From the NCBI RefSeq assembly GCF_025136295.1, contig NZ_CP062788.1, positions 1,178,001 to 1,242,000 on the forward strand: a stretch of DNA of 64,000 bases, read 5' to 3'. Below, piece after piece: positions 1 through 64,000 of the stretch (positions within the stretch are counted from its first letter, which is position 1; each line of letters begins with the position of its first letter). The notes beneath the pieces were generated by a model. That model saw only the letters and a program-made list of their open reading frames with translations, had not been told where the DNA came from and made no database searches. Source of the DNA: Aestuariispira ectoiniformans. Lineage in GTDB: Bacteria > Pseudomonadota > Alphaproteobacteria > UBA8366 > Aestuariispiraceae. Position numbers and translations under genes: made by a program.

Positions 1-2
1 AT

Positions 3-608
3 GTGATGCATATGGTCCGCACCTTCGAGGAAGCCGGTGCCGGTGCGGTACACATCGAAGATCAGCTTCTGCCCAAGAAATGCGGTCACCTCAATGACAA
101 GAAGCTGGCCAACCCGCAGGAAATGGCCGCCAAAATCGCGGCCGCGTCGCGTGCGCGCAGGCATCTCTATCTAATTGCCCGTACCGATGCGGCGGCAAGC
201 GAAGGCATGGACGGCGCCGTTGCGCGGGCAAAGCTTTATATGGAGGCCGGGGCCGATGCTATCTTCCCGGAGGCGTTGACCTCTGCGGAGATGTTCAGGG
301 AGTTTGCGGCAAGGATGCCGGGCGTGCCGCTGCTCGCCAATATGACGGAATTCGGGCGAACCCCGTTTTTCACGGCGCCGGAATTTGAGGACATGGGATA
401 CAGCATGGTGATCTGGCCCGTTTCCTCCCTGCGCGCGGCCAACAAGGCACAGGAAAAACTCTATGCCACGCTGACGCAGGATGGTTCCACGGAAGCCATG
501 CTGCCTGAGATGCAGACGCGGGCGGAGCTTTACGACATGATCGGTCTCAACGAATTTGAAGAACTGGACGCCTCGCTGGTCAAAAGCGTCGTACCAACCC
601 TCGAATAG
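3..608 (+). CDS. prpB: 2-methylisocitrate lyase family protein (3' part)
   Basis: This is the C-terminal two thirds of an isocitrate-lyase/PEP-mutase superfamily enzyme; the frame is open at the left edge, so the true start lies outside the window. The conserved active-site loop KKCGH (about visible residue 26) with the preceding HIEDQ is typical of methylisocitrate lyase, which splits 2-methylisocitrate into pyruvate and succinate in propionate breakdown. IARTDA and the downstream EALTS and NMTEFG blocks also fit PrpB. No prpC or prpD is visible, so the pathway role rests on family resemblance; a related lyase of the same family, such as oxaloacetate or carboxyphosphonoenolpyruvate-type, is the alternative. 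Confidence 0.82.
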   Translation: MMHMVRTFEEAGAGAVHIEDQLLPKKCGHLNDKKLANPQEMAAKIAAASRARRHLYLIARTDAAASEGMDGAVARAKLYMEAGADAIFPEALTSAEMFREFAARMPGVPLLANMTEFGRTPFFTAPEFEDMGYSMVIWPVSSLRAANKAQEKLYATLTQDGSTEAMLPEMQTRAELYDMIGLNEFEELDASLVKSVVPTLE

Positions 609-715
609 TCAAATACCTGTAGACATTTGTATCCCGGAAACCGACCTGCATGGGCGGGATGAAAAAGCAGGCGGGCCTCCGGGTCTGGAAACAGTATAAC
701 GAAAGGCAACCTGAT

Positions 716-1843
716 ATGACGCAGCAGATCAAGGTGGAAGCGGAAGGCTATGCCAACCGGGTTCGCGCACTCCCTCAAACGGAAGGCGGGGTGCTGGACC
801 TGGAGATCCTGGCGGATGAGGCGGCTGACTTTCGGCAATGGTTTTCTTTTTCCATTTCCGGGCCTGCTGGGTCGCCCTTGACCCTGCGTTTCGTCAATGC
901 CGGACAATGCAGTTATCCGGGCGGCTGGGAAGGCTATCGCGTTTGTGTGAAATTTCCCGACGGCAATTGGACACGCACCGGAACCGGCTATGAAGATGGC
1001 GTTCTTCAATGCAGGATCACCTTGCCGGAGGGGGCGGTTGAACTGGCGTATTTCCCACCTTTCGAAGCCTTCCGTGAACAGGCGTTGCTGGACAAGGCCG
1101 CAGAGGACGGGGCCGAGGTTCGGGAAATCGGGCGTTCTGTTCAGGACAGGCCCATCCATTGCCTGCAATATGGCCTGAACGACCAGACCGATCGCGTTGT
1201 CTGGCTGACGGCACGTCAGCACCCAGGCGAGACGCAGGGCGGATACTGGATGGAAGGGGCGCTTGCCGTCCTGGAAAAAGATAGTCCTGTCCGGCAGGCG
1301 CTGGAGGAAATGCACGTCGCGGTCTGCATCGTCCCCAACACCAATCCGGACGGCAGCGCCCTCGGTAACCTGCGCAGCAGTGCGACCGGGGCCAATCTCA
1401 ATCGTTGCTGGGGCACGGCCCGGGGCAGCGCGCCGGAGATTGACGCGGTGATGGATGCGATGCTTGCGACCGGGGTCGATTTTTCCCTGGATGTCCATGG
1501 GGATGAGGTTCTGCCCTATGTCTTCACCGTCGGTCCGGACGGGCTGGAAAGCTGGGACGAGGCGAAGCAGGCGGGCCGTCACCGCTTTGATCAGGCGTTG
1601 TTGGCGGAATCTTCTGATTTCCAGATGGAAGTCGGCTATGACACCAATCGTCCGGGCCATGCGGATCTTTCCAAGGCAACGCCGTGGATTTCGGATCAAT
1701 TCGGCTGTCTGTCCCTGACCCTCGAAATGCCCTTCAAGGATGCCCTGAATGCCCCGGATGACCAGGACGGGTGGAGCATCGAACGCTCGCGCCGACTGGG
1801 GGAGGCCAGTATGCGCGCGATCCTGAAATATCTCTCTGCCTAG
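716..1843 (+). CDS. M14-type cytosolic zinc carboxypeptidase
   Basis: A 375-aa metallopeptidase with an N-terminal beta-sandwich domain (about 1-130) followed by an M14 catalytic domain, the arrangement of bacterial relatives of cytosolic carboxypeptidases. The zinc ligands are visible: HPGE (H169, E172) and H261 in DVHGDE. GANLNRCW supplies the substrate-binding arginine, and E337 in LTLEMPF is the likely catalytic glutamate. There is no signal peptide, so it should act in the cytoplasm, trimming C-terminal residues from peptides or proteins. I chose the ATG at 716 because AAAGG lies 9 nt upstream; the ATG at 650 in the same frame has no ribosome site. The physiological substrate is unknown. 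Confidence 0.85.
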   Translation: MTQQIKVEAEGYANRVRALPQTEGGVLDLEILADEAADFRQWFSFSISGPAGSPLTLRFVNAGQCSYPGGWEGYRVCVKFPDGNWTRTGTGYEDGVLQCRITLPEGAVELAYFPPFEAFREQALLDKAAEDGAEVREIGRSVQDRPIHCLQYGLNDQTDRVVWLTARQHPGETQGGYWMEGALAVLEKDSPVRQALEEMHVAVCIVPNTNPDGSALGNLRSSATGANLNRCWGTARGSAPEIDAVMDAMLATGVDFSLDVHGDEVLPYVFTVGPDGLESWDEAKQAGRHRFDQALLAESSDFQMEVGYDTNRPGHADLSKATPWISDQFGCLSLTLEMPFKDALNAPDDQDGWSIERSRRLGEASMRAILKYLSA

Positions 1844-1996
1844 GTCGTGCGCCTTAGGACGCTTTCTGGCCAACCCGGCCCCCTTCCAAAAAACACTTGC
1901 CGTGGACAAGTTTCGGGAGGGGGCCCGCCGGTCACGAATGCGAAATATTCAGATTGGTCAACTGGCCGCTTTTCAATACCTCACGGCCACTAGTCG

Positions 1997-3118
1997 CTAT
2001 TTACGCGTAAGGAGCATGGCTACAGACATATTGCGGAATGGGTATACTTCCGGATTGGCCTTCAAAAGGGTGTCTGCTGTCTGATAGATTTGGTTCACAA
2101 GATCGGTTTTTGACGGCGTATCGGGAAGACTGCTGGTCAAAGCCGCTTGGGTGAAAGCCCTGAAAAAATTGACAAAACTGGCGGCGTAACGGTCCAGATC
2201 CCCATCCTGTTTATAGGCTTCAACAAAGGGAACGGGTACTTCGTAGGCTTCAGTCCGATCCAATGAATAGAGATGAGACAATTCGTAGACCGGGTTTTTC
2301 AGTGGGGCGATCAGTTCATCCAGGGTACGGAAATAAACCGGCTGATAATATTTTTCGTAAACCTGAGAAGGGATATCACCACGATCGACATGTGCCCGCA
2401 CGGCGTCGTTGAGAAGGTCGAATAACCCGTCGCAAGTGCGGATATCGTCCACGCATCCAAACACCTGGACCATGAGTTTCCCGCCAGGAACAAGTTCTTT
2501 CGACCGGGCAGTCAGAAATGCCGCCATATCCGCTTCTGCGTGCCTGGCAAATGTTTCGCTTTCACTATCGGTAATATAACCGTTGCCCCGAATCTTGCTG
2601 GGTCCGTTCGGCAGAATATATCCAGGCAAGAGATCGAGCGGGCGCTCGCTCAGATAGCCAATCGAGTTGAAAGTCGTGGCAACATGGACGCTTTGGGGGG
2701 GAAGCAATCGATCATACATTGACCCACCGACAGCCGCAGATGAGACCCGTTCTCCATCGAAAGCAGACTTCCCATCGGGCCGTAAGCCAAGGAACAACTT
2801 GGAATAGTCGTTCGTGGGCAAATCGGAATGTAGGGTTAAAAATGGCCGGTCTGTATGGTCCATCGCACGCGCAAGGAGCTTATGCATAACAGAAATGGAG
2901 TTTCGTCCTTCAGAGCAGCCAAAATCCGCAAAAGTAATGGCGCTGGTACCTTCCGCGAAAGGGAGCTCCGTTATGGCGTCCTCCAGCCAGGGGAGGACCG
3001 CCGCAATTTGTGCCCATTGCGGCGCAGAATTCGCGTTATAGAACCCCCCGCCGGCCATGCCGGTCATTCCCGTCGGCTTGATCTGCCTGTCCGTATTTAC
3101 CATCTCAACATTTGTCAT
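1997..3118 (-). CDS. SABATH-family carboxyl methyltransferase
   Basis: A 373-aa S-adenosylmethionine-dependent methyltransferase of the SABATH type (salicylate/jasmonate/indole-acetate carboxyl methyltransferases in plants, with scattered bacterial members). Visible blocks are the SAM-binding FADFGCSEGRNS near residue 62, LHSDLPTND for the adenosine end, and the FNSIGYLSERP region, equivalent to the SxxWLS loop of plant enzymes. Such enzymes turn small carboxylic acids into methyl esters. The start ATG at 3118 has GAAGG 8 nt upstream; the longer frame reaching 3211 is not needed. It is the last gene of the leftward operon, so it probably makes the final methyl ester of the pathway, or masks an intermediate. 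The substrate cannot be read from sequence. Confidence 0.8.
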   Translation of the reverse strand: MTNVEMVNTDRQIKPTGMTGMAGGGFYNANSAPQWAQIAAVLPWLEDAITELPFAEGTSAITFADFGCSEGRNSISVMHKLLARAMDHTDRPFLTLHSDLPTNDYSKLFLGLRPDGKSAFDGERVSSAAVGGSMYDRLLPPQSVHVATTFNSIGYLSERPLDLLPGYILPNGPSKIRGNGYITDSESETFARHAEADMAAFLTARSKELVPGGKLMVQVFGCVDDIRTCDGLFDLLNDAVRAHVDRGDIPSQVYEKYYQPVYFRTLDELIAPLKNPVYELSHLYSLDRTEAYEVPVPFVEAYKQDGDLDRYAASFVNFFRAFTQAALTSSLPDTPSKTDLVNQIYQTADTLLKANPEVYPFRNMSVAMLLTRK

Positions 3119-3170
3119 AAATATTTCCTTCGAATAGCGATTTGTTGCGCAAGGTCTCTCATTGCGGTTG

Positions 3171-3980
3171 TTAGGCCTTCGATAAGGCACCGGAACGTAA
3201 ATGCACGGCAAATAGGGGCAATCCGGTCAGGGCCAATCCACCAACCAGATTTCCAAGGACAACCGGAATCTCGTTCCAAATCAGATAGTCGAGAACGGAA
3301 AAGTCCCCGCCCAGCATCAGAGCGGTCGGAAACAGATACATATTGACGACTGAGTGCTCGAACGTCATCGCGAAGAAGAGCATGATCGGCATCCACATGG
3401 CGATCACCTTCCCGCTGACCGAGGTGGAAATCATTGCGCCAACGACACCAAGGGACACCATCCAATTGCACAGCGCACCGCGAATAAAGATGGTCATCAT
3501 GCCGCCGATGCCATGCTCCTTGTATCCCACAGTGCGATTCTTGCCGATATTGGCGATGATCTCGCCGACATGACTGACTTCTGCCGTATATCCATAGGTA
3601 AAGATGACAGAAGTCAGGAAGGCAATGAGCAGGGCGCCCAGGAAATTACCGATAAAGGTGGTTGCGATTGTCCTCGTTACCCCGCCAAGGGTTATATCGG
3701 GGCGACGGTCGAGCCAGGCCAAAGGGGCAAGAACGAACATCCCGGTAACAAGATCGAATCCCATGAGATACAAAATGCAAAAGCCGACCGGGAACAACAC
3801 GGCGCCTACGATGGGAAATCCGGTCTGGACACCAACTGTGATCGCAAAAACAGCGGAAATAGCCAGAATAGCACCGGCCATGAATGCCCTGATGAACAAT
3901 ATACGGGGGTTCAGTAAGATTTTTTCCTCGCCCACATCGATGATTTTCTCAACAAAGATGCGCGGTTCGTAATAAGACAT
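3171..3980 (-). CDS. Formate/nitrite transporter (FNT) family channel
   Basis: A 269-aa inner-membrane protein with about six hydrophobic segments. The FNT signatures are clear: RGALCNWMVSLG (third repeat region) and the FEHSVVNMYLFP block, which holds the central pore histidine of FocA/NirC proteins. These pentameric channels pass formate, nitrite or related small monovalent anions or acids. It sits between an EamA exporter and a SABATH methyltransferase in one leftward operon, with an SD (GGAG) ahead of the ATG at 3980. A channel of this kind in a small-molecule cluster suggests that formate or nitrite is a by-product to be expelled or a substrate to be imported; which one cannot be told here. 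Confidence 0.9.
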   Translation of the reverse strand: MSYYEPRIFVEKIIDVGEEKILLNPRILFIRAFMAGAILAISAVFAITVGVQTGFPIVGAVLFPVGFCILYLMGFDLVTGMFVLAPLAWLDRRPDITLGGVTRTIATTFIGNFLGALLIAFLTSVIFTYGYTAEVSHVGEIIANIGKNRTVGYKEHGIGGMMTIFIRGALCNWMVSLGVVGAMISTSVSGKVIAMWMPIMLFFAMTFEHSVVNMYLFPTALMLGGDFSVLDYLIWNEIPVVLGNLVGGLALTGLPLFAVHLRSGALSKA

Positions 3981-4085
3981 AGGATATCTCCATGTGCTGT
4001 GCATCTTCTGGTGGCATGCCAAACAGGCCGATTGGACAAGTCGGCGCGGCCGAAACCATTGCTCCACGCCAAAATGTTCAGCCCT

Positions 4086-5030
4086 CTAACTGCTTCGCGC
4101 CATGCCATTTTTCGTTTTTTCTCTGCCAGTTAATCGTGGCAGGCGTTGCCGCGTGACGGCCCAAATGCCTGCCATGATCAGGGCAATGCTCAATATGAAA
4201 TAGGATCCGAAATCCTCGTCGAAAAACGCCCATGCGAGCAGGGTGATGGTTGGTGGCACCAGAAAGAAATAGCTTTGAGAGTGAGAAACATCCCGTTTTC
4301 GTATGAGGATGTAAAACAACAGCCAGCTGCCCAGGGACAACACAATTCCCATCCATAGCAGCGACCCAAGCAAGGGGAATGTCCAGTTGACGGTCATTGG
4401 CTCAAAAGCAAGCATCAAACCAAAGACAGGGATGAACGCGCTGAAATGTTGTATCAATGATCCTGTCATCAGGTTCATATGCGCAACGAAACGTTTTTGA
4501 TACAGCACGCCGGCAACCATGCTGAAAAGGCATAAAATCGTCAGGAACAGCCCGCTATAGGTGTTGTCGCCAGTATGGACTTTCTGGCCGACGATGAAAA
4601 CGACGCCAATTGTCCCCAGCAACAGCCCGAGCGCCTGTTTGAAGCTGGAGTTTTCGCCGAGAAATACAGCGGCCCCCACAGAAGCGAGTACCGGATGCAA
4701 AGCCATGATCAAACCGACAGTCCCGGCATCCATGCCCCACTCATACGCGATCAGCATTCCGGTAAAGCAAAAACCGTGAATGAGAATCCCGATCACAGAC
4801 AGGTGCACATACTCCGTCGCCTTCTTGGGCCAATCGGCCTTGAAAAAATAAATGATCGTCAAAAAAATCGGGATCGGAATGGCCAATCGCAGGGATTGGA
4901 ATGTAAAGGGGTCCGTAAAAGCGATCCCGGTTTTTGATGCGACATAACCGGAACTATATAAAACAACAAATAACACCGGTAGTATTCGGTCAACGAATAC
5001 TGAATGTTTATTCGCGCGAGTTGGAGGCAT
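4086..5030 (-). CDS. EamA/DMT-family transporter
   Basis: A 314-aa drug/metabolite-transporter superfamily protein with ten predicted membrane helices in two EamA repeats; the first has the typical SSGYVASKTG start and the ALHPVLASVGAAVFLGE block near residue 115, the second ends near residue 290. These carriers export amino-acid-like metabolites or hydrophobic small molecules. It is the third gene of the leftward operon, 23 bp after the thioesterase, and is the obvious candidate exporter for the pathway product. The start ATG has a weak GGAAAC site. Confidence 0.87.
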   Translation of the reverse strand: MPPTRANKHSVFVDRILPVLFVVLYSSGYVASKTGIAFTDPFTFQSLRLAIPIPIFLTIIYFFKADWPKKATEYVHLSVIGILIHGFCFTGMLIAYEWGMDAGTVGLIMALHPVLASVGAAVFLGENSSFKQALGLLLGTIGVVFIVGQKVHTGDNTYSGLFLTILCLFSMVAGVLYQKRFVAHMNLMTGSLIQHFSAFIPVFGLMLAFEPMTVNWTFPLLGSLLWMGIVLSLGSWLLFYILIRKRDVSHSQSYFFLVPPTITLLAWAFFDEDFGSYFILSIALIMAGIWAVTRQRLPRLTGREKTKNGMARSS

Positions 5031-5053
5031 TATTTTGTTTCCAGCTTGTTTGA

Positions 5054-5536
5054 CTAGTCGGCAGGCGCCATGTCACGAGCTGGTTCCGCTAAATATTCAA
5101 GGAGATAATCCTTGAAGTATCCAGGCACCTCCACCGTTTCGATCCTTTTGGATTTAGCCGAGGATTGTGCGCAAATGACTGTGAGCTGTCCTTTTGAGAC
5201 GGGCTCCTTGGTGTGGTCTTCGGACTCTTTATATAGCAGGAATTTCAACGTGATGGATTTTTTGCCAATGCGTGCAACATTCAGGGCGATATGTATTTTA
5301 TCGCCAAACAGCATCGGCCGTAAAAAATCGCATTTGGTTGAGAGTATCGGCCACTTGTATAGCGGATCACAGATACTCATCCCCCCATTCTGGAAGAAGC
5401 GCGTTTCCGCATATTCAACATAGCGGAAGGCGTTTGAATAATGCGCAATGCCTGCCATGTCTGTTTCACAGAATTCTACATCTTTTGAAACTGTGAACAG
5501 CTTTTCATCAACCTGCCTGTCATTTTTATTAATCAT
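5054..5536 (-). CDS. Hotdog-fold acyl-CoA thioesterase (4HBT type)
   Basis: A 160-aa single hotdog domain. The 4-hydroxybenzoyl-CoA thioesterase signature is present, D26-x2-G29-x2-H32 followed by FRYVEYAETRFF, which carries the catalytic aspartate and helix of the family. Such enzymes hydrolyse acyl-CoA or aryl-CoA thioesters. The ATG at 5536 is preferred over a TTG at 5548 because GGACGGA precedes it. It lies 12 bp downstream of the double acyl-adenylating enzyme, so a likely job is releasing the free acid from the CoA ester made by that enzyme, or clearing dead-end thioesters. Confidence 0.86.
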   Translation of the reverse strand: MINKNDRQVDEKLFTVSKDVEFCETDMAGIAHYSNAFRYVEYAETRFFQNGGMSICDPLYKWPILSTKCDFLRPMLFGDKIHIALNVARIGKKSITLKFLLYKESEDHTKEPVSKGQLTVICAQSSAKSKRIETVEVPGYFKDYLLEYLAEPARDMAPAD

Positions 5537-5548
5537 TGTTCCGTCCAA

Positions 5549-8500
5549 TCAAGCAGTTTCACGAATGATGCGCTTCAGTTTTTTTCCGGTAACTCCCTCG
5601 TTGGAGCCGGGATGGACCTGTTTTATTTCCGAAATTTCGGGGAGGTTATTTTCGATCGAATAATTGAAAATCCGGTCGGTGACCTGTTCGAGCGATGTAT
5701 TCTCCCTGAGTTCGACCTGAATTTTCAGGGTTCCTTCGGTGTTGCCCTGCACCACGGTGCAGTCGAAAATTTCGGGAATGTTCTTCAAATAGGATTCTTC
5801 AAGTTGGCAGCTGTAATATGTTTTGCCATTCAGCAGCATGGCGTCGCTCGTCCTGTCGACATGATAATAAAGGCCATTCTCTCCCTTGTAGACCAGATCA
5901 CCAGTCAACCAGTAACCGTTGAGAATAGCGCTTTCCGTTGCTTCCCGGTTTCCCCAATAGCCCGATGTCACGCTTGGTGATTTGACCCCCAACCTGCCGA
6001 CCTGACCGCATTCTGTGATCTCTTCGCCCTCTTCATCGAAGAGCGCGACTTTAATCCAGGAAAACGGCTTGCCGATGCATCGGTCAAAATTGTTCGTTTC
6101 GATGGTGTGAATGTTTCTGAAGATGCCAAACGCGAATTCCGAAGAGCCCAGATTGTCGATAAACAGAGCGCCGTTCACGCGTTCGCCATTTTCGATCCGA
6201 TGGCCATATTGGACTATCTGCCTGACATGCGGTTCGTGGCATGCATCCGCCGTACTCATCCATATGTTTATAGATGACAGCCGCTGGGGCTCGATATCGC
6301 ATCGGCATAAATCGACATAGATGCTGGGGAAGGCAAACATCATCGACGGTTTGAACGTTTCAATCGCCGTTACAACGCTGTCTGGTGATTTGTCAGAGAT
6401 TAGGACCAGATGATTCATCCGCAGGATGTTGCTCATCAGCATTGTGATTGCAGCGGCGTGCGAGTGAGGGGCCGCTGACATCACGGTATCGCCAAGTTGC
6501 CGTTCGAGTTGCTTTTTGACACCGTAAATAATCGATTCATGGCTGAAGGAAACAGCCTTTGGCAGGCCTGTTGTGCCCGACGTGTGGCTGATAAGAACGG
6601 TGTCTTCGGCCTTGTGGTCGTAAATGTCACAGGCCTCTGTAAATGGTTGCTCTTCCACAGCAAGGCGGCTTTCAATCCGGCCGTCAATCTCAGTGCTGAA
6701 GGCAAGGATTTTGTCCAGCCGCTCACCTTCCGATACAAGCAAATCGGCTTTGATGTTCGACAAATATTTACTTGCGATTTCCGGCAGCAATCCGCCATTC
6801 ACAAAGGCTGGAATTGCTCCGATCCTGGTCAGGGCAAGATAGTGGAAATAATAGGATATCCCGTCATCCAAATACAAAGCCACGATGGATTTCGGCCGAA
6901 TGCCCATATGCCAGTAACATGAGGCGATATGGGTTGTTTTATTCACCAGGTCACGCCGGGTGAATTCATGAGGCTGGCCGTCGAAATCAATGTAGGTAAG
7001 GGCTTTTTTGTCCGCCTCGTCCGCCAATTCATCAACGCGGAACAGAAAGTTACCTGCGCCGATACTGGGGTCCTTGGCCATGCTGCTTATCAATGCTTCC
7101 TTATCCATCGCATTATTTCCTTCAATATTTTCGGACCCATGTCGCAGCATGTGACGTTTCAGTTTTCCCGTTTCCGTTTTGGGTAAGCTGTCAACGAATT
7201 TGACCGACCGTGGATATTTGTAGGGAGATATTGTCTGCTTCACGTGGTTCTGCAGCGTTTCCACCAAACCCTTCTCACTGCCGTCCCTGTCCGCCAGAAC
7301 GACATGGGCCTGGACGATATGTCCACGGTCTGGATCCGGAACGCCGATAACCGCACATTCCCGCACGTAGGGATGCGAAAGCAGCGCCTCTTCAACCTCG
7401 GCAGCGGCAATGTTATAGCCGGACGAAATGATCATATCGTCCCCTCGGGAAACGAAATGAAGCCGTCCATCCTTGTCTTTGCGAAAGAAGTCACCAGTCA
7501 GGTTCCAGCCATTTTTCACGTAGTCGGACTGACGGGGGTCATCCAGGTAACGGCAACCTGTTGGCCCGCGGAAACCCAACCACCCCGGCTCTTCAATTCC
7601 GACCGCTTTCATTTCATCATCGAAGAGTTCGACCTCGTATCCTTCAATCGGTTGGAGCCCCACCGGTCCGGACTTGAAATCATCAAGGGTTGTTGCCAAA
7701 AATGTGTGTAGCGCTTCGGTTGAACCCATTCCGTTTATGATGGGTACGCCGATGTTGTCCTGCCAGCTCTCCAATACCGGGTGCGGTAAATTTTCGCCTG
7801 CGGACACGGCGCATCTCAATGTCTTGAGAAGTTCAAAGTTGGACTTCTGGGATAGCATTGTCTTGTAAGCTGTCGGTGCCGAAAAACAGACAGTTGCACC
7901 ATAACGGTCGATCAATTCCGGTAAGTTGGATGGAGAGGTTTGCTCCAACAATACTGCCGTTGCGGCAAAACGCAGCGGAAACACAGCCAAACCACCCAAA
8001 CCAAAAGTGAATGCCAGCGGTGGCGTGCCGATGCAGATATCCGCAGGCACCAGTTTAATGCGCTGCCTTGCGAAACCATCAGCGATGGCAAGGATATCCC
8101 GATGACAGTGCATTGTGATTTTGGGCTTGCCGGTTGTACCGGACGTGCTGGCCAGCAGTGCTATGTCGTGCTGGGAGGTGGTGACTACGTCAAAGTCTGT
8201 CGATTTTGAGACTGCCAGGTTGTTGATCTCGGCATCGTTGTCATCACAGGTGGAAAATTCTGCGATTTTGAGTTCGGGGGCTATTTTTCCGTTCAGACGG
8301 TCTAATTCTTCACCCAGTCCCTTTTGACAAAGAACCAAATCAACTTTGGCCTTATCGATCAAAATGTTCAATTCATTGGCGCGCATCTGCGATATGGTGT
8401 TAAAGGCGATCGCACCCGCCTTTAGAACTGCCAGAAAGCAGGCCACCATCATCGGACAATTCTTGGACCGGATCATGACCCGGTTTCCGGGCACAATCCC

Positions 8501-8752
8501 GAAATCTTCGGTGAGAACCTGAGCTATTTTGTTTGAGAGTTCACTGAGCTGCCGATACGACAGCGAACCATTTGCACCGATCAATGCGGTGTGATCGCCG
8601 AATCCGCGCTCTACCAAGGCATCAACTAATTCTACCCCTGCGTTTAATTTTTTCTGATATGGGTAAAGATCTGTCTTGAATTTTGGCAACGCCTCAGTTG
8701 TTGGCAATTTGTTGTTTGCAAACTCATCTTTGTGGCCAGTTTCTACAAACAT
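5549..8752 (-). CDS. Fused double acyl-adenylating enzyme (two AMP-forming ligase modules)
   Basis: A 1067-aa protein made of two complete ANL-superfamily ligases in tandem. Module 1 (about 1-540) has the phosphate loop STSGTTGKPK at 202-211, NGMGSTE near 340, RGDDMIISSGYN near 437 and the catalytic lysine K530 in TETGK; its overall look is that of benzoate/2-aminobenzoate-CoA ligases. Module 2 (549-1067) has HTSGTTGLPK at 723-732, an unusual hinge (AMLLNGKTYYSCQLEE) and a final GVTGK lysine, K1057. No carrier-protein domain is visible, so CoA thioester formation or adenylate transfer is more likely than NRPS chemistry. The junction holds an internal ATG (M549, position 7108) with GAAGGAA 8 nt upstream, as if two genes had merged. 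It is the first gene of the leftward operon. Confidence 0.85.
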   Translation of the reverse strand: MFVETGHKDEFANNKLPTTEALPKFKTDLYPYQKKLNAGVELVDALVERGFGDHTALIGANGSLSYRQLSELSNKIAQVLTEDFGIVPGNRVMIRSKNCPMMVACFLAVLKAGAIAFNTISQMRANELNILIDKAKVDLVLCQKGLGEELDRLNGKIAPELKIAEFSTCDDNDAEINNLAVSKSTDFDVVTTSQHDIALLASTSGTTGKPKITMHCHRDILAIADGFARQRIKLVPADICIGTPPLAFTFGLGGLAVFPLRFAATAVLLEQTSPSNLPELIDRYGATVCFSAPTAYKTMLSQKSNFELLKTLRCAVSAGENLPHPVLESWQDNIGVPIINGMGSTEALHTFLATTLDDFKSGPVGLQPIEGYEVELFDDEMKAVGIEEPGWLGFRGPTGCRYLDDPRQSDYVKNGWNLTGDFFRKDKDGRLHFVSRGDDMIISSGYNIAAAEVEEALLSHPYVRECAVIGVPDPDRGHIVQAHVVLADRDGSEKGLVETLQNHVKQTISPYKYPRSVKFVDSLPKTETGKLKRHMLRHGSENIEGNNAMDKEALISSMAKDPSIGAGNFLFRVDELADEADKKALTYIDFDGQPHEFTRRDLVNKTTHIASCYWHMGIRPKSIVALYLDDGISYYFHYLALTRIGAIPAFVNGGLLPEIASKYLSNIKADLLVSEGERLDKILAFSTEIDGRIESRLAVEEQPFTEACDIYDHKAEDTVLISHTSGTTGLPKAVSFSHESIIYGVKKQLERQLGDTVMSAAPHSHAAAITMLMSNILRMNHLVLISDKSPDSVVTAIETFKPSMMFAFPSIYVDLCRCDIEPQRLSSINIWMSTADACHEPHVRQIVQYGHRIENGERVNGALFIDNLGSSEFAFGIFRNIHTIETNNFDRCIGKPFSWIKVALFDEEGEEITECGQVGRLGVKSPSVTSGYWGNREATESAILNGYWLTGDLVYKGENGLYYHVDRTSDAMLLNGKTYYSCQLEESYLKNIPEIFDCTVVQGNTEGTLKIQVELRENTSLEQVTDRIFNYSIENNLPEISEIKQVHPGSNEGVTGKKLKRIIRETA

Positions 8753-8972
8753 TTCCTTAACCTGATTTATAATCTATTGATATAACGTCATAAATTTTAT
8801 GATCCTTATAAAAATAGATTAAGTTGTGGACTGAAATCTATGGTTGATATTCATTGCAGAAGATTACTAAAACTTGCAATGAAAAAAATTTATTAAAATT
8901 ATATTTTTTCCTAGACGCTCTCGGCCAGTTTTTTTATATGCTCTTATAAGTAGCAACTGAAACGGCGATGAA
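8753..8972. promoter_or_regulatory. Divergent promoter region with nested palindromes
   Basis: This 220-bp AT-rich gap separates the two divergent operons and must hold both promoters. A perfect 15-nt palindrome, TCATAAATTTTATGA (8788-8802), is flanked almost symmetrically by an outer inverted pair, AATCTATT (8771-8778) and AATAGATT (8813-8820); AATCTAT recurs at 8835-8841. A second perfect pair, TCATTGCA (8851-8858) and TGCAATGA (8875-8882), lies nearer the rightward operon. These look like operators for a dimeric regulator, but no DNA-binding regulator is encoded within the cluster. I could not assign -35/-10 boxes with confidence. Confidence 0.55.
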
Positions 8973-9632
8973 ATGATGAGCTTAGAACGGAAAACCACCA
9001 ATCTTTCGGAGATGGATGTAGCAAGTCAGACGCTACGAATTGTCGTTATTGGTGGCGAAGGACACGTCGGAAGCACGATTTGCTCTGCGCTGCCCGTCCA
9101 CCATGAGGTGATAAAAGTCGGGCGAAATAGCGGAGATGTTCGTGCGGATATTTCGAACCGCTCGTCCATCGAGGCTATGTATGCCGAAATAGGAAAGGTC
9201 GACGCTGTCGTTCTTGCCGCGGGTGCCGTGCACTTCAGTCCGCTCACGGATTTTCCTGAAGACAAGTTCCTTTTCAACCTGATGCACAAGGCAATGGGTC
9301 AGATCAACTGTGTGCTTGCCGGGCTGGACCATCTCAATGATGGCGGGTCATTTACACTAACGAGTGGCATACTCGACAGAGACCCGATCCGCATGGGAAG
9401 TGGTGCAGCAGCAGCAAACGGGGCAATCGGCGGTTTTGTAAAGAGCGCAGCGATCGAAATGCCCAGGAGCACCAGGATCAATGCTGTCAGCACCGGCCTT
9501 CAAGACATTTCCGTCGAACGGTACGGAAGCGTATTCCCCGGTCATGCCCCTGTTTCTTCTGATCGGGTGAAATACGCCTACCTCAAATGCATCGAAGGGG
9601 CCATAACCGGCCAAATTCTTACCATCGATTGA
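8973..9632 (+). CDS. Short SDR-fold protein lacking the YxxxK motif (paralogue 1)
   Basis: A 219-aa Rossmann-fold protein of the short-chain dehydrogenase type. The nucleotide loop GGEGHVG (27-33) and the VLAAGA strand are intact and S131 is in place, but where the catalytic Tyr-x3-Lys should follow there is an alanine-rich stretch (GAAAANGAIGG, 144-154). A family of roughly 200-aa SDR-like proteins with this altered site exists, so the protein may bind NAD(P) without classical SDR catalysis or use other residues. It is a sister of the product at 11243-11842, alike at roughly half of positions by eye, with the same IKVGRNSGD and DGGSFTLT blocks. ATGs at 8973, 8976 and 9012 compete; none has a strong ribosome site. 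Confidence 0.75.
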   Translation: MMSLERKTTNLSEMDVASQTLRIVVIGGEGHVGSTICSALPVHHEVIKVGRNSGDVRADISNRSSIEAMYAEIGKVDAVVLAAGAVHFSPLTDFPEDKFLFNLMHKAMGQINCVLAGLDHLNDGGSFTLTSGILDRDPIRMGSGAAAANGAIGGFVKSAAIEMPRSTRINAVSTGLQDISVERYGSVFPGHAPVSSDRVKYAYLKCIEGAITGQILTID

Positions 9633-9694
9633 GGTGCCTGGGCAGACAGGCCGAACACCCGTCAGTTCAAATTGGTTCGCGAATCTGGAGGCCA

Positions 9695-10399
9695 ATGGTG
9701 AAATACAAACTTGTAAGCTACGAATTGTGCCCCTTTGTTCAGCAGGTCTCGATCGTTCTTTCCATGAAGAACATTGAGTATGACATTGAGTTTATCGACC
9801 TATCCAATCCGCCTGAGTGGTTTACGGAAGTCTCCCCATTGAAGAAGGTGCCAATTCTGCTGGTTGGTGCCGATCAGGTGCTGTTTGAATCGATAGCGAT
9901 AATTGAATTCATTGAAGATTCCGCTGAGCAAAAGACATACCCGTCGAACCTGGTTGAGCGATGCCGTGATCGTGCCTGGATTCAGTTCATTAATCAGATG
10001 ATGTGGAGCCTCTACGACCTTTCCGTGAACAGCAGTGAAAGCGAATACGGATCGACCGTAGAGGCATTGCATAAGAAGCTGGACCAGTTGGAGGCCGCTT
10101 CTGGCGGCGGGCAATACCTTTTTGGAGAGTCGTTTTCTCTTGTTGAAGCCACGCTGGCACCGCTGCTTCTTCGCATCGGTTACATAGATCAAATTGCTCC
10201 CGGTATTCTGGATGAAGCGCGCCATCGCAATATTTGCCGAATTTATCAGTCAATAATCTCGAACGCCGATGTTCAACGTTCGACGCCTGCAAGTCTGCAG
10301 CAGTCTTACTATGCATTGCTGGCCAAACGCCAAGGCTATCTGGCTGCGTTTTTAGATCCGGGATTTAGTCCCGCGCCCCAGCTCGCGTCGAGATATTAG
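9695..10399 (+). CDS. Glutathione S-transferase family protein
   Basis: A 234-aa protein with a thioredoxin-like N-terminal domain carrying C12-P-F in ELCPFVQQV, the cis-proline block KKVPIL and the glutathione-binding LFESIAIIEFI, followed by an all-helical C-terminal domain. A cysteine at this place is typical of omega/lambda/DHAR-like and etherase-type GSTs, which reduce or deglutathionylate small molecules rather than simply conjugate them. The ATG at 9695 has CTGGAG just upstream; the longer in-frame extension overlaps the previous gene and is rejected. Within the operon it could add or remove glutathione from a reactive intermediate. Confidence 0.82.
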   Translation: MVKYKLVSYELCPFVQQVSIVLSMKNIEYDIEFIDLSNPPEWFTEVSPLKKVPILLVGADQVLFESIAIIEFIEDSAEQKTYPSNLVERCRDRAWIQFINQMMWSLYDLSVNSSESEYGSTVEALHKKLDQLEAASGGGQYLFGESFSLVEATLAPLLLRIGYIDQIAPGILDEARHRNICRIYQSIISNADVQRSTPASLQQSYYALLAKRQGYLAAFLDPGFSPAPQLASRY

Positions 10400-10488
10400 A
10401 GCGATACCTTCCGGGGAATTTTCGACCATTCAACTGTAACCAGGAAATAGATCCTTCTTAACCTGGGCAGAAAGTTTGAGGAAACGCC

Positions 10489-11202
10489 ATGAGCACTCAG
10501 GACTCATTTGAGAAAACGAAAAAAACCACACTAAAACGCAGCCCCGAATATGCCGACTATGACAAACGGGCGGTCTACGAAATCCTGGATAGCGGCTATA
10601 TGTGCACCATCGCATTCGTGATCGACGGAATGCCTTACCTCAATCCAACACTTTATTGGCGTAAGGGCGACTATGTGTATTGGCATGGACTGTCCGGGAG
10701 CAGGATGCTGCTCGAACAAGCCAAAAATGTCGACGTCTGTTTCAACGTTTCCCATCTGGACGGGCTTCTGTTGGGGCGATCCGCTTTTCACCACTCCGTA
10801 AACTATCGCTCGGTCACGATCTATGGGAAAACGGAACTGGTAGAAGACCATGATGAGAAGATGGAGGTCGCATTTGACCTCATCGAATCCTATTTCCCCG
10901 GACGTCGTTCCGAATTACGCGAACATAAAGAAGAAGAAATCCTCAAAGTTAAGTTTCTCCGCCTGCCCATTGAGGAAGTTTCTGCAAAACACCGATACGA
11001 CAATTCGGTCATGGATATTTTGAGACGGCAGGAAAGCCCGGCCATAATGGAATATGGTCCTGAGGGCGTTAACCCTCATTGTTGGACGGGAACAATTCCG
11101 ATCCGCACGGTGATGGGAACACCAATTTCCGATACAGCTACTGACCCCAACATTCAGTTGCCCGGTTACTTGTCACGCTCAAGGTTCAAAGCCGACTTTT
11201 GA
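10489..11202 (+). CDS. Pyridoxamine-5'-phosphate-oxidase-fold flavoprotein
   Basis: A 237-aa split-barrel protein of the NimA-like PNPOx superfamily. The N-terminal blocks LKRSPEYADYDKRAVYEIL, CTIAFVIDGMPYLNPT and YVYWHGLSGSRML are the usual FMN-contact segments of this group, and SVTIYGK follows in the second half of the barrel. Members bind FMN, F420 or heme and act as small reductases or oxidases; the exact cofactor cannot be read. GAGG precedes the ATG. In this operon it may supply electrons to, or act in sequence with, the diiron oxidase. Confidence 0.83.
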   Translation: MSTQDSFEKTKKTTLKRSPEYADYDKRAVYEILDSGYMCTIAFVIDGMPYLNPTLYWRKGDYVYWHGLSGSRMLLEQAKNVDVCFNVSHLDGLLLGRSAFHHSVNYRSVTIYGKTELVEDHDEKMEVAFDLIESYFPGRRSELREHKEEEILKVKFLRLPIEEVSAKHRYDNSVMDILRRQESPAIMEYGPEGVNPHCWTGTIPIRTVMGTPISDTATDPNIQLPGYLSRSRFKADF

Positions 11203-11242
11203 GCCGGTTGCTGTCAAAAAACTAGATACTGAGGGGAAAGCG

Positions 11243-11842
11243 ATGAAAGTAGTTGTGATTGGTGCAGGCGGTGACGTTGGTCGAACGGTCTGTGCAGAGC
11301 TCAGCAAAAGGCATGACGTTATCAAGGTTGGCCGGAATTCCGGCGACTATCATGCTGACATGACTGATATGGCATCCCTCCAAAGGCTATTTCAGGCGGT
11401 CGGGGAAATAGATGCGGTTGTTGTTACCGCCGGTTCTGTCGTTTTCTCTGACCTGCAGGATATCTCCCAGGAAGACTTCATGTATGCGCTGTCAAATAAG
11501 GTGATGGGGCAGGTGAATGTCGTTCTGGCCGGCATGCAGCATGTGAGAGATGGCGGTTCTTTCACACTGACGAATGGCCTGCTGGATCAACATCCTGTTC
11601 CAAAAGGAGTTGGCGCGGCAACCGCAAATGCGGCGCTTGCCGGTTTTGCGGCAGCAGCAGCGATTGAGATGCCGCGAAACATAAGGCTAAACGTCGTAAG
11701 TCCTGGCCTTCTGGATATTTCGTTTGAACGCTATGGCCCCACTCTCAAAGGACATGACTATGTTCCATCGGAAGTTGTCGCCGCGGCTTATGCGGAAAGC
11801 GTCGAGGGCTCCGCTTCCGGACAGCGGCTCATAGGGGAATGA
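11243..11842 (+). CDS. Short SDR-fold protein lacking catalytic residues (paralogue 2)
   Basis: A 199-aa Rossmann-fold protein, the sister of the product at 8973-9632. The nucleotide loop GAGGDVG (7-13) is clear. The SDR serine is replaced (N111 in TLTNGLLD) and no Tyr-x3-Lys follows (VGAATANAALAGF, 122-134). It is thus further from a classical dehydrogenase than its sister. The two genes share the VIKVGRNSGD segment that lies where the second nucleotide strand ends. AGGGG precedes the ATG by 6 nt. Either the pair forms a heteromer or each handles a different step; both readings are inference. Confidence 0.77.
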   Translation: MKVVVIGAGGDVGRTVCAELSKRHDVIKVGRNSGDYHADMTDMASLQRLFQAVGEIDAVVVTAGSVVFSDLQDISQEDFMYALSNKVMGQVNVVLAGMQHVRDGGSFTLTNGLLDQHPVPKGVGAATANAALAGFAAAAAIEMPRNIRLNVVSPGLLDISFERYGPTLKGHDYVPSEVVAAAYAESVEGSASGQRLIGE

Positions 11843-11939
11843 TAGACCAACGGAAGGGCTGCTTTCAGACAATCTCTATTCACTTCACATCCTTGTTCAT
11901 CGTCCCAGCGCCGACCAGCCTCAAGGAGACCCAGGAAAG

Positions 11940-12176
11940 ATGCAGTGTTTATTCGTCCAAATAAAATGCAGTCCAGGACTACAGCGTAGCGTTGCAAATA
12001 AAATAGCAGTTAAAGAGCTTCACTCCGAGATTTATTCAATCAACGGAGACTATGACATCCTGATGAAAACCTATCTGAAAGACTTTAACGAGGCTCAAAG
12101 CATCGTTTCAAAAATGGTCAGTAACGTTGAGGGCATTGAAAAGACGTTCACCATGTTTGCCTTTGATCTGTTTTAA
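11940..12176 (+). CDS. Stand-alone Lrp/AsnC ligand-binding (RAM) domain protein
   Basis: A 78-aa alpha-beta sandwich matching only the C-terminal effector domain of Lrp/AsnC regulators, with YSINGDYDILMKTYLKD as the core of the fold; there is no helix-turn-helix. Free-standing RAM proteins form oligomers and bind amino acids or small effectors, and some work as ligand carriers or stabilisers of enzymes. Its place in the middle of a biosynthetic-looking operon suggests that it binds a pathway intermediate or an amino acid substrate. The ATG follows a purine run, AGGAAAG. Confidence 0.8.
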   Translation: MQCLFVQIKCSPGLQRSVANKIAVKELHSEIYSINGDYDILMKTYLKDFNEAQSIVSKMVSNVEGIEKTFTMFAFDLF

Positions 12177-12243
12177 GCAGCATTTGTTTCACTAAATGGC
12201 CGCCTGCAGGCGAAAGACACCAACAAACCAGGAGGAATGAGGG

Positions 12244-12678
12244 TTGGCATTGAACTATTTCGAGATAAATGGCGAGGCGATAAAGACGCTTCTCTCCATC
12301 AAAAAACAGGTCTCCACCATTGAGGAGGCCTTGCAGTATCTGGTTGAACTGCGCGTCTCGCAAATCAACGGCTGCGCCTATTGTGTCAACTTACATTCAA
12401 TCGAAGCGAGAAAAGCAGGCGTTCCCCAACAGAAACTCGACTGCCTGACGGTTTGGAAAGAAAGCGACTTTTTCTCGGAAAGAGAATGCGCAGCCCTGAG
12501 TTGGGCCGAAAGCGTGACAAGAATTTATGAGGAACGTCAGCCTGAAGAGAAGCTGGACCTCCTGCTGGAGACTTTCAGCGAAAAAGAAGCTGTGGATTTG
12601 ACCTTCATCGTAAGCACGATGAACGCGCTGAACCGTATCGCCATAAGCTGTGGAGACAAACCCGAAAGGATGGCGTGA
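12244..12678 (+). CDS. AhpD-like / carboxymuconolactone-decarboxylase-family protein
   Basis: A 144-aa all-helical protein with the AhpD redox motif: C44-A-Y-C47-x3-H51, preceded by ELRVSQINGC. Relatives act as thiol peroxidases or as hydroperoxide-reducing partners, and others are decarboxylases without the cysteines. The start is read as TTG at 12244 because GGAGG sits 8 nt before it; the ATG at 12237 is out of frame and one base from the SD. In this operon it may detoxify peroxide made by the oxidase or reduce a pathway intermediate. Confidence 0.82.
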   Translation: MALNYFEINGEAIKTLLSIKKQVSTIEEALQYLVELRVSQINGCAYCVNLHSIEARKAGVPQQKLDCLTVWKESDFFSERECAALSWAESVTRIYEERQPEEKLDLLLETFSEKEAVDLTFIVSTMNALNRIAISCGDKPERMA

Positions 12679-12769
12679 CCACCCGCCGATTTTTCGGTGG
12701 ATGGAAATTGCGATCGTAAAGCGTGATCTGGCGGAATTGGAAACTTCAACATAAGGCATTGAGCAGACT

Positions 12770-13477
12770 ATGAGTGAATACCAAAAAGAGATCGAAATTC
12801 GCAACGGTTCCGCACTGCTGCAATCAGCTCACGAAGAGCTGGCCGCACGCTTGCAAAAACATCCGTTCCTGACCGCTTGTCGAAACGGCACGATCTCCAT
12901 GGAACAGTTAAAGACCTTCCTGGAGCAACAGGCCCTCTATAGCGAAAAATTCATCCAGTATCTTTGTGCGTTGATTAGTAATCTTGATCGGCAGGACGAA
13001 GTTCACGACTTATTGGAAAATTTGGCTGAGGAAATGGGAGTGGACGAACATGGTGACGAGCCACATTCGAAAATTTTCGCGCGGCTGCTAAACGATTTCG
13101 ACATCGATCGATCGAAGATCGAACCGTTGCCTCAAACGACCGAGCTAATAGAGCGCATGTTCCGTTGGTGCAGCGATAAGGATTCCGCCTGTGGCTTGGG
13201 GGCTCTTTGCCTCGGTGCTGAGGCAATTGTACCGGATATGTATAGTGACATCGTCGCTGGTTTCCGGGCTCATGGGATCGATGATGAGACAATCCACTTC
13301 TTTATTCTTCATATGGAATGTGATGACGGCCATGCTGAGACCATGATGAAAATCATCGACCGGCTGGTGGAAGCCAATCAATCCAGAACAAATGCTGTAT
13401 TGCAGGCGGCCGGCGATATGATCGAAGCCCGGATGTCCTTTTTCAGCGCAATTATGGAGGCCGATCATGGGCGATAA
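12770..13477 (+). CDS. Heme-oxygenase-like diiron oxidase (HDO; PqqC/TENA fold)
   Basis: A 235-aa all-helical protein of the iron-containing redox enzyme family. The metal-site pattern of HDOs is visible: E87/E88 in NLAEEMG, H99 in EPHSKIF, E151 in LGAEAIVP, and H181-x3-D185-x2-H188 in HMECDDGHAE; this last spacing equals that of known members such as SznF and CADD. HDOs activate oxygen for N-oxygenation, desaturation with fragmentation, decarboxylation or self-sacrificial chemistry. PqqC itself is cofactor-free and comes with pqqABDE, which are absent here. The gene overlaps the cupin by 11 nt, so the two are likely made together. It is the probable core oxidative enzyme of the cluster. Confidence 0.83.
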   Translation: MSEYQKEIEIRNGSALLQSAHEELAARLQKHPFLTACRNGTISMEQLKTFLEQQALYSEKFIQYLCALISNLDRQDEVHDLLENLAEEMGVDEHGDEPHSKIFARLLNDFDIDRSKIEPLPQTTELIERMFRWCSDKDSACGLGALCLGAEAIVPDMYSDIVAGFRAHGIDDETIHFFILHMECDDGHAETMMKIIDRLVEANQSRTNAVLQAAGDMIEARMSFFSAIMEADHGR

Positions 13478-13922
13478 ACACTATTCATCCGTCGATTTTG
13501 GAATCGTCCGCGACCATCTGAAACCAGAGAAGGTGGATAAACTTATCCACCAAGATGTGATGGGCCTCGCGTCGACGGAAAACGATGATATCTCTGAAGA
13601 TAGAAAGCATCTGGTAAAACTGGTCGATCTGCCATCAAAGGTATTGAGCATGACCATTGGGGGACTGGAGCCAAAACAATCCACAAGACGGCATCGTCAT
13701 AACTACGAAACAGTCCTTTATGTGCTGGAAGGGCATGGCGTCTCGATTATCGAAGACCAGGAGGTCATCTGGAAGGCTGGCGATGCCGTTTACGTTCCGG
13801 TTTGGACCTGGCACAATCATGTCAATCTAAGCGAGAGCGAAAATGCTCTCTATGTCGCTTGTGAGAATGCACCGCAACTTCTCAATCTGGGGATTGCCTT
13901 GCGGGAAGAAGAAGCCGAGTAG
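13467..13922 (+). CDS. Single-domain cupin protein
   Basis: A 151-aa protein with one cupin barrel: motif 1 reads HRHNYETVLYVLEGHG (H76, H78, E81) and motif 2 GDAVYVPVWTWHNHVN (H116 or H118), giving a probable mononuclear metal site. Cupins of this kind can be dioxygenases, isomerases or simply metal-binding partners. It starts inside the end of the HDO gene (11-nt overlap) and closes the rightward operon. The tight coupling suggests that both act on successive intermediates, or that the cupin supports the oxidase. Confidence 0.83.
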   Translation: MGDKHYSSVDFGIVRDHLKPEKVDKLIHQDVMGLASTENDDISEDRKHLVKLVDLPSKVLSMTIGGLEPKQSTRRHRHNYETVLYVLEGHGVSIIEDQEVIWKAGDAVYVPVWTWHNHVNLSESENALYVACENAPQLLNLGIALREEEAE

Positions 13923-13940
13923 TCACCCCCGGGTGGGATT

Positions 13941-14135
13941 GCAAAGACGATGCATGCCGCACCCCGCGTGACGACAGCAACTCTCGCAAAACGTGAATAT
14001 TAGCTGTGGCACGGGACAAAAGGACGTCCCGTGCCACAGTTATTGCGGCTTGGGGGCGCTGTAAATCAACGGCCTAGCTATAAGTTTGGCGAAGGTATTG
14101 TCTGCCTGTGTCACAGTTGATGTCATTTGTGTCCA
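13941..14135. repeat. Intergenic repeat copy A with 22-bp-spaced motifs
   Basis: The stretch 14031-14135 matches 26349-26453 without gaps at roughly 80% of positions by eye, and the short segment from 13941 (GCAAAGACGATGCATGC) resembles that at 26319. Read on the minus strand it holds two 18-nt motifs of the form TGACA-N-NAACT-N-TGACA, at 14109-14126 and 14087-14104, spaced exactly 22 bp apart. The same motif and period recur at about 26.4 and 58.3 kb. It looks like a degraded end of a mobile element carrying recombinase-binding repeats; the element family is not identified. Nothing else is seen in the 430 bp between the cupin and the LysR gene. Confidence 0.7.
14004..14039. terminator. Strong hairpin downstream of the cupin operon
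   Basis: Perfect 14-bp arms, CTGTGGCACGGGAC (14004-14017) and GTCCCGTGCCACAG (14026-14039), enclose an 8-nt loop. No T-run follows, so it is not a textbook rho-independent terminator, but it lies 80 bp after the rightward operon and could end or protect that transcript. The sister repeat at 26.3 kb keeps only the right half, so the hairpin may instead be a small insertion within the repeat. Confidence 0.5.
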
Positions 14136-14352
14136 TTTTTGCCATACGGAAGTTGAATCCACACAGAAAAATGTATGGCTTTGGGTGAGCAAACCTTCGC
14201 CATGAAGACGGTCCTAATCATGGGGAGGGGGGACTTGACATCTGGCAATAGCGGGGGAGGATATTCGAGATCAGTTAGGTATCGTGCGGCAATGCCTTTG
14301 TCGCAGCCCGTGTTTGTACCCATTGATCTGTCCATTGTGTTAAGCAGGCAAC

Positions 14353-15324
14353 TCAGTTTACGTCAGTTGCCTCCAAACGGCGTAGAACCGCATCGTGAAA
14401 TTCCTGTGCAGCGGGAGACAGATCACGCCCTTTCATGCGCAGGAGCGAATAGGCGGACACATGGAGGTCTGCCGCCACGGGAAGTGTCGCAATTTGCCCA
14501 CTCAATCCGCTGCTCGCCCCATAGAAATCAGCAACAGAACTGGACACCGGCGCAATGGCATTGGACTGTCCGATCATCGCCAAGGTCATTAGCAGCGAGG
14601 AAGTCCGTAGAATCTGATGAGGTAGCGGAACACCTGCAGCAACCAGATATCGCTCCACTGTCTGGGTTAGCAACCCTTCCCGCGTCTGCATGATCCAGTC
14701 AAATTCCACGCAATCATCCAGCGTAAGGGATTTTCGGCGCTGCAATGGGTGACCCGTTCTCACGATCAGGCTTAGCGGTTCCTCTCCGATCCGGCGCTCG
14801 TCGAACAGGTCCGGGTTCACATCCCCTAAAATCCGGCCAATGGCGAAGTCAATCTCGCCCTCAAGCAGAGCGTCAACAAGTTTGCCGCTGGTCTCTACAA
14901 TGATCGTGACATCAATCATGGGGCGTGTGAGACGGATTTGCCGGATTACCGGCATTATGACTTCCAAAGCGGGGCCGGTAACCGATCCGACACTGACACT
15001 GCCGCGGTAACCGGCACTCAATTCAGCAATTTCCCGATCCACGTCATCGAGGTCCCGCAAAATCCGTCCCGCCCGCTCGGCAAGCCTTTCACCAAAAGTT
15101 GTCAACTCGATACCCCGGGCGTGGCGACTATAGAGTTGGCTGCCAACGATTTCTTCCAACTGCGCCAAAAGTCGCGATGCCGCTGGTTGTGCCATATGCA
15201 GTCTTGTTGCGGCTGTTCCTACCTGGCCCGTTGCCCGCAGGGCCACAATCAGGCGTAGATGTTGGAGCTTCAGCCCCTTGCGGAGCATTCTGTCTTGATC
15301 GACGAGAACCGGGTGAAGGGACAT
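14353..15324 (-). CDS. gguR: LysR-family regulator of sugar catabolism (GbpR/GguR-like)
   Basis: A 323-aa LysR-type activator: winged HTH near residues 20-75 (GTAATRLHMAQPAASRLLAQLE) and a C-terminal effector domain starting about residue 105. It is transcribed divergently from the chvE-gguAB operon, the position taken by GbpR in Agrobacterium and by GguR-type regulators, which respond to L-arabinose/D-galactose pathway intermediates. A perfect 10-bp inverted repeat (15338-15369) lies directly upstream of its start. The ATG at 15324 has GAGGA 6 nt upstream. The symbol is by synteny and could equally be gbpR. Confidence 0.8.
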   Translation of the reverse strand: MSLHPVLVDQDRMLRKGLKLQHLRLIVALRATGQVGTAATRLHMAQPAASRLLAQLEEIVGSQLYSRHARGIELTTFGERLAERAGRILRDLDDVDREIAELSAGYRGSVSVGSVTGPALEVIMPVIRQIRLTRPMIDVTIIVETSGKLVDALLEGEIDFAIGRILGDVNPDLFDERRIGEEPLSLIVRTGHPLQRRKSLTLDDCVEFDWIMQTREGLLTQTVERYLVAAGVPLPHQILRTSSLLMTLAMIGQSNAIAPVSSSVADFYGASSGLSGQIATLPVAADLHVSAYSLLRMKGRDLSPAAQEFHDAVLRRLEATDVN

Positions 15325-15337
15325 CAGCCATCCTCAC

Positions 15338-15369
15338 AGTTAGATATGACATTTTTGATATATCTAACT
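15338..15369. promoter_or_regulatory. Candidate LysR operator (10-bp inverted repeat)
   Basis: AGTTAGATAT (15338-15347) and ATATCTAACT (15360-15369) form a perfect inverted repeat with a 12-nt spacer, starting 14 bp upstream of the LysR start codon. Position and symmetry fit an autoregulatory LysR binding site that could also act on the divergent chvE promoter. Binding is inferred. Confidence 0.55.
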
Positions 15370-15569
15370 TTAAAATCATGATTTGAATGTGATGTCTACT
15401 CCATGTAACCAAATTGGAGCGCTTGAGATGCGCCGGTGTTGGCAAAAGAGATATCAAATATCCGCATACACCGATGGAAGGAAACATGGGAGTTTTCGCA
15501 GCCCGCAATCAAAGGGTGATCACTCATCCTGAAGACTAATGATGCCTGGCTGCGATTTGGGAGATCATT

Positions 15570-16637
15570 ATGATAAAATTCAAGGGACTACTGCTGGCTA
15601 CAACCTTAGCCGCATCCGCTGTCACCATGACTGGAACCGCCCTCGCCGACGGCTTGATTGGTATCGCAATGCCGACAAAATCTTCGTCGCGCTGGATTGC
15701 CGACGGCAATAACATGGTGGAGCAATTCAAGGCCGCAGGCTACAGCACCGACCTGCAATATGCAGAAGACGACATCCCCAATCAGCTCGCCCAGATCGAA
15801 AATATGATCACAAAAGGCGCGGATGTACTCGTAATTGCGGCCATTGATGGCACGACCCTGTCGAATGCCCTGGCCAATGCCAAGGCCGCCGGGATCGAGG
15901 TCATTGCCTATGACCGACTGATCCGAGACAGCGAAAATGTCGACTATTACGCAACCTTCAACAACTTCCAGGTCGGCGTCCTGCAGGCCACCAATCTCGT
16001 CAACGGCATGAAAAAACGCTTTGGGGATGTCAAACCCTGGAATGTTGAACTGTTCGGCGGTTCTCCCGACGATAACAACGCGTATTTCTTCTACAATGGC
16101 GCCATGTCCGTCCTGCAGCCTCTGATCGATTCCGGCGACATCGTCATCCGCTCCGGCCAGATGGGCATGGACAAAGTCGGCACCTTGCGCTGGGACGGTT
16201 CTGTCGCCCAGGCGCGGATGGATAACCTGCTGTCGGCCAACTATACAGAAAGCCGGATCAACGGTGTTCTCTCTCCCTATGACGGGCTCTCCATCGGGAT
16301 CATTTCCTCACTGCGCGGCGTCGGTTACGGGTCGGGTGATATGCCCATGCCGATCGTTTCCGGTCAGGACGCGGAAATTCCTTCAGTCAAAGCAATCCTT
16401 CGCGGCGACCAGTATTCGACCATTTTCAAAGACACTCGCGAACTGGCGAAAGTAACCGTCGGCATGGTCAATTCCATCCTCGGCGGCGGCAAGCCGGAAA
16501 TCAACGATACGACCACCTACGACAACGGGGTGAAGGTCGTTCCGTCCTATCTGTTGAAACCCGTCCCTGTCACCAAGGACAACTGGGACAAGGTGCTGCT
16601 CGACAGCGGATACTACAAGCGCGATCAGATCGAGTAA
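15570..16637 (+). CDS. chvE: Multiple-sugar periplasmic binding protein, ChvE-like
   Basis: A 355-aa periplasmic receptor with a Sec signal peptide ([18 protein letters not shown]..., cleavage near ALA-DG at about 26). After cleavage, [15 protein letters not shown], the DGTTLSNAL segment and YDRLIRDS are hallmark ChvE/xylose-binding-protein blocks for aldose binding. ChvE binds L-arabinose, D-galactose, D-xylose and related sugars and feeds the GguAB importer; in Agrobacterium it also signals to VirA. It is the first gene of a ten-gene operon and is followed by an RNA hairpin that should raise its yield over the transporter genes. Confidence 0.9.
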
Positions 16638-16648
16638 GGCAGGCCGCC

Positions 16649-16679
16649 GTGGGGTGCAGTCGAGTTTTCTGCGCCCCAC
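16649..16679 (+). promoter_or_regulatory. Hairpin between chvE and gguA
   Basis: GTGGGGTGCAG (16649-16659) and CTGCGCCCCAC (16669-16679) pair over 11 positions (one G-U), with a 9-nt loop and no T-run. It starts 11 bp after the chvE stop codon. The likely role is protecting the chvE part of the mRNA or partly terminating, so that binding protein exceeds transporter. Confidence 0.6.
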
Positions 16680-16718
16680 CAACCTGTAATCACTACCCGT
16701 TCGAAAGTCAGGATCGCC

Positions 16719-18245
16719 ATGGACTGTATTTTGCAAATGCGTGATATCACCAAGGAGTTTCCGGGTGTGCGCGCATTGGACAAGGTCAATATAGAAGTCC
16801 ACCGCGGAGAAATACATGCGCTGGTGGGCGAAAACGGGGCCGGGAAATCAACGTTGATGAAGGTGCTGAGCGGTGTCTATCCGCATGGCAGCTATGACGG
16901 CCAAATCCTCTACGAAGGTCGGGAGAAACAGTTTCGCGGTATTGCGGACAGCGAACGCGAAGGCATCATTATCATCCACCAGGAACTGGCGCTGGTTCCT
17001 TTGCTGAGCATTGCGGAGAATATTTTCCTCGGAAATGAGAGAGCCAAACGCGGGATTATCGACTGGCGCGAGACCAATCGGCAGACAGCAGAACTGTTGA
17101 AGCGTGTCGGGCTTGATGAAAACCCGGAAACCCCGGTCGACGATCTCGGTCTCGGCAAGCAACAACTGGTCGAAATCGCAAAAGCTTTGTCCAAGGAAGT
17201 CAAATTGCTGATCCTGGATGAGCCGACGTCGTCATTGAATGAAAAAGACAGCGATGCCCTGCTGGACCTGCTGCTTGCGTTGCGGGAACGCGGGATTACA
17301 GCCATCCTGATTTCCCACAAATTAAACGAGATATCCAAAGTCGCTGACAGGATTACAGTCCTGCGCGATGGCGCGACAGTCAACACCACCGACTGCGCAA
17401 CGTCTCCAGTCAGCGAAAACGACATCATTCGGGACATGGTGGGCAGGAATCTGTCCAACCGCTATCCGGAACGCACGCCCAAGATCGGTGAAACAGTCCT
17501 GGAGGTGAAAAACTGGACCGTTCACCACCCCATCCACGATGACCGGTTGGTGGTGGACAATGTCAGCTTTTCCCTGCGCCGGGGCGAGGTATTGGGTATT
17601 GCAGGCTTGATGGGGGCCGGCCGCACAGAACTGGCCATGAGCCTGTTCGGCCGTGCATACGGGCGACATATTACCGGTGACGCCCTCATTGATGGCCACC
17701 CTGCAGACCTGTCAACCGTCCCACGCGCCATCAATGCAGGGCTTGCCTATGCGACAGAGGACCGAAAAACCTTCGGCCTTGTTCTGGATCAGACAATCCG
17801 CCGCAACGTTCCGCTGGCCAACCTGCCTGGGATTTCATCCCACGGAGTAGTCGACGATCATCGTGAGCGCGATGTGGCTTCCGACTTCCGCCAGCGGATG
17901 AATGTGAAATGCTCGTCCGTTGAGCAGGAAACGGTCAATCTGTCCGGCGGCAACCAGCAGAAAGTTGTGCTGTCAAAATGGCTTTTTGCCGACCCGGACA
18001 TTCTGATCCTGGATGAACCAACCCGGGGCATCGATGTCGGGGCCAAATTCGAAATTTACACAATCATTCGCGATCTTGCTGCGGCGGGCCGGTCGGTCAT
18101 CGTGATTTCATCCGAGATGCCGGAACTTCTGGGCATCACCGACCGCATTTACGTCATGAACGAAGGACGTTTTGTCGGCGAATTGCCAACGGCAGATGCC
18201 TCGCAGGAAAAGATCATGTCCATGATCATCAAGTCAGGTGGGTAA
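16719..18245 (+). CDS. gguA: Sugar ABC transporter ATP-binding protein (GguA/MmsA)
   Basis: A 508-aa double ATPase of the carbohydrate CUT2 class. Domain 1 has the Walker [10 protein letters not shown] (about 39-47) and Walker [11 protein letters not shown]; domain 2 (from about 255) has a degenerate P-loop GLMGAGRTE, the signature [11 protein letters not shown] and [13 protein letters not shown]. It powers uptake of sugars delivered by ChvE through GguB. It lies 81 bp after chvE with a hairpin between, and GguB begins 4 bp after its stop. Confidence 0.93.
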
Positions 18246-18249
18246 TCCA

Positions 18250-19452
18250 ATGGACCAAAGTGCAATTTCATCATCAACGGCCCGGCAGGAAGCCCCGTCG
18301 GTTCTCAATTTTATCCGCAAACATATCCGGGAATACGGCATTCTTGTCGCCCTGATTGTCATCATGGGTTTCTTTCAGGTTGCCACCGGCGGCATTCTGC
18401 TGAAGCCGGTCAATATCACCAACCTGATCCTGCAGAACAGCTATATCGTGATCATGGCAATCGGCATGTTGCTGGTGATCGTCAGCGGCAATATCGACCT
18501 TTCGGTGGGGTCCGTTCTGGGATTTGTCGGCGGGCTTGCTGCGATCATGATCGTGCATTGGCATATGAACTATGTCCTGACAGCCGTCATCTGCCTTGCT
18601 GTCGGCGCCGTCATCGGGGCCGCGCAAGGCTTCTGGGTCGCCTATTACAAGATTCCATCCTTCATTGTGACCTTGGCGGGCATGCTGGTCTTCAAGGGAC
18701 TTACCCTCTGGCTGCTTGAAGGCCAGTCTGTCGGCCCGTTCCCTGCGCAATTCCAGTTGATCGCCTCCGGCTTTATTCCCGACCTTTTCGGCAAGAACGC
18801 GATCAATCTCTTTTCGTTATTCATTGGCGTGATGGTAGCAAGCGCCATCCTGATCATGGCATCCCGCGCCCGTCTTCAACATCAGAAGACCGGAATCGTG
18901 GACGAACCCTTTGCCTTTTTTGTCGTCAAACACGCGCTGATCTTCGTGGCGCTGATTTACCTCAGCTATCTGATGGCGGGTTTCCGTGGCCTTCCCAATG
19001 TTTTCATTATCATGGCCCTGCTGATTGCCGTCTACAGCTTCATCGCCGGTCGAACGACCATCGGTCGCCGTATCTATGCCATCGGTGGCAATGAGAAGGC
19101 GGCGAAGCTCTCCGGTATCAACAGCGAACGGCTGACCTTCCTGACATTTGCCAATATGGGCATGCTGGCAGCCCTTGCCGGTCTCGTCTTTGCCGCGCGG
19201 CTCAACACCGCCACCCCCAAGGCCGGGCTTGCCTTTGAACTGGATGTCATCGCCGCGGTCTTCATCGGTGGGGCGTCCATGTCCGGCGGAGTCGGCACGA
19301 TTGTCGGTGCCGTGGTCGGGGCCTTTATCATGGGCGTGATGAACAACGGTATGTCGATCCTGGGCATCGGGATCGACTGGCAACAGGTCATCAAGGGTCT
19401 CGTGCTGCTGGCAGCCGTGATTTTCGACGTCCTCAATAAGAATAAGAGCTGA
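18250..19452 (+). CDS. gguB: Sugar ABC transporter permease (GguB/MmsB)
   Basis: A 400-aa CUT2-type permease with about ten membrane segments; VSGNIDLSVGSVLGF and AIGGNEKAAKLSGIN are family signatures (the latter is the EAA-like coupling loop), and it ends with the usual GIDWQQVIKG block. The longer-than-average central region fits the GguB/MmsB group. I chose the ATG at 18250 over an overlapping GTG at 18238. It forms the membrane channel of the ChvE-GguA system. Confidence 0.92.
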   Translation: MDQSAISSSTARQEAPSVLNFIRKHIREYGILVALIVIMGFFQVATGGILLKPVNITNLILQNSYIVIMAIGMLLVIVSGNIDLSVGSVLGFVGGLAAIMIVHWHMNYVLTAVICLAVGAVIGAAQGFWVAYYKIPSFIVTLAGMLVFKGLTLWLLEGQSVGPFPAQFQLIASGFIPDLFGKNAINLFSLFIGVMVASAILIMASRARLQHQKTGIVDEPFAFFVVKHALIFVALIYLSYLMAGFRGLPNVFIIMALLIAVYSFIAGRTTIGRRIYAIGGNEKAAKLSGINSERLTFLTFANMGMLAALAGLVFAARLNTATPKAGLAFELDVIAAVFIGGASMSGGVGTIVGAVVGAFIMGVMNNGMSILGIGIDWQQVIKGLVLLAAVIFDVLNKNKS

Positions 19453-19465
19453 AAGGAGGCAGGCT

Positions 19466-20461
19466 ATGTTGCTGTCACAAATTCGATCGACCGACGGAAC
19501 CATATGCGTCGTAGCCCGGGACGGAACCGAAGCCTTTGAGGTTCAGGGTGTCGACAGTGTTTATCAGCTTGCCTGCGATTGTGCGGCCGAAGGCGTCGGT
19601 CTCGCAGCAAAGATAACCTCGCTCGGCTTGGGACAGGCCGTGGATTTGGAGCAGGCCTACCACGAAGGCCGCATCCTGACGCCGATCCATCATCCGGACC
19701 CCGCACATCTGCATTTGACCGGGACGGGTCTGACGCATCTGGGGTCGGCATCCACCCGCGATGCGATGCATCAGAAGGCACAGGATGAGGAAAACCTCAC
19801 GGACTCTATGAAAATGTTCAACATGGGCCTCACCGGCGGCAAGCCGTCGAACGGAACACCGGGTGTTCAACCGGAATGGTTCTACAAGGGTAATGGCGCC
19901 GCCGTCGTTGCACCGGGAGAGCCCCTGACAAGGCCCGAATTTGCCGAGGATGGCGGTGAGGAACCGGAGATCGCCGGCATTTATGTCATCGGTTCGGACG
20001 GCACCCCTTTCCGGGTCGGCTACGCTTTGTCGAACGAATTCTCCGACCATGTAATGGAACGGACGAATTATCTCTATCTCGCCCATTCCAAACTGCGTCC
20101 GGCAAGTTTCGGCCCTGAAATACTGATCGGTGACCTGCCGCAAGATATTCAGGGCGTATCACGGGTCCGGCGCGGCAGCGATGTGGTCTTTGAAGCACCA
20201 TTTCTGTCAGGCGAGGCCAATATGTCCCACAGCATCGGCAATCTGGAACATCACCATTTCAAATACGAAATTTTCCGGCAGCCGGGTGATGTCCACATTC
20301 ATATGTTTGGTACGGCAACTCTTTCCTTTGCCCAGGGCCTCCACACAGAAGCCGGTGACATATTCGAAATACAGGCATCCGCCTTTGGTCTGCCGCTGCG
20401 CAACGCTTTGAGATCCGGCAAAGGCCAGACAAACGACACCGTAACCGTGCGCCCACTGTGA
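19466..20461 (+). CDS. gguC: GguC/AraD1-family protein, probable 2-keto-3-deoxy-L-arabonate dehydratase
   Basis: A 331-aa fumarylacetoacetate-hydrolase-fold protein of the GguC/AraD1 group (LTGTGLTHLGSASTRD near 90, FYKGNGAAVVAPG near 138, YALSNEFSDHV and LEHHHFKYE later). It follows gguAB, as in Agrobacterium. Members dehydrate 2-keto-3-deoxy-L-arabonate to 2-oxoglutarate semialdehyde, the step needed between the IlvD-type dehydratase and the aldehyde dehydrogenase encoded downstream. AAAGGAGG precedes the ATG. The function is assigned by family and pathway fit. Confidence 0.83.
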   Translation: MLLSQIRSTDGTICVVARDGTEAFEVQGVDSVYQLACDCAAEGVGLAAKITSLGLGQAVDLEQAYHEGRILTPIHHPDPAHLHLTGTGLTHLGSASTRDAMHQKAQDEENLTDSMKMFNMGLTGGKPSNGTPGVQPEWFYKGNGAAVVAPGEPLTRPEFAEDGGEEPEIAGIYVIGSDGTPFRVGYALSNEFSDHVMERTNYLYLAHSKLRPASFGPEILIGDLPQDIQGVSRVRRGSDVVFEAPFLSGEANMSHSIGNLEHHHFKYEIFRQPGDVHIHMFGTATLSFAQGLHTEAGDIFEIQASAFGLPLRNALRSGKGQTNDTVTVRPL

Positions 20462-20477
20462 CAAAAGGGGGAAGACA

Positions 20478-22220
20478 ATGAGTTTTACACCGGCCCCATG
20501 GCCGCGCAAGCTGCGGTCGCATGAGTGGTATATCGGCGATAGCCGAGACAATATCTATCACAGGTCATGGATGAAGAACCAAGGGCTGCCGGATGACGTG
20601 TTCGACGGCAGGCCCGTGATCGGCATCTGCAATACATGGTCGGAGCTTACCCCCTGCAACGCGCATTTGCGGGACCTGGCCGAACGTGTCAAACGTGGCA
20701 TCCTTGAAGCAGGTGGCCTGCCTGTTGAATTCCCGGTCTTTTCCGCCGGTGAAAGCAGCCTGCGCCCAACGGCGATGATTTATCGAAACCTTGCCGCCAT
20801 GGATGTGGAAGAGGCCTTACGCGCAAACCCACTGGACGGCGTTGTCCTTATGGTCGGCTGCGACAAGACCACGCCCGCCCTGATGATGGGTGCCGCCAGT
20901 GTTGATATTCCGGCCATTGTCGTCAGCGGCGGCCCGATGCTGAACGGTTGGTTCCGTGGAGAGCGCCTCGGGTCGGGCACTGCCTTGTGGCAGATGTCCG
21001 AAGACATCAAGGCGGGCAAGATATCGCGCGAGGATTTTCTCGAAGCCGAACAGTCCATGAGCCGCTCGCCCGGTTCCTGCAATACGATGGGAACGGCATC
21101 GTCAATGGCATCCATGGCCGAGGCCCTGGGCATGGCGCTGTCCGGCAATGCGGCCATCCCTGCGGTCGACAGTCGCCGCCGGGTCATGGCCCAGATGACG
21201 GGGCGGCGTGCCGTCCAAATGGTGAAGGACGACCTGAAACCCTCGGACATTCTGACCAGAGAGGCCTTTGAAAACGCGATACGCACCAATGGCGCCATCG
21301 GCGGCTCCACCAACGCTGTCATTCACCTGCTGGCGCTCGCCGGACGGATCGGCGTTGACCTGACATTGGATGACTGGGACAGGTTCGGGCGGGACATTCC
21401 CACCATCGTCAACCTCATGCCGTCAGGCGACTACCTGATGGAGGAATTCTTTTACGCAGGCGGCCTGCCGGTCGTTATCAAACGGCTGGGGGAGGCAGGT
21501 TTGCTTCACAAGGATGCCCTGACGGTTTCCGGCGGCACCATGTGGGACGAGGTGAAAGATGCCAGGAACTGGAATGAAGATGTCATCCGGTCTTTCGATA
21601 AGGCCCTGACATCACAGGGCGGCATTGCCGTTCTCAAAGGCAACCTTGCCCCCAAAGGTGCGATCATCAAGCCCTCTGCCGCCAGCCCCCACCTGATGAA
21701 ACACCGCGGCCGCGCCGTCGTCTTTGAGAATATCGACGACTACAAGGCCCGGATCGAAGACGAGGCGCTCGACATCGATGAGACTTGCGTCATGGTTCTT
21801 CGTAATTGCGGCCCCAAAGGATATCCCGGCATGGCCGAGGTTGGTAATATGGGACTTCCGCCGAAGGTGCTGCGGAAGGGCATTACCGACATGGTGCGGA
21901 TTTCCGATGCGCGCATGTCCGGCACGGCCTACGGCACGGTCGTGTTGCATAGCGCACCCGAGGCCGCCGTCGGCGGGCCGCTTGCCATTGTCCGGACGGG
22001 CGACATGATCGAACTGGATGTCGCCGAACGTCGCCTTCATCTGGACCTGCCGGATGATGAAATCGAACGCAGGCTGTCCGAATGGCAATCACCGATTGAA
22101 CCGCCCGTTGGTGGCTACGCCCAACTCTTCCACACACATGTTCAAGGGGCGGATACAGGCGCCGATTTCGACTTCCTGAAAGGCGGGCGGGGGAAGGAGG
22201 TGCCACGTGAAAGCCACTAA
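20478..22220 (+). CDS. araC: IlvD/Edd-family sugar-acid dehydratase (L-arabonate/D-galactonate)
   Basis: A 580-aa iron-sulfur dehydratase of the IlvD/Edd family. Cluster-binding cysteines appear in CNTWSELTPCN (about 50-60), GCDKTTPALMMG (about 128) and PGSCNTMGTASSM (about 200). The length and start fit pentonate/hexonate dehydratases such as L-arabonate dehydratase. In this operon it would turn L-arabonate into 2-keto-3-deoxy-L-arabonate and, since KDGal kinase and aldolase genes follow, probably D-galactonate into KDGal. The symbol follows the Azospirillum naming for L-arabonate dehydratase, not the E. coli regulator. Its end overlaps the next gene by 14 bp. Confidence 0.87.
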   Translation: MSFTPAPWPRKLRSHEWYIGDSRDNIYHRSWMKNQGLPDDVFDGRPVIGICNTWSELTPCNAHLRDLAERVKRGILEAGGLPVEFPVFSAGESSLRPTAMIYRNLAAMDVEEALRANPLDGVVLMVGCDKTTPALMMGAASVDIPAIVVSGGPMLNGWFRGERLGSGTALWQMSEDIKAGKISREDFLEAEQSMSRSPGSCNTMGTASSMASMAEALGMALSGNAAIPAVDSRRRVMAQMTGRRAVQMVKDDLKPSDILTREAFENAIRTNGAIGGSTNAVIHLLALAGRIGVDLTLDDWDRFGRDIPTIVNLMPSGDYLMEEFFYAGGLPVVIKRLGEAGLLHKDALTVSGGTMWDEVKDARNWNEDVIRSFDKALTSQGGIAVLKGNLAPKGAIIKPSAASPHLMKHRGRAVVFENIDDYKARIEDEALDIDETCVMVLRNCGPKGYPGMAEVGNMGLPPKVLRKGITDMVRISDARMSGTAYGTVVLHSAPEAAVGGPLAIVRTGDMIELDVAERRLHLDLPDDEIERRLSEWQSPIEPPVGGYAQLFHTHVQGADTGADFDFLKGGRGKEVPRESH

Positions 22221-23145
22221 AACCCCGATAGCAATTGTTGGCCTGGGCAAAATCGCCCTGGACCAACACGTTCCGTCAATCACCGCCTCTCCGGCCTTTC
22301 GGCTGGCGGCTGTGGTCAGCCGGAACGCAGGGCTTGAGGACTTGCCATTCTATCACAGCCTGAAGGATCTGTTGGCAAACGAGCCGGACATTTCGGCGGT
22401 TGCCCTATGCGTTCCGCCGCAGGTCCGCTTTGAGTTGGCCCGCATGGCCCTGGAAGCGGGACGGCATGTCCTTTTGGAAAAGCCACCCGGTGCCTCGCTC
22501 TCGGAAGTGGAAGCCCTACGGCAGATCGCATCCAGGCAAAACCGCGTGCTTTTTGCGACATGGCATTCCCGCTTTGCCAAAGGTGTCGCCCCGGCCAAAG
22601 ACTGGTTGGCGAATAGGGTAATTCACAAAGTGACGATCACCTGGCGCGAGGATGTGCGGCGGTGGCATCCGGGCCAACAATGGATCTGGCAACCCGGTGG
22701 GCTTGGCGTTTTCGATCCCGGCATTAACGCCCTGTCCATCCTGACGGAAATTCTGCCGGACCCGGTACATGTAACCAAGGCCGATCTGGAATTCCCTGAA
22801 AACTGTGACACGCCGATCGCCGCCCGCCTGTCCATGCAGGGTCCTGGTGAACTGCAAGTCCAGGCCGATTTCGATTTCCGCCAAACAGGCCCGCAAAGTT
22901 GGGACATCAAGGTTGAAACCGCCGATGGACAACTTTTGCTAAAGGGTGGTGGCGCAGAGTTGACCATCAACGGGGAAAGTCAAACCAAAGGCGACGCGCT
23001 GGAGTCCGAATATGACGGCATATATGCACATTTCGCCGGTTTGCTGAAGGCTGGCAAAAGTGACGTAGACACAGCCCCCCTTTGCCACGCGGCCGATGCT
23101 TTCCTGCTAGGTCGACGCATCACCACCGACGCCTTCCACGATTGA
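22207..23145 (+). CDS. gal: Gfo/Idh/MocA dehydrogenase, probable L-arabinose/D-galactose 1-dehydrogenase
   Basis: A 312-aa NAD(P)-dependent oxidoreductase with the N-terminal Rossmann signature GLGKIALDQHVPSI, the EKPPGASLSE loop (EKP motif, about residue 90) and a C-terminal alpha-beta domain containing WREDVRRWHPGQ. This matches the aldose 1-dehydrogenases that oxidise L-arabinose and D-galactose to their lactones in Azospirillum and Rhizobium. The start is GTG, with a perfect AAGGAGGT six nt upstream, inside the end of the dehydratase gene. No lactonase gene is seen, so lactone opening may be spontaneous or encoded elsewhere. Confidence 0.85.
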   Translation: MKATKTPIAIVGLGKIALDQHVPSITASPAFRLAAVVSRNAGLEDLPFYHSLKDLLANEPDISAVALCVPPQVRFELARMALEAGRHVLLEKPPGASLSEVEALRQIASRQNRVLFATWHSRFAKGVAPAKDWLANRVIHKVTITWREDVRRWHPGQQWIWQPGGLGVFDPGINALSILTEILPDPVHVTKADLEFPENCDTPIAARLSMQGPGELQVQADFDFRQTGPQSWDIKVETADGQLLLKGGGAELTINGESQTKGDALESEYDGIYAHFAGLLKAGKSDVDTAPLCHAADAFLLGRRITTDAFHD

Positions 23146-23162
23146 AAGACGAAGACGGACAC

Positions 23163-24695
23163 ATGTTGGAAACATCTCTCTATCGCCTTCACGGAAAACA
23201 TCTGATTGCAGGCGAATGGGTCGCTGGTGACACGACCTTCACCTCTGATCCCGCGCATGGCGCATCGCATTGCTTTACTCAAGGCTCATCCACCCTGATC
23301 GACAGGGCCGCAAAAGCCGCGGAAGAGGCGTTCTGGTCTTATGGCTTTTCCTGTCGCGAAAGCCGTGCCGCCTTCCTCGAGGCAATCGCGGATGAAATCG
23401 ACAGGCGCGCCGACGCCATAACCGAAATCGGCGCAAGCGAGACCGGACTACCGAAAGCCCGTCTTGAAGGCGAACGCGGTCGCACGATTAACCAGCTTCG
23501 CCTGTTCGCAACGCATATTCTTAACGATGCCTATCTCGACCGGCGTCATGACCCGGCCCTGCCGGATCGTGCTCCCCTGCCGCGCCCGGATCTCAAGATG
23601 GTGCAACGTCCCATCGGCCCTGTTGCCGTTTTCGGTGCCTCAAATTTCCCGCTGGCATTCTCCGTCGCAGGTGGCGATACGGCCTCTGCTCTCGCCGCCG
23701 GATGCCCCGTTGTCGTCAAAGGTCATCCGGCCCACCCAGGAACCTGCGAGATCATCGCCGATGCCATCCATGCCGCACTTCACACTTCCGACATTCATCC
23801 CGGGGTTTTCAACCTGGTTCAAGGAAGCACTCACGAAACCGGCGCGGCCCTGGTACAACACCCGTTGATCAGGGCCGTGGGTTTCACCGGGTCGCTCGGC
23901 GGTGGCCGTGCTCTGTTTGACCTTTGCGCCACACGCCCCGATCCAATCCCGTTTTTTGGAGAGTTGGGTTCCGTAAATCCAGTATTTCTGCTCCCCAAAG
24001 CCTTGAAGGCCCGAGGCAACGACATCGCCCAGGGCTGGATCTCCTCACTGACCCTGGGGGCCGGGCAGTTCTGCACAAATCCCGGTGTTTTGGTCGCCGT
24101 AGACGGTCCGGAACTGGATGCATTCATCGCGTCTGCCTCCGCCCTGCTTGAACGATGCGAACCACAAGCCATGCTGACAGGCGCAATCGCAGAGGCCTAT
24201 CGGAACGGGCGTAACCGGATCGCAAAGCATGCAGACGTCGACGCACATTTAACGCCCGACAGCGGGGACCGAAAGGCATCCCCATCATTCTTCACCACAA
24301 GCGGCGAAAGCTGGCTTACCGATGAAACGTTGGGAGAAGAGATCTTCGGCCCTGTCGGCATCATTGTGAAGGCCGCGGATATGGGGCAACTGTTGGAAAT
24401 TGCCAACGGGCTGCAGGGGCAATTGACCTGCACGCTCCACTTGGACGCGGAAGACAGGGAAGCAGGACAGGCCCTGTTGCCTATTCTTGAGCGAAAGGCT
24501 GGCAGATTGCTGGCCAACGGCTTCCCGACCGGCGTTGAAGTCTGTGACGCAATGGTGCACGGCGGCCCCTATCCTGCCTCCACCAATTTCGGTCACACCT
24601 CCGTTGGTACCCTGTCCATACGACGGTTCCTACGTCCTGTCTGTTACCAGGACATACCAGAGGCGTTGCTCCCCAAAGACCTGATGAATGTTTGA
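23163..24695 (+). CDS. Aldehyde dehydrogenase, probable 2-oxoglutarate semialdehyde dehydrogenase
   Basis: A 510-aa NAD(P)-dependent aldehyde dehydrogenase. Visible blocks are PIGPVAVFGASNFPLAFSV near 160, FTGSLGGGRAL, FFGELGSVNPVF with the general-base glutamate, and GAGQFCTNPG with the catalytic cysteine near residue 300. The sequence style is that of the KGSADH type found in L-arabinose and glucarate pathways. It oxidises 2-oxoglutarate semialdehyde to 2-oxoglutarate, the last step of the arabinose route. The ATG at 23163 removes an upstream extension that overlaps the previous gene. A second, less similar enzyme of the same reaction is encoded at 33891. Confidence 0.86.
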   Translation: MLETSLYRLHGKHLIAGEWVAGDTTFTSDPAHGASHCFTQGSSTLIDRAAKAAEEAFWSYGFSCRESRAAFLEAIADEIDRRADAITEIGASETGLPKARLEGERGRTINQLRLFATHILNDAYLDRRHDPALPDRAPLPRPDLKMVQRPIGPVAVFGASNFPLAFSVAGGDTASALAAGCPVVVKGHPAHPGTCEIIADAIHAALHTSDIHPGVFNLVQGSTHETGAALVQHPLIRAVGFTGSLGGGRALFDLCATRPDPIPFFGELGSVNPVFLLPKALKARGNDIAQGWISSLTLGAGQFCTNPGVLVAVDGPELDAFIASASALLERCEPQAMLTGAIAEAYRNGRNRIAKHADVDAHLTPDSGDRKASPSFFTTSGESWLTDETLGEEIFGPVGIIVKAADMGQLLEIANGLQGQLTCTLHLDAEDREAGQALLPILERKAGRLLANGFPTGVEVCDAMVHGGPYPASTNFGHTSVGTLSIRRFLRPVCYQDIPEALLPKDLMNV

Positions 24696-25628
24696 ATGCA
24701 GATGGCAATGGATCACTCCGCACCCACCAATTGGGTTGCCGTCGACTGGGGCACGAGCAATCTGCGAGCCTGGCTCATCGGGGACGACAACACGAATATA
24801 GAGCAGCGTTCTTCCGATCAGGGCATGGGGCGTCTTGAACCCGGGGATTTTGAACCAGTCTTGCTTTCAATGCTCTCTGGCTGGCTCCCCGCCGACGGGG
24901 TCCTGCCTGTCCTGATTTGCGGGATGGCTGGTGCGCGCCAGGGCTGGGCCGAAGCCCCTTATCTGACGGTTCCCTGTTCTCCGCCCACGGCGGCCGGTGC
25001 CATAACACCGCCAACGAAAGATCCAAGGCTCCGGGTTCGTATCCTGCCGGGCCTATGCCAAACAGAACCGGCCGATGTGATACGCGGTGAAGAAACGCAA
25101 CTGGCCGGACTTCTGGCACAAGCCCCCACCTTCGAAGGTGTCGTTTGTCTGCCCGGAACACACACAAAATGGGTGCAAATCACAGGAGGAACAATCTCCA
25201 CCTTCAGGACATTCATGACAGGGGAGCTTTTTGGCCTGTTAGCGCGGCAGTCCGTCCTGCGTCATACGGTCACGGACTGCGGTTGGGACAATAAGGCCTT
25301 CGCCGCAACCCTGATTGACAGTATTGCCCCGCCGCAGACGTTGACCACAAGGCTCTTTTCTCTACGCGCAAAAGATTTACTCGAAGGCCTGGATGCCGCA
25401 GTGGCACGGGCGCAACTGTCCGGGATGTTGATCGGGACGGAACTCGCCGCCCTCGACCCTTTGTGGCTGCTCGACGAGGTCGTGATCATTGGTGACCTTA
25501 AACTCTCAGCTCTCTACAACGAAGCTCTGGCACTCACCGGCATTTCGGCCAGACTACTGGACGCAGAGGCGATGACATTGGCTGGTTTGAAGACAGCCTA
25601 TAAAAGGATAGGAGAACCAGTCTTATGA
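24696..25628 (+). CDS. dgoK: 2-dehydro-3-deoxygalactonokinase
   Basis: A 310-aa DgoK-family kinase; VAVDWGTSNLRAWL near residue 11 is the phosphate loop, and GTHTKWVQI with FMTGELFGLL around 152-180 marks the family. It phosphorylates 2-keto-3-deoxy-D-galactonate at the expense of ATP in the De Ley-Doudoroff pathway. The ATG follows the stop of the aldehyde dehydrogenase directly, and its own end overlaps dgoA by ATGA, so the genes are translationally coupled. Confidence 0.92.
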   Translation: MQMAMDHSAPTNWVAVDWGTSNLRAWLIGDDNTNIEQRSSDQGMGRLEPGDFEPVLLSMLSGWLPADGVLPVLICGMAGARQGWAEAPYLTVPCSPPTAAGAITPPTKDPRLRVRILPGLCQTEPADVIRGEETQLAGLLAQAPTFEGVVCLPGTHTKWVQITGGTISTFRTFMTGELFGLLARQSVLRHTVTDCGWDNKAFAATLIDSIAPPQTLTTRLFSLRAKDLLEGLDAAVARAQLSGMLIGTELAALDPLWLLDEVVIIGDLKLSALYNEALALTGISARLLDAEAMTLAGLKTAYKRIGEPVL

Positions 25629-26239
25629 CCCGACGCAATCTGATCGCTATCCTGCGCGGGATCGAACCCGCAGAGATTGAACCGGTTGCCGCCGCCCTGG
25701 TAGAAGCGGGGATATCAATGATCGAGGTCCCCCTGAATTCGCCTCACCCGTTCGAAAGCATCGCCCGGCTCGCCGATGGCTTTGGCGATGTGGCATTGGT
25801 TGGCGCAGGTACAGTCCTGACCGTCGACGACGTGACAAGGGTAAAACAGGCGGGCGGCAATTTGATCGTCTCCCCCGACTGTAACGCAGATGTTATAGCA
25901 GCAACGAAGGAAGCAAGCATGATCTCCTGGCCCGGAGTCATGACGCCCAGTGAGTGCTTTACCGCCTTAAGGGCTGGTGCAGATGGACTCAAGCTGTTTC
26001 CGGCGACCCAAATCGGCATACAGGGCCTCAGGGCCTTTCGGTCAGTTCTTCCATCCCGTACCGCCATCTACGCCGTGGGGGGTGTCGGTCCTGATAATTT
26101 CACCGACTGGTTTGACGCAGGAGCCGATGGCTTCGGTTTGGGCACCGCGCTCTATCGCCCGGGCGACAAGGCCGAAGTGATTGCCCCCCGCGTACAAGCC
26201 ATTGTGGCGCGCTATGATCAATCCCTAGGCAACAGATAG
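25625..26239 (+). CDS. dgoA: 2-dehydro-3-deoxy-6-phosphogalactonate aldolase
   Basis: A 204-aa class I aldolase of the KDPG/KDPGal family: the catalytic glutamate lies in MIEVPLNSP (near 37) and the Schiff-base lysine in GADGLKLFPA (near 125), with GAGTVLTVDDV between. It splits KDPGal into pyruvate and glyceraldehyde 3-phosphate. The presence of dgoK and dgoA beside the arabinose genes shows that the operon handles both L-arabinose and D-galactose with a shared transporter, dehydrogenase and dehydratase. It is the last gene of the operon. Confidence 0.92.
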   Translation: MTRRNLIAILRGIEPAEIEPVAAALVEAGISMIEVPLNSPHPFESIARLADGFGDVALVGAGTVLTVDDVTRVKQAGGNLIVSPDCNADVIAATKEASMISWPGVMTPSECFTALRAGADGLKLFPATQIGIQGLRAFRSVLPSRTAIYAVGGVGPDNFTDWFDAGADGFGLGTALYRPGDKAEVIAPRVQAIVARYDQSLGNR

Positions 26240-26263
26240 ATTTATGACCTGCGCCCTTAATTT

Positions 26264-26282
26264 GGCATTGTCTGACAATGCC
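26264..26282. other. Palindrome after dgoA
   Basis: GGCATTGTC-T-GACAATGCC is a perfect 9-bp-arm palindrome 25 bp after the dgoA stop. It can form a hairpin with a 3-nt loop and may end or protect the operon transcript, although no T-run follows. It abuts repeat copy B and contains the TGACA half-motif, so it may belong to that element. Confidence 0.5.
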
Positions 26283-26318
26283 TCCCCCAAAGTGGCGGCG
26301 TGCTGATCCGATGAAATT

Positions 26319-26480
26319 GCGAAGCCTATGCATGCTGCATCCCACAGGGTGCCACAGTTATTGCCATCTGGCATCGCTGTAAATCAATGGCTTAGATAAA
26401 AGTTTGCCAAAGCTATTGTCCGCATGTGTCGCAGTTGCTGTCATTTCTGCACAAATTTGTCAGATTTGGTGTCATTCGTG
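26319..26480. repeat. Intergenic repeat copy B with 22-bp-spaced motifs
   Basis: This is the sister of the repeat at 13941-14135, in the same orientation; 26349-26453 aligns without gaps at roughly 80% by eye. On the minus strand, 18-nt TGACA-type motifs lie at 26427-26444 and 26405-26422 (22 bp apart), with a further copy at 26458-26475. Copies A and B bracket the LysR-to-dgoA sugar module. The rest of the gap up to the GntR gene shows no coding sequence. Confidence 0.7.
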
Positions 26481-26592
26481 TCCCCAGGAACTCAGGATGA
26501 GCGCAATTTCATCGCCAAACTAGCCATTATCGCTCCTTGTCGAGATCTGAGCCGTCATCGCCACCGTCAAGCGCTAGGACCTGGCTTTTTGT

Positions 26593-27342
26593 TCAGGCAA
26601 GCTCGCTTATTGAGGATGTCTCAAAATCGAAATCATCCTCGTAACGGGCTGTAAGGAAGTTCATGAAACGGTTATGGAATTGCCGTGTGTGCTCATGGGC
26701 CAGGCGGTCCGCCTCTGCCACATCCTGCCTCCTGATTGCCTCTATGATGTCGAAATGTTCCGACGTCAGCAGTCCTTCGGTGGTTGAGCGTGCCAGATAG
26801 TCGAAATGCATGTGCAGGATACGGCGGCCTTCGTCCAAAAGCCTGCCATAGGCGTTTGCGAGGTAATCGTTTTTGCCTGCCAGGGCGACAGCCATGTGAA
26901 AGTCGCGATTGGTTGCCGACATTTTAAGATAATCATTGTCGATACAGGCCTTGTCGAAAGCTTCGGCATATTTATGCATGCGCTTTATTTCTTTGTCCGT
27001 CCGGAATTTCGCAGCAAGCCGCGTGTTGATCCGTTGAAGAAAGTCCAGGGCCTCAACATAACGCGGAAAGCCGACCATATTGACGGGCGCGACCAGGGTC
27101 GACCTGTTGGACAGCATCACAACCAGACCGTCCGCTGAGAGCCTGACCAAAGCTTCCCGCACAGGGGACCGGGACATGGCGAATCGTTGAGACAGGCTCG
27201 TCTCGTCCAGCGGTACTCCCGGGGCAAGCTCAAGCGTTAGAATTTCCCGGCGGAGTTCATCATAGACGAATTTGGCGCCGCGGCCCTTTGCATGTCTGGC
27301 GGCAGGTGGTTGATTCTCATCCAGTTTTTCCGGTGCGGTCAT
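26593..27342 (-). CDS. GntR-family (FadR/FCD type) transcriptional regulator
   Basis: A 249-aa regulator with an N-terminal winged helix (YDELRREILTLELAPG, then LSQRFAMSRSPVREALVRL near 55-75) and a C-terminal FCD effector domain rich in the metal-binding residues of that group (NRDFHMAV, ARYEDDF). It is divergent from the aapJ transporter and hydroxyproline genes, which it most likely controls. ATG at 27342 is supported by GAGAGGG. Two TGTCGACA palindromes in the shared promoter region are likely operators. Confidence 0.87.
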   Translation of the reverse strand: MTAPEKLDENQPPAARHAKGRGAKFVYDELRREILTLELAPGVPLDETSLSQRFAMSRSPVREALVRLSADGLVVMLSNRSTLVAPVNMVGFPRYVEALDFLQRINTRLAAKFRTDKEIKRMHKYAEAFDKACIDNDYLKMSATNRDFHMAVALAGKNDYLANAYGRLLDEGRRILHMHFDYLARSTTEGLLTSEHFDIIEAIRRQDVAEADRLAHEHTRQFHNRFMNFLTARYEDDFDFETSSISELA

Positions 27343-27406
27343 CGCGACCCTCTCCATTCTTCTTGTTGTTGCAGTCAACACGATTTCCAGGTTGATAACA
27401 ATTCTA

Positions 27407-27457
27407 TTGACGTGTCGTCACATTGTCGACATAAATCATGCATGCAAAATGTCGACA
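27407..27457 (+). promoter_or_regulatory. aapJ promoter with GntR-type operators
   Basis: A candidate sigma-70 promoter, TTGACG (27407-27412) and CATAAA (27430-27435) with 17 nt between, is overlapped by TGTCGACA at 27424-27431; a second identical TGTCGACA lies at 27450-27457, centres 26 bp apart. A further palindrome, TGACGTGTCGTCA (27408-27420), covers the -35 box. The layout fits repression by the divergent GntR protein. Binding is inferred. Confidence 0.6.
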
Positions 27458-27497
27458 AAGATTGACTGATCTAACAGAGAAAAAATGGGAGACGAGA

Positions 27498-28541
27498 ATG
27501 ATTAATTGGAAAAAAGGCTTGGCGCTTGCCGCAGCCGCATTTGTTCTAACGGCCCAGGCCAGCTATGCGGATGTTGCGGAAAACAGTCGATTGAACACTG
27601 TTTTGAAACGTGGTTCGCTGTTATGCAGTGGTCATAACGGGTCTTTCCTGGGCTTTGCGGAAGTCGACGACAAAGGGAAATGGAAAGGTGTCGATATCGA
27701 CCTTTGCCGGGCTTTGTCTGCGGGCCTATTCGGCAAATCCGACGGTCATTTGGAGATCGTCCCCGTCAGCTGGGCGCAACGTTGGCCAGCGCTGCAATCG
27801 GGCGATATCGACGTTGTCATCAAGGTCTCCGGCTGGACTCAAAGCCGGGATACCGAGCTTAATCTCGCCTATAGTCAGCCCTATTTCATCGGCGCCTTTC
27901 AGGTCATGGCGCGGGCCGATCTGGGGGCGAGCGGCGTTGCCGATCTGGATGGCGGGTCGATCTGCGTTTCCGCGGGCACGTCGACCGAACGTGTGCTGGC
28001 CACCTATTTGGAAAGTAACAATATCGACGCCGAAGTCATCGTCTTCGAAAAAGGCGATGAGGTTCGGAGTTCCTATTTTGCCGGCCGCTGCGACGGCATG
28101 ATTGAATGGGCGCCAAGCCTGGCAGCAATTCGTGTGGATGCGCCAAACCCCAAAGACCATGTGATCCTGCCCGACGTGCTGGACCTGGAGGCTGAAGGCA
28201 TTATCGTGCCGGAAGGTGATCCGGACTGGCTGGACGTGCAGAACTGGATGCTCAGCTCCTTGTGGTTCGCTGAAGCGAATGGGATCACCTCCGCCAATGT
28301 CGATGAGATCCGCGCCAATCCGCCGTCGTCGACCATTGAGAAGTTCCTGGGCGTGACGCCGGGCTATGGCGAGCGCCTCGGCCTGCCGGATGACTGGGCC
28401 TATAATATGATCAAGGAAGTCGGCAATTTTGCGGAGATCTACGATCGAAATATCGGATCCGGTTCACCATATAAGCTGCCTCGCGGCATTAATAGCCTCT
28501 ACAAGAATGGTGGCGTGTTCTATCCGCTGATCATCGATTAA
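27498..28541 (+). CDS. aapJ: Amino-acid ABC transporter binding protein (AapJ-like)
   Basis: A 347-aa periplasmic protein with a Sec signal (MINWKKGLALAAAAFVLTAQASYA, cleavage before DVAENS). LCSGHNGSFLGFAEVDDKGKWKGVDIDLCRAL and SAGTSTERVLATYLE fit the general L-amino-acid receptor AapJ. It starts at 27498 after GGGAGACGAGA. It heads an Aap-type operon placed before hydroxyproline catabolic genes, so hydroxyproline or proline-like compounds are plausible ligands. Confidence 0.88.
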   Translation: MINWKKGLALAAAAFVLTAQASYADVAENSRLNTVLKRGSLLCSGHNGSFLGFAEVDDKGKWKGVDIDLCRALSAGLFGKSDGHLEIVPVSWAQRWPALQSGDIDVVIKVSGWTQSRDTELNLAYSQPYFIGAFQVMARADLGASGVADLDGGSICVSAGTSTERVLATYLESNNIDAEVIVFEKGDEVRSSYFAGRCDGMIEWAPSLAAIRVDAPNPKDHVILPDVLDLEAEGIIVPEGDPDWLDVQNWMLSSLWFAEANGITSANVDEIRANPPSSTIEKFLGVTPGYGERLGLPDDWAYNMIKEVGNFAEIYDRNIGSGSPYKLPRGINSLYKNGGVFYPLIID

Positions 28542-28556
28542 TCCCTGACTGTCTAC

Positions 28557-28584
28557 GGAGGTAGGGCGGGATAGCCCTGCCTCC
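28557..28584 (+). promoter_or_regulatory. Hairpin between aapJ and aapQ
   Basis: GGAGGTAGGGC (28557-28567) pairs with GCCCTGCCTCC (28574-28584), 11 positions with one G-U, loop of 6 nt, without a T-run. It follows the binding-protein gene, as in the three other ABC operons of this window, and likely raises AapJ output relative to the permeases. Confidence 0.6.
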
Positions 28585-28608
28585 CGGGCGGCAATGCGAG
28601 GGGGTATT

Positions 28609-29778
28609 ATGCTGGAGCTCTTCAAAAATAAGTCGGTACGCGATGCAGCCTTTCAGGCCAGTTTTGTAGGCAGTCTGCTGGCGGTTGTCGTGGTGTTTGT
28701 GATGACAGCGCACGTTAATCTTGAGGCGCAGGGCATTACGTCTGGCTTTGGTTTCCTGGACCGCGCAACCGGTTGGAAAATCAATTTTTCCCTGATCGAA
28801 TATTCGACTTCATCGCCTTATTGGAGAGCAATTCTGGTTGGGGCGCTGAATTCCCTCTTTGTCGGGTTTATCTCGTTGGCGGCGGCTACAATGATCGGCG
28901 TGACAATTGGCGTTATGCGCACTTCCGGCAACGGTATGGCTGAGTTGTTGGGGGCTGTCTATGTTGAGACGTTTCGAAATATTCCGCTGCTTTTGCAGCT
29001 CTTCTTCTGGTATGCGCTGCTTACCAGCCTGCCCAATCCCAAGGAAGTACCACTTCTGTTCGGCGGTATTGCACTGACGGGCCGCGGTATCTTCATGCCA
29101 GGACTGAATGTCACGGGTGAATCCGTGTTCCTGGGCGCGGTGGCGCTTGTTATTGCGGCGGGCCTATCGCTTTGGATCGGGGCGGCCCGGCAGTTCAGCG
29201 GCATGGATACCGGTCGCAAGAAAAACCTACGCCGGTGGGCATGGCTGGCCGCTTTGGCTCTTGCTGCCCTATTCATATGACATGGCCGCCTGCCGGAGAC
29301 ACCGCTCGTCAACATGCCCTATCTGAAGGGGCTGAACTACCGAGACGGCATTCGCGTTTCGCCGGAACTTCTGGCCTGCATCATTGCCATATCGATCTAT
29401 GGTGGGGGCTATATTGCGGAGATTATTCGCGCAGGTTTCAATGCCGTTGGTAAGGGGCAGGGTGAGGCGGGTTATGCCCTCGGTCTCACGCGCTGGCAGA
29501 TATTCAGCCGCATTCGCTTTCCATTGGCGATCCGTGCCGTAATGCCGACCATGATCAACCAATATGTCTGGCTCCTGAAGGCCACGACCATAGGAATTGC
29601 CGTCGGTTTTTCCGACTTCTTCATGGTGATTTCGACCTCGATCAACCAGAGCGGTCAGACTCTTGAGCTGATCGGAATTCTCATGGGTGGTTTTCTTTTG
29701 ATCAACTACCTGATGGCCTGGGTGCTCAATCGCGTGAATGACGCGATCAAGCTCAAGGGCACGCAGCTACGTAGTTAG
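28609..29778 (+). pseudogene. aapQ: Amino-acid ABC permease AapQ interrupted by an in-frame TGA
   Basis: The two halves of an AapQ-type permease read in the same frame: 28609-29277 encodes the N-terminal membrane segments and 29281-29778 the conserved C-terminal part with the EAA-like loop (GKGQGEAGYALGLTRWQI). Only a single TGA at 29278-29280 separates them; the flanking residues (AALFI before, HGRLPETPLV after) continue a normal AapQ, total about 389 codons. No SD precedes the ATG at 29314, so re-initiation is weakly supported. It may be a real nonsense mutation, a sequencing error, or readthrough. The aapJ, aapM and aapP genes are intact. The start at 28609 is chosen for GAGGGGG. Confidence 0.7.
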
Positions 29779-29789
29779 AGGGGGCGGAA

Positions 29790-30854
29790 ATGACCAACGT
29801 GTACCACGGCCTCAACTTCCTCGACGTGATCCGCAAACGCTATTTCTCGACCAGGATTGATGCTGTTGCAACGCTACTTTTTGGTACGGTTGCGGTTTGG
29901 ATTTTGTGGAACCTGCTTGACTGGGCCCTGTTTGGAGCGGTCTTCGGGGCGGAAGACCGAGAGGCCTGTGGCCAGGCGGGTGCCTGCTGGTCGGTGATTG
30001 CCGCGCGCTGGCGGCTGATCCTCTTCGGTCTCTATCCCTTCGAGGAACAATGGCGTTCAGGCATTGCCTGCTTCGCGATCATTCTGGTGGGCGCTTTGTC
30101 ATGTGTGCCTTGGTTCTGGAACGCCAAACGCCTGGCAACGCTCTGGCTTGTCGGTTTTGGAGCTTTCTATGTTCTGATGCGCGGGGGGTATTTCGGATTG
30201 ACGCCCGTATTTGAACAGAATTGGGGCGGGCTTTCGCTGACGCTGTTCATTTTTGCCGCTGTTGCAATTATCGGAATGCCGACGGCAATTATTTTTGCTT
30301 TGCTGCGCCGGTCCGATCTGCCTTGGGTGTCGCGCGCTATGGGGCTGGTTATCGATACAATACGGTCGTTGCCGCTGCTATCGATCATGTTCACTTTTGC
30401 CATCGTACTGCCGTTCGTGCTGCCCGATTGGTTGATAGGGGACAAGCTCTATCGGGTGATCGTGGGATATGCTCTGTTTTTCGCCTGCTATCAGGCGGAG
30501 ATCATCCGCAGTGGCATGCAAGCGCTTCCGGCAGGACAGGAAGAGGCGGCCAAGGCGCTCGGCATGGGGTATTGGCACCGTATCGGCTATATCGTGCTGC
30601 CCCAGGCCTTTCGCAATGCTCTTCCCCCGACGATCAATCAGTTTGTGATCACCCTGAAGGAAACCTCCCTGGTCGTGATTATCGGATTTTTCGATGTGCT
30701 GGCATCCGGTAATGCCGCCTTCGGCACGGCTGAATGGAATTTCGCGAATGTGGAAGTCTATACCTTCGTCGCGGTTGTTTTCTTTGTCTTTGTTTTCGCA
30801 TTGTCGCGCTACGGCGCCTATCTGGAACGCCGTTTGGGCGTCGTCCGCCGCTGA
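29790..30854 (+). CDS. aapM: Amino-acid ABC transporter permease (AapM-like)
   Basis: A 354-aa permease with an N-terminal extension containing several hydrophobic segments and a C-terminal BPD_transp_1 domain; [32 protein letters not shown] is split over the coupling loop near residue 250. This long form is typical of AapM. AGGGGGCGGAA lies ahead of the ATG. It pairs with AapQ to form the channel for AapJ and AapP. Confidence 0.9.
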
Positions 30855-30865
30855 CGGAGGAATCA

Positions 30866-31606
30866 ATGTCCACTACCGCCATCCGTATTACCGATATGCA
30901 CAAATATTACGGCAGTTTCCATGTGCTGAAAGGGATCAACCTGGAAGTGGCTCAGGGGGAGCGTATCGTGGTTTGCGGCCCATCTGGGTCAGGCAAATCG
31001 ACCTTGATCCGCTGTATCAACAAGCTTGAGGATCACCAGGTTGGCTCTATCAATGTGCTGGGGACCGAACTGGATGACAACCTCGACCATATCGATGTTG
31101 TCCGCCGGGAGGCGGGGATGGTTTTCCAGCATTTCAATCTCTTCCCTCATATGACGATTCTGGAAAACTGCACCTTGGCCCCGATCCTGGTGCGCAAGCA
31201 GCCGAAGGCGGAAGCCGAGGCAGTAGCCATGGAATATCTGGCCAAGGTGAAGATTCCGGAGCAGGCGGGCAAATATCCCGGGCAGCTCTCGGGGGGGCAG
31301 CAGCAACGCGTGGCGATCGCACGGGCGCTGTGCATGAAACCCGAAATCATGCTGTTCGACGAGCCGACTTCCGCCCTCGACCCGGAAATGATTTCTGAGG
31401 TGCTGGATGTCATGGTCGGTCTCGCCGGGGAAGGCATGACCATGGTCTGCGTCACCCATGAAATGGGCTTCGCCCGTCAGATGGCAGACCGGGTGATTTT
31501 CATGGCCGACGGCGAGATCGTCGAACAGGGGCCACCGGACCAGTTTTTTGAGAATCCCGAGAACGACCGGACCAAGGCGTTTCTGAGCCAGATTCTTGGG
31601 CATTAG
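30866..31606 (+). CDS. aapP: Amino-acid ABC transporter ATP-binding protein (AapP-like)
   Basis: A 246-aa ATPase with Walker [10 protein letters not shown] (about 38-46), signature [15 protein letters not shown], Walker [14 protein letters not shown] and the H-loop CVTHEMGFA. This is the polar-amino-acid class (GlnQ/AapP). The start at 30866 has GGAGG five nt upstream and removes a spurious extension into aapM. It is the last transporter gene, 100 bp before the hydroxyproline genes. Confidence 0.93.
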
Positions 31607-31706
31607 GCAATTTGCGCGCCCGATACCGTCCATCCATGCCCGCTCGACAGCATGTCAGACGATGTGGATGGTCCTCTCAACATGTCCATAAGTAAGGATT
31701 ACAGAT

Positions 31707-32585
31707 ATGAAGCTTTCAGGAGTTATGCCCGCGCTCGTCACACCCTATGACGCGAATGGCAGGATCGATTTCAAGGCCTATGAGGCTTTGCTGAAACATT
31801 TGCGCGCCGCAGGCTGTTCCGGCTGGACGCCGAACGGTTCTACCGGTGAATATAACGCCATGACGGCCGACGAGCGCGTTGAAGTCCTGAAATTCGTCGC
31901 CGATTTTGCCAATGATGACGAATTCCTGATCGCGGGCACCAATGGCGGCTCCACACGCGAGGTGATCGAGCATACCGAACGGGCCTATGACCTGGGCTAC
32001 CGGACGGTACTGTTGTCCGCGCCCTACTATGCGATGCCGGCGGAAGACGAGCTGATCAAGCATTACCAGGCGGTGCTGGATGCCGTGGATGTGAATATCG
32101 TCCTTTACAACTATCCGCCGAAAGTCGGCGTTGAGGTCACTTTCGATGTAATCGATGCCCTGGCGGACCATCCGCGGGTGATCGGTATCAAGGAAAGCTC
32201 CGGCCTGTTGCAGCGCGCGGTGGATATCTACAGCCGTTATAATGGCCGGGTCCAGCTGGTTTCCGGGTCCGATGACATCGCGCTCGATTTCATGCTTTGG
32301 GGGGCGGACAGCTGGATTTGCGGTCCGGCCAACTGCATGGCCAAGGCCTGCGTGGACCTCGACCGGACCTACAAGTCGGGAGATCTGGACGCCGCGCGGG
32401 AAAAAATGGTCCGGCTTTACAAGGCAATGAACAGCCTGGAGACCGGTAAATTCGTCCAGAAGGTAAAATATGGCTGTGAATTGCAGGGCGTGCCGGTGGG
32501 CAACTGCCGGGCACCGCTGCAGCCGCTGTCGGCGGAGGAAAAGGCCGATTTCCGCGCAGCAATGGAACCGATCCTGAACTGGTAG
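31707..32585 (+). CDS. DapA-family lyase, probable 1-pyrroline-4-hydroxy-2-carboxylate deaminase
   Basis: A 292-aa TIM-barrel class I lyase of the DHDPS/NAL superfamily: Y134 in YNYPP and the Schiff-base K162 in GIKESSG are in place, and PNGSTGEYN replaces the GTTGE loop. Next to an FAD oxidase, a KGSA dehydrogenase and a proline-racemase-like enzyme it should act in trans-4-hydroxyproline breakdown, turning 1-pyrroline-4-hydroxy-2-carboxylate into 2-oxoglutarate semialdehyde and ammonia. Assignment is by family plus context. A good terminator follows. Confidence 0.8.
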   Translation: MKLSGVMPALVTPYDANGRIDFKAYEALLKHLRAAGCSGWTPNGSTGEYNAMTADERVEVLKFVADFANDDEFLIAGTNGGSTREVIEHTERAYDLGYRTVLLSAPYYAMPAEDELIKHYQAVLDAVDVNIVLYNYPPKVGVEVTFDVIDALADHPRVIGIKESSGLLQRAVDIYSRYNGRVQLVSGSDDIALDFMLWGADSWICGPANCMAKACVDLDRTYKSGDLDAAREKMVRLYKAMNSLETGKFVQKVKYGCELQGVPVGNCRAPLQPLSAEEKADFRAAMEPILNW

Positions 32586-32597
32586 TCTCCCTCGCCC

Positions 32598-32628
32598 TGG
32601 GGCGGCGGTGACGCTGCCCCATTTTTTT
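32598..32628 (+). terminator. Rho-independent terminator inside the hydroxyproline cluster
   Basis: TGGGGCGGC and GCTGCCCCA (8 of 9 paired) with a GGTGAC loop are followed at once by TTTTTTT (32622-32628). It sits 12 bp before the oxidase start, so it may set lower expression for the following genes or mark the end of the transporter-lyase transcript. Confidence 0.75.
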
Positions 32629-32639
32629 GGATAACAAAT

Positions 32640-33878
32640 ATGAGTCATGTAGTGGTTGTCGGCGGCGGTGTTGTAGGGATCTGCTGTGCGCTGGAATTGC
32701 TGGGCGATGGCCACCAGGTAACAGTATTGGAACCTGGAGCCGTCGGTGAAGGCGCTAGTTGGGCATCCTGCGGATCGATTGCGGTCAGCGAAATCATCCC
32801 GCTCTCAAAACCAGGAACGCTGATGCGCGCGCCGAAATGGCTGCTGGACCCGATGGGGCCGCTGACCTTGCGCGGCTCCTCGCTCGTCGGTGTGCTGCCC
32901 TGGTTCATGCGCTTCGCGGGCAATTCCCGAATGTCGCGTATCAAGGCTATCAGCAATGATATCTCGGTTCTGACGCTCAGGGCATTGGCGGATATCGAAA
33001 CACTGCTGGCGCAGCATGGCTTGTCCGATCTTCTACGCCAAACCCCTGTAATCGAGCTTTATGACAGTGAACAGGATCTGGCGCATGAGCGGCATTTCCA
33101 CGAGATTCGCCGGAGGCTCGGTTTCCGTATAGACGAGATCTCGGGCCGCGAAGCAAAGGAGATGGAACCTTCCATCGCAATCGATTTTGCCTGTGCCGCC
33201 GTGTTCCGGGACTGGCGCTCCGTGGTGGATACCAAGCGCTTCGTCGTTGATCTTCATAAGGCCTTCGCGGCGCGCGGCGGCGTGGTGAAACCCGTCGGCG
33301 CATCGGCTTTTTTACGTGATGCGGACCGGGTCGCTGGGGTCTCGACCACTTCCGGTGAAATCATTCGGGGAGATCAATATGTTCTCGCTGCCGGGGCCTG
33401 GTCCAAAAAGCTCGCCGAGGATATCGGGATCAGGATCCAGCTTGAAGGCGTGATTGGTTACCAAACCAATCTGACCGATGCCGGTGTCGCTGTGGAACAT
33501 GGGCTGATTTATGCGAAAGGCGGTTTCGGCATAACGCCCTATGAAAGCGGCCTTGCCGTGGCGGGCAGTATCGAATTCGCCAAATTGAATGCAAAGCCCG
33601 ACTGGAGGCGTGCGGATATTCTGGTCGAAAAGGCACGGCGCGTGCTGCCCGGTCTGCAGACCCGATCGGCGGAGCGGCGTTATGGGCGTCGTCCGCTGAC
33701 GCCTGATACCAAGCCGATTATCGGTCGCTCGCCACAAGTGGGGAATATGATTTTTGCCACCGGGCATGGTCAGCTCGGGCTGACCCTTTGCGCTACTACC
33801 GGGCGGCTGGTCAAGGAGATCGCCGGGGGAAGGGTCCCCAATATCGACATGGCGGCCTATCGGCCCGATCGTTTTTAG
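32640..33878 (+). CDS. FAD-dependent D-amino-acid oxidase family, probable D-hydroxyproline dehydrogenase
   Basis: A 412-aa DAO-fold flavoprotein: dinucleotide motif VVVVGGGVVGICCALELL at the N-terminus followed by VLEPGAVGEGASWASCG, and a C-terminal TPDTKPIIGRSP with ATGHGQLGLTL, the second FAD-contact region. In this setting it should oxidise cis-4-hydroxy-D-proline to 1-pyrroline-4-hydroxy-2-carboxylate. D-proline or another D-amino acid is an alternative substrate. The ribosome site before the ATG is weak. Confidence 0.83.
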   Translation: MSHVVVVGGGVVGICCALELLGDGHQVTVLEPGAVGEGASWASCGSIAVSEIIPLSKPGTLMRAPKWLLDPMGPLTLRGSSLVGVLPWFMRFAGNSRMSRIKAISNDISVLTLRALADIETLLAQHGLSDLLRQTPVIELYDSEQDLAHERHFHEIRRRLGFRIDEISGREAKEMEPSIAIDFACAAVFRDWRSVVDTKRFVVDLHKAFAARGGVVKPVGASAFLRDADRVAGVSTTSGEIIRGDQYVLAAGAWSKKLAEDIGIRIQLEGVIGYQTNLTDAGVAVEHGLIYAKGGFGITPYESGLAVAGSIEFAKLNAKPDWRRADILVEKARRVLPGLQTRSAERRYGRRPLTPDTKPIIGRSPQVGNMIFATGHGQLGLTLCATTGRLVKEIAGGRVPNIDMAAYRPDRF

Positions 33879-33890
33879 AGGAGGCATATA

Positions 33891-35369
33891 ATGCAGGATA
33901 AATTGTTTATCGATGGCAAATGGGTTGACGCGCAGTCGGGTGAAAAATTCGATGTCGTCGACCCGTCCAATCGCGAAGTGTTTCATCGGATCGCCCGCGG
34001 CGGAGCCGCAGACATTGATGCGGCGGTTACCGCGGCAAGAAAAGCCTTCGACTATGGTCCTTGGCCGCGGATGGGCGGCGCCGAACGCGCCGCAATCCTA
34101 CGCCGGATGGGCGATGAGATAGAGGCCCGGAAGGATGAACTGGCGCGTCTGGAAGTTCGCGATAACGGTAAACCTTTGCCAGAAGCGATATGGGATATTG
34201 AGGATACGGCGGGATGTTTTCATTTTTACGCCGACCTGGCCGAAAAGTTGGATCAGAACCCGGAACAGGATATCCCTCTGTCGATGGACGGTTTCTCCTC
34301 CAAGGCCGTGAAGGAACCGGTCGGGGTGGCGGGTGCTGTCATTCCCTGGAATTTCCCCATGCTCATGGGCGCCTGGAAGGTCGCACCTGCGCTGGCGGCG
34401 GGATGCAGCGTGGTTCTTAAACCGTCGGAGGTCACATCGATGACGGCCTTGGAATTCGGTATCGTTGCCCAGAAGGCTGGGCTGCCCGATGGTGCATTGA
34501 ACATTGTGACCGGTTTCGGTCCCGATGCGGGGCAACGTCTGGCGGAACATCCCGGCGTCGACAAACTGGCCTTCACCGGCTCGGTACCGACGGGCAGGCG
34601 CATCATGCAAACCGCCGCGCAGGACATCAAAGCCATCACCCTGGAACTGGGCGGTAAATCCCCGCTTGTCGTCTTCGAAGATGTGAAGATCGACGAGGCG
34701 GTCGAATGGGTGCTGTTCGGTATCTTCTGGAATAAGGGGGAGGTCTGCTCCGCAACCTCGCGTGTCCTGGTCGCGGAGGCCATCTATCCGAAATTTATGG
34801 AGCGCCTGGTTGAGGAAGCGCGCAAGATCAGGATCGGTCATGGCCTGGAGGAAGGCGTGTTACTGGGGCCACTGGTGAACCAGAGCCAGCAGGATAAAGT
34901 CCTGGCGGCGATTGAACGTGGCAAGACGGAGGATGCCAAGATGGTCTGCGGCGGTGGCATTCCTAAGGGGTTGGAGCACGGCTGCTATGTGGAACCCACC
35001 ATCTTTGCCGATGTGTCCCCGGATTGCTGGATATGGAAAGAAGAAATCTTCGGTCCTGTCGTCTGCGTGCGCAGCTTCAAGACGGAAGAAGAGGCGATCC
35101 GGCTGGCCAATGATTCCCGTTTCGGTCTTGCCGCTGCGGTCATGTCCAACGATCTGGAACGCGCCGACCGCGTTGCGCGCGCCTTCCGGGCCGGGATCAT
35201 CTGGGTCAACTGCTCCCAGCCCACCTTCGTGGAAGCGCCCTGGGGCGGTTACAAACAATCCGGCATTGGTCGCGAATTGGGGGAATGGGGCCTGAACAAC
35301 TATCTCGAGACCAAACAGATCACCTCCTATGATCGATCCAAACCCTGGGGTTGGTATTTGAAGGAATAG
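33891..35369 (+). CDS. Aldehyde dehydrogenase, probable 2-oxoglutarate semialdehyde dehydrogenase
   Basis: A 492-aa aldehyde dehydrogenase: PWNFPMLMGAWKVAPALAAG near 155, LELGGKSPLVVFED with the general base near 258, and NKGEVCSATSRV with the catalytic cysteine near 290. It closely resembles betaine/aldehyde dehydrogenases, but its place between the hydroxyproline oxidase and epimerase points to oxidation of 2-oxoglutarate semialdehyde. AGGAGG precedes the ATG. It differs clearly from the enzyme at 23163, so the two pathways have separately recruited dehydrogenases. Confidence 0.85.
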   Translation: MQDKLFIDGKWVDAQSGEKFDVVDPSNREVFHRIARGGAADIDAAVTAARKAFDYGPWPRMGGAERAAILRRMGDEIEARKDELARLEVRDNGKPLPEAIWDIEDTAGCFHFYADLAEKLDQNPEQDIPLSMDGFSSKAVKEPVGVAGAVIPWNFPMLMGAWKVAPALAAGCSVVLKPSEVTSMTALEFGIVAQKAGLPDGALNIVTGFGPDAGQRLAEHPGVDKLAFTGSVPTGRRIMQTAAQDIKAITLELGGKSPLVVFEDVKIDEAVEWVLFGIFWNKGEVCSATSRVLVAEAIYPKFMERLVEEARKIRIGHGLEEGVLLGPLVNQSQQDKVLAAIERGKTEDAKMVCGGGIPKGLEHGCYVEPTIFADVSPDCWIWKEEIFGPVVCVRSFKTEEEAIRLANDSRFGLAAAVMSNDLERADRVARAFRAGIIWVNCSQPTFVEAPWGGYKQSGIGRELGEWGLNNYLETKQITSYDRSKPWGWYLKE

Positions 35370-35370
35370 A

Positions 35371-36390
35371 ATGATGCGTTGGAAACGGAGCCTGCAACTG
35401 GTTGATGTACATTGTGCCGGTGAGATCGGTCGGGTGGTTACCGGAGGTGTTCTTGACATCCCCGGCGCCACGATGGCGGCCAAGCTGGCCCATATCAACG
35501 ATGTCGATGACAACCTGCGCCGCTTTCTCTGCTCCGAACCGAGAAGCGGCCCGGCAGGCTCCGTGGTGCTTCTGCTTCCGGCGACAACGCCGGAGGCTGA
35601 TACCGGCTTCATCGTGCTGCAGCCTGACCAGGCCCATGCCATGTCGGGGTCAAATGCCATGTGCGCCGTCACCGCGATCCTGGAAACCGGGATGAAGGAG
35701 ATGGTGGAGCCGGAAACCGTTGTGACCTTGGACACTGCGGCCGGTCTGGTCCGTGCGGTGGCCCAGTGTGAAGACGGTAAAGTCATCAGGGTGACGCTCG
35801 ATATGCCGCCGTCCTTTGTCGCGTCGAAGGGAGCTGTAATCGATACCCCCGAATGGGGAGTGATCACCTATGACCTGTGTTTCGGCGGCGTTTTTTACGC
35901 CCTGGTCGATGTGGACCAGTTGGGGCTGACGATCGCGCCGGAAAATGCCCGCGATCTGGCGATGAGCGGGGTGTGTCTCCGCAACCGGATCGCGGAAGCG
36001 ACCGAAGTCCGGCACCCTACGATTCCAGCGCTTAACGGCCTCGCTTATGTCATGTTCCGCAGCGAGGAGCCTGATGGGGCGATCCGCACCTGCACGACCC
36101 TGCGGCCGGGACGCGCTGACCGCTCGCCATGTGGTACCGGTTCCAACGCCAGCATGGCTGTGCGCCATGCCGAGGGCCGGATGAAGCCTGGGGATGTCGT
36201 GATTTCCCGCTCCATTATCGGTGGCGAGTTTTTAACGGAGTTCGTCGAAGAAACCCGGGTCGGCCCCTATATCGCGACGCGCAATCGGGTCTCGGGCCAA
36301 TGCTGGATCTACGGGATCAGCCAGGTCGGCCTCGACCCGACGGACCCGTTCCCCCACGGTTTCACACTATCCGACACTTGGGGAGGATGA
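35371..36390 (+). CDS. Proline-racemase superfamily: hydroxyproline 2-epimerase or 3-hydroxyproline dehydratase, Ser/Cys type
   Basis: A 339-aa proline-racemase-fold protein. The first acid/base position is serine (S92 in HAMSGSNAM) where racemases have Cys in MCGHG; the second is Cys (C254 in RSPCGTGSN). Ser/Cys members are known in this superfamily among hydroxyproline epimerases and 3-hydroxyproline dehydratases. With the oxidase, lyase and dehydrogenase around it, 4-hydroxyproline 2-epimerase is the best fit, since it would complete the route. AAGGA overlaps the end of the preceding gene. Confidence 0.8.
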   Translation: MMRWKRSLQLVDVHCAGEIGRVVTGGVLDIPGATMAAKLAHINDVDDNLRRFLCSEPRSGPAGSVVLLLPATTPEADTGFIVLQPDQAHAMSGSNAMCAVTAILETGMKEMVEPETVVTLDTAAGLVRAVAQCEDGKVIRVTLDMPPSFVASKGAVIDTPEWGVITYDLCFGGVFYALVDVDQLGLTIAPENARDLAMSGVCLRNRIAEATEVRHPTIPALNGLAYVMFRSEEPDGAIRTCTTLRPGRADRSPCGTGSNASMAVRHAEGRMKPGDVVISRSIIGGEFLTEFVEETRVGPYIATRNRVSGQCWIYGISQVGLDPTDPFPHGFTLSDTWGG

Positions 36391-36394
36391 GCAG

Positions 36395-37162
36395 ATGCCG
36401 AACGTGGAACAGCCGCTTTCAGGACAAAGCATCTTGGTGACCGGCGCGAGCGGGGGCATCGGGGCAGCCATCGTCGAACGGCTGGCTTTGGAGGGCGCCC
36501 GCCCGATCATCCAATATGGGCGGGATGAGAAGGCCGCTACCGCTCTTCTCGAACGTATCGGCGGCGAGGGTTGGATCATCCAGGCAGATCTGGCCAATCC
36601 CCTTGGGGCGGCGGCCCTATGGGATCAAGCGGTTTCCCGTGCGGGGCGCATCCACGGCCTCGTCAACAATGCGGGTATACGCAGTGAAATCGCAATCGAC
36701 GATGCTCTTGATCAGTGGCAGGCAGCCTGGCATCGGGAATTCCAGGTCGACTTCTTCGCGGCCGTTGATCTTTGCAGATCCGCGATCCGGCATTTCCGCG
36801 ACTGCGGTGGTGGCTGCGTCGTGAATATGGCCAGCCGAGCCGGTCAGCGCGGCTACAGCGCCGACGCCATGCCCTATGGCGCGGCGAAAGCAGCCCTTAT
36901 CAATTTAACCAAATCGATTGCCGGCAGCTTTGGTCGGGACGGTGTCACCGCCGTTGCGGTCGCGCCCGGATGGGTTCGCACGGACATGGCGGAGGATTAC
37001 ATCGCGCGTTTCGGCGAGGCGGCGGCAGTCAGGGATATTCCGACGGGGGCCATGGCCATGCCGTCGGAGATTGCGGAGCTTGTCGCCTTTGTCCTGAGAC
37101 CGTCGCAGAAATCCCTCAACGGCGCGACGCTGGACGTGAATGGCGGGAGTTACATCCGATGA
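36395..37162 (+). CDS. Short-chain dehydrogenase/reductase
   Basis: A 255-aa classical SDR with the cofactor loop TGASGGIG, NNAG (NNAGI), S in NMASRAG and the catalytic pair in YGAAK. The end DVNGGSYIR is typical of 3-oxoacyl-ACP reductase-like SDRs. It begins 4 bp after the racemase-like gene and overlaps the next SDR by ATGA. The substrate is unknown; a sugar-acid or hydroxy-acid linked to this locus is possible. Confidence 0.85.
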   Translation: MPNVEQPLSGQSILVTGASGGIGAAIVERLALEGARPIIQYGRDEKAATALLERIGGEGWIIQADLANPLGAAALWDQAVSRAGRIHGLVNNAGIRSEIAIDDALDQWQAAWHREFQVDFFAAVDLCRSAIRHFRDCGGGCVVNMASRAGQRGYSADAMPYGAAKAALINLTKSIAGSFGRDGVTAVAVAPGWVRTDMAEDYIARFGEAAAVRDIPTGAMAMPSEIAELVAFVLRPSQKSLNGATLDVNGGSYIR

Positions 37163-37950
37163 CATACGAAAGTCCCTATGTGAGGTCAAATTTTGCGCCC
37201 CGGTTTGAAGGCAAGATCGCAATTGTGACCGGCGGTGGGGGCGGTATCGGATCAGCTGTATGCCGACGGTTCGCTGCGGAAAGTGCATGCGTCGTCGTCA
37301 CGGATCTGAATGGCGACGCCGCTAGGGACGTGGCAGATCGAATTAGCGAAGAAGGAGGGACGGCGCATGCCATCGCGGCTGACATTTCCGATGGCGCGGC
37401 CTGCCGTGTGCTTGTTGATGAGGTCCTGAACCGCCACGGCAGCATCGATGTCCTGGTCAATAATGCCGGCATCAATCGACGGGGAAATCTTCTCTCGATC
37501 ACCGAGGAAGACTGGCATGCCAGCTTTGCCGTCAATCTGGATTCCATGTTTCACCTCTGCCGGGCGGTATTGCCGCCGATGATAGCGGCGGGCGGCGGCG
37601 CCATCGTCAATACAGCTTCGCAATGGGGCTTATATCCCGCACCCGATCATATCGCCTATAACGTGAGCAAGGCCGCGGTCGCGTCCTTTACCCAAAATCT
37701 CGCCCGTGACTATGCCCCCGACAAAATCCGGGTGAATGCCGTATGCCCGGGCGAGGTGCGTACGCCGATGCTGGAATCCGGGTTGGCCCGGTCGGGCCGA
37801 ACAGTCGAAGATTTAAACAGGCTCGTGCCCTTCGGGCGTATTGGCGAGCCGGATGAGATCGCAGCGCTGGCCGCCTTTCTTGCTTCAGGCGAAGTCCCGT
37901 ATCTATGCGGCGCCTTGATTGAGATCACAGGCGCGCAGCCGGTGGCCTGA
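37159..37950 (+). CDS. Short-chain dehydrogenase/reductase
   Basis: A 263-aa classical [11 protein letters not shown] cofactor loop near 25, D following VVTDLNGD (which favours NAD), [16 protein letters not shown] and YNVSK. The start at 37159 overlaps the stop of the previous SDR (ATGA), so the two are coupled and may act as successive oxidation and reduction steps or as a heteromer. It is the last gene of the hydroxyproline locus. Confidence 0.85.
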
Positions 37951-38003
37951 ATGGACAATGTGCATATCAGGTTGATGAGGGCAACAAACAGGAGGCGCGG
38001 ATT

Positions 38004-40175
38004 ATGTCGGTTAGTCTGAAGAGCTTGAAAATCTCTCAGAAAATCCCCCTGCTCGTGATCGGTTCGGTCCTGATTCTCGGGCTGGCGCTCGGGGGCACCG
38101 GTGTCTTTCAGGCACAATCGCTGGCGCATGAATCAAATCAAAACAAATTGTCCGGCGTGCTTTTAGCCAAAAAACAGGCTATCGGTGATTATCTGAAGGG
38201 CGTGTCGGCGAATCTGCATTTTCTGGTCTCCAACAGGACTGTCGGGATTGCCGTTTCGCGCTTCTCGTATGCCTATCTGAAATTCAAGGATCCTGCGCTT
38301 TACAATAATTACGAAGATGCCCCGAGACTGGAATTGCAGCGCCTCTTTGTCGATGAAAATCCCAATCCGGAGGCTCGTCATCTCTATGAGGGCAATGACG
38401 ATAAATCCGACTATATGAAGCAGCATGTTCGATACCATTCCTGGTTTGCCGAGGAAAGTCTGGCCCGGGGATATGATGATCTCTATCTGATCGACGGCGG
38501 CGGTAATCTGGTCTATTCGGTCTTCAAATATCAGGATTTCGGCGAGAATCTTCTGGAGGGACTGTTCAAGGACAGCGGCCTTGCCAAGGCCTTCCGCGCA
38601 GCGGCCGAAGCCGCGGAAGGCACGCAGATTTTCATCGATTTTGAAGCCTATGAGCCCAATGCCGGAAAACAGGCGGCTTTTGTTGCCGAGCCCATTTATA
38701 CGAATGGGCGCTATAAGGGGGTGCTGGCCATCCAGCTTCCGGTCAGCAGGCTGGACGCCATCATGCAGACCGTGGCTGGCTTGGGCGACAGCGGCGAAAC
38801 CTATCTGGCCGGAACCGATGGATTGTGGCGCAGTAATTCAAGATTGTCCGATGATCCGGCGCTCATGCGGTTTGAGGTGATCCCGGCCGTGGTCGAGGCG
38901 GCGGTCAAAGGGGAAAGCGGCTCTGATACCTTCGTCAATCCGGTGGGGATCAAGGTCCTGGCTGCCTTCGCCCCCTTGGATTTCCTGGGACATCGATGGA
39001 TCGTCGTGGCGTCCCAGGCGACGGGGGAAATTGGCGCGCCGGTCCGCGAAATGCAGATGATCATGCTGACGGTCACTGCAGTCCTGCTGGCTATCATTGT
39101 CCTTGTAACGATAGTCGTTTCCCGCGGCATCACCCGACCGCTCACCACCATGACCGGCGCCATGGAGGATCTGGCCGAAGGCGGCTTGGACGTTGAGGTG
39201 AAGGATGAAGGCCGCGGCGACGAGATTGGCGCTATGGCTAGGGCGCTGACGGTTTTCAAGGAGAATGCCGCGGAGCGTCGCCGCCTTCGCGCCGAGCAGG
39301 AAGCGGAATCCGTTGAACGGGAAAAACGTGCCAGGGCGCTGGACGAATTGGTCAGCCATTTCACGCAATCGATGCAGCAGGCGGTGGAGGCGGTTTCTCA
39401 GGCTGCGGCTTCCATGACACAAACCGCACGGAGCCTGTCCGAAACCGCGAGGGATGCGGACCGTCAGGCGAGGGAGGCGGCTGGTGCATCCAACAGTGCA
39501 TCGGAAAATGTACAAACAGCGGCGGCAGCCGCCGAACAACTTTCCGCCTCCATCCGGGAGATCCACCAGAATGTCTCTCAGTCGACCGATATGTCGTCGA
39601 GGGCATCTTCCCAGGCGCGCGACACCAACAGACAGGTGACCGGCCTGGTGGAGACCGCCGAGCGGATCGGTGAGGTGGTCAGTCTGATTTCCGACATCGC
39701 GGAACAGACCAACCTGCTCGCCCTCAATGCCACCATCGAGGCGGCACGGGCCGGCGATGCCGGCAAGGGTTTTGCTGTGGTCGCCAGCGAGGTGAAATCG
39801 CTTGCTACCCAGACCGCAAGGGCGACGGAGGAGATTTCCCAGCAGGTGGCCGGTATCCAGTCGGCGACAGGCGCTTCCGCCCGTTCGATCCGGGAGATCA
39901 GCGATATCATCGGCGAGTTGGACACGATATCCACCTCCATCGCCTCCGCGGTGGAACAGCAGGGAATGGCAACCCAGGAAATCGCCCGCAATGCCCAACA
40001 TGCCTCCGGCAGCACGAGTGCGGTTTCCGAAAATGTCTCTGCCGTCTCTGGTGCGGTGGCACAGACCAATGTGGCGGCCTCAAGCGTTCTGGAGGCTGCC
40101 GATGCCTTGTCGAAACAGGCGCAGATTATGCAGCAGGAACTGCAGGGTTTTGCCGCCAGGATCAGGTCAGTCTGA
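38004..40175 (+). CDS. Methyl-accepting chemotaxis protein with periplasmic Cache-type domain
   Basis: A 723-aa chemoreceptor: N-terminal membrane helix (about 14-36), a long periplasmic region (about 37-350) of the Cache type ([33 protein letters not shown]), second helix (about 350-372), HAMP domain ([21 protein letters not shown]) and a cytoplasmic coiled-coil whose hairpin tip contains [21 protein letters not shown]. It senses a small molecule in the periplasm. It sits just downstream of the hydroxyproline genes, which hints at an amino-acid-like attractant, but this is only context. AGGAGG precedes the ATG. Confidence 0.93.
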
Positions 40176-40243
40176 CGAATATCGTCAATCACCGCCCCGT
40201 GGTAGGCGCCTTGATTTTGAGGTTGCGATACCTGCGTTCCACT

Positions 40244-40270
40244 GATCCGCCGAAAGGCGGGTCTTTGTTT
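40244..40270 (+). terminator. Rho-independent terminator after the chemoreceptor
   Basis: GATCCGCC-GAAA-GGCGGGTC forms an 8-bp stem (one G-U) with a stable GAAA tetraloop and is followed by TTTGTTT. It lies 68 bp after the chemoreceptor stop. Confidence 0.75.
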
Positions 40271-40387
40271 GGGATGGATATTGTCTGTCGTCAGAACAAA
40301 TGGACATTGTTCAAACGCAAGGGCAATACAAGACGCGGGGTTCCCTTCCCGGGGGCCGCCACCGGCATCTGAGGGATAAAGCAGCCC

Positions 40388-41212
40388 TCACCCCTGTGGC
40401 GGGTATTTTATTCCGTCCATGTGCGCACGTTCCAGGATGTCCAAATAACTACCGTCTCTTCTCATGTCGGCCAGGCCGGCGTTAAACAGATCGACAATTC
40501 GCTGGCCTTGGCGGTGCTTCTTCGAAACAATAATATGCAACGTCAATTCAGATAGCGGCGGCATTAGGAAATCCACATTGTCCTGTTTATCGTGGAACTG
40601 CGTTGCCAGGATGTGATGCGCAAGACCTTCATCCAGTGGCGTCAGGTCTGCCCGCCCGATCAAAACCATCTTCAGAGCCTTAATCTTGTCAGCCACTTCG
40701 TATTTTTGCAGATACTCGGCTGCATCGAACGCCGCTTCATGTACGGAACCTCGCTCGACAGCAAAGGTGTAGGGACGCAAATCCATGAGTGTACGCCAAT
40801 GAATCCTCAATGATTTCCTCTTCACAAAGATTAACCTGTTTACCAGAATCGGTGCACTGTAAAGGAATTCCTTTTCTCGCTCTGTGCTACGCCAGGCACA
40901 AATACTGGCATCGTCTATAAGGTGTCTCGTATTGAACAGTGCGCGGGCCCAGGGGTAGGTATGCAATTCCGTCGTCAGCCCTTCTCTGCGAAAGGCTTCG
41001 CGGACAATCTCCGTAGCGACACCACCCTGCGCCATTCCAGAATCCACATAAGGCGGCCAGTCACTGCAGTTGATGCGTAAGACAGGTTCACCACCCCAAG
41101 CCTTCTGTATGAGTATGCAGGCGAGCAGGGTAACGATCAGCCCCCAAAACAACCGGGTCCTGCAGGTAGGGAATAGGGAACGTTCCAGAAATGTGTGCGG
41201 TATTCCGCTCAT
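40388..41212 (-). CDS. Lone periplasmic solute-binding protein (SBP_bac_3 type)
   Basis: A 274-aa protein with an N-terminal hydrophobic segment (RLFWGLIVTLLACILIQKAWG) and a polar-amino-acid binding fold (LRINCSDWPPYVDSGMAQGGVATEIVREAF split by strand 1). There is no permease or ATPase beside it; such solitary proteins occur with chemoreceptors and sensor proteins in alphaproteobacteria. It converges on the chemoreceptor gene. Function unknown; ligand capture for signalling is one possibility. Confidence 0.75.
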   Translation of the reverse strand: MSGIPHTFLERSLFPTCRTRLFWGLIVTLLACILIQKAWGGEPVLRINCSDWPPYVDSGMAQGGVATEIVREAFRREGLTTELHTYPWARALFNTRHLIDDASICAWRSTEREKEFLYSAPILVNRLIFVKRKSLRIHWRTLMDLRPYTFAVERGSVHEAAFDAAEYLQKYEVADKIKALKMVLIGRADLTPLDEGLAHHILATQFHDKQDNVDFLMPPLSELTLHIIVSKKHRQGQRIVDLFNAGLADMRRDGSYLDILERAHMDGIKYPPQG

Positions 41213-41628
41213 AATACGTCACCAGCAGTTACTCTTTCCCCTAAGCTGAAGCAGGCTAGCAGGCTGTGATTTACCCGAAGTCACTTTAAGCCAATGTGGG
41301 CCCATGACCTACAGAAAATACCGTCATAGTGTCTTGGCCTTTGAAGACAATTCCGCCAATTCACGTTTCATGACCTGGGCTTGCCGGGCCAGGGAGTTAG
41401 AGGGGCATTGTCAGATTAGAACCCGACACAAATTTCTTTCCGGCATCTGCTTAAGAGATATGGATATGTTCCGGCGCAAGTTGTCAGTGACAAATGGCGA
41501 CCGACAATCGCAGCATTGAAGGCCCGTATTCCATCAGCACAAAACCTTTGAGGCAGTGCATCACGAGGGGCCTGTTGAGGGGCGGGACCCCTCGCATGGG
41601 CACGATCGATGCGGGTGGATGATCTTTT
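41213..41628. other. Intergenic region without a supported gene
   Basis: About 415 bp before the ytfQ promoter. A 71-codon frame at 41304-41519 has no recognisable domain or ribosome site and is not called. GAGGGG (41577-41582) and CCCCTC (41588-41593) can form a hairpin, and CGAGGGG at 41564-41570 can pair with 41588-41594 instead. TTGTCAG at 41409 faintly resembles the TGACA repeats seen elsewhere, without the 22-bp period. Confidence 0.4.
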
Positions 41629-41658
41629 TTGATATTTACAAAAATAATATAGTATGAT
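41629..41658 (+). promoter_or_regulatory. Candidate sigma-70 promoter of the ytfQ operon
   Basis: TTGATA (41629-41634) and TATGAT (41653-41658) with an 18-nt spacer, in a locally AT-rich stretch, about 75 bp before the ytfQ start. The GntR protein encoded at the end of the operon probably acts near here, but no clear operator stands out. Confidence 0.5.
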
Positions 41659-41733
41659 TTTTTAGCGCAACATAAATTCGAAAAAACAAAAAACCATAAT
41701 CGAATGAAATCAATGACAGGGAGGAAATGAACA

Positions 41734-42693
41734 ATGCGTAACAAGTCATGGATCGGTTTGGGAGTTCTCGTCGCGACGACGTTGAGCGCGTCAGCCGCCA
41801 TTGCCCAGACAATCGGTTTTTCGCAGATCGGATCGGAATCCGGTTGGCGTGCCGCCGAGACGACAATCACTCACAACCAGGCTGAACAGAGGGGCATCAA
41901 CCTGAAATTCGCAGATGCGCAGCAGAAGCAGGAGAATCAGATCAAGGCAATCCGATCCTTTATCGCGCAGGGTGTAGATGCCATCCTGCTGGCGCCGGTG
42001 GTGGCAACAGGTTGGGATTCCGTGCTGAAAGAGGCAAAGGAATCTGAAATCCCGGTCGTGCTTCTCGATCGTATGGTGGATGCACCGAAGGACCTCTATC
42101 TGACCGCCGTTGGCTCGAACCTCGTTCATGAGGGACGTGTGGCCGGCCAATGGCTGGTTGATAAAGTCGGCGGCAAGAGCTGCAATATCGTGGAGCTTCA
42201 GGGGACCACCGGCTCCTCGCCTGCCATTGACCGGAAGAAGGGGTTTGGGGAGGCGATCGCAGGCCATGACAATCTGAAGATCATCCGCAGCCAAACCGGC
42301 GACTTCACCCGTACCAAGGGCAAGGAAGTCATGGAGAGCTTTCTCAAAGCCGAAAATGGCGGCGCCAATATCTGTGCGCTCTATGCCCATAATGACGATA
42401 TGGCCGTCGGGGCTATTCAGGCGATCAAGGAAGCCGGCCTGAAACCCGGCAAGGATATCCTGATTGTCTCCATCGACGCAGTGCCGGACATCTTCAAGGC
42501 AATGGCTGCGGGCGAGGCAAACGCGACCGTCGAGCTCACGCCGAACATGGCGGGGCCGGCTTTCGATGCGCTGGATGCCTACAGGAAAAATGGCACGATG
42601 CCGGCGAAGTTTATCCAGACCGAGTCCAAGCTCTACACCCAAGATGACGACCCAATGGCGGTTTATGAGGTGAAAAAGGACCTGGGATACTGA
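41734..42693 (+). CDS. ytfQ: Sugar ABC transporter binding protein (YtfQ-like)
   Basis: A 319-aa periplasmic binding protein with a Sec signal (cleavage after ASAAIAQ or nearby, about 24) and the YtfQ blocks IGFSQIGSESGWRAAE, LDRMV and VELQGTTGSSPAIDRKKGF. YtfQ binds galactofuranose and related furanose sugars. GGGAGGA lies ahead of the ATG. It is followed by a 14-bp hairpin and then the ATPase and two permeases. Confidence 0.9.
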   Translation: MRNKSWIGLGVLVATTLSASAAIAQTIGFSQIGSESGWRAAETTITHNQAEQRGINLKFADAQQKQENQIKAIRSFIAQGVDAILLAPVVATGWDSVLKEAKESEIPVVLLDRMVDAPKDLYLTAVGSNLVHEGRVAGQWLVDKVGGKSCNIVELQGTTGSSPAIDRKKGFGEAIAGHDNLKIIRSQTGDFTRTKGKEVMESFLKAENGGANICALYAHNDDMAVGAIQAIKEAGLKPGKDILIVSIDAVPDIFKAMAAGEANATVELTPNMAGPAFDALDAYRKNGTMPAKFIQTESKLYTQDDDPMAVYEVKKDLGY

Positions 42694-42734
42694 TCTCTCT
42701 TGAAAACGATCGGCCAATAGGGGCCGAAGACTGG

Positions 42735-42788
42735 CGGTGAGGCCCGCGTTCATGCGCATTGGTATCGTATAGATCGCGGGCCTCACCG
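42735..42788 (+). promoter_or_regulatory. Hairpin between ytfQ and ytfR
   Basis: CGGTGAGGCCCGCG (42735-42748) and CGCGGGCCTCACCG (42775-42788) are perfect 14-bp arms around a 26-nt loop, located 42 bp after the ytfQ stop. There is no T-run. It fits an mRNA-protecting or partially terminating element that favours binding-protein synthesis. Confidence 0.65.
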
Positions 42789-42816
42789 GCCCTCTGTCGT
42801 AATCAAGGAGGCCGAA

Positions 42817-44337
42817 GTGTCGAATGGTAATAACCCACTGCTCTGCGCGACATCCGTAATGAAGGTTTTTCCTGGTACGATCGCCCTGGATGGGATCGAT
42901 TTCACCCTCGAAGCGGGAGAAGTTCATGCCTTGCTGGGCGAAAACGGCGCAGGTAAATCAACCCTCATCAAATGTATTGGCGGTGCACACCGCCGCGACG
43001 GCGGCGACATTTTACTCGAAGGCCGCGCGATCAATCCCCGGAGCACGCAGGAGGCGCAGGAGCTCGGTATCGGGAGCGTCTATCAGGAGGTTAATCTCCT
43101 GCCAAACCTGACAGTCGCCGAGAACCTCTTCCTCGGCCATCAGGCAACCCGCTTCGGTATGATCTCCCGCCGCGCGATGAACCGCGAGGCTCAGGAGTGC
43201 CTGTCACACTATGGTCTGGAAATTGACGTTAGGCGAAACCTCGACAGCTATTCGGTCGCGGTTCGGCAGGTTATCGCCATCGCCCGTGCGGTCACGCTTT
43301 CCGGCAAGGTCCTTATCCTCGACGAGCCAACGGCCAGTCTCGATGCACAGGAAGTTGAGATGCTGTTCGACGTAGTGCGCACGCTTCGCGACCGTGGTCT
43401 TGGCATAATATTCATCTCGCACTTTCTCGACCAGGTGTTCGATATTTCGGATCGTCTGACGATCTTGCGCAACGGGCGCTTGATCGGGACGGAGCGCGCC
43501 GCAGATATTGATCGCATACAACTCGTCAACCTGATGCTGGGCCGCGAACTGCAGGAGGAGACGCGTGTCATAGGCCGCGCAGATCGCCCCGAAGACGCGC
43601 CGGCGATCCGATTCAAGTCGTTTGGCCGTTCGGGACATATCGCGCCGTTCGATCTGGAAGTCCGTGCGGGTGAAGTCATCGGTGTTGCCGGCCTTCTCGG
43701 CTCTGGCCGGACGGAGACCGCCGAGGTGCTGTTTGGCGTCGCGCGGCATGATTCCGGAACGGCCGATGACAAGGACGGGCCAATCGGCCTCGATACACCC
43801 CGGGATGCCATCAGCTCTGGTTTCGGGTTCGCCCCGGAGGATCGTAAAAGCGACGGAATCATTGGCGATCTGTCGGTTCGCGAAAACATCATTCTGGCGC
43901 TGCAGGCACGTTCGGGATGGACGAAGCCGTTGCCTGTACGAGAACAGACGGAAATGGCCGAGGAGTTCGTGCGCAGACTCGACATCCGGACCGAAAACAT
44001 TGAAAAGCCGGTGGGCCAGCTGTCCGGCGGCAATCAGCAGAAAGTTATGCTGGCGCGTTGGCTGGCGACCAATCCGCGCTTCCTCATCCTCGACGAGCCG
44101 ACCCGCGGTATCGACGTCGGCGCGCATGCCGAGATTATCCGGTTGATCGAGGAACTCTGCGCGGCGGGCATGTCACTGCTCGTCATTTCATCAGAGTTCG
44201 ATGAACTCGTGACCTATAGCCACCGCGTGATCGTCGTGCGCGACCGCCACCATGTCGCGGAATTGATCGGTTCGGAAATCACGACGGAAAACATGGTCTC
44301 GGCCATTGCAGCATCGGGCAGGGGAGCCGCGGCATGA
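42817..44337 (+). CDS. ytfR: Sugar ABC transporter ATP-binding protein (YtfR-like)
   Basis: A 506-aa double ATPase of the CUT2 class: Walker [10 protein letters not shown] in domain 1, Walker B LILDEPTASLD, and a second domain with [24 protein letters not shown] and [13 protein letters not shown]. The GTG start at 42817 is well supported by AAGGAGG six nt upstream. It ends in an ATGA overlap with ytfT. It energises sugar import with YtfT and YjfF. Confidence 0.93.
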   Translation: MSNGNNPLLCATSVMKVFPGTIALDGIDFTLEAGEVHALLGENGAGKSTLIKCIGGAHRRDGGDILLEGRAINPRSTQEAQELGIGSVYQEVNLLPNLTVAENLFLGHQATRFGMISRRAMNREAQECLSHYGLEIDVRRNLDSYSVAVRQVIAIARAVTLSGKVLILDEPTASLDAQEVEMLFDVVRTLRDRGLGIIFISHFLDQVFDISDRLTILRNGRLIGTERAADIDRIQLVNLMLGRELQEETRVIGRADRPEDAPAIRFKSFGRSGHIAPFDLEVRAGEVIGVAGLLGSGRTETAEVLFGVARHDSGTADDKDGPIGLDTPRDAISSGFGFAPEDRKSDGIIGDLSVRENIILALQARSGWTKPLPVREQTEMAEEFVRRLDIRTENIEKPVGQLSGGNQQKVMLARWLATNPRFLILDEPTRGIDVGAHAEIIRLIEELCAAGMSLLVISSEFDELVTYSHRVIVVRDRHHVAELIGSEITTENMVSAIAASGRGAAA

Positions 44338-45356
44338 ATATATCTCTCGACCTGCTGAAGCGAATCGCCCCGCAAATAGCCGTGCTGGGTATTGTCCTCT
44401 TGCTGATTGCGGTGGTGTTCCCGGGCTTCTTCGATATCAGCGTCGCGAACGGTCGTCTGTTTGGCAGCCCGATCGATATCCTTAACCGCGGTGCGCCGGT
44501 TGCACTACTGGCCATCGGCATGACGCTTGTCATCGCGACAGGCGGGATTGATCTATCGGTTGGCGCCATCATGGCGATCGCGGGCGCGGTGGCGGCGTCG
44601 GCCATCGATCAGGAAATGGGGCTGGCGACGGCTTTGGGGCTGGCCCTTGGGGCGGGGCTTCTCTGCGGAATCTGGAACGGTTTTCTGATCGCGATCCTGG
44701 GCATTCAGCCGATTGTCGCCACCCTGACCCTGATGGTCGCGGGCCGCGGTATCGCCCAGCTCATTACGGAAGGAGCTATCCTGACCTTCACGCATGAGGG
44801 ATTGATCTATATCGGCGCGGGGGCGTTCATGGCGATTCCAATGCCGGTTCTGATCTGGATCGCCGTCGGGATCGCTTTTGCGATGGTTGTCCGTCGAACG
44901 GCATTGGGGCTTCTCATCGAATCGATCGGTGTCAACCGTCGGGCGAGCATGCTGGCGGGGATTAACACACGTGTCCTGCTGGTTGCTGTTTACATGGCAT
45001 CCGGTCTTTGCGCTGCAGTGGCCGGCGTAATCGCGGCTGCAGATATACAGGGCGCGGATGCCAACAACGCGGGCTTGTGGTTGGAAATCGATGCGATTCT
45101 CGCCGTGGTGATCGGCGGCACATCGTTGCTCGGCGGGCGGTTCTCGATCCTCGCATCGCTCATCGGCGCGATGATCATCCAAGCCGTCAACACGGGAATT
45201 CTACTGTCCGGTTTCCCGCCTGAGTTCAACCTCGTTATCAAGGCAACCATTATCCTCGTCATTCTCGTCCTGCAGTCGCCGCGGGCCATGGCGGCCTTTC
45301 GCACAGTTCGGACCAAGCGAAAGAACGTGGTAAATGGGGAGAGCATCGTCCAATGA
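44334..45356 (+). CDS. ytfT: Sugar ABC transporter permease (YtfT-like)
   Basis: A 340-aa CUT2 permease with about eight to ten membrane helices; ATGGIDLSVGAIMAIAG and SIGVNRRASMLAGIN are the family marks. Coupled at both ends by ATGA overlaps (with ytfR and yjfF). It forms one half of a heterodimeric channel. Confidence 0.92.
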   Translation: MNISLDLLKRIAPQIAVLGIVLLLIAVVFPGFFDISVANGRLFGSPIDILNRGAPVALLAIGMTLVIATGGIDLSVGAIMAIAGAVAASAIDQEMGLATALGLALGAGLLCGIWNGFLIAILGIQPIVATLTLMVAGRGIAQLITEGAILTFTHEGLIYIGAGAFMAIPMPVLIWIAVGIAFAMVVRRTALGLLIESIGVNRRASMLAGINTRVLLVAVYMASGLCAAVAGVIAAADIQGADANNAGLWLEIDAILAVVIGGTSLLGGRFSILASLIGAMIIQAVNTGILLSGFPPEFNLVIKATIILVILVLQSPRAMAAFRTVRTKRKNVVNGESIVQ

Positions 45357-46339
45357 ACACGCGCACGCTTCCTCTCATGGCGACCATCGCCATCTTTCTC
45401 GTGGCCTATGCGGTGTGCTACGCGCAGTTTCCCGCGATGCTTTCCACGCGGGTCATCGGCAATCTGATGACGGACAACGCGTTCCTCGGAATTGTCGCGG
45501 TCGGCATGACGTTCGTCATCCTGTCCGGAGGGATCGACCTGTCGGTCGGCTCGGTGGTCGCGTTCTCGGGGGTGTTCATCGCCGTTGTTCTGCGCGACAC
45601 TTCCCTGCCGCCGCTCCTGGTGTTCGCGCTCCTTCTCGTCATGACGACGGCGTTCGGGGCCTGCATGGGGGCGCTGATCCACTATCTTGAGATGCCGCCC
45701 TTCATCGTCACATTGGCGGGAATGTTCCTGGCGCGGGGGGCGGCCTACGTGCTGACGCTGGACTCTGTGCCGATCGACCATGCGTTCTTTGATCAGCTCC
45801 AGGGCATGTATTACCTGATGCCGGGGAAAGGCCGGTTGACACTTATAGGCGGCCTGATGGCGCTCGTTGTTTTGATGGGTATGTTGGTGGCGCACCGGAC
45901 GAAGTTCGGAACGAACGTCTATGCCTTGGGGGGCGGCCTGCAGACCGCCAAACTCATGGGTGTGCCGGTCGGGCGTACGATGATTCGGATCTATGGGATG
46001 TCGGGCTTCTTGGCCGGGCTGGCGGGGATTGTGTTCTCGATCTACACCTCAGCGGGCTATCCGCTGGCGACCGTCGGTGTCGAGCTGGATGCGATCGCCG
46101 CCGTTGTGATCGGGGGGACATTGCTGACCGGCGGCGCCGGGTTTGTATTCGGCACCTTCATTGGCGTGATGATCATGGGCTTGATCCAGACCTACATTAT
46201 CTTCGACGGCACCCTTTCAAGCTGGTGGACCAAAATCGTAGTTGGTATTCTCCTTTTTTCTTTTATCGTTCTGCAAAAGGCTTTGGTCTGGATATCGAGC
46301 CGGGAGCGGGCGAGGGCGCGACTTAGGGAGACGGGTTAG
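45353..46339 (+). CDS. yjfF: Sugar ABC transporter permease (YjfF-like)
   Basis: A 328-aa CUT2 permease; LSGGIDLSVGSVVAFSG and ALGGGLQTAKLMGVPVG are conserved marks, and the C-terminus (SWWTKIVVGILLFSFIVLQK) fits YjfF. It overlaps ytfT by 4 bp and its stop abuts the start of the next gene. With YtfT it completes the YtfQRT-YjfF importer. Confidence 0.92.
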   Translation: MNTRTLPLMATIAIFLVAYAVCYAQFPAMLSTRVIGNLMTDNAFLGIVAVGMTFVILSGGIDLSVGSVVAFSGVFIAVVLRDTSLPPLLVFALLLVMTTAFGACMGALIHYLEMPPFIVTLAGMFLARGAAYVLTLDSVPIDHAFFDQLQGMYYLMPGKGRLTLIGGLMALVVLMGMLVAHRTKFGTNVYALGGGLQTAKLMGVPVGRTMIRIYGMSGFLAGLAGIVFSIYTSAGYPLATVGVELDAIAAVVIGGTLLTGGAGFVFGTFIGVMIMGLIQTYIIFDGTLSSWWTKIVVGILLFSFIVLQKALVWISSRERARARLRETG

Positions 46340-47074
46340 ATGGCGTTGCTCAAATCGGCAATGGCAGGACGGGCCTCGCGAAACAATCACACATTCGTGG
46401 TCAATGAGCTGGGGGCTGCGATTGTCGGTGGAGAAATCCCGGTCGGAACACTATTGCCCCCGGATAGTGAACTCGAGGAACGGTTCGATGTATCGCGGAC
46501 CGTCCTGCGCGAAGCCATGAAGACATTGGCGGCGAAAGGACTGGTCTATCCTCGCGCACGGGTGGGAACACGGGTCAATGACAGTACGAAATGGAACCTT
46601 CTCGATGCGGACGTCCTCGGTTGGTATTTTGCCATAGGTATTACTGATGAGCTGTTACGTCACCTTTGTGAAATGCGGCTTTCGTTCGAACCATTCGCCG
46701 CGAGTCTCGCTGCGGCGAATGCCTGCGCGGAAGATATCGCGGCCCTGAAGGCCTTCGCCGATAAGATGGCGGCCTCCTGTTCGAATGAGGCGTTCGCGAT
46801 GGCGGATCTCGATTTTCATCTGACGCTTCTCGCCGCGTCAGGGAATCCTTTCATGTATTCGGTGGGCAATCTGATCGAGGCGGCCCTGACGCTGGCCTTC
46901 GAGACGAGTTCGCCAGCCGAGGATCCTGAAAGACGGTTGAAGGTCGCGCATTCTCACCGCCTTGTGGCGGAAGCGATCGAGGTGCGCGATGGAACGGCCG
47001 CCACCAAGGCAATGGAAGCGGTTATTAGGGAGGGCGCCCGCCGCATTTCAAAAAATATAGAGGAGCGGGCGTGA
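46340..47074 (+). CDS. GntR-family (FadR/FCD type) regulator
   Basis: A 244-aa regulator with the winged helix (IPVGTLLPPDSELEERFDVSRTVLREAMKTL split near 37-68) and FCD domain (MADLDFHLTLLAASGN near 153). It starts directly at the yjfF stop and overlaps the mutarotase start by 4 bp, so it is made as part of the operon it probably controls. Local feedback on the ytfQ promoter by a sugar or sugar acid is likely. Confidence 0.88.
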   Translation: MALLKSAMAGRASRNNHTFVVNELGAAIVGGEIPVGTLLPPDSELEERFDVSRTVLREAMKTLAAKGLVYPRARVGTRVNDSTKWNLLDADVLGWYFAIGITDELLRHLCEMRLSFEPFAASLAAANACAEDIAALKAFADKMAASCSNEAFAMADLDFHLTLLAASGNPFMYSVGNLIEAALTLAFETSSPAEDPERRLKVAHSHRLVAEAIEVRDGTAATKAMEAVIREGARRISKNIEERA

Positions 47075-48078
47075 ACGGGGCGCGTCAAGACGTTCCAGGA
47101 GTGCCGGACATTGAAGCCGTGGCGATCTCCGGGCATGGCCTGTCGGCGCGCTTCCTCAACTACGGTGCAACGCTTCAGGACCTCAGATTGGCGAGCGTCG
47201 ATCGATCGCTGGTGCTGGGCTTCGATGAACCGGTGGATTATCTACGCCATGCCGATCAGTATTTCGGGGCGATGGCCGGGCGCTACGCGAATCGGATATG
47301 CGAGGGACGGGCTGTCATCGGCGGCCGGGCTGTTCAGCTTGACCGGAATTTTCTCGACCGGCATCTGCTCCATGGGGGGCGCGACGGCAGTTCAATGCGT
47401 GTCTGGCGGGTGGCAAGCAGGACGACCTCCTCAGTCACTTTTGTCGACAGGCTGCCGGACGGGCATATGGGGTTCCCCGGTTGTCTGGATGTTCAAGTCA
47501 CGTTCGAGATTCTCTCCGGTCCGGCGCTCTCCCTCGAAGTCGAGGCCGAAACAGACGAGGAAACCCTCTGCAATTTCGCACATCACGCCTATTTCAACCT
47601 GGGCGGTAGTGCCTCAATCGAAGGACACCGGTTGCGCATTATAGCCGATCGGTATCTGCCCGTGACCGACACGCTCATCCCGACGGGGGCTTTGGCGGCA
47701 GTGAAGGGCTCGCCGTTCGATTTCCGGAAAGACGCCGTCCTGACCGCCGAACGGCTCTCCACTGGTTACGATCATAATTACTGCCTGGCAGAGCGGCGCG
47801 TGGATCTGCGACCGGTCGCGCGGCTGTCCGCACCAGAGGGTGATGTGACCATGACGATCGAGACGACGGAGCCCGGCCTGCAGTTCTACGACGGGGCCGG
47901 CATCAATGCGGGGCCTTACCGCGCCTATGCCGGATTGGCGCTGGAGCCGCAAATCTGGCCGGACGCACCCAACCACACAGGGTTTCCGTCCGCCCTGTTG
48001 CGGCCTGGCGAAACATACCGCCAGCACACGGTCTTCTCTTTTGCTCAGAGCCATCCGCCGGAGGCATTGCCACGTTGA
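47071..48078 (+). CDS. Aldose 1-epimerase (mutarotase) family protein
   Basis: A 335-aa galactose-mutarotase-like protein. Key residues are visible: NYGATLQDL, GRYANRI, LLHGG (first histidine region), HAYFNLGG with the catalytic acid histidine near residue 173, and LEPQIWPDAPNH carrying the catalytic glutamate near residue 291. It speeds alpha/beta anomer exchange of the imported sugar. The GTG start overlaps the GntR stop. Its presence suggests that the operon imports a free aldose such as galactose or arabinose. Confidence 0.88.
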   Translation: MNGARQDVPGVPDIEAVAISGHGLSARFLNYGATLQDLRLASVDRSLVLGFDEPVDYLRHADQYFGAMAGRYANRICEGRAVIGGRAVQLDRNFLDRHLLHGGRDGSSMRVWRVASRTTSSVTFVDRLPDGHMGFPGCLDVQVTFEILSGPALSLEVEAETDEETLCNFAHHAYFNLGGSASIEGHRLRIIADRYLPVTDTLIPTGALAAVKGSPFDFRKDAVLTAERLSTGYDHNYCLAERRVDLRPVARLSAPEGDVTMTIETTEPGLQFYDGAGINAGPYRAYAGLALEPQIWPDAPNHTGFPSALLRPGETYRQHTVFSFAQSHPPEALPR

Positions 48079-48216
48079 CAATGCCATTTCACCAATTGAA
48101 GGGGCTTGGCCTGAAGGGCTCCAGTCTACGACAAGGTTGCTATAAGCAGGTTCGCCTCCGGTAAGCTGAACCCCAAGTTTGGACCACTGCAGTTTTCGAG
48201 AAAACTTCAATACGAT

Positions 48217-50256
48217 CTAAACAAGTGGGAACAGGCATGCGTGTTCCCGATGGTCGGCCGTTTGCACATGGCCGGGTTTTTCCTGTTCGCATTGCGGTTT
48301 GGCATAGGGGCAGCGTTTGACGAAGTCACAACCCTTGGGCCGGTTTAGCAGGCTTGGTACCTCACCGGAGATCGACACATGCTTGCGGCGACGGTCCGGA
48401 TCGGGCTGAGGCACGCCACGCACGAGCGCCTCCGTATAGGGATGCGCCGGGTTGTTGAAGATTTCTTCGGCGTTGCCCTGTTCGACGACGCGGCCCAGAT
48501 ACATGATCGCCAGGCGGTCACTGATATGCCGGACCACCGGCAGATTGTGGGTGATGATCAGATACCCAAGGTTATGTTCCGCCTGCAGGTCCGCCATCAG
48601 GTTCAGGATTTCCCCCTGAACTGATACGTCCAGCCCCGCGGTAGGTTCGTCGGCGATAATCAGTTTCGGGTTCAAGGCAAGAGCCCGGGCCACGCCTACA
48701 CGCCTTGCCTGACCGCCGGATAATTCATGCGGATAGCGTGCCAAAAGCGGTTTTGGGAGTCGCACGAGATCGGCGAGCCGTTCCGCTTCCTCATCCAGGT
48801 CGACATCCGTGATGCCGTGAATCTGGAAGGGTTCCGTGATCAGCGCACGGATGGACTTGCGTGGGCTGAGCGAACCGATCGGGTCCTGGAACATCATGGC
48901 CATGTCCCGGCGCAAAGGTTTGAAGCGCCTTTCTGTCATATTACGAATTTCCCGGCCTTCGAACCGGACAGAACCGTTATAGGCTGCTGCGAGGTTCAGG
49001 ATCGTCCGGCCCAATGTCGTTTTGCCGGACCCGCTCTCCCCCACCAGACCGACCGTCTCGCCGGGGCGAACGGACAGGGTCACGTCCAGTACGGCGTCGA
49101 CGAAGGGGCGCTTCACACCATGAATCTTTGCTTCGATACCGCTCATGGTGCGGAAACGGACATTCAGGTCACGCACATCCAGGACCGGCGTCGCTGTGTT
49201 GGCGGAAGGGGCCGAAGATTGCACAGAGCTATATCCTGTCTGAACAGTCAGCTTATCCAGCGGCGGCAGCCAGCTCTCGTCCCGGTATGGACCGTCCAGG
49301 AGGTGACAGCGTGCCATGCCGCCTTCATGGGTATCCGCCATGGGGGGCGTTTTGTCCCGGCAGGCCGGTAATGCCTTTTGGCAACGGCTTGCGAAAATAC
49401 AGCCGCGCTGTGGCAGGGCCAGGTCTGGAATGTCGCCGGGAATGACCGGCAGTTTGCTCGAGCGCTCCATAATTCGTGCGGGATCACATTCTAATAGGGC
49501 ACGGGTATAGGGATGCTGCGGGTTGTAGAAGATTTCGCGCACATCCCCCGCTTCCACGACTTCACCGGCATACATGACAACCACATCGTCGCAAAGCTCC
49601 GCGATCAGGCCCAGGTTATGGGAGACCACGACGACGGTCGCTTCCAGTTCACGCTGCAATTCCTGCAACAAGTGAATGATCTGCGCTTCCATGGTGACAT
49701 CCAGGGCCGTTGTCGGCTCGTCTGCCAGCAGCAGTTTCGGTCCGGTGAGCAGGGCCATGGCAATCCCGGCGCGTTGTCGCATGCCGCCGGAGAAATGGTG
49801 CGGATACTGGCGGATGCGTGCCTCCGGGTCCGGAATGCCGACTTTTTCCATCATCTCCACGGCCATCCGGAATTTTTCTGAATTGGGAAGGCCCGGGCGG
49901 CGGTAGAGGATATCCAGCATCTGACGTCCATAGGTCAGGACAGGGATCTGTGACGTCATCGGATCCTGGAAAACAACAGAGATATCCTCGCCGCGTTTGG
50001 CGCGCAGCGCCTTTTCACTGAGCTTCAACATATCCTGATCGCCAAACAGGATTTTGCCGCCGGTGACATCGGCATTGCCGGCCAGCAGGCCCAGGATCGA
50101 CCAGAGGACCGTGCTTTTGCCCGACCCGCTTTCGCCGACGATGCCGACAATGCGGTTCTTGCGCACGCCGAAACTGATATCCCTCAGGGCATGGATGCGC
50201 CCGCGGTTTGTCCGGAAATCGACGCAGAGATTTCGGATGTCCAACAGATTTTCCAT
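48217..50256 (-). CDS. Dipeptide/oligopeptide ABC transporter, fused ATP-binding subunits (DppDF type)
   Basis: A 679-aa protein that joins two OPP-class ATPases: domain 1 (about 1-330) with [12 protein letters not shown], signature [15 protein letters not shown] and [12 protein letters not shown]; domain 2 (about 350-679) with [27 protein letters not shown] and [13 protein letters not shown]. Both carry the C-terminal oligopeptide extension with clustered cysteines ([30 protein letters not shown]) that bind an iron-sulfur cluster in this class. The fusion is like GsiA. It is the last gene of the leftward transporter operon. Confidence 0.92.
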
Positions 50257-50258
50257 GA

Positions 50259-51203
50259 TTAGCGTCCCTTCGCCATGCGCGGGTCAAAGATGTCTCGCAA
50301 CGCCTCACCCAGGAAAGTGAAGCCCAGCGTGGTCAGGATCAGGGGGATGCCCCCGGCGATCACCATCCAGGGGTTGTCCCGGATAACCAGATAGCCTTCA
50401 TTCAGGATCGTGCCCCAACTGGCTGTCGGTGGCAGGACGCCAAGGCCGAGGAAACTGAGCCCGGCTTCGATTGTCACCACAACCGGTACATCCATGGCCG
50501 CCAGGATCACCAGAGGCCCGATCACATTCGGCATCACGTGATGAGCCAGGATACGGGGCATGCCGGCACCAAGCGAGCGTTCTGCCAGGATGAAATCGGT
50601 ATTCCTGAGGGTTAGGGTGGCCGTCCGTGCCATGCGGGCATATTGCGGGATCGACGTGATGATCACGATGGCCATGACCAGTTCCAGGCTGGGCCCTGTC
50701 AGCGCGACGGTGGCCAGGGCCAGGACGATGGTCGGGAAGGCGCGGACCGTGTCGAATAACAACAGCAGCAGGTTATCCAGCCATCGCGGTCCGTAGCCCG
50801 CCAGCATGCCGAGAACCAGGCCGACCGACAGGGCGACCGATACGCCGATTGCCGCAATCTTCAGCGCGACCTGCCCGCCAAAGAGAATACGCGAAAAGGT
50901 ATCGCGGCCCAGCTGATCGGTCCCGGCCAAGTGGTCCATGGTCGGAATCGACAGTCGTGCCGGAATATCGAGGGCATTGGGGTCGTAAGGCGCCAGCCAG
51001 GGGGCGAAAATCGCGCTGGCGAAGAAGGCCAGCACCAGGATCAACCCGGTCATGCCCTGCCAGTTCCGGGTGAATTGCAACAATTTCTGTCGGCGCTCAC
51101 GCGCGGCGGATTCCCGAATATATTCTTCGGAAAGATGGTCCGGCATGCCAGCGGAATCGACGCTTGGGATGCCGGTTTCTGTATTAGAGGGATTCTCGGA
51201 CAC
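50259..51203 (-). CDS. Dipeptide/oligopeptide ABC transporter permease (DppC type)
   Basis: A permease of about 314 aa with an N-terminal OppC_N segment (WQGMTGLILVLAFF) and a BPD_transp_1 domain with the coupling loop ERSLGAGMPRILAHHVMPN. GTG at 51203 and TTG at 51212 are both possible starts inside the end of dppB; an ATG at 51146 is also in frame, and none has a clear ribosome site. Translation is probably coupled to dppB through the overlap. Confidence 0.87.
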   Translation of the reverse strand: MSENPSNTETGIPSVDSAGMPDHLSEEYIRESAARERRQKLLQFTRNWQGMTGLILVLAFFASAIFAPWLAPYDPNALDIPARLSIPTMDHLAGTDQLGRDTFSRILFGGQVALKIAAIGVSVALSVGLVLGMLAGYGPRWLDNLLLLLFDTVRAFPTIVLALATVALTGPSLELVMAIVIITSIPQYARMARTATLTLRNTDFILAERSLGAGMPRILAHHVMPNVIGPLVILAAMDVPVVVTIEAGLSFLGLGVLPPTASWGTILNEGYLVIRDNPWMVIAGGIPLILTTLGFTFLGEALRDIFDPRMAKGR

Positions 51204-52128
51204 GGGGATCAAACCAAGCTATCAAGAGGTCAGAAAACAGGACGATGCTGATATATAGCGAAGTCGCTACAAGCACCGCGCCCTGCACGATTGGAAAGTT
51301 CCGGGCCATGACGGCGTCGAAGATCAGCTTGCCGATGCCGGGCCGCGCAAAGATGATTTCGGCGAATACCGCGGATGAAATCAGACCGCCGAACCCCATG
51401 CCGATCAGCGTGATGGTTGGCAACACAGCAACCCTCAGCGCGTAGCCGTAAACCACCCGGCGGGGTTCCAGCCCGAAGGCATGGGCCGACCGGATGTAGT
51501 TTTCCCCCATCACTTCCAGCATGGAGGCGCGCACCATCCGCGAGACGTAACCAACCCAGCTAAGCCCGACGGCAAATGCCGGCAGGACCAGATGCGATAT
51601 CTGGTCTCCCAGGTCACCGGGCTCACCGGCGCCGATTGCCGGCAGCCAGCGCAGGACCACGGCAAATATCAACAGTGACCAGATCGAGACCACAAAGGAT
51701 GGAACCGCAATGGTGCCAACAGACAGAATACCGACGATGCGGTCCATTGCCGTATTGGGTTTGACGGCCGCGAGGCAGCCGATGGGAATGCCCAGCAGGA
51801 TCGCCCATCCAAGACCGGTCGAAACCAGCGCAAGGGTGAAGCCGATACGTTCGCCAATGATTGTTGTGACGCTTCGGTCGGAGAACACGTCCACGCCAAG
51901 GTCGCCCATGGCGGCGTTTTTCACATAGATCAGGAACTGCATCCACACGGGCTCGTCCAGATGCATTTTCGCTGCATAGCGGGCGACAGCTTCTGGCGTG
52001 GCCCTGGGGCCCAATGCGATCGTCGCCGGATCCCCCGGTATGAGATGCAAGAGAGAAAACAGCACCAGAATGACAGCGAGAACCACTGCTAATGCCAGCC
52101 CCAATCTCTTCACTAGGTAAATAATCAT
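51184..52128 (-). CDS. Dipeptide/oligopeptide ABC transporter permease (DppB type)
   Basis: A 314-aa permease with the typical N-terminus (MIIYLVKRLGLALAV), HLIPGDPATIALGPRAT loop and the coupling segment SAHAFGLEPRRVVYGYALR. ATG at 52128 is chosen since AGGGA precedes it and homologues begin this way; the longer frame to 52191 is rejected. It overlaps the dppC start. Confidence 0.92.
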   Translation of the reverse strand: MIIYLVKRLGLALAVVLAVILVLFSLLHLIPGDPATIALGPRATPEAVARYAAKMHLDEPVWMQFLIYVKNAAMGDLGVDVFSDRSVTTIIGERIGFTLALVSTGLGWAILLGIPIGCLAAVKPNTAMDRIVGILSVGTIAVPSFVVSIWSLLIFAVVLRWLPAIGAGEPGDLGDQISHLVLPAFAVGLSWVGYVSRMVRASMLEVMGENYIRSAHAFGLEPRRVVYGYALRVAVLPTITLIGMGFGGLISSAVFAEIIFARPGIGKLIFDAVMARNFPIVQGAVLVATSLYISIVLFSDLLIAWFDPRVRESL

Positions 52129-52178
52129 TTTGACCGTTCCCTGCTTCTGTAATGCGGGCAGACCTTTGGGGGACAGCT

Positions 52179-52201
52179 CGGGCAGGGACAAGCCCTGCCC
52201 G
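52179..52201 (-). promoter_or_regulatory. Hairpin between the dppA-type and dppB-type genes
   Basis: CGGGCAGGG (52179-52187) and CCCTGCCCG (52193-52201) are perfect 9-bp arms around a 5-nt loop. On the transcript it comes 11 nt after the binding-protein stop. It matches the hairpin position in the three other ABC operons here. Confidence 0.6.
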
Positions 52202-52212
52202 GATACCCGGTC

Positions 52213-53763
52213 CTACGTCCTGGTGAAGCGGCGATAGTTCAACTCCCCGGAGGGGGAGGAATTCACATTGATCGAGGAGCGGTGAACAAAGGTTTCCGGC
52301 TCATGGTTGATCCAGACATAAGCACCGGTTTCTTCCATGATATCCTGCATCTTCAGATAGATCTCACGGCGCTTGGCATCGTCGGTCTCCACGATACCCT
52401 GCTGATATAGCGCATCATATTCCTCGCTCGTCCAGCGCTCCCAGTTCCAGATACCGACCTGGCTGGAAACAAACCACTGGGAGGCCTCATAGGGGTCGGG
52501 AGTCGTGCCGAAACGCATCAGCCACAGTTCCAGGTCCTGCCAGGTGTCGCCTTTGCTTTCCTGGCCCATTTCCCAGAACGGACCGCTGTCCAGTGGCATG
52601 ACCTTTACCGTGATGCCGATGGCCGCGAGGTTCGCCTGGATGATCTGCGCGGCCAGCACACGTTCCTGCTGGTTTAAGGTCCGCAGGGTCAACTGCAGGC
52701 CGGAAACGCCGGCTTCTTCCAACAGAGCCCGGGCCTTGGCCGGGTCGTAGCTGTAATATTTGGTCGCGTCGCGTTGCCCGATCAGGCCGGGGCAGACGAT
52801 GCCGTGTGATTTGCGCGTTGTGCCGGAATAGGCCCCGGCCAGGATCGAATCCACGTCAATGGCATGCTGGATTGCGCGGCGGACCTTTTGATCCTTCAGC
52901 TTCGGATGCTCGGTATTCATGCCCATCCACATATACTGAAGCTCGCCGCCAACGGTGATTTCCGACCCGGCGGGCATTTCCTTCTGATAACGCGCCAGCG
53001 TGTCTGAGCCGATTTTGGTGCAGTCCAGCTCACCGGCCTCGAAGGCCAGTTCGGCGGCTTTGACTTCCGTAATAACGTTGGCTTCCACCCGTTCAAAGGC
53101 CGGTTTGGGGCCGTTCCATTCCGGGTTGGCCTTAAAGGTAGCGCGCTGACCGGGCGTTTGTTCGTAGGTATAGGGGCCGCAGACCGCCGGGAACTTGTTG
53201 GTGAACTTGCCGCCGACATCCTTGACGGCCTGTGCGCAGACAATCGCACCCGGACCATGGCACAGGGTAATCATGATGAAGGGCGCAAAGGCCGTATTCA
53301 GGACAATGGTGCCGGTGCGGTCACCGGTCACTTCAACATGATCCAGGGCGGTGAAATAGCCCGACCAGTCGGATTCCTTCATCCGTTCATAGGAAAACTT
53401 GACGTCGGAGGCTTTGACCGGGCCATAACCGTTGGACCAGACAAGCCCTTCTTCAAGTTCGAAATCGATGTGGGTGGGGTCGCGCTGCTCCAGCTTTTTC
53501 ACGAAATAGGTTGGCTGCCAGCCGAAGGTTTCCCCGTTTCGCGCATATTCCGCCAGGAATGGCAGACACTGTTTCTGGGCTTCGATCTCGGTTGCGCCGG
53601 TCATATAGCCGGGATCGAGAATTTCATTGTCGCTATCAAGGCGCAGCTTGAGCACGTTGCCGTCCGCATAGGCGAATTTCGGCAGTCCTGGCAGCAGGCT
53701 GTAGGCGCCAATCGCGGCGGTCGAGGCCAAAAAGGCGCGCCGGGATGTGGTTAAACTCTTCAT
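52213..53763 (-). CDS. Dipeptide/oligopeptide ABC transporter binding protein (SBP_bac_5)
   Basis: A 516-aa periplasmic receptor with a twin-arginine-like signal (SRRAFLASTAAIGAYSLL), so it may be exported folded by Tat. Family blocks are LKLRLDSDNEILDPGYMTG, FELEEGLVWSNGYGPVKASDV and VRRAIQHAIDVDSI. GGAGAGAGAA precedes the ATG. The hydrolase gene upstream suggests that ligands may be amides, esters or short peptides. Confidence 0.9.
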   Translation of the reverse strand: MKSLTTSRRAFLASTAAIGAYSLLPGLPKFAYADGNVLKLRLDSDNEILDPGYMTGATEIEAQKQCLPFLAEYARNGETFGWQPTYFVKKLEQRDPTHIDFELEEGLVWSNGYGPVKASDVKFSYERMKESDWSGYFTALDHVEVTGDRTGTIVLNTAFAPFIMITLCHGPGAIVCAQAVKDVGGKFTNKFPAVCGPYTYEQTPGQRATFKANPEWNGPKPAFERVEANVITEVKAAELAFEAGELDCTKIGSDTLARYQKEMPAGSEITVGGELQYMWMGMNTEHPKLKDQKVRRAIQHAIDVDSILAGAYSGTTRKSHGIVCPGLIGQRDATKYYSYDPAKARALLEEAGVSGLQLTLRTLNQQERVLAAQIIQANLAAIGITVKVMPLDSGPFWEMGQESKGDTWQDLELWLMRFGTTPDPYEASQWFVSSQVGIWNWERWTSEEYDALYQQGIVETDDAKRREIYLKMQDIMEETGAYVWINHEPETFVHRSSINVNSSPSGELNYRRFTRT

Positions 53764-53865
53764 TTCTCTCTCCTGTTTGGTATTTTTTGGTTGTTCCGAA
53801 ATCTTGGCGTCACTTGCATTTCCCCCTTCAAGTGCACCACGAACCCCGGGGGTGAGGTTTGTCTG

Positions 53866-55887
53866 TTAAACCAGGTTGCGTGGGATGCGTTTGTCCCATT
53901 CCCGGCTGTAGACCAACTCGTCGCCCTCCCATGCCTTCAACGATGCTTCGATGATGAAGTCGTCCTTGTCGGAGGTCAGGCGGGTGGCAGTCTCGCTACG
54001 CATGGACCAGTCGTCGCGCTTGAAGCCACATTCCCAGAAGACCTCGCCTTCCGCGGAGGACTGGTCGTCCGGATGAATGCGGTAGCGTTCGTATCCCTGG
54101 TTTTTCACCGTGAGGTCGTTCGAGACGATTTTGTACAGACCGGCACCGTCAGCCAGACGCATCTCCACAGCACCTGTTTCAGCGTCATTGACGATTTCCC
54201 AATAGCAGTCGGGCTCTTCGATCTGTTCGGTTTCCAGCGCTGTCGCCGCTTCGGCGAGCAGGAAGTCTGCAAGGGTGTTATCCGCCGCAACCGGTTCCCG
54301 CAGGGGCAACTCCAAGGTGCTGCCGTCGGTGTGCAGTGTCATGGTTACCGGCTCCGGTGCTGGCCAGATCATTGGGAAATAACTGGTTGAAATCGCAAGT
54401 CGTATGCGATGTCCGGCGGCGAATTGTTGCGCCACATGCTTCATTGGCACGGTGACGGTATAGACTTTGCCCGGCTCCAAGGGCTCGGGATGTTCATGAC
54501 TGTTCCGGTGGGTCAGGTTCAGAACGCCATAGGAAACCCGTGTGGATCGCCCATTCGGGTCAACATCAACGATACGTGCGGCAACCTGAGCCATTGGGCG
54601 ATCCACAGACAGTTTCAGGGTCAGATTGGCATCGCCGGCCATCTCCAGCGGCGTCTCCAGTGGTGCCGTCTCAAAACACAGGCTTCCAGCGTCGTCCCCA
54701 CGCTGATCAATCGGGGCATCACCCGGCTTGGCATAGCCGCACCATTTGCCGGAGGCCATGCCGACATCCAGCGGAGACTGATGTGTCAGTGCGCCGCATT
54801 GCGACGGCTTGTCGCGCCCCAATATGCCGTCCGCGCCAAGATGGAAGGATGTGCGGTCGATATTCGGCGACGGCCAGCTTGGTTCCGCGACCCAGCGGCC
54901 CTCGCGGCTTTCGTGCCAGCCTTTGGGCGCCACGCTTTTCTGCATGAACAGGCGCAGCGTCGGTTCATCCATAATGCCGGTCTCTTTGCCTTTCAGCCAA
55001 TGATCCCACCAGCGCAGTTCCTCTTTCAGGAAGCCGATCGCCGGGCCCGGTTCGCCGATATGCGGGTATTTATGCGCCCACGGACCGATCAGGCCCTTTT
55101 TGGGGCCTTTCAGGTTTTCCATCAGCCTGAAGACACTGCGGCAATAACCGTCCGCCCAACCGGAGACTGCATATACGGGAATCTGGATAGCGTTCCAGTC
55201 TTCGCAGACGGAACCGTGTTTCCAGAACCTGTCGCGTGTCTGGTGTTCCAGCCAGTTTTTCAGCCAAAGGCCGCTGCCTTCGAGGCGTTCCATCCACAGG
55301 TCTCGCCATCGGTCCCCTACATTGCGGGGGTCGGGTGGCAGGGTATTGCGGCCAAACATGATCGACGCCCAGGAGAGCTGCTCACCCAGAAGGCAGCCTC
55401 CCATATAGTGGACGTCGTCGGCATAGCGATCGTCTGTCGAGCACAAGGTGATGATCGTTTTCAAGGCTGGCGGTTGCATGGCAGCGATTTGCAAACCGTT
55501 GAAACCACCCCAGGAAATGCCGATCATGCCGACATTGCCGTCGCACCATTGTTGGTCGGCAATCCACTGAATGGCGTCAAAGCCGTCCTGAAGTTCCTGC
55601 GCCAGATATTCGTCTTTCATCAGGCCTTCGGAATCACCGGCCCCGCGCAGGTCAAGGCGGACAACCGCATAACCATGGCCCGCCAGATAGGGCTGCATGG
55701 ATGCGTCGCGGCCTGCGGTATAGTCATTCTTTCGATAGGGTAGGTATTCCAGAATGGCGGGCACCGGCTTATCTCCGGCGTCTTCCGGCATCCATACCCG
55801 CGCAGCCAGGATGCAGCCATCCGGCATCGGTACTTCCATATGTTCTGTTTCTTTTATCGCGCAGGGAAAGGACGACACGTATTTCAT
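53866..55887 (-). CDS. CocE/NonD-family serine hydrolase (X-Pro dipeptidyl-peptidase-like)
   Basis: A 673-aa alpha/beta hydrolase: catalytic serine in GISWGGFNG near residue 142, the RLDLRGAGDSEG oxyanion region near 95, a cap region, and a C-terminal jelly-roll domain (PLETPLEMAGDANLTLKLSVD onwards, from about residue 420), the full CocE/S15 plan. Family members cut esters, beta-lactam-type amides or X-Pro peptides. No signal peptide is seen, so it should work in the cytoplasm on compounds imported by the transporter encoded just downstream. Start at 55887 is supported by GGAG; a GTG 12 bp upstream is less likely. Confidence 0.88.
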   Translation of the reverse strand: MKYVSSFPCAIKETEHMEVPMPDGCILAARVWMPEDAGDKPVPAILEYLPYRKNDYTAGRDASMQPYLAGHGYAVVRLDLRGAGDSEGLMKDEYLAQELQDGFDAIQWIADQQWCDGNVGMIGISWGGFNGLQIAAMQPPALKTIITLCSTDDRYADDVHYMGGCLLGEQLSWASIMFGRNTLPPDPRNVGDRWRDLWMERLEGSGLWLKNWLEHQTRDRFWKHGSVCEDWNAIQIPVYAVSGWADGYCRSVFRLMENLKGPKKGLIGPWAHKYPHIGEPGPAIGFLKEELRWWDHWLKGKETGIMDEPTLRLFMQKSVAPKGWHESREGRWVAEPSWPSPNIDRTSFHLGADGILGRDKPSQCGALTHQSPLDVGMASGKWCGYAKPGDAPIDQRGDDAGSLCFETAPLETPLEMAGDANLTLKLSVDRPMAQVAARIVDVDPNGRSTRVSYGVLNLTHRNSHEHPEPLEPGKVYTVTVPMKHVAQQFAAGHRIRLAISTSYFPMIWPAPEPVTMTLHTDGSTLELPLREPVAADNTLADFLLAEAATALETEQIEEPDCYWEIVNDAETGAVEMRLADGAGLYKIVSNDLTVKNQGYERYRIHPDDQSSAEGEVFWECGFKRDDWSMRSETATRLTSDKDDFIIEASLKAWEGDELVYSREWDKRIPRNLV

Positions 55888-56064
55888 GGACGACTCCACT
55901 CAGAGAAAACGGAATTGGATGGCTGTGCATCAACAGCAGCCATTGTCGCGCCAGATCGCGTCTTATTACAATTGCGCGACATTTCGCGACTTGACACGAT
56001 AAGCGCTTCAGTATGCTTTATTTGTTGGATCACAGATGAGCAGTCCTGGGGAGAGGATCAACAG
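55888..56064. promoter_or_regulatory. Divergent promoter region of hydrolase and HTH regulator
   Basis: An inverted pair TGTCGCGC (55944-55951) and GCGCGACA (55974-55981), 22 nt apart, is followed by another CGCGAC and a TTGACA box (55991-55996). No -10 at ideal spacing is seen (TATGCT lies 15 nt downstream). The inverted pair is a candidate operator for the HTH protein encoded to the right. Confidence 0.45.
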
Positions 56065-56877
56065 ATGTCAGGGGAATTTGCCGCCAACCTGTCGTTGTTG
56101 TGCAGTTACCATCCGTCAATTGCGGAAGTATGCCGGAAGCTGTCATTCAACCGCCAGCAGTTTAACAAATACCTGAGCGGCAGGTCGCGGCCGTCGCGCA
56201 GCAATATGCGGCGTATCTGCGATTTCTTCGGTGTGACGGAAGCGGAAATCCTACTTGAACCGGCCCAGTTTGAAAACATGATTGCGGTCAAACGCCGCCC
56301 GGTGGCGGAGAGCGCGCTCAGCAAGCCGATGCGGCATTTGGAGACCCTGTACCAAACCAGCCAAAGCCTGGAGCGGTATGTTGGATATTATTACCGCTAT
56401 TTCTATTCCTTCGGGAATGCAGGCAAGATCATCAAGTCCCTTGCTACGATTTACGAGGAAAACGGAAAATATTTCTGGAAAAATATCGAGCTGATACGCA
56501 CATCGTCTTCGGGGAAAACGACTGCCTTGAACAAATATGATGGGGCGGTTTTCTTCCTGGCGGACCGCATTTACATCGTGGAATACGAAACCCTGCAAAA
56601 GAACTCCCTGACACAGGTTACGCTTTATCCCTGTTATCGCAGCAGAGTAGACGTTCTGGCTGGGATCCAGACCGGCGGCCCGGTCCGGCGCGGTCGGCGG
56701 CCCGGCGCATCGAAAGTAGTACTCGAATATTTGGGGCGCGATGTTGATGTTCGTAAGGCGTTGCGCGGTTCTGGACTGTTTGAGGCGGATTCACCCGGGC
56801 TCTCTCCGTCCATTCTTGAGATGATCAACAACATCATTCCTGAAGGCAGTTATGTTCTGGATGTAGATGAACCTTAG
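56065..56877 (+). CDS. Cro/CI-type HTH transcriptional regulator
   Basis: A 270-aa protein with an N-terminal helix-turn-helix near residues 18-70 (AEVCRKLSFNRQQFNKYLSGRSRPSRSNMRRICDFFGV, split over the recognition helix) and a C-terminal domain I do not recognise, possibly an effector domain. ATG at 56065 has GGGAGAGGA upstream. Its place divergent to the hydrolase-dipeptide transporter operon makes it the likely regulator. A longer reading frame beginning at 55840 overlaps the hydrolase start and is rejected. Confidence 0.82.
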   Translation: MSGEFAANLSLLCSYHPSIAEVCRKLSFNRQQFNKYLSGRSRPSRSNMRRICDFFGVTEAEILLEPAQFENMIAVKRRPVAESALSKPMRHLETLYQTSQSLERYVGYYYRYFYSFGNAGKIIKSLATIYEENGKYFWKNIELIRTSSSGKTTALNKYDGAVFFLADRIYIVEYETLQKNSLTQVTLYPCYRSRVDVLAGIQTGGPVRRGRRPGASKVVLEYLGRDVDVRKALRGSGLFEADSPGLSPSILEMINNIIPEGSYVLDVDEP

Positions 56878-56989
56878 CTCGCTCTCTCTTCCATTATCAG
56901 GACTGCATTTAATAACTGTTTCCTGTCAGGGCTTAGCCATGCGCAGCAACAGAGGGAACCGCATGTTCTCTTCTCCTGTTCCCGTGGTG

Positions 56990-57877
56990 TCAGTCGCAAC
57001 AGATCGCTTCCCAGTGTTCAACCTTGGGATTGAAAAATCCGGATTTGCGATAGCCCTTTTGAATGAGGCCCCTAGCACGCATGTCGTATAAACCAACCTG
57101 AAGGGCATCGAATACCTGTTTGGAGTGAGGGAACTTCTTGGAAAGGGCGACATGCCGGGACCCGGGCAGAACGACTTTTAATCCGGGAACGGGGATGAAC
57201 TTCTTGCCGTTTATATACTGTGACAAGTCATCTGCGCCCGGAAATTCGCCGACGAAGTAATCGGCTCTCCCATGTAGAACCAACATGCCCATTTGAACAT
57301 ATTCGGGGACGCTGACCTTTGGGACACCCATGCGCTCCAGGGCTTCCCAGTCATATAGCCAGTTTCTACTGGAAGCAGCCCTGAATTTCCTCAATTCTTC
57401 GAGCGACTTGACGGATAGCACAGCCTTGTGGTCGGGGCGGGTATAGAGGCCTTTGACGAAGCTGCCCACCGGCAGAACCGCGGTGCTCTTGTACAGGCTT
57501 TCATCGTTGGCGAAATCTCCCCATGGGAAGTCAACCATGATCATGACCGTCCCTTTTTTCAGTTCGACGCGCGTGCGGGCGGAATTTGGATAGTTCTTGA
57601 AGGAATATGTTGCCTCGATTCCCCCCAGCCGAACGGCCCGGCAGAGGATAAAGAATTCCAGTGTCGTGCGCAGCCACTCCGCCGAGAAGAATTCATCCTG
57701 CGCGCAGGCGTCCGGATATTGCTGCCAGGTCCGGATAATGCGTGGTGCAAGGCTGTCCGAGACGCCAACAACGATTTCGACGGGTTTTGCAATGGCGGAT
57801 TCAGACCACAGGAGCGACACATGGGCAAGAAACGCAAAGATCGCAGCGAATGCTACTTTTGACAGCAAGTGGCGCAT
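56990..57877 (-). CDS. Lone periplasmic solute-binding-like protein
   Basis: A 295-aa secreted protein: signal segment LLSKVAFAAIFAFLAHVSLLWSESAIA split around the hydrophobic core (about 1-27), then an SBP_bac_3-like body (GSFVKGLYTRPDHKAVL, GRADYFVGEFPG). Like the proteins at 40388 and 60957 it has no transporter genes beside it. GGAAGG lies 4 nt before the ATG at 57877. Ligand and role are unknown. Confidence 0.7.
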   Translation of the reverse strand: MRHLLSKVAFAAIFAFLAHVSLLWSESAIAKPVEIVVGVSDSLAPRIIRTWQQYPDACAQDEFFSAEWLRTTLEFFILCRAVRLGGIEATYSFKNYPNSARTRVELKKGTVMIMVDFPWGDFANDESLYKSTAVLPVGSFVKGLYTRPDHKAVLSVKSLEELRKFRAASSRNWLYDWEALERMGVPKVSVPEYVQMGMLVLHGRADYFVGEFPGADDLSQYINGKKFIPVPGLKVVLPGSRHVALSKKFPHSKQVFDALQVGLYDMRARGLIQKGYRKSGFFNPKVEHWEAICCD

Positions 57878-58239
57878 TCGACCTTCCCGGCCCAACCCCT
57901 TGCCGAGACGGCAATATCTTTTTTTCGTTCCCGGACTGCCGGGGGTACTCTTCGTTTCAACGGGCGGAGTGAGGGTGTCAAAACCCGTGTATACTTTCAT
58001 TGCCCGGATGGCTCCTATGTTCACCCCCAATGATAGCAAAATAGGCTACATCTTGGAATCATGGATCAACTTTCCGTATGAAAAGCGGATTTTTAGCCAT
58101 CTAGACGCGGTAACTGAGCGAGAACCAGAAATACAGCCAGACAAGCATGCTGGATGATGGCACTTGGGAAACAGTGGCGGCAATATGAGATGCTTTTCAT
58201 AGCCGAACCCTATCACCAGCACTATTCACACGTCAGTTA

Positions 58240-58360
58240 ACGTGACAATGCCATCTGAAGAATTGACGTGCTCTGCGCTACCAGATTCCAGAGAGTGACA
58301 CTAACTTTGGCAAAGTTGGACAATAACTCTGACAAAAAGTGACAGTAACTGTGACACGCG
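58240..58360 (+). repeat. Array C: three 18-nt motifs at exact 22-bp period beside tRNA-Arg
   Basis: GTGACACTAACTTTGGCA (58295-58312), TGGACAATAACTCTGACA (58317-58334) and GTGACAGTAACTGTGACA (58339-58356) recur at exactly 22 bp. The same motif and period occur in the inverse orientation at 14.1 and 26.4 kb. GTGACAATGCC at 58245 is a related half-motif. The array ends 14 bp from the 3' end of a tRNA gene, a common insertion point. It is likely a protein-binding array of a mobile element. The other 350 bp between the binding protein start and the tRNA show no gene. Confidence 0.7.
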
Positions 58361-58370
58361 ACAGGGGGGA

Positions 58371-58447
58371 TGGTGATCCCGACAGGATTCGAACCTGTGA
58401 CCTACAGATTAGGAATCTGTCGCTCTATCCTGCTGAGCTACGGGACC
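58371..58447 (-). tRNA. tRNA-Arg (anticodon CCT)
   Basis: On the minus strand the cloverleaf is complete: acceptor GGTCCCG pairs with CGGGATC (one G-U), D-arm GCTC-AGCAGGATA-GAGC, anticodon stem ACAGA/TCTGT around loop TTCCTAA with anticodon CCT, T-arm ACAGG-TTCGAAT-CCTGT, discriminator A and encoded CCA. Length 77 nt including CCA. It reads AGG codons. Confidence 0.96.
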
Positions 58448-58553
58448 ACTGGGTTTTTCTTTAACCCATGAATGGCCGGGCTTCAACCGGACATTTGGTT
58501 TGACGGTTACGATGGTACCGCGATAATTCCCCCTGTCTTTTAAGGGGAGAGGA

Positions 58554-59363
58554 ATGCGGCACAGTATTATCCTGCTTTGTTGGTTTTTTGTGTTGGCGGG
58601 ATGTGAGGTAAGCAGGAGCGATTTCTTCCCGCCGGGGCCGACTGTGGACCAAAACCAGGCATTCCAGATTGCCGATCCTGCCCGCAAGATTGTTGTGATC
58701 TACAATCACGGGACCGCCCGTGTGGACAGGCCGTCGGCATGCAACAAAAGGGATACGCCGGAAATCTGGCGGGATTTGACCGGGGAGACGATCGCGGGCC
58801 GAACGGTCTATGTCTATTACCTCTGCTCGGATGTCTTCGGGGATGACTATATCTATCACCGGGCGGAGGAAATCGAGGCGGCCCTGGATTTGTTCCGGGC
58901 CAAGGGTGTGCCCGCCGCACAGCTATTCCTGGCCGGGCAATCCGCCGGGGCGTGGTCGTCCATGGTTGTTGCCCGGAAAGCGCCGCAGAAATTCAATGCG
59001 ATTATCGCAACGGCGCCCGCCTTCGCAGGGCATTGGCAGGGGCGCAGCGCCGATCTGCAGGCCTGGCAGGATTTCGAAATTTCTGAAATTAAGAAAATGA
59101 CGCAGATGAAGGCGCTGATCTATGCCTTTGAGGGAGACGCCTATAATCGGCCCCGGGACCTGGTCTTCCTGGCCGATATTCCCGGTGTGGATTTCGAAAC
59201 ACTTTCCTGGCGGGCGATTAACGGCACGGCCTGTGAAAGCCGCCCGGCAAAGGCGCATAGCACCGCGCGCCGGCATTGTTTCACCGTTACGCAAATGGCG
59301 CGGATAAAGGCCTATATTGCGGAAAGCGTGGGGCGGGTGGCCGCGGTTACTTCATTAAAGTAG
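58554..59363 (+). CDS. Alpha/beta-hydrolase-fold lipoprotein
   Basis: A 269-aa protein with a lipoprotein signal (lipobox LAGC, Cys17) and an alpha/beta-hydrolase core: VIYNHGTA near 49 for the oxyanion region, and GQSAGAWSS with nucleophile serine near residue 130. APAFAGHW follows. Acid and histidine members are not clear, so catalysis is likely but not proven. AGGGGAGAGGA precedes the ATG. It stands alone between the tRNA and phhA; substrate unknown. Confidence 0.78.
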   Translation: MRHSIILLCWFFVLAGCEVSRSDFFPPGPTVDQNQAFQIADPARKIVVIYNHGTARVDRPSACNKRDTPEIWRDLTGETIAGRTVYVYYLCSDVFGDDYIYHRAEEIEAALDLFRAKGVPAAQLFLAGQSAGAWSSMVVARKAPQKFNAIIATAPAFAGHWQGRSADLQAWQDFEISEIKKMTQMKALIYAFEGDAYNRPRDLVFLADIPGVDFETLSWRAINGTACESRPAKAHSTARRHCFTVTQMARIKAYIAESVGRVAAVTSLK

Positions 59364-59394
59364 CCCCCTTCGGAAGGGCCCGAAGGGGGGGCAC

Positions 59395-60246
59395 CTAACC
59401 GGCCATGGGAACGCTTGGTGCTTCCGCTTCGTAGAGCCGGTCGGTCGCGAGGACGGTGTCTTTGGGAAATGGTTCGGCCTCGGCATATTTCTTGTAGATC
59501 GGCACGAAATCCCGTTCGCAGGCCTCGAACAGGTCCTCGAATTTCTCCACCACGAAATAGGTCTTCTGGTAGTCGTCGATGGCGTAATCCGTGCGCATGA
59601 CCCGTTCCAGGTCAAAGCCGATGCGGGTGGAGCGTTTGTCGGTCAGGCTGTAGACGGTCTCACCGCTGGACGACAGAATCCCGGCGCCATAGATGCGCAG
59701 GCCTTTGTCTGTGTTGATCAGGCCGAATTCGACCATATACCAATAGAGCCGTGCGAGGCATTTCAGCCCGCCATGTTTGATCGCCTCAGGACCCTTCCTG
59801 CCATAAGCCTCAAGGAAATCGGCAAAGACCGGATCGCTCAACAGGGGCACATGGCCGAAGAAGTCGTGAAAGATGTCCGGTTCCACCAGATAATCGAATT
59901 CCTCCGGCGTGCGCAGCCAGACGGTGACGGGAAAGCGCCGGTTTGCCAGATGATCGAAAAAGACGTCGTCCGGCACCAGGCCGGGCACGGCCACGAGGCG
60001 AAAGCCGGTGAGTTTCTCCAGCTTGTCACTGGCCTTTTCCAGGTTGGGCACGCCGTCTGCGCAGTCCAGGCGCTGCAACCCGTCATAATAGGCCTGCGCC
60101 GCATGGTCCGGCATCAGGCCGATCATGCGCCGGTACAGCCGACGCCAGAGGGAATGTTCTTCGTCGGTGTAGCCGGACCAGTCCTGCTCGACGGTATAGT
60201 CGGGCCAGATATTGCTGTAGTCGCCGCGCAGATTGGAAAAGTCCAT
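59395..60246 (-). CDS. phhA: Phenylalanine 4-monooxygenase
   Basis: A 283-aa aromatic amino acid hydroxylase of the bacterial single-domain type. The iron-binding 2-His-1-Glu set is visible: H127 and H132 in HDFFGHVPLL and E173 in YWYMVEFGL. VPGLVPDDVFFDHLANRRFPVT carries the pterin contact region. It converts phenylalanine to tyrosine with tetrahydrobiopterin. It is divergent from an Lrp-family gene that probably controls it. Confidence 0.95.
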   Translation of the reverse strand: MDFSNLRGDYSNIWPDYTVEQDWSGYTDEEHSLWRRLYRRMIGLMPDHAAQAYYDGLQRLDCADGVPNLEKASDKLEKLTGFRLVAVPGLVPDDVFFDHLANRRFPVTVWLRTPEEFDYLVEPDIFHDFFGHVPLLSDPVFADFLEAYGRKGPEAIKHGGLKCLARLYWYMVEFGLINTDKGLRIYGAGILSSSGETVYSLTDKRSTRIGFDLERVMRTDYAIDDYQKTYFVVEKFEDLFEACERDFVPIYKKYAEAEPFPKDTVLATDRLYEAEAPSVPMAG

Positions 60247-60390
60247 GTGTTTTTGTCTCCCGGAAATTGCCTGCTTTTTGCTTTTGCGGGCATTTTATCA
60301 TTACGGCCGGGGTGTTTTGTGGCTAATATATCCTTATATCGCAGTAGAAAGGTCATATATTTAATATTGTTGTCTATCTTGGGGAGGAAA

Positions 60391-60876
60391 ATGACCGGTA
60401 TTTCATTCAACAAGTCCGATCGGAAAATTCTCGAAGTCCTGCAGCGGGAAGGCCGCCTTTCCAATGTGGAACTGGCGGACCGTATCGGCATGTCGCCGTC
60501 GCCTTGCCTGCGCCGGGTCAAGCGGTTGGAAGAGGAGGGCGTGATCGAGGGGTATTCCGCCCGGGTCAACCGCAAGAAGATCGGGCTGGGCGTGATGGCG
60601 GCCTGTCAGGTGAAACTGAAAAACCATGATGAGCAAGAGGTTCAGGCCTTTGTTGACGCCGTCGTCGCCATGCCGGAGGTCACCGGGTTTTTCTCCATGA
60701 CGGGCCGGTCCGACTTCCTGCTTCTGGTGCATGCACCAGACCTGGAAAGCTATGGCCGTTTCGCCACCCATCGCCTGTTGCGCCTGCATAACGTGCAGGA
60801 TGTGGAATCCGGCCTCGTGCTGGAAGAGTTGAAGAACACAAGGGCGCTTCCGCTGGGCCATCTCGCGGTGGAGTGA
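60391..60876 (+). CDS. Lrp/AsnC-family transcriptional regulator
   Basis: A 161-aa regulator: HTH at about 9-60 (LEVLQREGRLSNVELADRIGMSPSPCLRRVKRLEEEG, split) and a RAM effector domain after residue 65. ATG at 60391 has GGGGAGGA four nt upstream; the long frame reaching back to 59773 is antisense to phhA and is rejected. Divergence from phhA points to control of phenylalanine breakdown. It overlaps the frame, but not the chosen start, of the next gene. Confidence 0.9.
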   Translation: MTGISFNKSDRKILEVLQREGRLSNVELADRIGMSPSPCLRRVKRLEEEGVIEGYSARVNRKKIGLGVMAACQVKLKNHDEQEVQAFVDAVVAMPEVTGFFSMTGRSDFLLLVHAPDLESYGRFATHRLLRLHNVQDVESGLVLEELKNTRALPLGHLAVE

Positions 60877-60956
60877 ACGACTGGTTTAGGCCTTTCTTTT
60901 ATTACGGGAATTCGTGCTATCCTTGCGTCGACATGATGCGGAGAGGGAGGGGCTGT

Positions 60957-61823
60957 ATGCGTTGGCGCGGCTTTGCGATAATCCTGTTCCTGTTCGTCGT
61001 AGCTGTGGGGCGGACGGCGGGGGCGGAAACATTTCGCCTGGGCATTCTGCACGGCAATCCCGAAATCTTCGACTATGAGATCAGCGTCATGAGGCTGGCG
61101 CTGAAATACGCGCCGGGTGAGCATGAGCTTGAAATCGTCCCGATGCCCAATTTGACGCAAAAGCGTGTTTTCATGTTGATGGAACAGGGGCAGAGCGCGA
61201 TTGACGTGTTCTTTTCAGGATATGCGAAATGGCGGGAGGACTATTTCCTGCAGGTGGATATACCCATTACGCGGGGATTGCTGGGGTATCGGGTTTTCGT
61301 GATCCGGAGGGAAGACCGCGAACGCCTCGCCGGGATCAGGAGCCTGGATGACTTCCGCCGCAGCGTCACCATCGGGTCTGGAATTGGCTGGCTGGATACC
61401 GACATCTTCCGCGCGGCTGGGTTTACCGTGGCGACCGGGCAATATGAAAGCCTGTGGAAGATGCTGGGCCGCAGGCGTTTTGACGCCTTCAACCGCGGTA
61501 TCCAGGAGGTATTCGTGGAAATGAAACAGCGTGGCGGGCAATACCCGAACCTGATGGTCGATGATAACCTGATGGCCGTCTACCGCTTCGACCATTTCTT
61601 TTACGTGAAGAAGGAAGACCAGCGGCGTCACGATTTAATCGAGCAGGGTCTGAAGACGGCCTATGAAAACGGCGCTTTCATGAAGAATTTCTACAATCAC
61701 CCGATGATCAAGGCAGCTTTGGGCAAGGGGCACCCCCAAACGCGGCGCAGCTTTCACCTTCCCAACCCGTTCCTCAGTGAGCAGGTGAAGGCAATCCCCG
61801 AGAAGTATTGGCAGCAGTTCTGA
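60957..61823 (+). CDS. Lone periplasmic solute-binding-like protein
   Basis: A 288-aa protein with a signal peptide (MRWRGFAIILFLFVVAVGRTAGA, about 1-23) and a periplasmic-binding body (FRLGILHGNPEIFDYEI, VFFSGYAKWREDYF, IGSGIGWLDTDIFRAAGF). ATG at 60957 follows GGGAGGGG. No transporter genes are linked; it resembles the other solitary binding proteins in the window in size and style. Role unknown. Confidence 0.7.
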   Translation: MRWRGFAIILFLFVVAVGRTAGAETFRLGILHGNPEIFDYEISVMRLALKYAPGEHELEIVPMPNLTQKRVFMLMEQGQSAIDVFFSGYAKWREDYFLQVDIPITRGLLGYRVFVIRREDRERLAGIRSLDDFRRSVTIGSGIGWLDTDIFRAAGFTVATGQYESLWKMLGRRRFDAFNRGIQEVFVEMKQRGGQYPNLMVDDNLMAVYRFDHFFYVKKEDQRRHDLIEQGLKTAYENGAFMKNFYNHPMIKAALGKGHPQTRRSFHLPNPFLSEQVKAIPEKYWQQF

Positions 61824-61851
61824 CTGTTGGCCGCAGCAGGTCGCCTTCTGC

Positions 61852-62736
61852 TCAGAACATTTCCCGTACGCCGTCGACCAGCAGCGATGTGAGGTCGATC
61901 CCGTTGCTTTCGTGGGGGATGGTGTTGCAGGTCACGATGCGGGTCGTTCCGGCATCCTGCAGGTCCTGATAGGCACCGCCTGCGAAAACCGCATGGACGC
62001 CGATGCAGACCGGGGCAGGCATGGCCGTTCCGGTCAGGTGATTGACCGTCTCGATCATGGTGCGCGCGGTGGAGATGATGTCATCCACCAAGACCGGCGT
62101 ATGGTCCTGCCATTGCTCCACTTGCGGGACAGTCACCTCCACGTCACGGTCGCCGTGGCGGGTTTTCTCAAGGACGAGAAAAGGGGCACCGGCCAGGTCG
62201 GCAACGGCGTGGACCCATTGTTCGCTTTCGGCGTCGGGGCCGACCAGCACAGGCTTGTCGACGGATGATTTGATCCAGGCGGCAATCGCCGGGGCGGCCT
62301 GAAGGACGCGGGTCGGCATGTCGTAGATTTCAGACAGGCTCTTGCGCCGGTGCAGATGCGGGTCAATCGTTATCAGCCAGTCGATACAACGGTTGAGAAG
62401 TCCGGCAAAATGGGTGGAAGTGACGACCTCTCCGGGGTGGAAGCGCGTGTCCTGGCGCATATAGGCGAGATAGGGCACGACCAGCCCGACCTCTTTCGCA
62501 CCCAGCTCGCCTGCGCCGCTGGCTGCAAAAATCAACGGCATAATCCGTGCGTCCGGCCGGTCCAGTGTGCAGACGAGGATGACCCTTCGGCCGTCGACCG
62601 GTGTCAGAAACCGGACATAGCTTTCGCCGTCCGGAAAATGCCGCGTTTCAAGCGCGCCCATCTCCGCATCGAGGGCCGTTACCAGTGCTTGTGCCGTCGC
62701 TTCATTGCCGGGCAGGGGAAAGATCAGCGGTGTCAT
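61852..62736 (-). CDS. Ribose-phosphate pyrophosphokinase-like protein
   Basis: A 294-aa PRPP-synthetase-family protein, shorter than the usual 310-320 aa of the housekeeping enzyme. Visible are the ATP-side FPDGESYVRF, the YLAYMRQDTRF flexible loop, DPHLHRRKSL and the PRPP-binding loop VLVDDIISTARTMIET. Position directly after a thymidine/AMP-phosphorylase-like gene (5-bp gap) and the divergent length suggest a specialised enzyme in nucleotide recycling rather than the main prs. ATG at 62736 is chosen; the upstream frame runs into the neighbour. Confidence 0.85.
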   Translation of the reverse strand: MTPLIFPLPGNEATAQALVTALDAEMGALETRHFPDGESYVRFLTPVDGRRVILVCTLDRPDARIMPLIFAASGAGELGAKEVGLVVPYLAYMRQDTRFHPGEVVTSTHFAGLLNRCIDWLITIDPHLHRRKSLSEIYDMPTRVLQAAPAIAAWIKSSVDKPVLVGPDAESEQWVHAVADLAGAPFLVLEKTRHGDRDVEVTVPQVEQWQDHTPVLVDDIISTARTMIETVNHLTGTAMPAPVCIGVHAVFAGGAYQDLQDAGTTRIVTCNTIPHESNGIDLTSLLVDGVREMF

Positions 62737-62741
62737 GCAGC

Positions 62742-64000
62742 CTATTTTACCTCGATGATCAGGGGGTGATTGCGGACATAGCCCATCGCGTAGTTCAACT
62801 CGCCATGGGTTTCGGCGTGCAGGGTGAACAGGGGCTCTCCTGCCGCCACAGTCTGCCCCAGCCTGCAATGCATTTCCAGACCCGACGCCTTGGCATGCGG
62901 CGCCCCGGCCAATTTGGCCGTGCGGGACAGACGGCGATTGTCGAAATTGGTAATCAGCCCTGCATGTGAGGCCTTGATGACGCTTTGATGATGGGATCGG
63001 GGCGGTTCCCTCATGCCACCCTGGGCCTCACAGATGCGTTGGAATTTCTCCCAGGCCTTTCCCTCCGTCAGCACCCGACCCGCAGTCTCGATGCCTTCGC
63101 CGTCCGGGGCATAGCCCGCCAGTTCAAGCAGGCTGCCCGCCAGATGCAGGGCGCGCTCCCGCAGATCGGCGGGGGCATCTTCCTTGTTCTGCAGTACGGC
63201 CAATACGTCCCAGGCTTCCAGCGCGGGGCCGATGCCGCGACCGACCGGTTGCGTGCCATCGGTCTGTATGGTGCGCGCCTTTATATCCAGCGCGCGGCTG
63301 GTGCTGAGCAGGCTGCCGGCGAGGGATGTGGCGTCCGCCTGGCTGCGGACCTTGGCGGTGGGGCCCATGGGCAGGTCCAGCACCAGATGAGTCGCGCCCG
63401 CGGCGGCCTTCTTGGACAGGACAGAGGCAACCAGTTGTCCCTCGCTGTCAATGTCGAGCGCGCGTTCAACGCGGATCAGCAGGTCGTCGGCGGGGCTGAG
63501 ACCAACCGCACCACCCCAGACAACACAGCCGCCCTCGCGGTCCACGACCCGGCGCATGTCGTCCAGGCTGAGGTCTACCGGGGCCAGAGTTTCCATTGTG
63601 TCGGCGGTTCCCGCGGGTGAGGTGATCGCGCGCGATGAGGTCTTGGGCATTACCAGTCCGCAGGCCGCGACGATGGCGACGACGATCGGTGTCGTCCGGT
63701 TGCCGGGCAGGCCGCCGATGCAGTGTTTGTCCACGATCGGCGTCGTGCCCCAGTCCAGATGGTCGCCCACATTGATCATGGCGCGGGTCAGGCCGATCAT
63801 CTCGTCGCGGTTCAGGTCTCGTGAGGAACAGGCGGTAACGAAGGATGACAGTTCGATGTCGGAATATTGTCCGGCCACGATATCGCGCATGATTTCGTCG
63901 AATTCCGCATCATCCAGCCGGTGCCCGTAAATTTTAGCCCGGACATAGCTGAGCGAGTCGACCGTCCGTGGATGTTCGAAGGAAACCAGGTCGCCTTCCT
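62742..64000 (-). CDS. Thymidine/AMP phosphorylase family protein (5' end outside window)
   Basis: A glycosyl-transferase family 3 phosphorylase. The frame has no stop up to the right edge: upstream of the ATG at 63890 the translation reads SLSYVRAKIYGHRLDDAEFDEI, the true helical N-domain, so the gene continues beyond 64000. Blocks include DKHCIGGLPGNRTTP (phosphate site) and KTSSRAITSPAGTADTME. The KIYGHRL segment and the linked PRPP-synthetase-like gene are features of the long AMP-phosphorylase-like group more than of classical DeoA. Reaction: nucleoside or nucleotide plus phosphate to base and (phospho)ribose 1-phosphate. Confidence 0.85.
   Translation of the reverse strand, partial: EGDLVSFEHPRTVDSLSYVRAKIYGHRLDDAEFDEIMRDIVAGQYSDIELSSFVTACSSRDLNRDEMIGLTRAMINVGDHLDWGTTPIVDKHCIGGLPGNRTTPIVVAIVAACGLVMPKTSSRAITSPAGTADTMETLAPVDLSLDDMRRVVDREGGCVVWGGAVGLSPADDLLIRVERALDIDSEGQLVASVLSKKAAAGATHLVLDLPMGPTAKVRSQADATSLAGSLLSTSRALDIKARTIQTDGTQPVGRGIGPALEAWDVLAVLQNKEDAPADLRERALHLAGSLLELAGYAPDGEGIETAGRVLTEGKAWEKFQRICEAQGGMREPPRSHHQSVIKASHAGLITNFDNRRLSRTAKLAGAPHAKASGLEMHCRLGQTVAAGEPLFTLHAETHGELNYAMGYVRNHPLIIEVK

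What the first reader, a model, noticed from the sequence alone, without database searches (positions are those of the whole stretch)
5549..8752. Two adenylating enzymes fused, with a complete internal start signal at the joint
Module 2 begins exactly at an ATG (7108) preceded by GAAGGAA at 8-nt spacing, and module 1 ends with a normal C-terminal lysine region just before it. Either the genes fused recently by losing a stop and the old signal remains, or both a fusion and a free module 2 are made. The joining of two ligases without a carrier domain is itself uncommon.
Basis: seen in the sequence. Interest (0 to 1): 0.6.

Follow-up and report, generated by a model that had tools for sequence, protein, structure and literature searches.

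The report
Ligase–diazotase fusion with nitrite channel
One bacterial gene joins an enzyme that probably activates anthranilate-like acids to a relative of the rare enzymes that turn an amine into a reactive diazo group using nitrite, inside a shared gene cluster that also carries a possible nitrite channel; if this holds, it is a new way for cells to handle diazo chemistry.

Summary
The minus-strand ORF 8752-5549 (1067 aa) holds two adenylating modules on a short linker, with GAAGGAA and ATG 7108 at the joint. The signal is not unusual: 34 of 265 internal ATGs in 25 window ORFs have an equal or better SD. It is not conserved: 2 of 4 fusions found lack the ATG. All four close homologues found are fused (window plus three Pseudovibrio-group genomes), synonymous sites are near saturation, and both modules are under purifying selection. 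So this is an old fusion, with at most a relic start.

What it is matters more. Module 1 groups with CoA ligases of anthranilate (2-aminobenzoyl-CoA) operons. Module 2 groups with the ATP-dependent diazotases (CreM/AvaA6/Tri17), which activate nitrite and diazotise arylamines. The fusion sits in a ten-gene cluster kept in all four genomes: thioesterase, EamA transporter, formate/nitrite channel, SABATH-type carboxyl methyltransferase, two SDRs, GST, flavin oxidase-like protein and CMD protein.

Best explanation: a bifunctional aminobenzoate-CoA ligase/diazotase, with nitrite entering through the cluster's own channel. Families and cluster are shown; substrate, nitrite supply and product are inferred. 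The paper searches listed showed no such fusion. New variant of a known kind.

The parts
5549..8752 (-). Fused gene, 1067 aa: CoA ligase module + diazotase-family module
7142..8752 (-). Module 1 (aa 1-537): benzoate/anthranilate-CoA-ligase-like, with AMP-binding and AMP-binding_C domains
   Evidence: Pfam; TIGR02262 333.9 bits, under the cut-off of 375.25; best PDB match 4wv3 anthranilate-CoA ligase, E 6.6e-65; tree groups it with anthranilate-operon-type ligases, 98/96
5552..7108 (-). Module 2 (aa 549-1067): ATP-dependent diazotase-family domain
   Evidence: NF058622 344.8 bits against next family 154.7; PDB 8ztz, 9xb8, 9bq0/8tf7 at E 4e-82 to 7e-64; DACHEPHVR motif; diazotase clade 100/100
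7106..7123 (-). SD-like GAAGGAA and ATG at the joint, in frame; probably a relic start
5054..5548 (-). 4HBT hotdog thioesterase; its listed ORF begins right after the fusion stop
   Evidence: 63-64% identical in 3 of 3 Pseudovibrio-group clusters
4086..5030 (-). EamA-family transporter (exporter-like)
3171..4067 (-). Formate/nitrite (FNT) family channel, possible nitrite supply; most conserved protein of the cluster (85-87%)
   Evidence: PF01226 E 1.4e-58; below the NCBIfam cut-offs for fnt, FocA and NirC; FEHS core motif aligned with FocA
1997..3211 (-). SABATH-type (name recalled) SAM-dependent carboxyl methyltransferase
   Evidence: PF03492 E 1.5e-35; PDB 5f2o fatty acid O-methyltransferase and 1m6e salicylate methyltransferase
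8973..9632 (+). Short SDR 1
9587..10399 (+). Glutathione S-transferase-like protein
10489..11202 (+). Pyridoxamine-phosphate-oxidase-like flavin protein (weak Nim similarity, under cut-off)
11243..11842 (+). Short SDR 2, paralogue of SDR 1
12244..12678 (+). Carboxymuconolactone-decarboxylase (CMD)-family protein; outer gene of the conserved cluster

Best explanation
The gene encodes a bifunctional enzyme of a small biosynthetic cluster. Module 1 most likely makes the CoA thioester of anthranilate or a close ortho-aminobenzoate. Module 2 uses a second ATP to activate nitrite by AMPylation and diazotises the arylamine, giving a 2-diazobenzoyl species (2-diazobenzoyl-CoA if the thioester is made first). 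Nitrite probably enters through the FNT channel encoded by the third gene downstream, from seawater or from periplasmic nitrate reduction. The SDRs, GST and flavin protein would process the diazo intermediate, the thioesterase would release the acid, the SABATH-type enzyme would methylate it and EamA would export it. Masking the carboxylate as a thioester would also avoid benzenediazonium-2-carboxylate, which loses N2 and CO2 to benzyne (recalled chemistry); keeping both steps on one chain would limit escape of a reactive diazonium. Shown here: the two domain families, the old shared fusion, the conserved ten-gene cluster and purifying selection on both modules. Inferred: substrate, order of steps, nitrite source, product. 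Likelihoods: diazotase-family chemistry for module 2, 0.8; aminobenzoate substrate for module 1, 0.65; both acting in sequence on one molecule, 0.5; FNT supplying nitrite, 0.5; the downstream route as written, 0.2.
For: Module 2: NF058622 (3-aminoavenalumate diazotase) 344.8 bits, next family 154.7, which lies in the 303-396 band of the five unfused relatives scored. One of those five (L046) lies near a nitrosuccinate lyase over its cut-off (788.6 against 650) and another (L043) near genes annotated 3-dehydroquinate synthase II and 2-amino-3,7-dideoxy-D-threo-hept-6-ulosonate synthase. It aligns nearly end to end with Tri17 (8tf7/9bq0; identity of the entries from passages of PMC11705231). Motif D[AST]xHxxH[IV][RK] is in module 2 and 7 of 7 relatives scanned, in 0 of 3 anthranilate-type ligases and not in module 1. 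The 11 diazotase-type rows form a 100/100 clade apart from 5 ligase rows, module 1 included (the tool warns of long branches there). Module 1: best PDB match is anthranilate-CoA ligase; it falls in a 98/96 clade of 18 rows, of which the contexts of three were looked at, and these lie near tryptophan 2,3-dioxygenase, kynureninase and/or a salicylyl-CoA 5-hydroxylase/oxidoreductase-type protein. Own-genome paralogue: ligase followed by a 4HBT thioesterase, the same order as around the fusion. Cluster: 10 of 10 genes in the same order and orientation in 3 of 3 Pseudovibrio-group loci, 60-87% identical. NapA over cut-off in 4 of 4 fusion carriers.
Against: No activity is tested. Module 2 is far below the AvaA6 equivalog cut-off (345 of 975) and 35% or less identical to the unfused relatives seen. 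Module 1 alone is below the TIGR02262 cut-off and has 28 fixed differences from 14 anthranilate-type ligases, some close to the GSTE motif (340, 342, 350), so its substrate may differ. FNT proteins also carry formate; this one is below the NCBIfam cut-offs for fnt, FocA and NirC, and the closest solved one is LCIA. NapA is common in the genus set, 13 of 16, so it does not single out carriers. No anthranilate synthesis gene and no clear AvaA7-type enzyme was recognised in the cluster: blastp of the SDRs against two diazotase-neighbour epimerases gave at best E 0.005 over 20 residues. Both structure models failed (pLDDT 33 and 38).
Confidence: 0.62

Rival explanations
1. One reading: the genes fused recently, or both the fusion and a free 519-aa module 2 are made from the internal start.
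For: GAAGGAA and ATG lie exactly at the joint; 151-G has AAAGGA and ATG at the same place.
Against: ATG absent in Ad37 and G434; SD strength common among internal ATGs, 34 of 265; fusion shared by 4 of 4 close homologues found, with near-saturated synonymous sites.
Confidence: 0.12
2. Module 2 is a Tri17-like N-nitrosating enzyme that acts on a hydrazine or hydrazone, or a family member with another nucleophile; the product is a triazene, azide or nitrosamine-like compound, not an arene diazonium.
For: Tri17 (9bq0/8tf7) is among the four closest solved sequences and is reported to accept many substrates (PMC11705231, passages).
Against: The partner module looks like an aminobenzoate ligase; Pfam named all ten genes and none as a hydrazine-forming enzyme.
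Confidence: 0.2
3. The two modules work at unrelated steps: module 1 activates a benzoate or salicylate-like acid, and module 2 is a diverged ordinary adenylating ligase that no longer uses nitrite. The FNT protein carries formate.
For: Module 1 is below the benzoate-CoA ligase cut-off and has fixed differences from anthranilate-type ligases; module 2 is below the diazotase equivalog cut-off; FNT specificity unresolved.
Against: Module 2 keeps the family motif and near full-length similarity and groups with diazotase-type rows 100/100; no ordinary ligase family comes near NF058622 for it.
Confidence: 0.15
4. The open frame is an assembly error joining two adjacent genes.
For: None found.
Against: Same joint in four separate genomes; low pN against pS in both modules.
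Confidence: 0.01

Closest known systems
ATP-dependent arylamine diazotases CreM, AvaA6, CmaA6, Aha11, SpiA7 and the N-nitrosylase Tri17
   Same: Module 2 matches nearly over its full length and has the motif shared by the relatives scanned, the GSSE glutamate region and the C-terminal GVTGK lysine. Only Tri17 and the AvaA6 profile were compared by name.
   Different: Here it is fused behind a CoA ligase, in a cluster with an FNT channel and no ANS (CreE/CreD) genes recognised; the characterised ones in the review passages seen come from actinomycetes. Low identity.
2-Aminobenzoate(anthranilate)-CoA ligase of the 2-aminobenzoyl-CoA pathway (PMC4539516, passages) and the anthranilate-CoA ligase of PDB 4wv3
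   Same: Module 1 groups with ligases of such operons, including a paralogue 62 kb away in the same genome.
   Different: 48-54% identical to the own paralogue and the Ruegeria ligase, fixed differences, fused to a diazotase-like module, and outside the catabolic operon.
SpiED, a natural fusion of the two nitrite-forming ANS enzymes in the spinamycin cluster (PMC11705231, passages)
   Same: A natural fusion within diazo biosynthesis.
   Different: SpiED makes nitrite; the present fusion would use it.
Streptomyces plasmid clusters L044/L045
   Same: Diazotase-type gene beside a separate AMP-binding gene and followed by a hotdog thioesterase gene.
   Different: Genes are separate and the AMP-binding gene divergent; that ligase is about 25% identical to module 1 and the thioesterases give no blastp match to the window's.
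Sinorhizobium medicae diazotase-family protein with C-terminal OsmC domain (L042)
   Same: Another fused member of the family (PF02566, 29.6 bits).
   Different: Different partner, at the other end of the protein, next to an NRPS-type gene.

Membership tests
ATP-dependent diazotase family (CreM/AvaA6/Tri17) | Near full-length similarity to members with solved structures, above ordinary ANL ligases | tested here: met
   phmmer E 4.3e-82 to 6.7e-64 over residues 5/10 to 516/517, next ligases E 6.6e-24 or weaker; of the four chains only Tri17 (9bq0, 8tf7) could be named from a paper
ATP-dependent diazotase family (CreM/AvaA6/Tri17) | Shared residues: D[AST]xHxxH[IV][RK], GSSE-region glutamate, C-terminal TGK lysine (motif read off alignments here, not from a paper) | tested here: met
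   motif in 8 of 8 diazotase-type proteins scanned (module 2 and 7 relatives), 0 of 3 anthranilate-type ligases
3-aminoavenalumate diazotase AvaA6 (NF058622 equivalog) | Score over the curated cut-off of 975 bits | tested here: not met
   344.8 bits; so it is not an AvaA6, only a relative
ATP-dependent diazotase family (CreM/AvaA6/Tri17) | Nitrite source by the ANS pathway in the cluster (usual, not universal: 72 of 134 ava-like clusters lack it, PMC10777205) | tested here: inconclusive
   None recognised by Pfam in the ten genes; one supposed CreE-like query (not confirmed as CreE by NCBIfam or Pfam) gave 0 of 4 genomes, without a positive control
ATP-dependent diazotase family (CreM/AvaA6/Tri17) | Nitrite- and ATP-dependent diazotisation | not testable with these tools
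   needs enzyme assay
Benzoate-CoA ligase family (TIGR02262) | Score over cut-off of 375.25 bits | tested here: not met
   module 1 alone 333.9. The three other fusions score 390-402, but as whole proteins with both modules; own paralogue 382.5. So module 1 is called ligase-like, not a member of the curated subfamily
Anthranilate-CoA ligases of 2-aminobenzoyl-CoA operons | Groups with ligases of anthranilate operons apart from other ligases | tested here: met
   98/96 clade of 18 rows; fusion modules 99/100 within it; 2 outgroup ligases. Operon context seen for 3 of the 14 non-fusion rows
Formate/nitrite transporter family | PF01226 and FEHS core histidine motif | tested here: met
   but below the NCBIfam cut-offs for TIGR00790, FocA and NirC
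Formate/nitrite transporter family | Nitrite rather than formate specificity | not testable with these tools
   closest NCBIfam and PDB matches do not settle it

The most novel reading that the evidence does not exclude
A single polypeptide builds 2-diazobenzoyl-CoA from anthranilate, CoA, nitrite and two ATP, a CoA-tethered diazonium chemistry for which the searches here found no report, in a mobile cluster that feeds the diazotase with nitrite through its own channel instead of making nitrite from aspartate.
Probability: 0.35. Interest if true: 0.8.

Novelty: new variant of a known kind. Interest (0 to 1): 0.62.

Why it matters
Diazo-forming enzymes are few, and the characterised ones in the review passages seen (PMC11705231) come from actinomycetes and are mostly tied to nitrite made by the ANS pathway. 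A natural ligase-diazotase fusion next to an FNT channel would point to a second nitrite supply (environment or nitrate respiration), show how cells channel an unstable aryl diazonium, and give a ready two-step biocatalyst. It would also give Pseudovibrio, a marine genus known from invertebrates (recalled), an unrecognised class of reactive metabolite.

Tried and rejected
Structure prediction of the fusion (4 rows, pLDDT 33) and of module 2 (5 rows, pLDDT 38) failed; no fold search was made. The ANS search with a supposed CreE-like Streptomyces protein found nothing in 4 genomes, but had no positive control, and neither NCBIfam nor Pfam confirmed the query as CreE. NapA as a marker of nitrite supply: present in 4 of 4 carriers but in 13 of 16 genomes of the Pseudovibrio set overall, so not discriminating. 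SDR 1/2 as AvaA7-like enzymes: no convincing similarity to two diazotase-neighbour epimerases. Separate ligase genes beside Streptomyces diazotase-type genes as the unfused ancestor: only about 25% identical to module 1. Two first runs of trees held wrongly extracted rows (wrong strand or frame) and were dropped in favour; one intended outgroup (L008) gave no ORF and was left out, so 20 rows were used. Papers: the ten searches showed no report of this fusion, of a Pseudovibrio diazotase cluster, or of biological diazobenzoyl-CoA; beyond the five papers whose passages or text part I saw, this was judged from listings and abstract starts, up to 15 or 20 rows each. The library lacks most subscription papers.
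Full report
Observation. The ORF 5549-8752 lies on the minus strand and is 1067 aa long. It carries two AMP-binding modules. Module 1 has both the AMP-binding and AMP-binding_C domains; module 2 has AMP-binding only by Pfam, but ends with GVTGKKLKR, the C-terminal lysine region. Between them lie GAAGGAA, eight bases and ATG at 7108. Their mutual identity is 23% over 426 columns, so this is not a recent duplication of one module.

Is the internal start more than chance? The pairing energy of the joint SD with an anti-SD octamer is -5.0. Among 265 in-frame internal ATGs in 25 window ORFs that I picked as likely genes, 34 do as well or better, and ATG 7435 in the same gene does better. No excess of promoter-like sites was seen around it. 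In the three other fusions the position is ATG after AAAGGA (151-G), GAG without SD (Ad37) and ACA after AAAGGGG (G434). Ad37 and G434 are sisters (98/96), so one change explains the pattern; unless the root lies on their branch, which was not tested, the ATG is the older state and was lost. It is not needed for function there.

Distribution. The close homologues found are all fused: L015 (Pseudovibrio sp. Ad37), L016 (uncultured Pseudovibrio, 151-G) and G434 (unnamed, in the genus set of Ad37), 73-74% identical over the whole length. At the stated thresholds module 2 was found in 1 of 14 genomes of the window's family, 1 of 43 of its order and 1 of 385 of its class sample, the window's own genome each time (in one search at most three candidates per genome were scored in the rows shown). 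The full fusion is in 3 of 16 genomes of the Pseudovibrio genus set. In the family of Pseudovibrio, 4 of 87 had a module 2 match at E 1e-60: three fused and one unfused at 35% identity. A phylum sample with NF058622 gave 1 of 398, the own genome, also with few candidates scored per genome. In plasmids no record covered 80% of the fusion (0 of 134 with a match at E 1e-60), and 19 records hold relatives of module 2 at 28-32% identity. I looked at the gene itself in 7 of these 20 relatives (six plasmid records and G426): none has a ligase module in front. In two of them, Streptomyces L044 and L045, a separate AMP-binding gene lies divergently next to the diazotase-type gene and a hotdog thioesterase gene follows it; that ligase is only about 25% identical to module 1, against 48-54% for the anthranilate-type ligases, and the thioesterases give no match to the window's. 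It is a similar set of functions, not the unfused ancestor.

Age and selection. Between the window and the other three, pS is 0.74-0.85 and pN 0.13-0.17 in both modules. The fusion is old and both halves are maintained. The fusion modules form single clades (99/100 for module 1; 100/100 for module 2), so one fusion event is enough. Cluster GC is 49.6% against 57.3% for window 12679-64000. In G434 the cluster lies among transposase-like ORFs and a reverse-transcriptase-like ORF, judged from their translations by eye, not by a family search. Both fit horizontal spread.

Module 1. Best solved relative: anthranilate-CoA ligase 4wv3 (E 6.6e-65). Relatives whose surroundings I saw lie in anthranilate-type operons: Ruegeria pomeroyi, near tryptophan 2,3-dioxygenase and a bifunctional salicylyl-CoA 5-hydroxylase/oxidoreductase; Ensifer, near kynA and kynU; and the window's own genome, 6.3 kb beyond the window end, where the 799-aa oxygenase scores 1303.6 bits for NF006101. 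The surroundings of the eleven Pseudovibrio-group paralogues were not examined. Such ligases make 2-aminobenzoyl-CoA for a flavin monooxygenase/reductase (PMC4539516, passages). In the own-genome operon the ligase is followed by a 4HBT thioesterase, as the fusion is here; the two thioesterases are only 28% identical over 89 residues. A plausible origin is a ligase-thioesterase pair into which a diazotase gene came to lie. Against a simple assignment: module 1 alone is below the TIGR02262 cut-off and has 28 fixed differences from 14 such ligases.

Module 2. NF058622, 3-aminoavenalumate diazotase AvaA6, scores 344.8 bits, and the next family 154.7. The four nearest solved sequences are 8ztz, 9xb8, 9bq0 and 8tf7; the last two are Tri17 according to PMC11705231 (passages). 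I could not name 8ztz and 9xb8 from my tools. Five unfused relatives scored (four plasmid proteins and the G426 protein) reach 303-396 bits, and some sit in arylamine or nitrite contexts: Streptomyces NBC_00503 near a nitrosuccinate lyase, Klebsiella michiganensis near genes annotated 3-dehydroquinate synthase II and 2-amino-3,7-dideoxy-D-threo-hept-6-ulosonate synthase (compare the 3,4-AHBA synthases AvaH/AvaI, a likeness recalled). The Leisingera relative near pabB is more divergent and was not scored. A motif D[AST]xHxxH[IV][RK], read off the alignments, is in 8 of 8 family members scanned and in none of 3 anthranilate-type ligases. In a joint tree, the diazotase-type rows (11) and ligase rows (5, module 1 included) separate at 100/100, with a warning of long branches. 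The family AMPylates nitrous acid with ATP and diazotises amines (PMC10777205 part 1 of the text and passages; PMC11705231 passages).

Cluster. Ten genes keep order and orientation in the window and in 3 of 3 Pseudovibrio-group loci: methyltransferase, FNT, EamA, 4HBT, fusion, and divergently SDR1, GST, PNPOx-like, SDR2, CMD. Identities are 60-87%, FNT highest. Four next window genes (heme-oxygenase-like 12770-13477, cupin 13467-13922, LysR 14353-15324, M14 peptidase 650-1843) had no match in those loci at E 1e-5 (L015 ends close to the cluster on both sides), so the cluster spans about 1997-12678. The FNT family includes nitrite channels, but this protein is below the NCBIfam cut-offs for fnt, FocA and NirC. 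No ANS genes were recognised. All four carriers have NapA, the periplasmic nitrate reductase, which would make nitrite there, but so do most of the genus set.

How it likely works. Anthranilate (from tryptophan breakdown or the shikimate route) is activated to its CoA thioester by module 1. Module 2 activates nitrite, delivered through FNT, and diazotises the ortho-amino group. The thioester would prevent formation of benzenediazonium-2-carboxylate (recalled chemistry). The SDRs, GST or flavin protein then reduce, displace or couple the diazo group; thioesterase, methyltransferase and EamA finish and export. Everything after the two domain assignments is inference. The end product (methyl benzoate or salicylate, an indazolone, a thio-substituted benzoate or an azo compound are all conceivable) is not determined.

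Novelty. Each half is known; the fusion and its setting did not appear in the papers I could search (ten searches, seen as listings; one search returned no paper). Term searches for 'fused' within PMC11705231, PMC11429834 and PMC13061610 turned up no such fusion; PMC11705231 does report a fusion of the nitrite-making enzymes, SpiED. I therefore call it a new variant of a known kind.

Noticed in passing
L040:8831-10534 (G426:C32, Pseudovibrio genus set): Unfused diazotase-family gene (35% identical to module 2) among PKS/NRPS-like ORFs, beside a DeoC/LacD-type aldolase gene and an OsmC-like gene: a second, different N-N-type cluster in the genus.
   Followed up: partly
L042:9941-12070 (Sinorhizobium medicae pWSM1115_3): Diazotase-family protein of 709 aa with a C-terminal OsmC domain, next to an NRPS-type gene on a plasmid typed as conjugative; an OsmC gene is also adjacent in L040.
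   Followed up: partly
L041:11839-13545 (Leisingera thetidis plasmid): Divergent diazotase-family gene near pabB, 4-hydroxybenzoate 3-monooxygenase and an aminotransferase, and near an acyl-homoserine-lactone synthase and a LuxR gene; relatives on 5 Leisingera plasmids.
   Followed up: partly
L043:9980-11683 (Klebsiella michiganensis plasmid): Diazotase-family gene with genes annotated 3-dehydroquinate synthase II and 2-amino-3,7-dideoxy-hept-6-ulosonate synthase and an epimerase, with transposase genes nearby.
   Followed up: partly
L044 and L045 (Streptomyces plasmids): Diazotase-type gene followed by a hotdog thioesterase gene and divergent from a separate AMP-binding gene, a similar set of functions to the fusion but unfused.
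   Followed up: partly
window 8745-8765: The SD-like TAAGGAA of the fused gene itself abuts the ATG at 8752 with almost no spacing, unlike in Ad37 and 151-G.
   Followed up: no
window 12770-13922: CADD/heme-oxygenase-like (PF14518) gene overlapping a cupin gene, next to but not part of the conserved cluster.
   Followed up: no
own genome C1:2322597-2384735: Very large open frames (up to 5601 codons) with repeated adenylation-domain matches, an NRPS-like region of about 60 kb.
   Followed up: no
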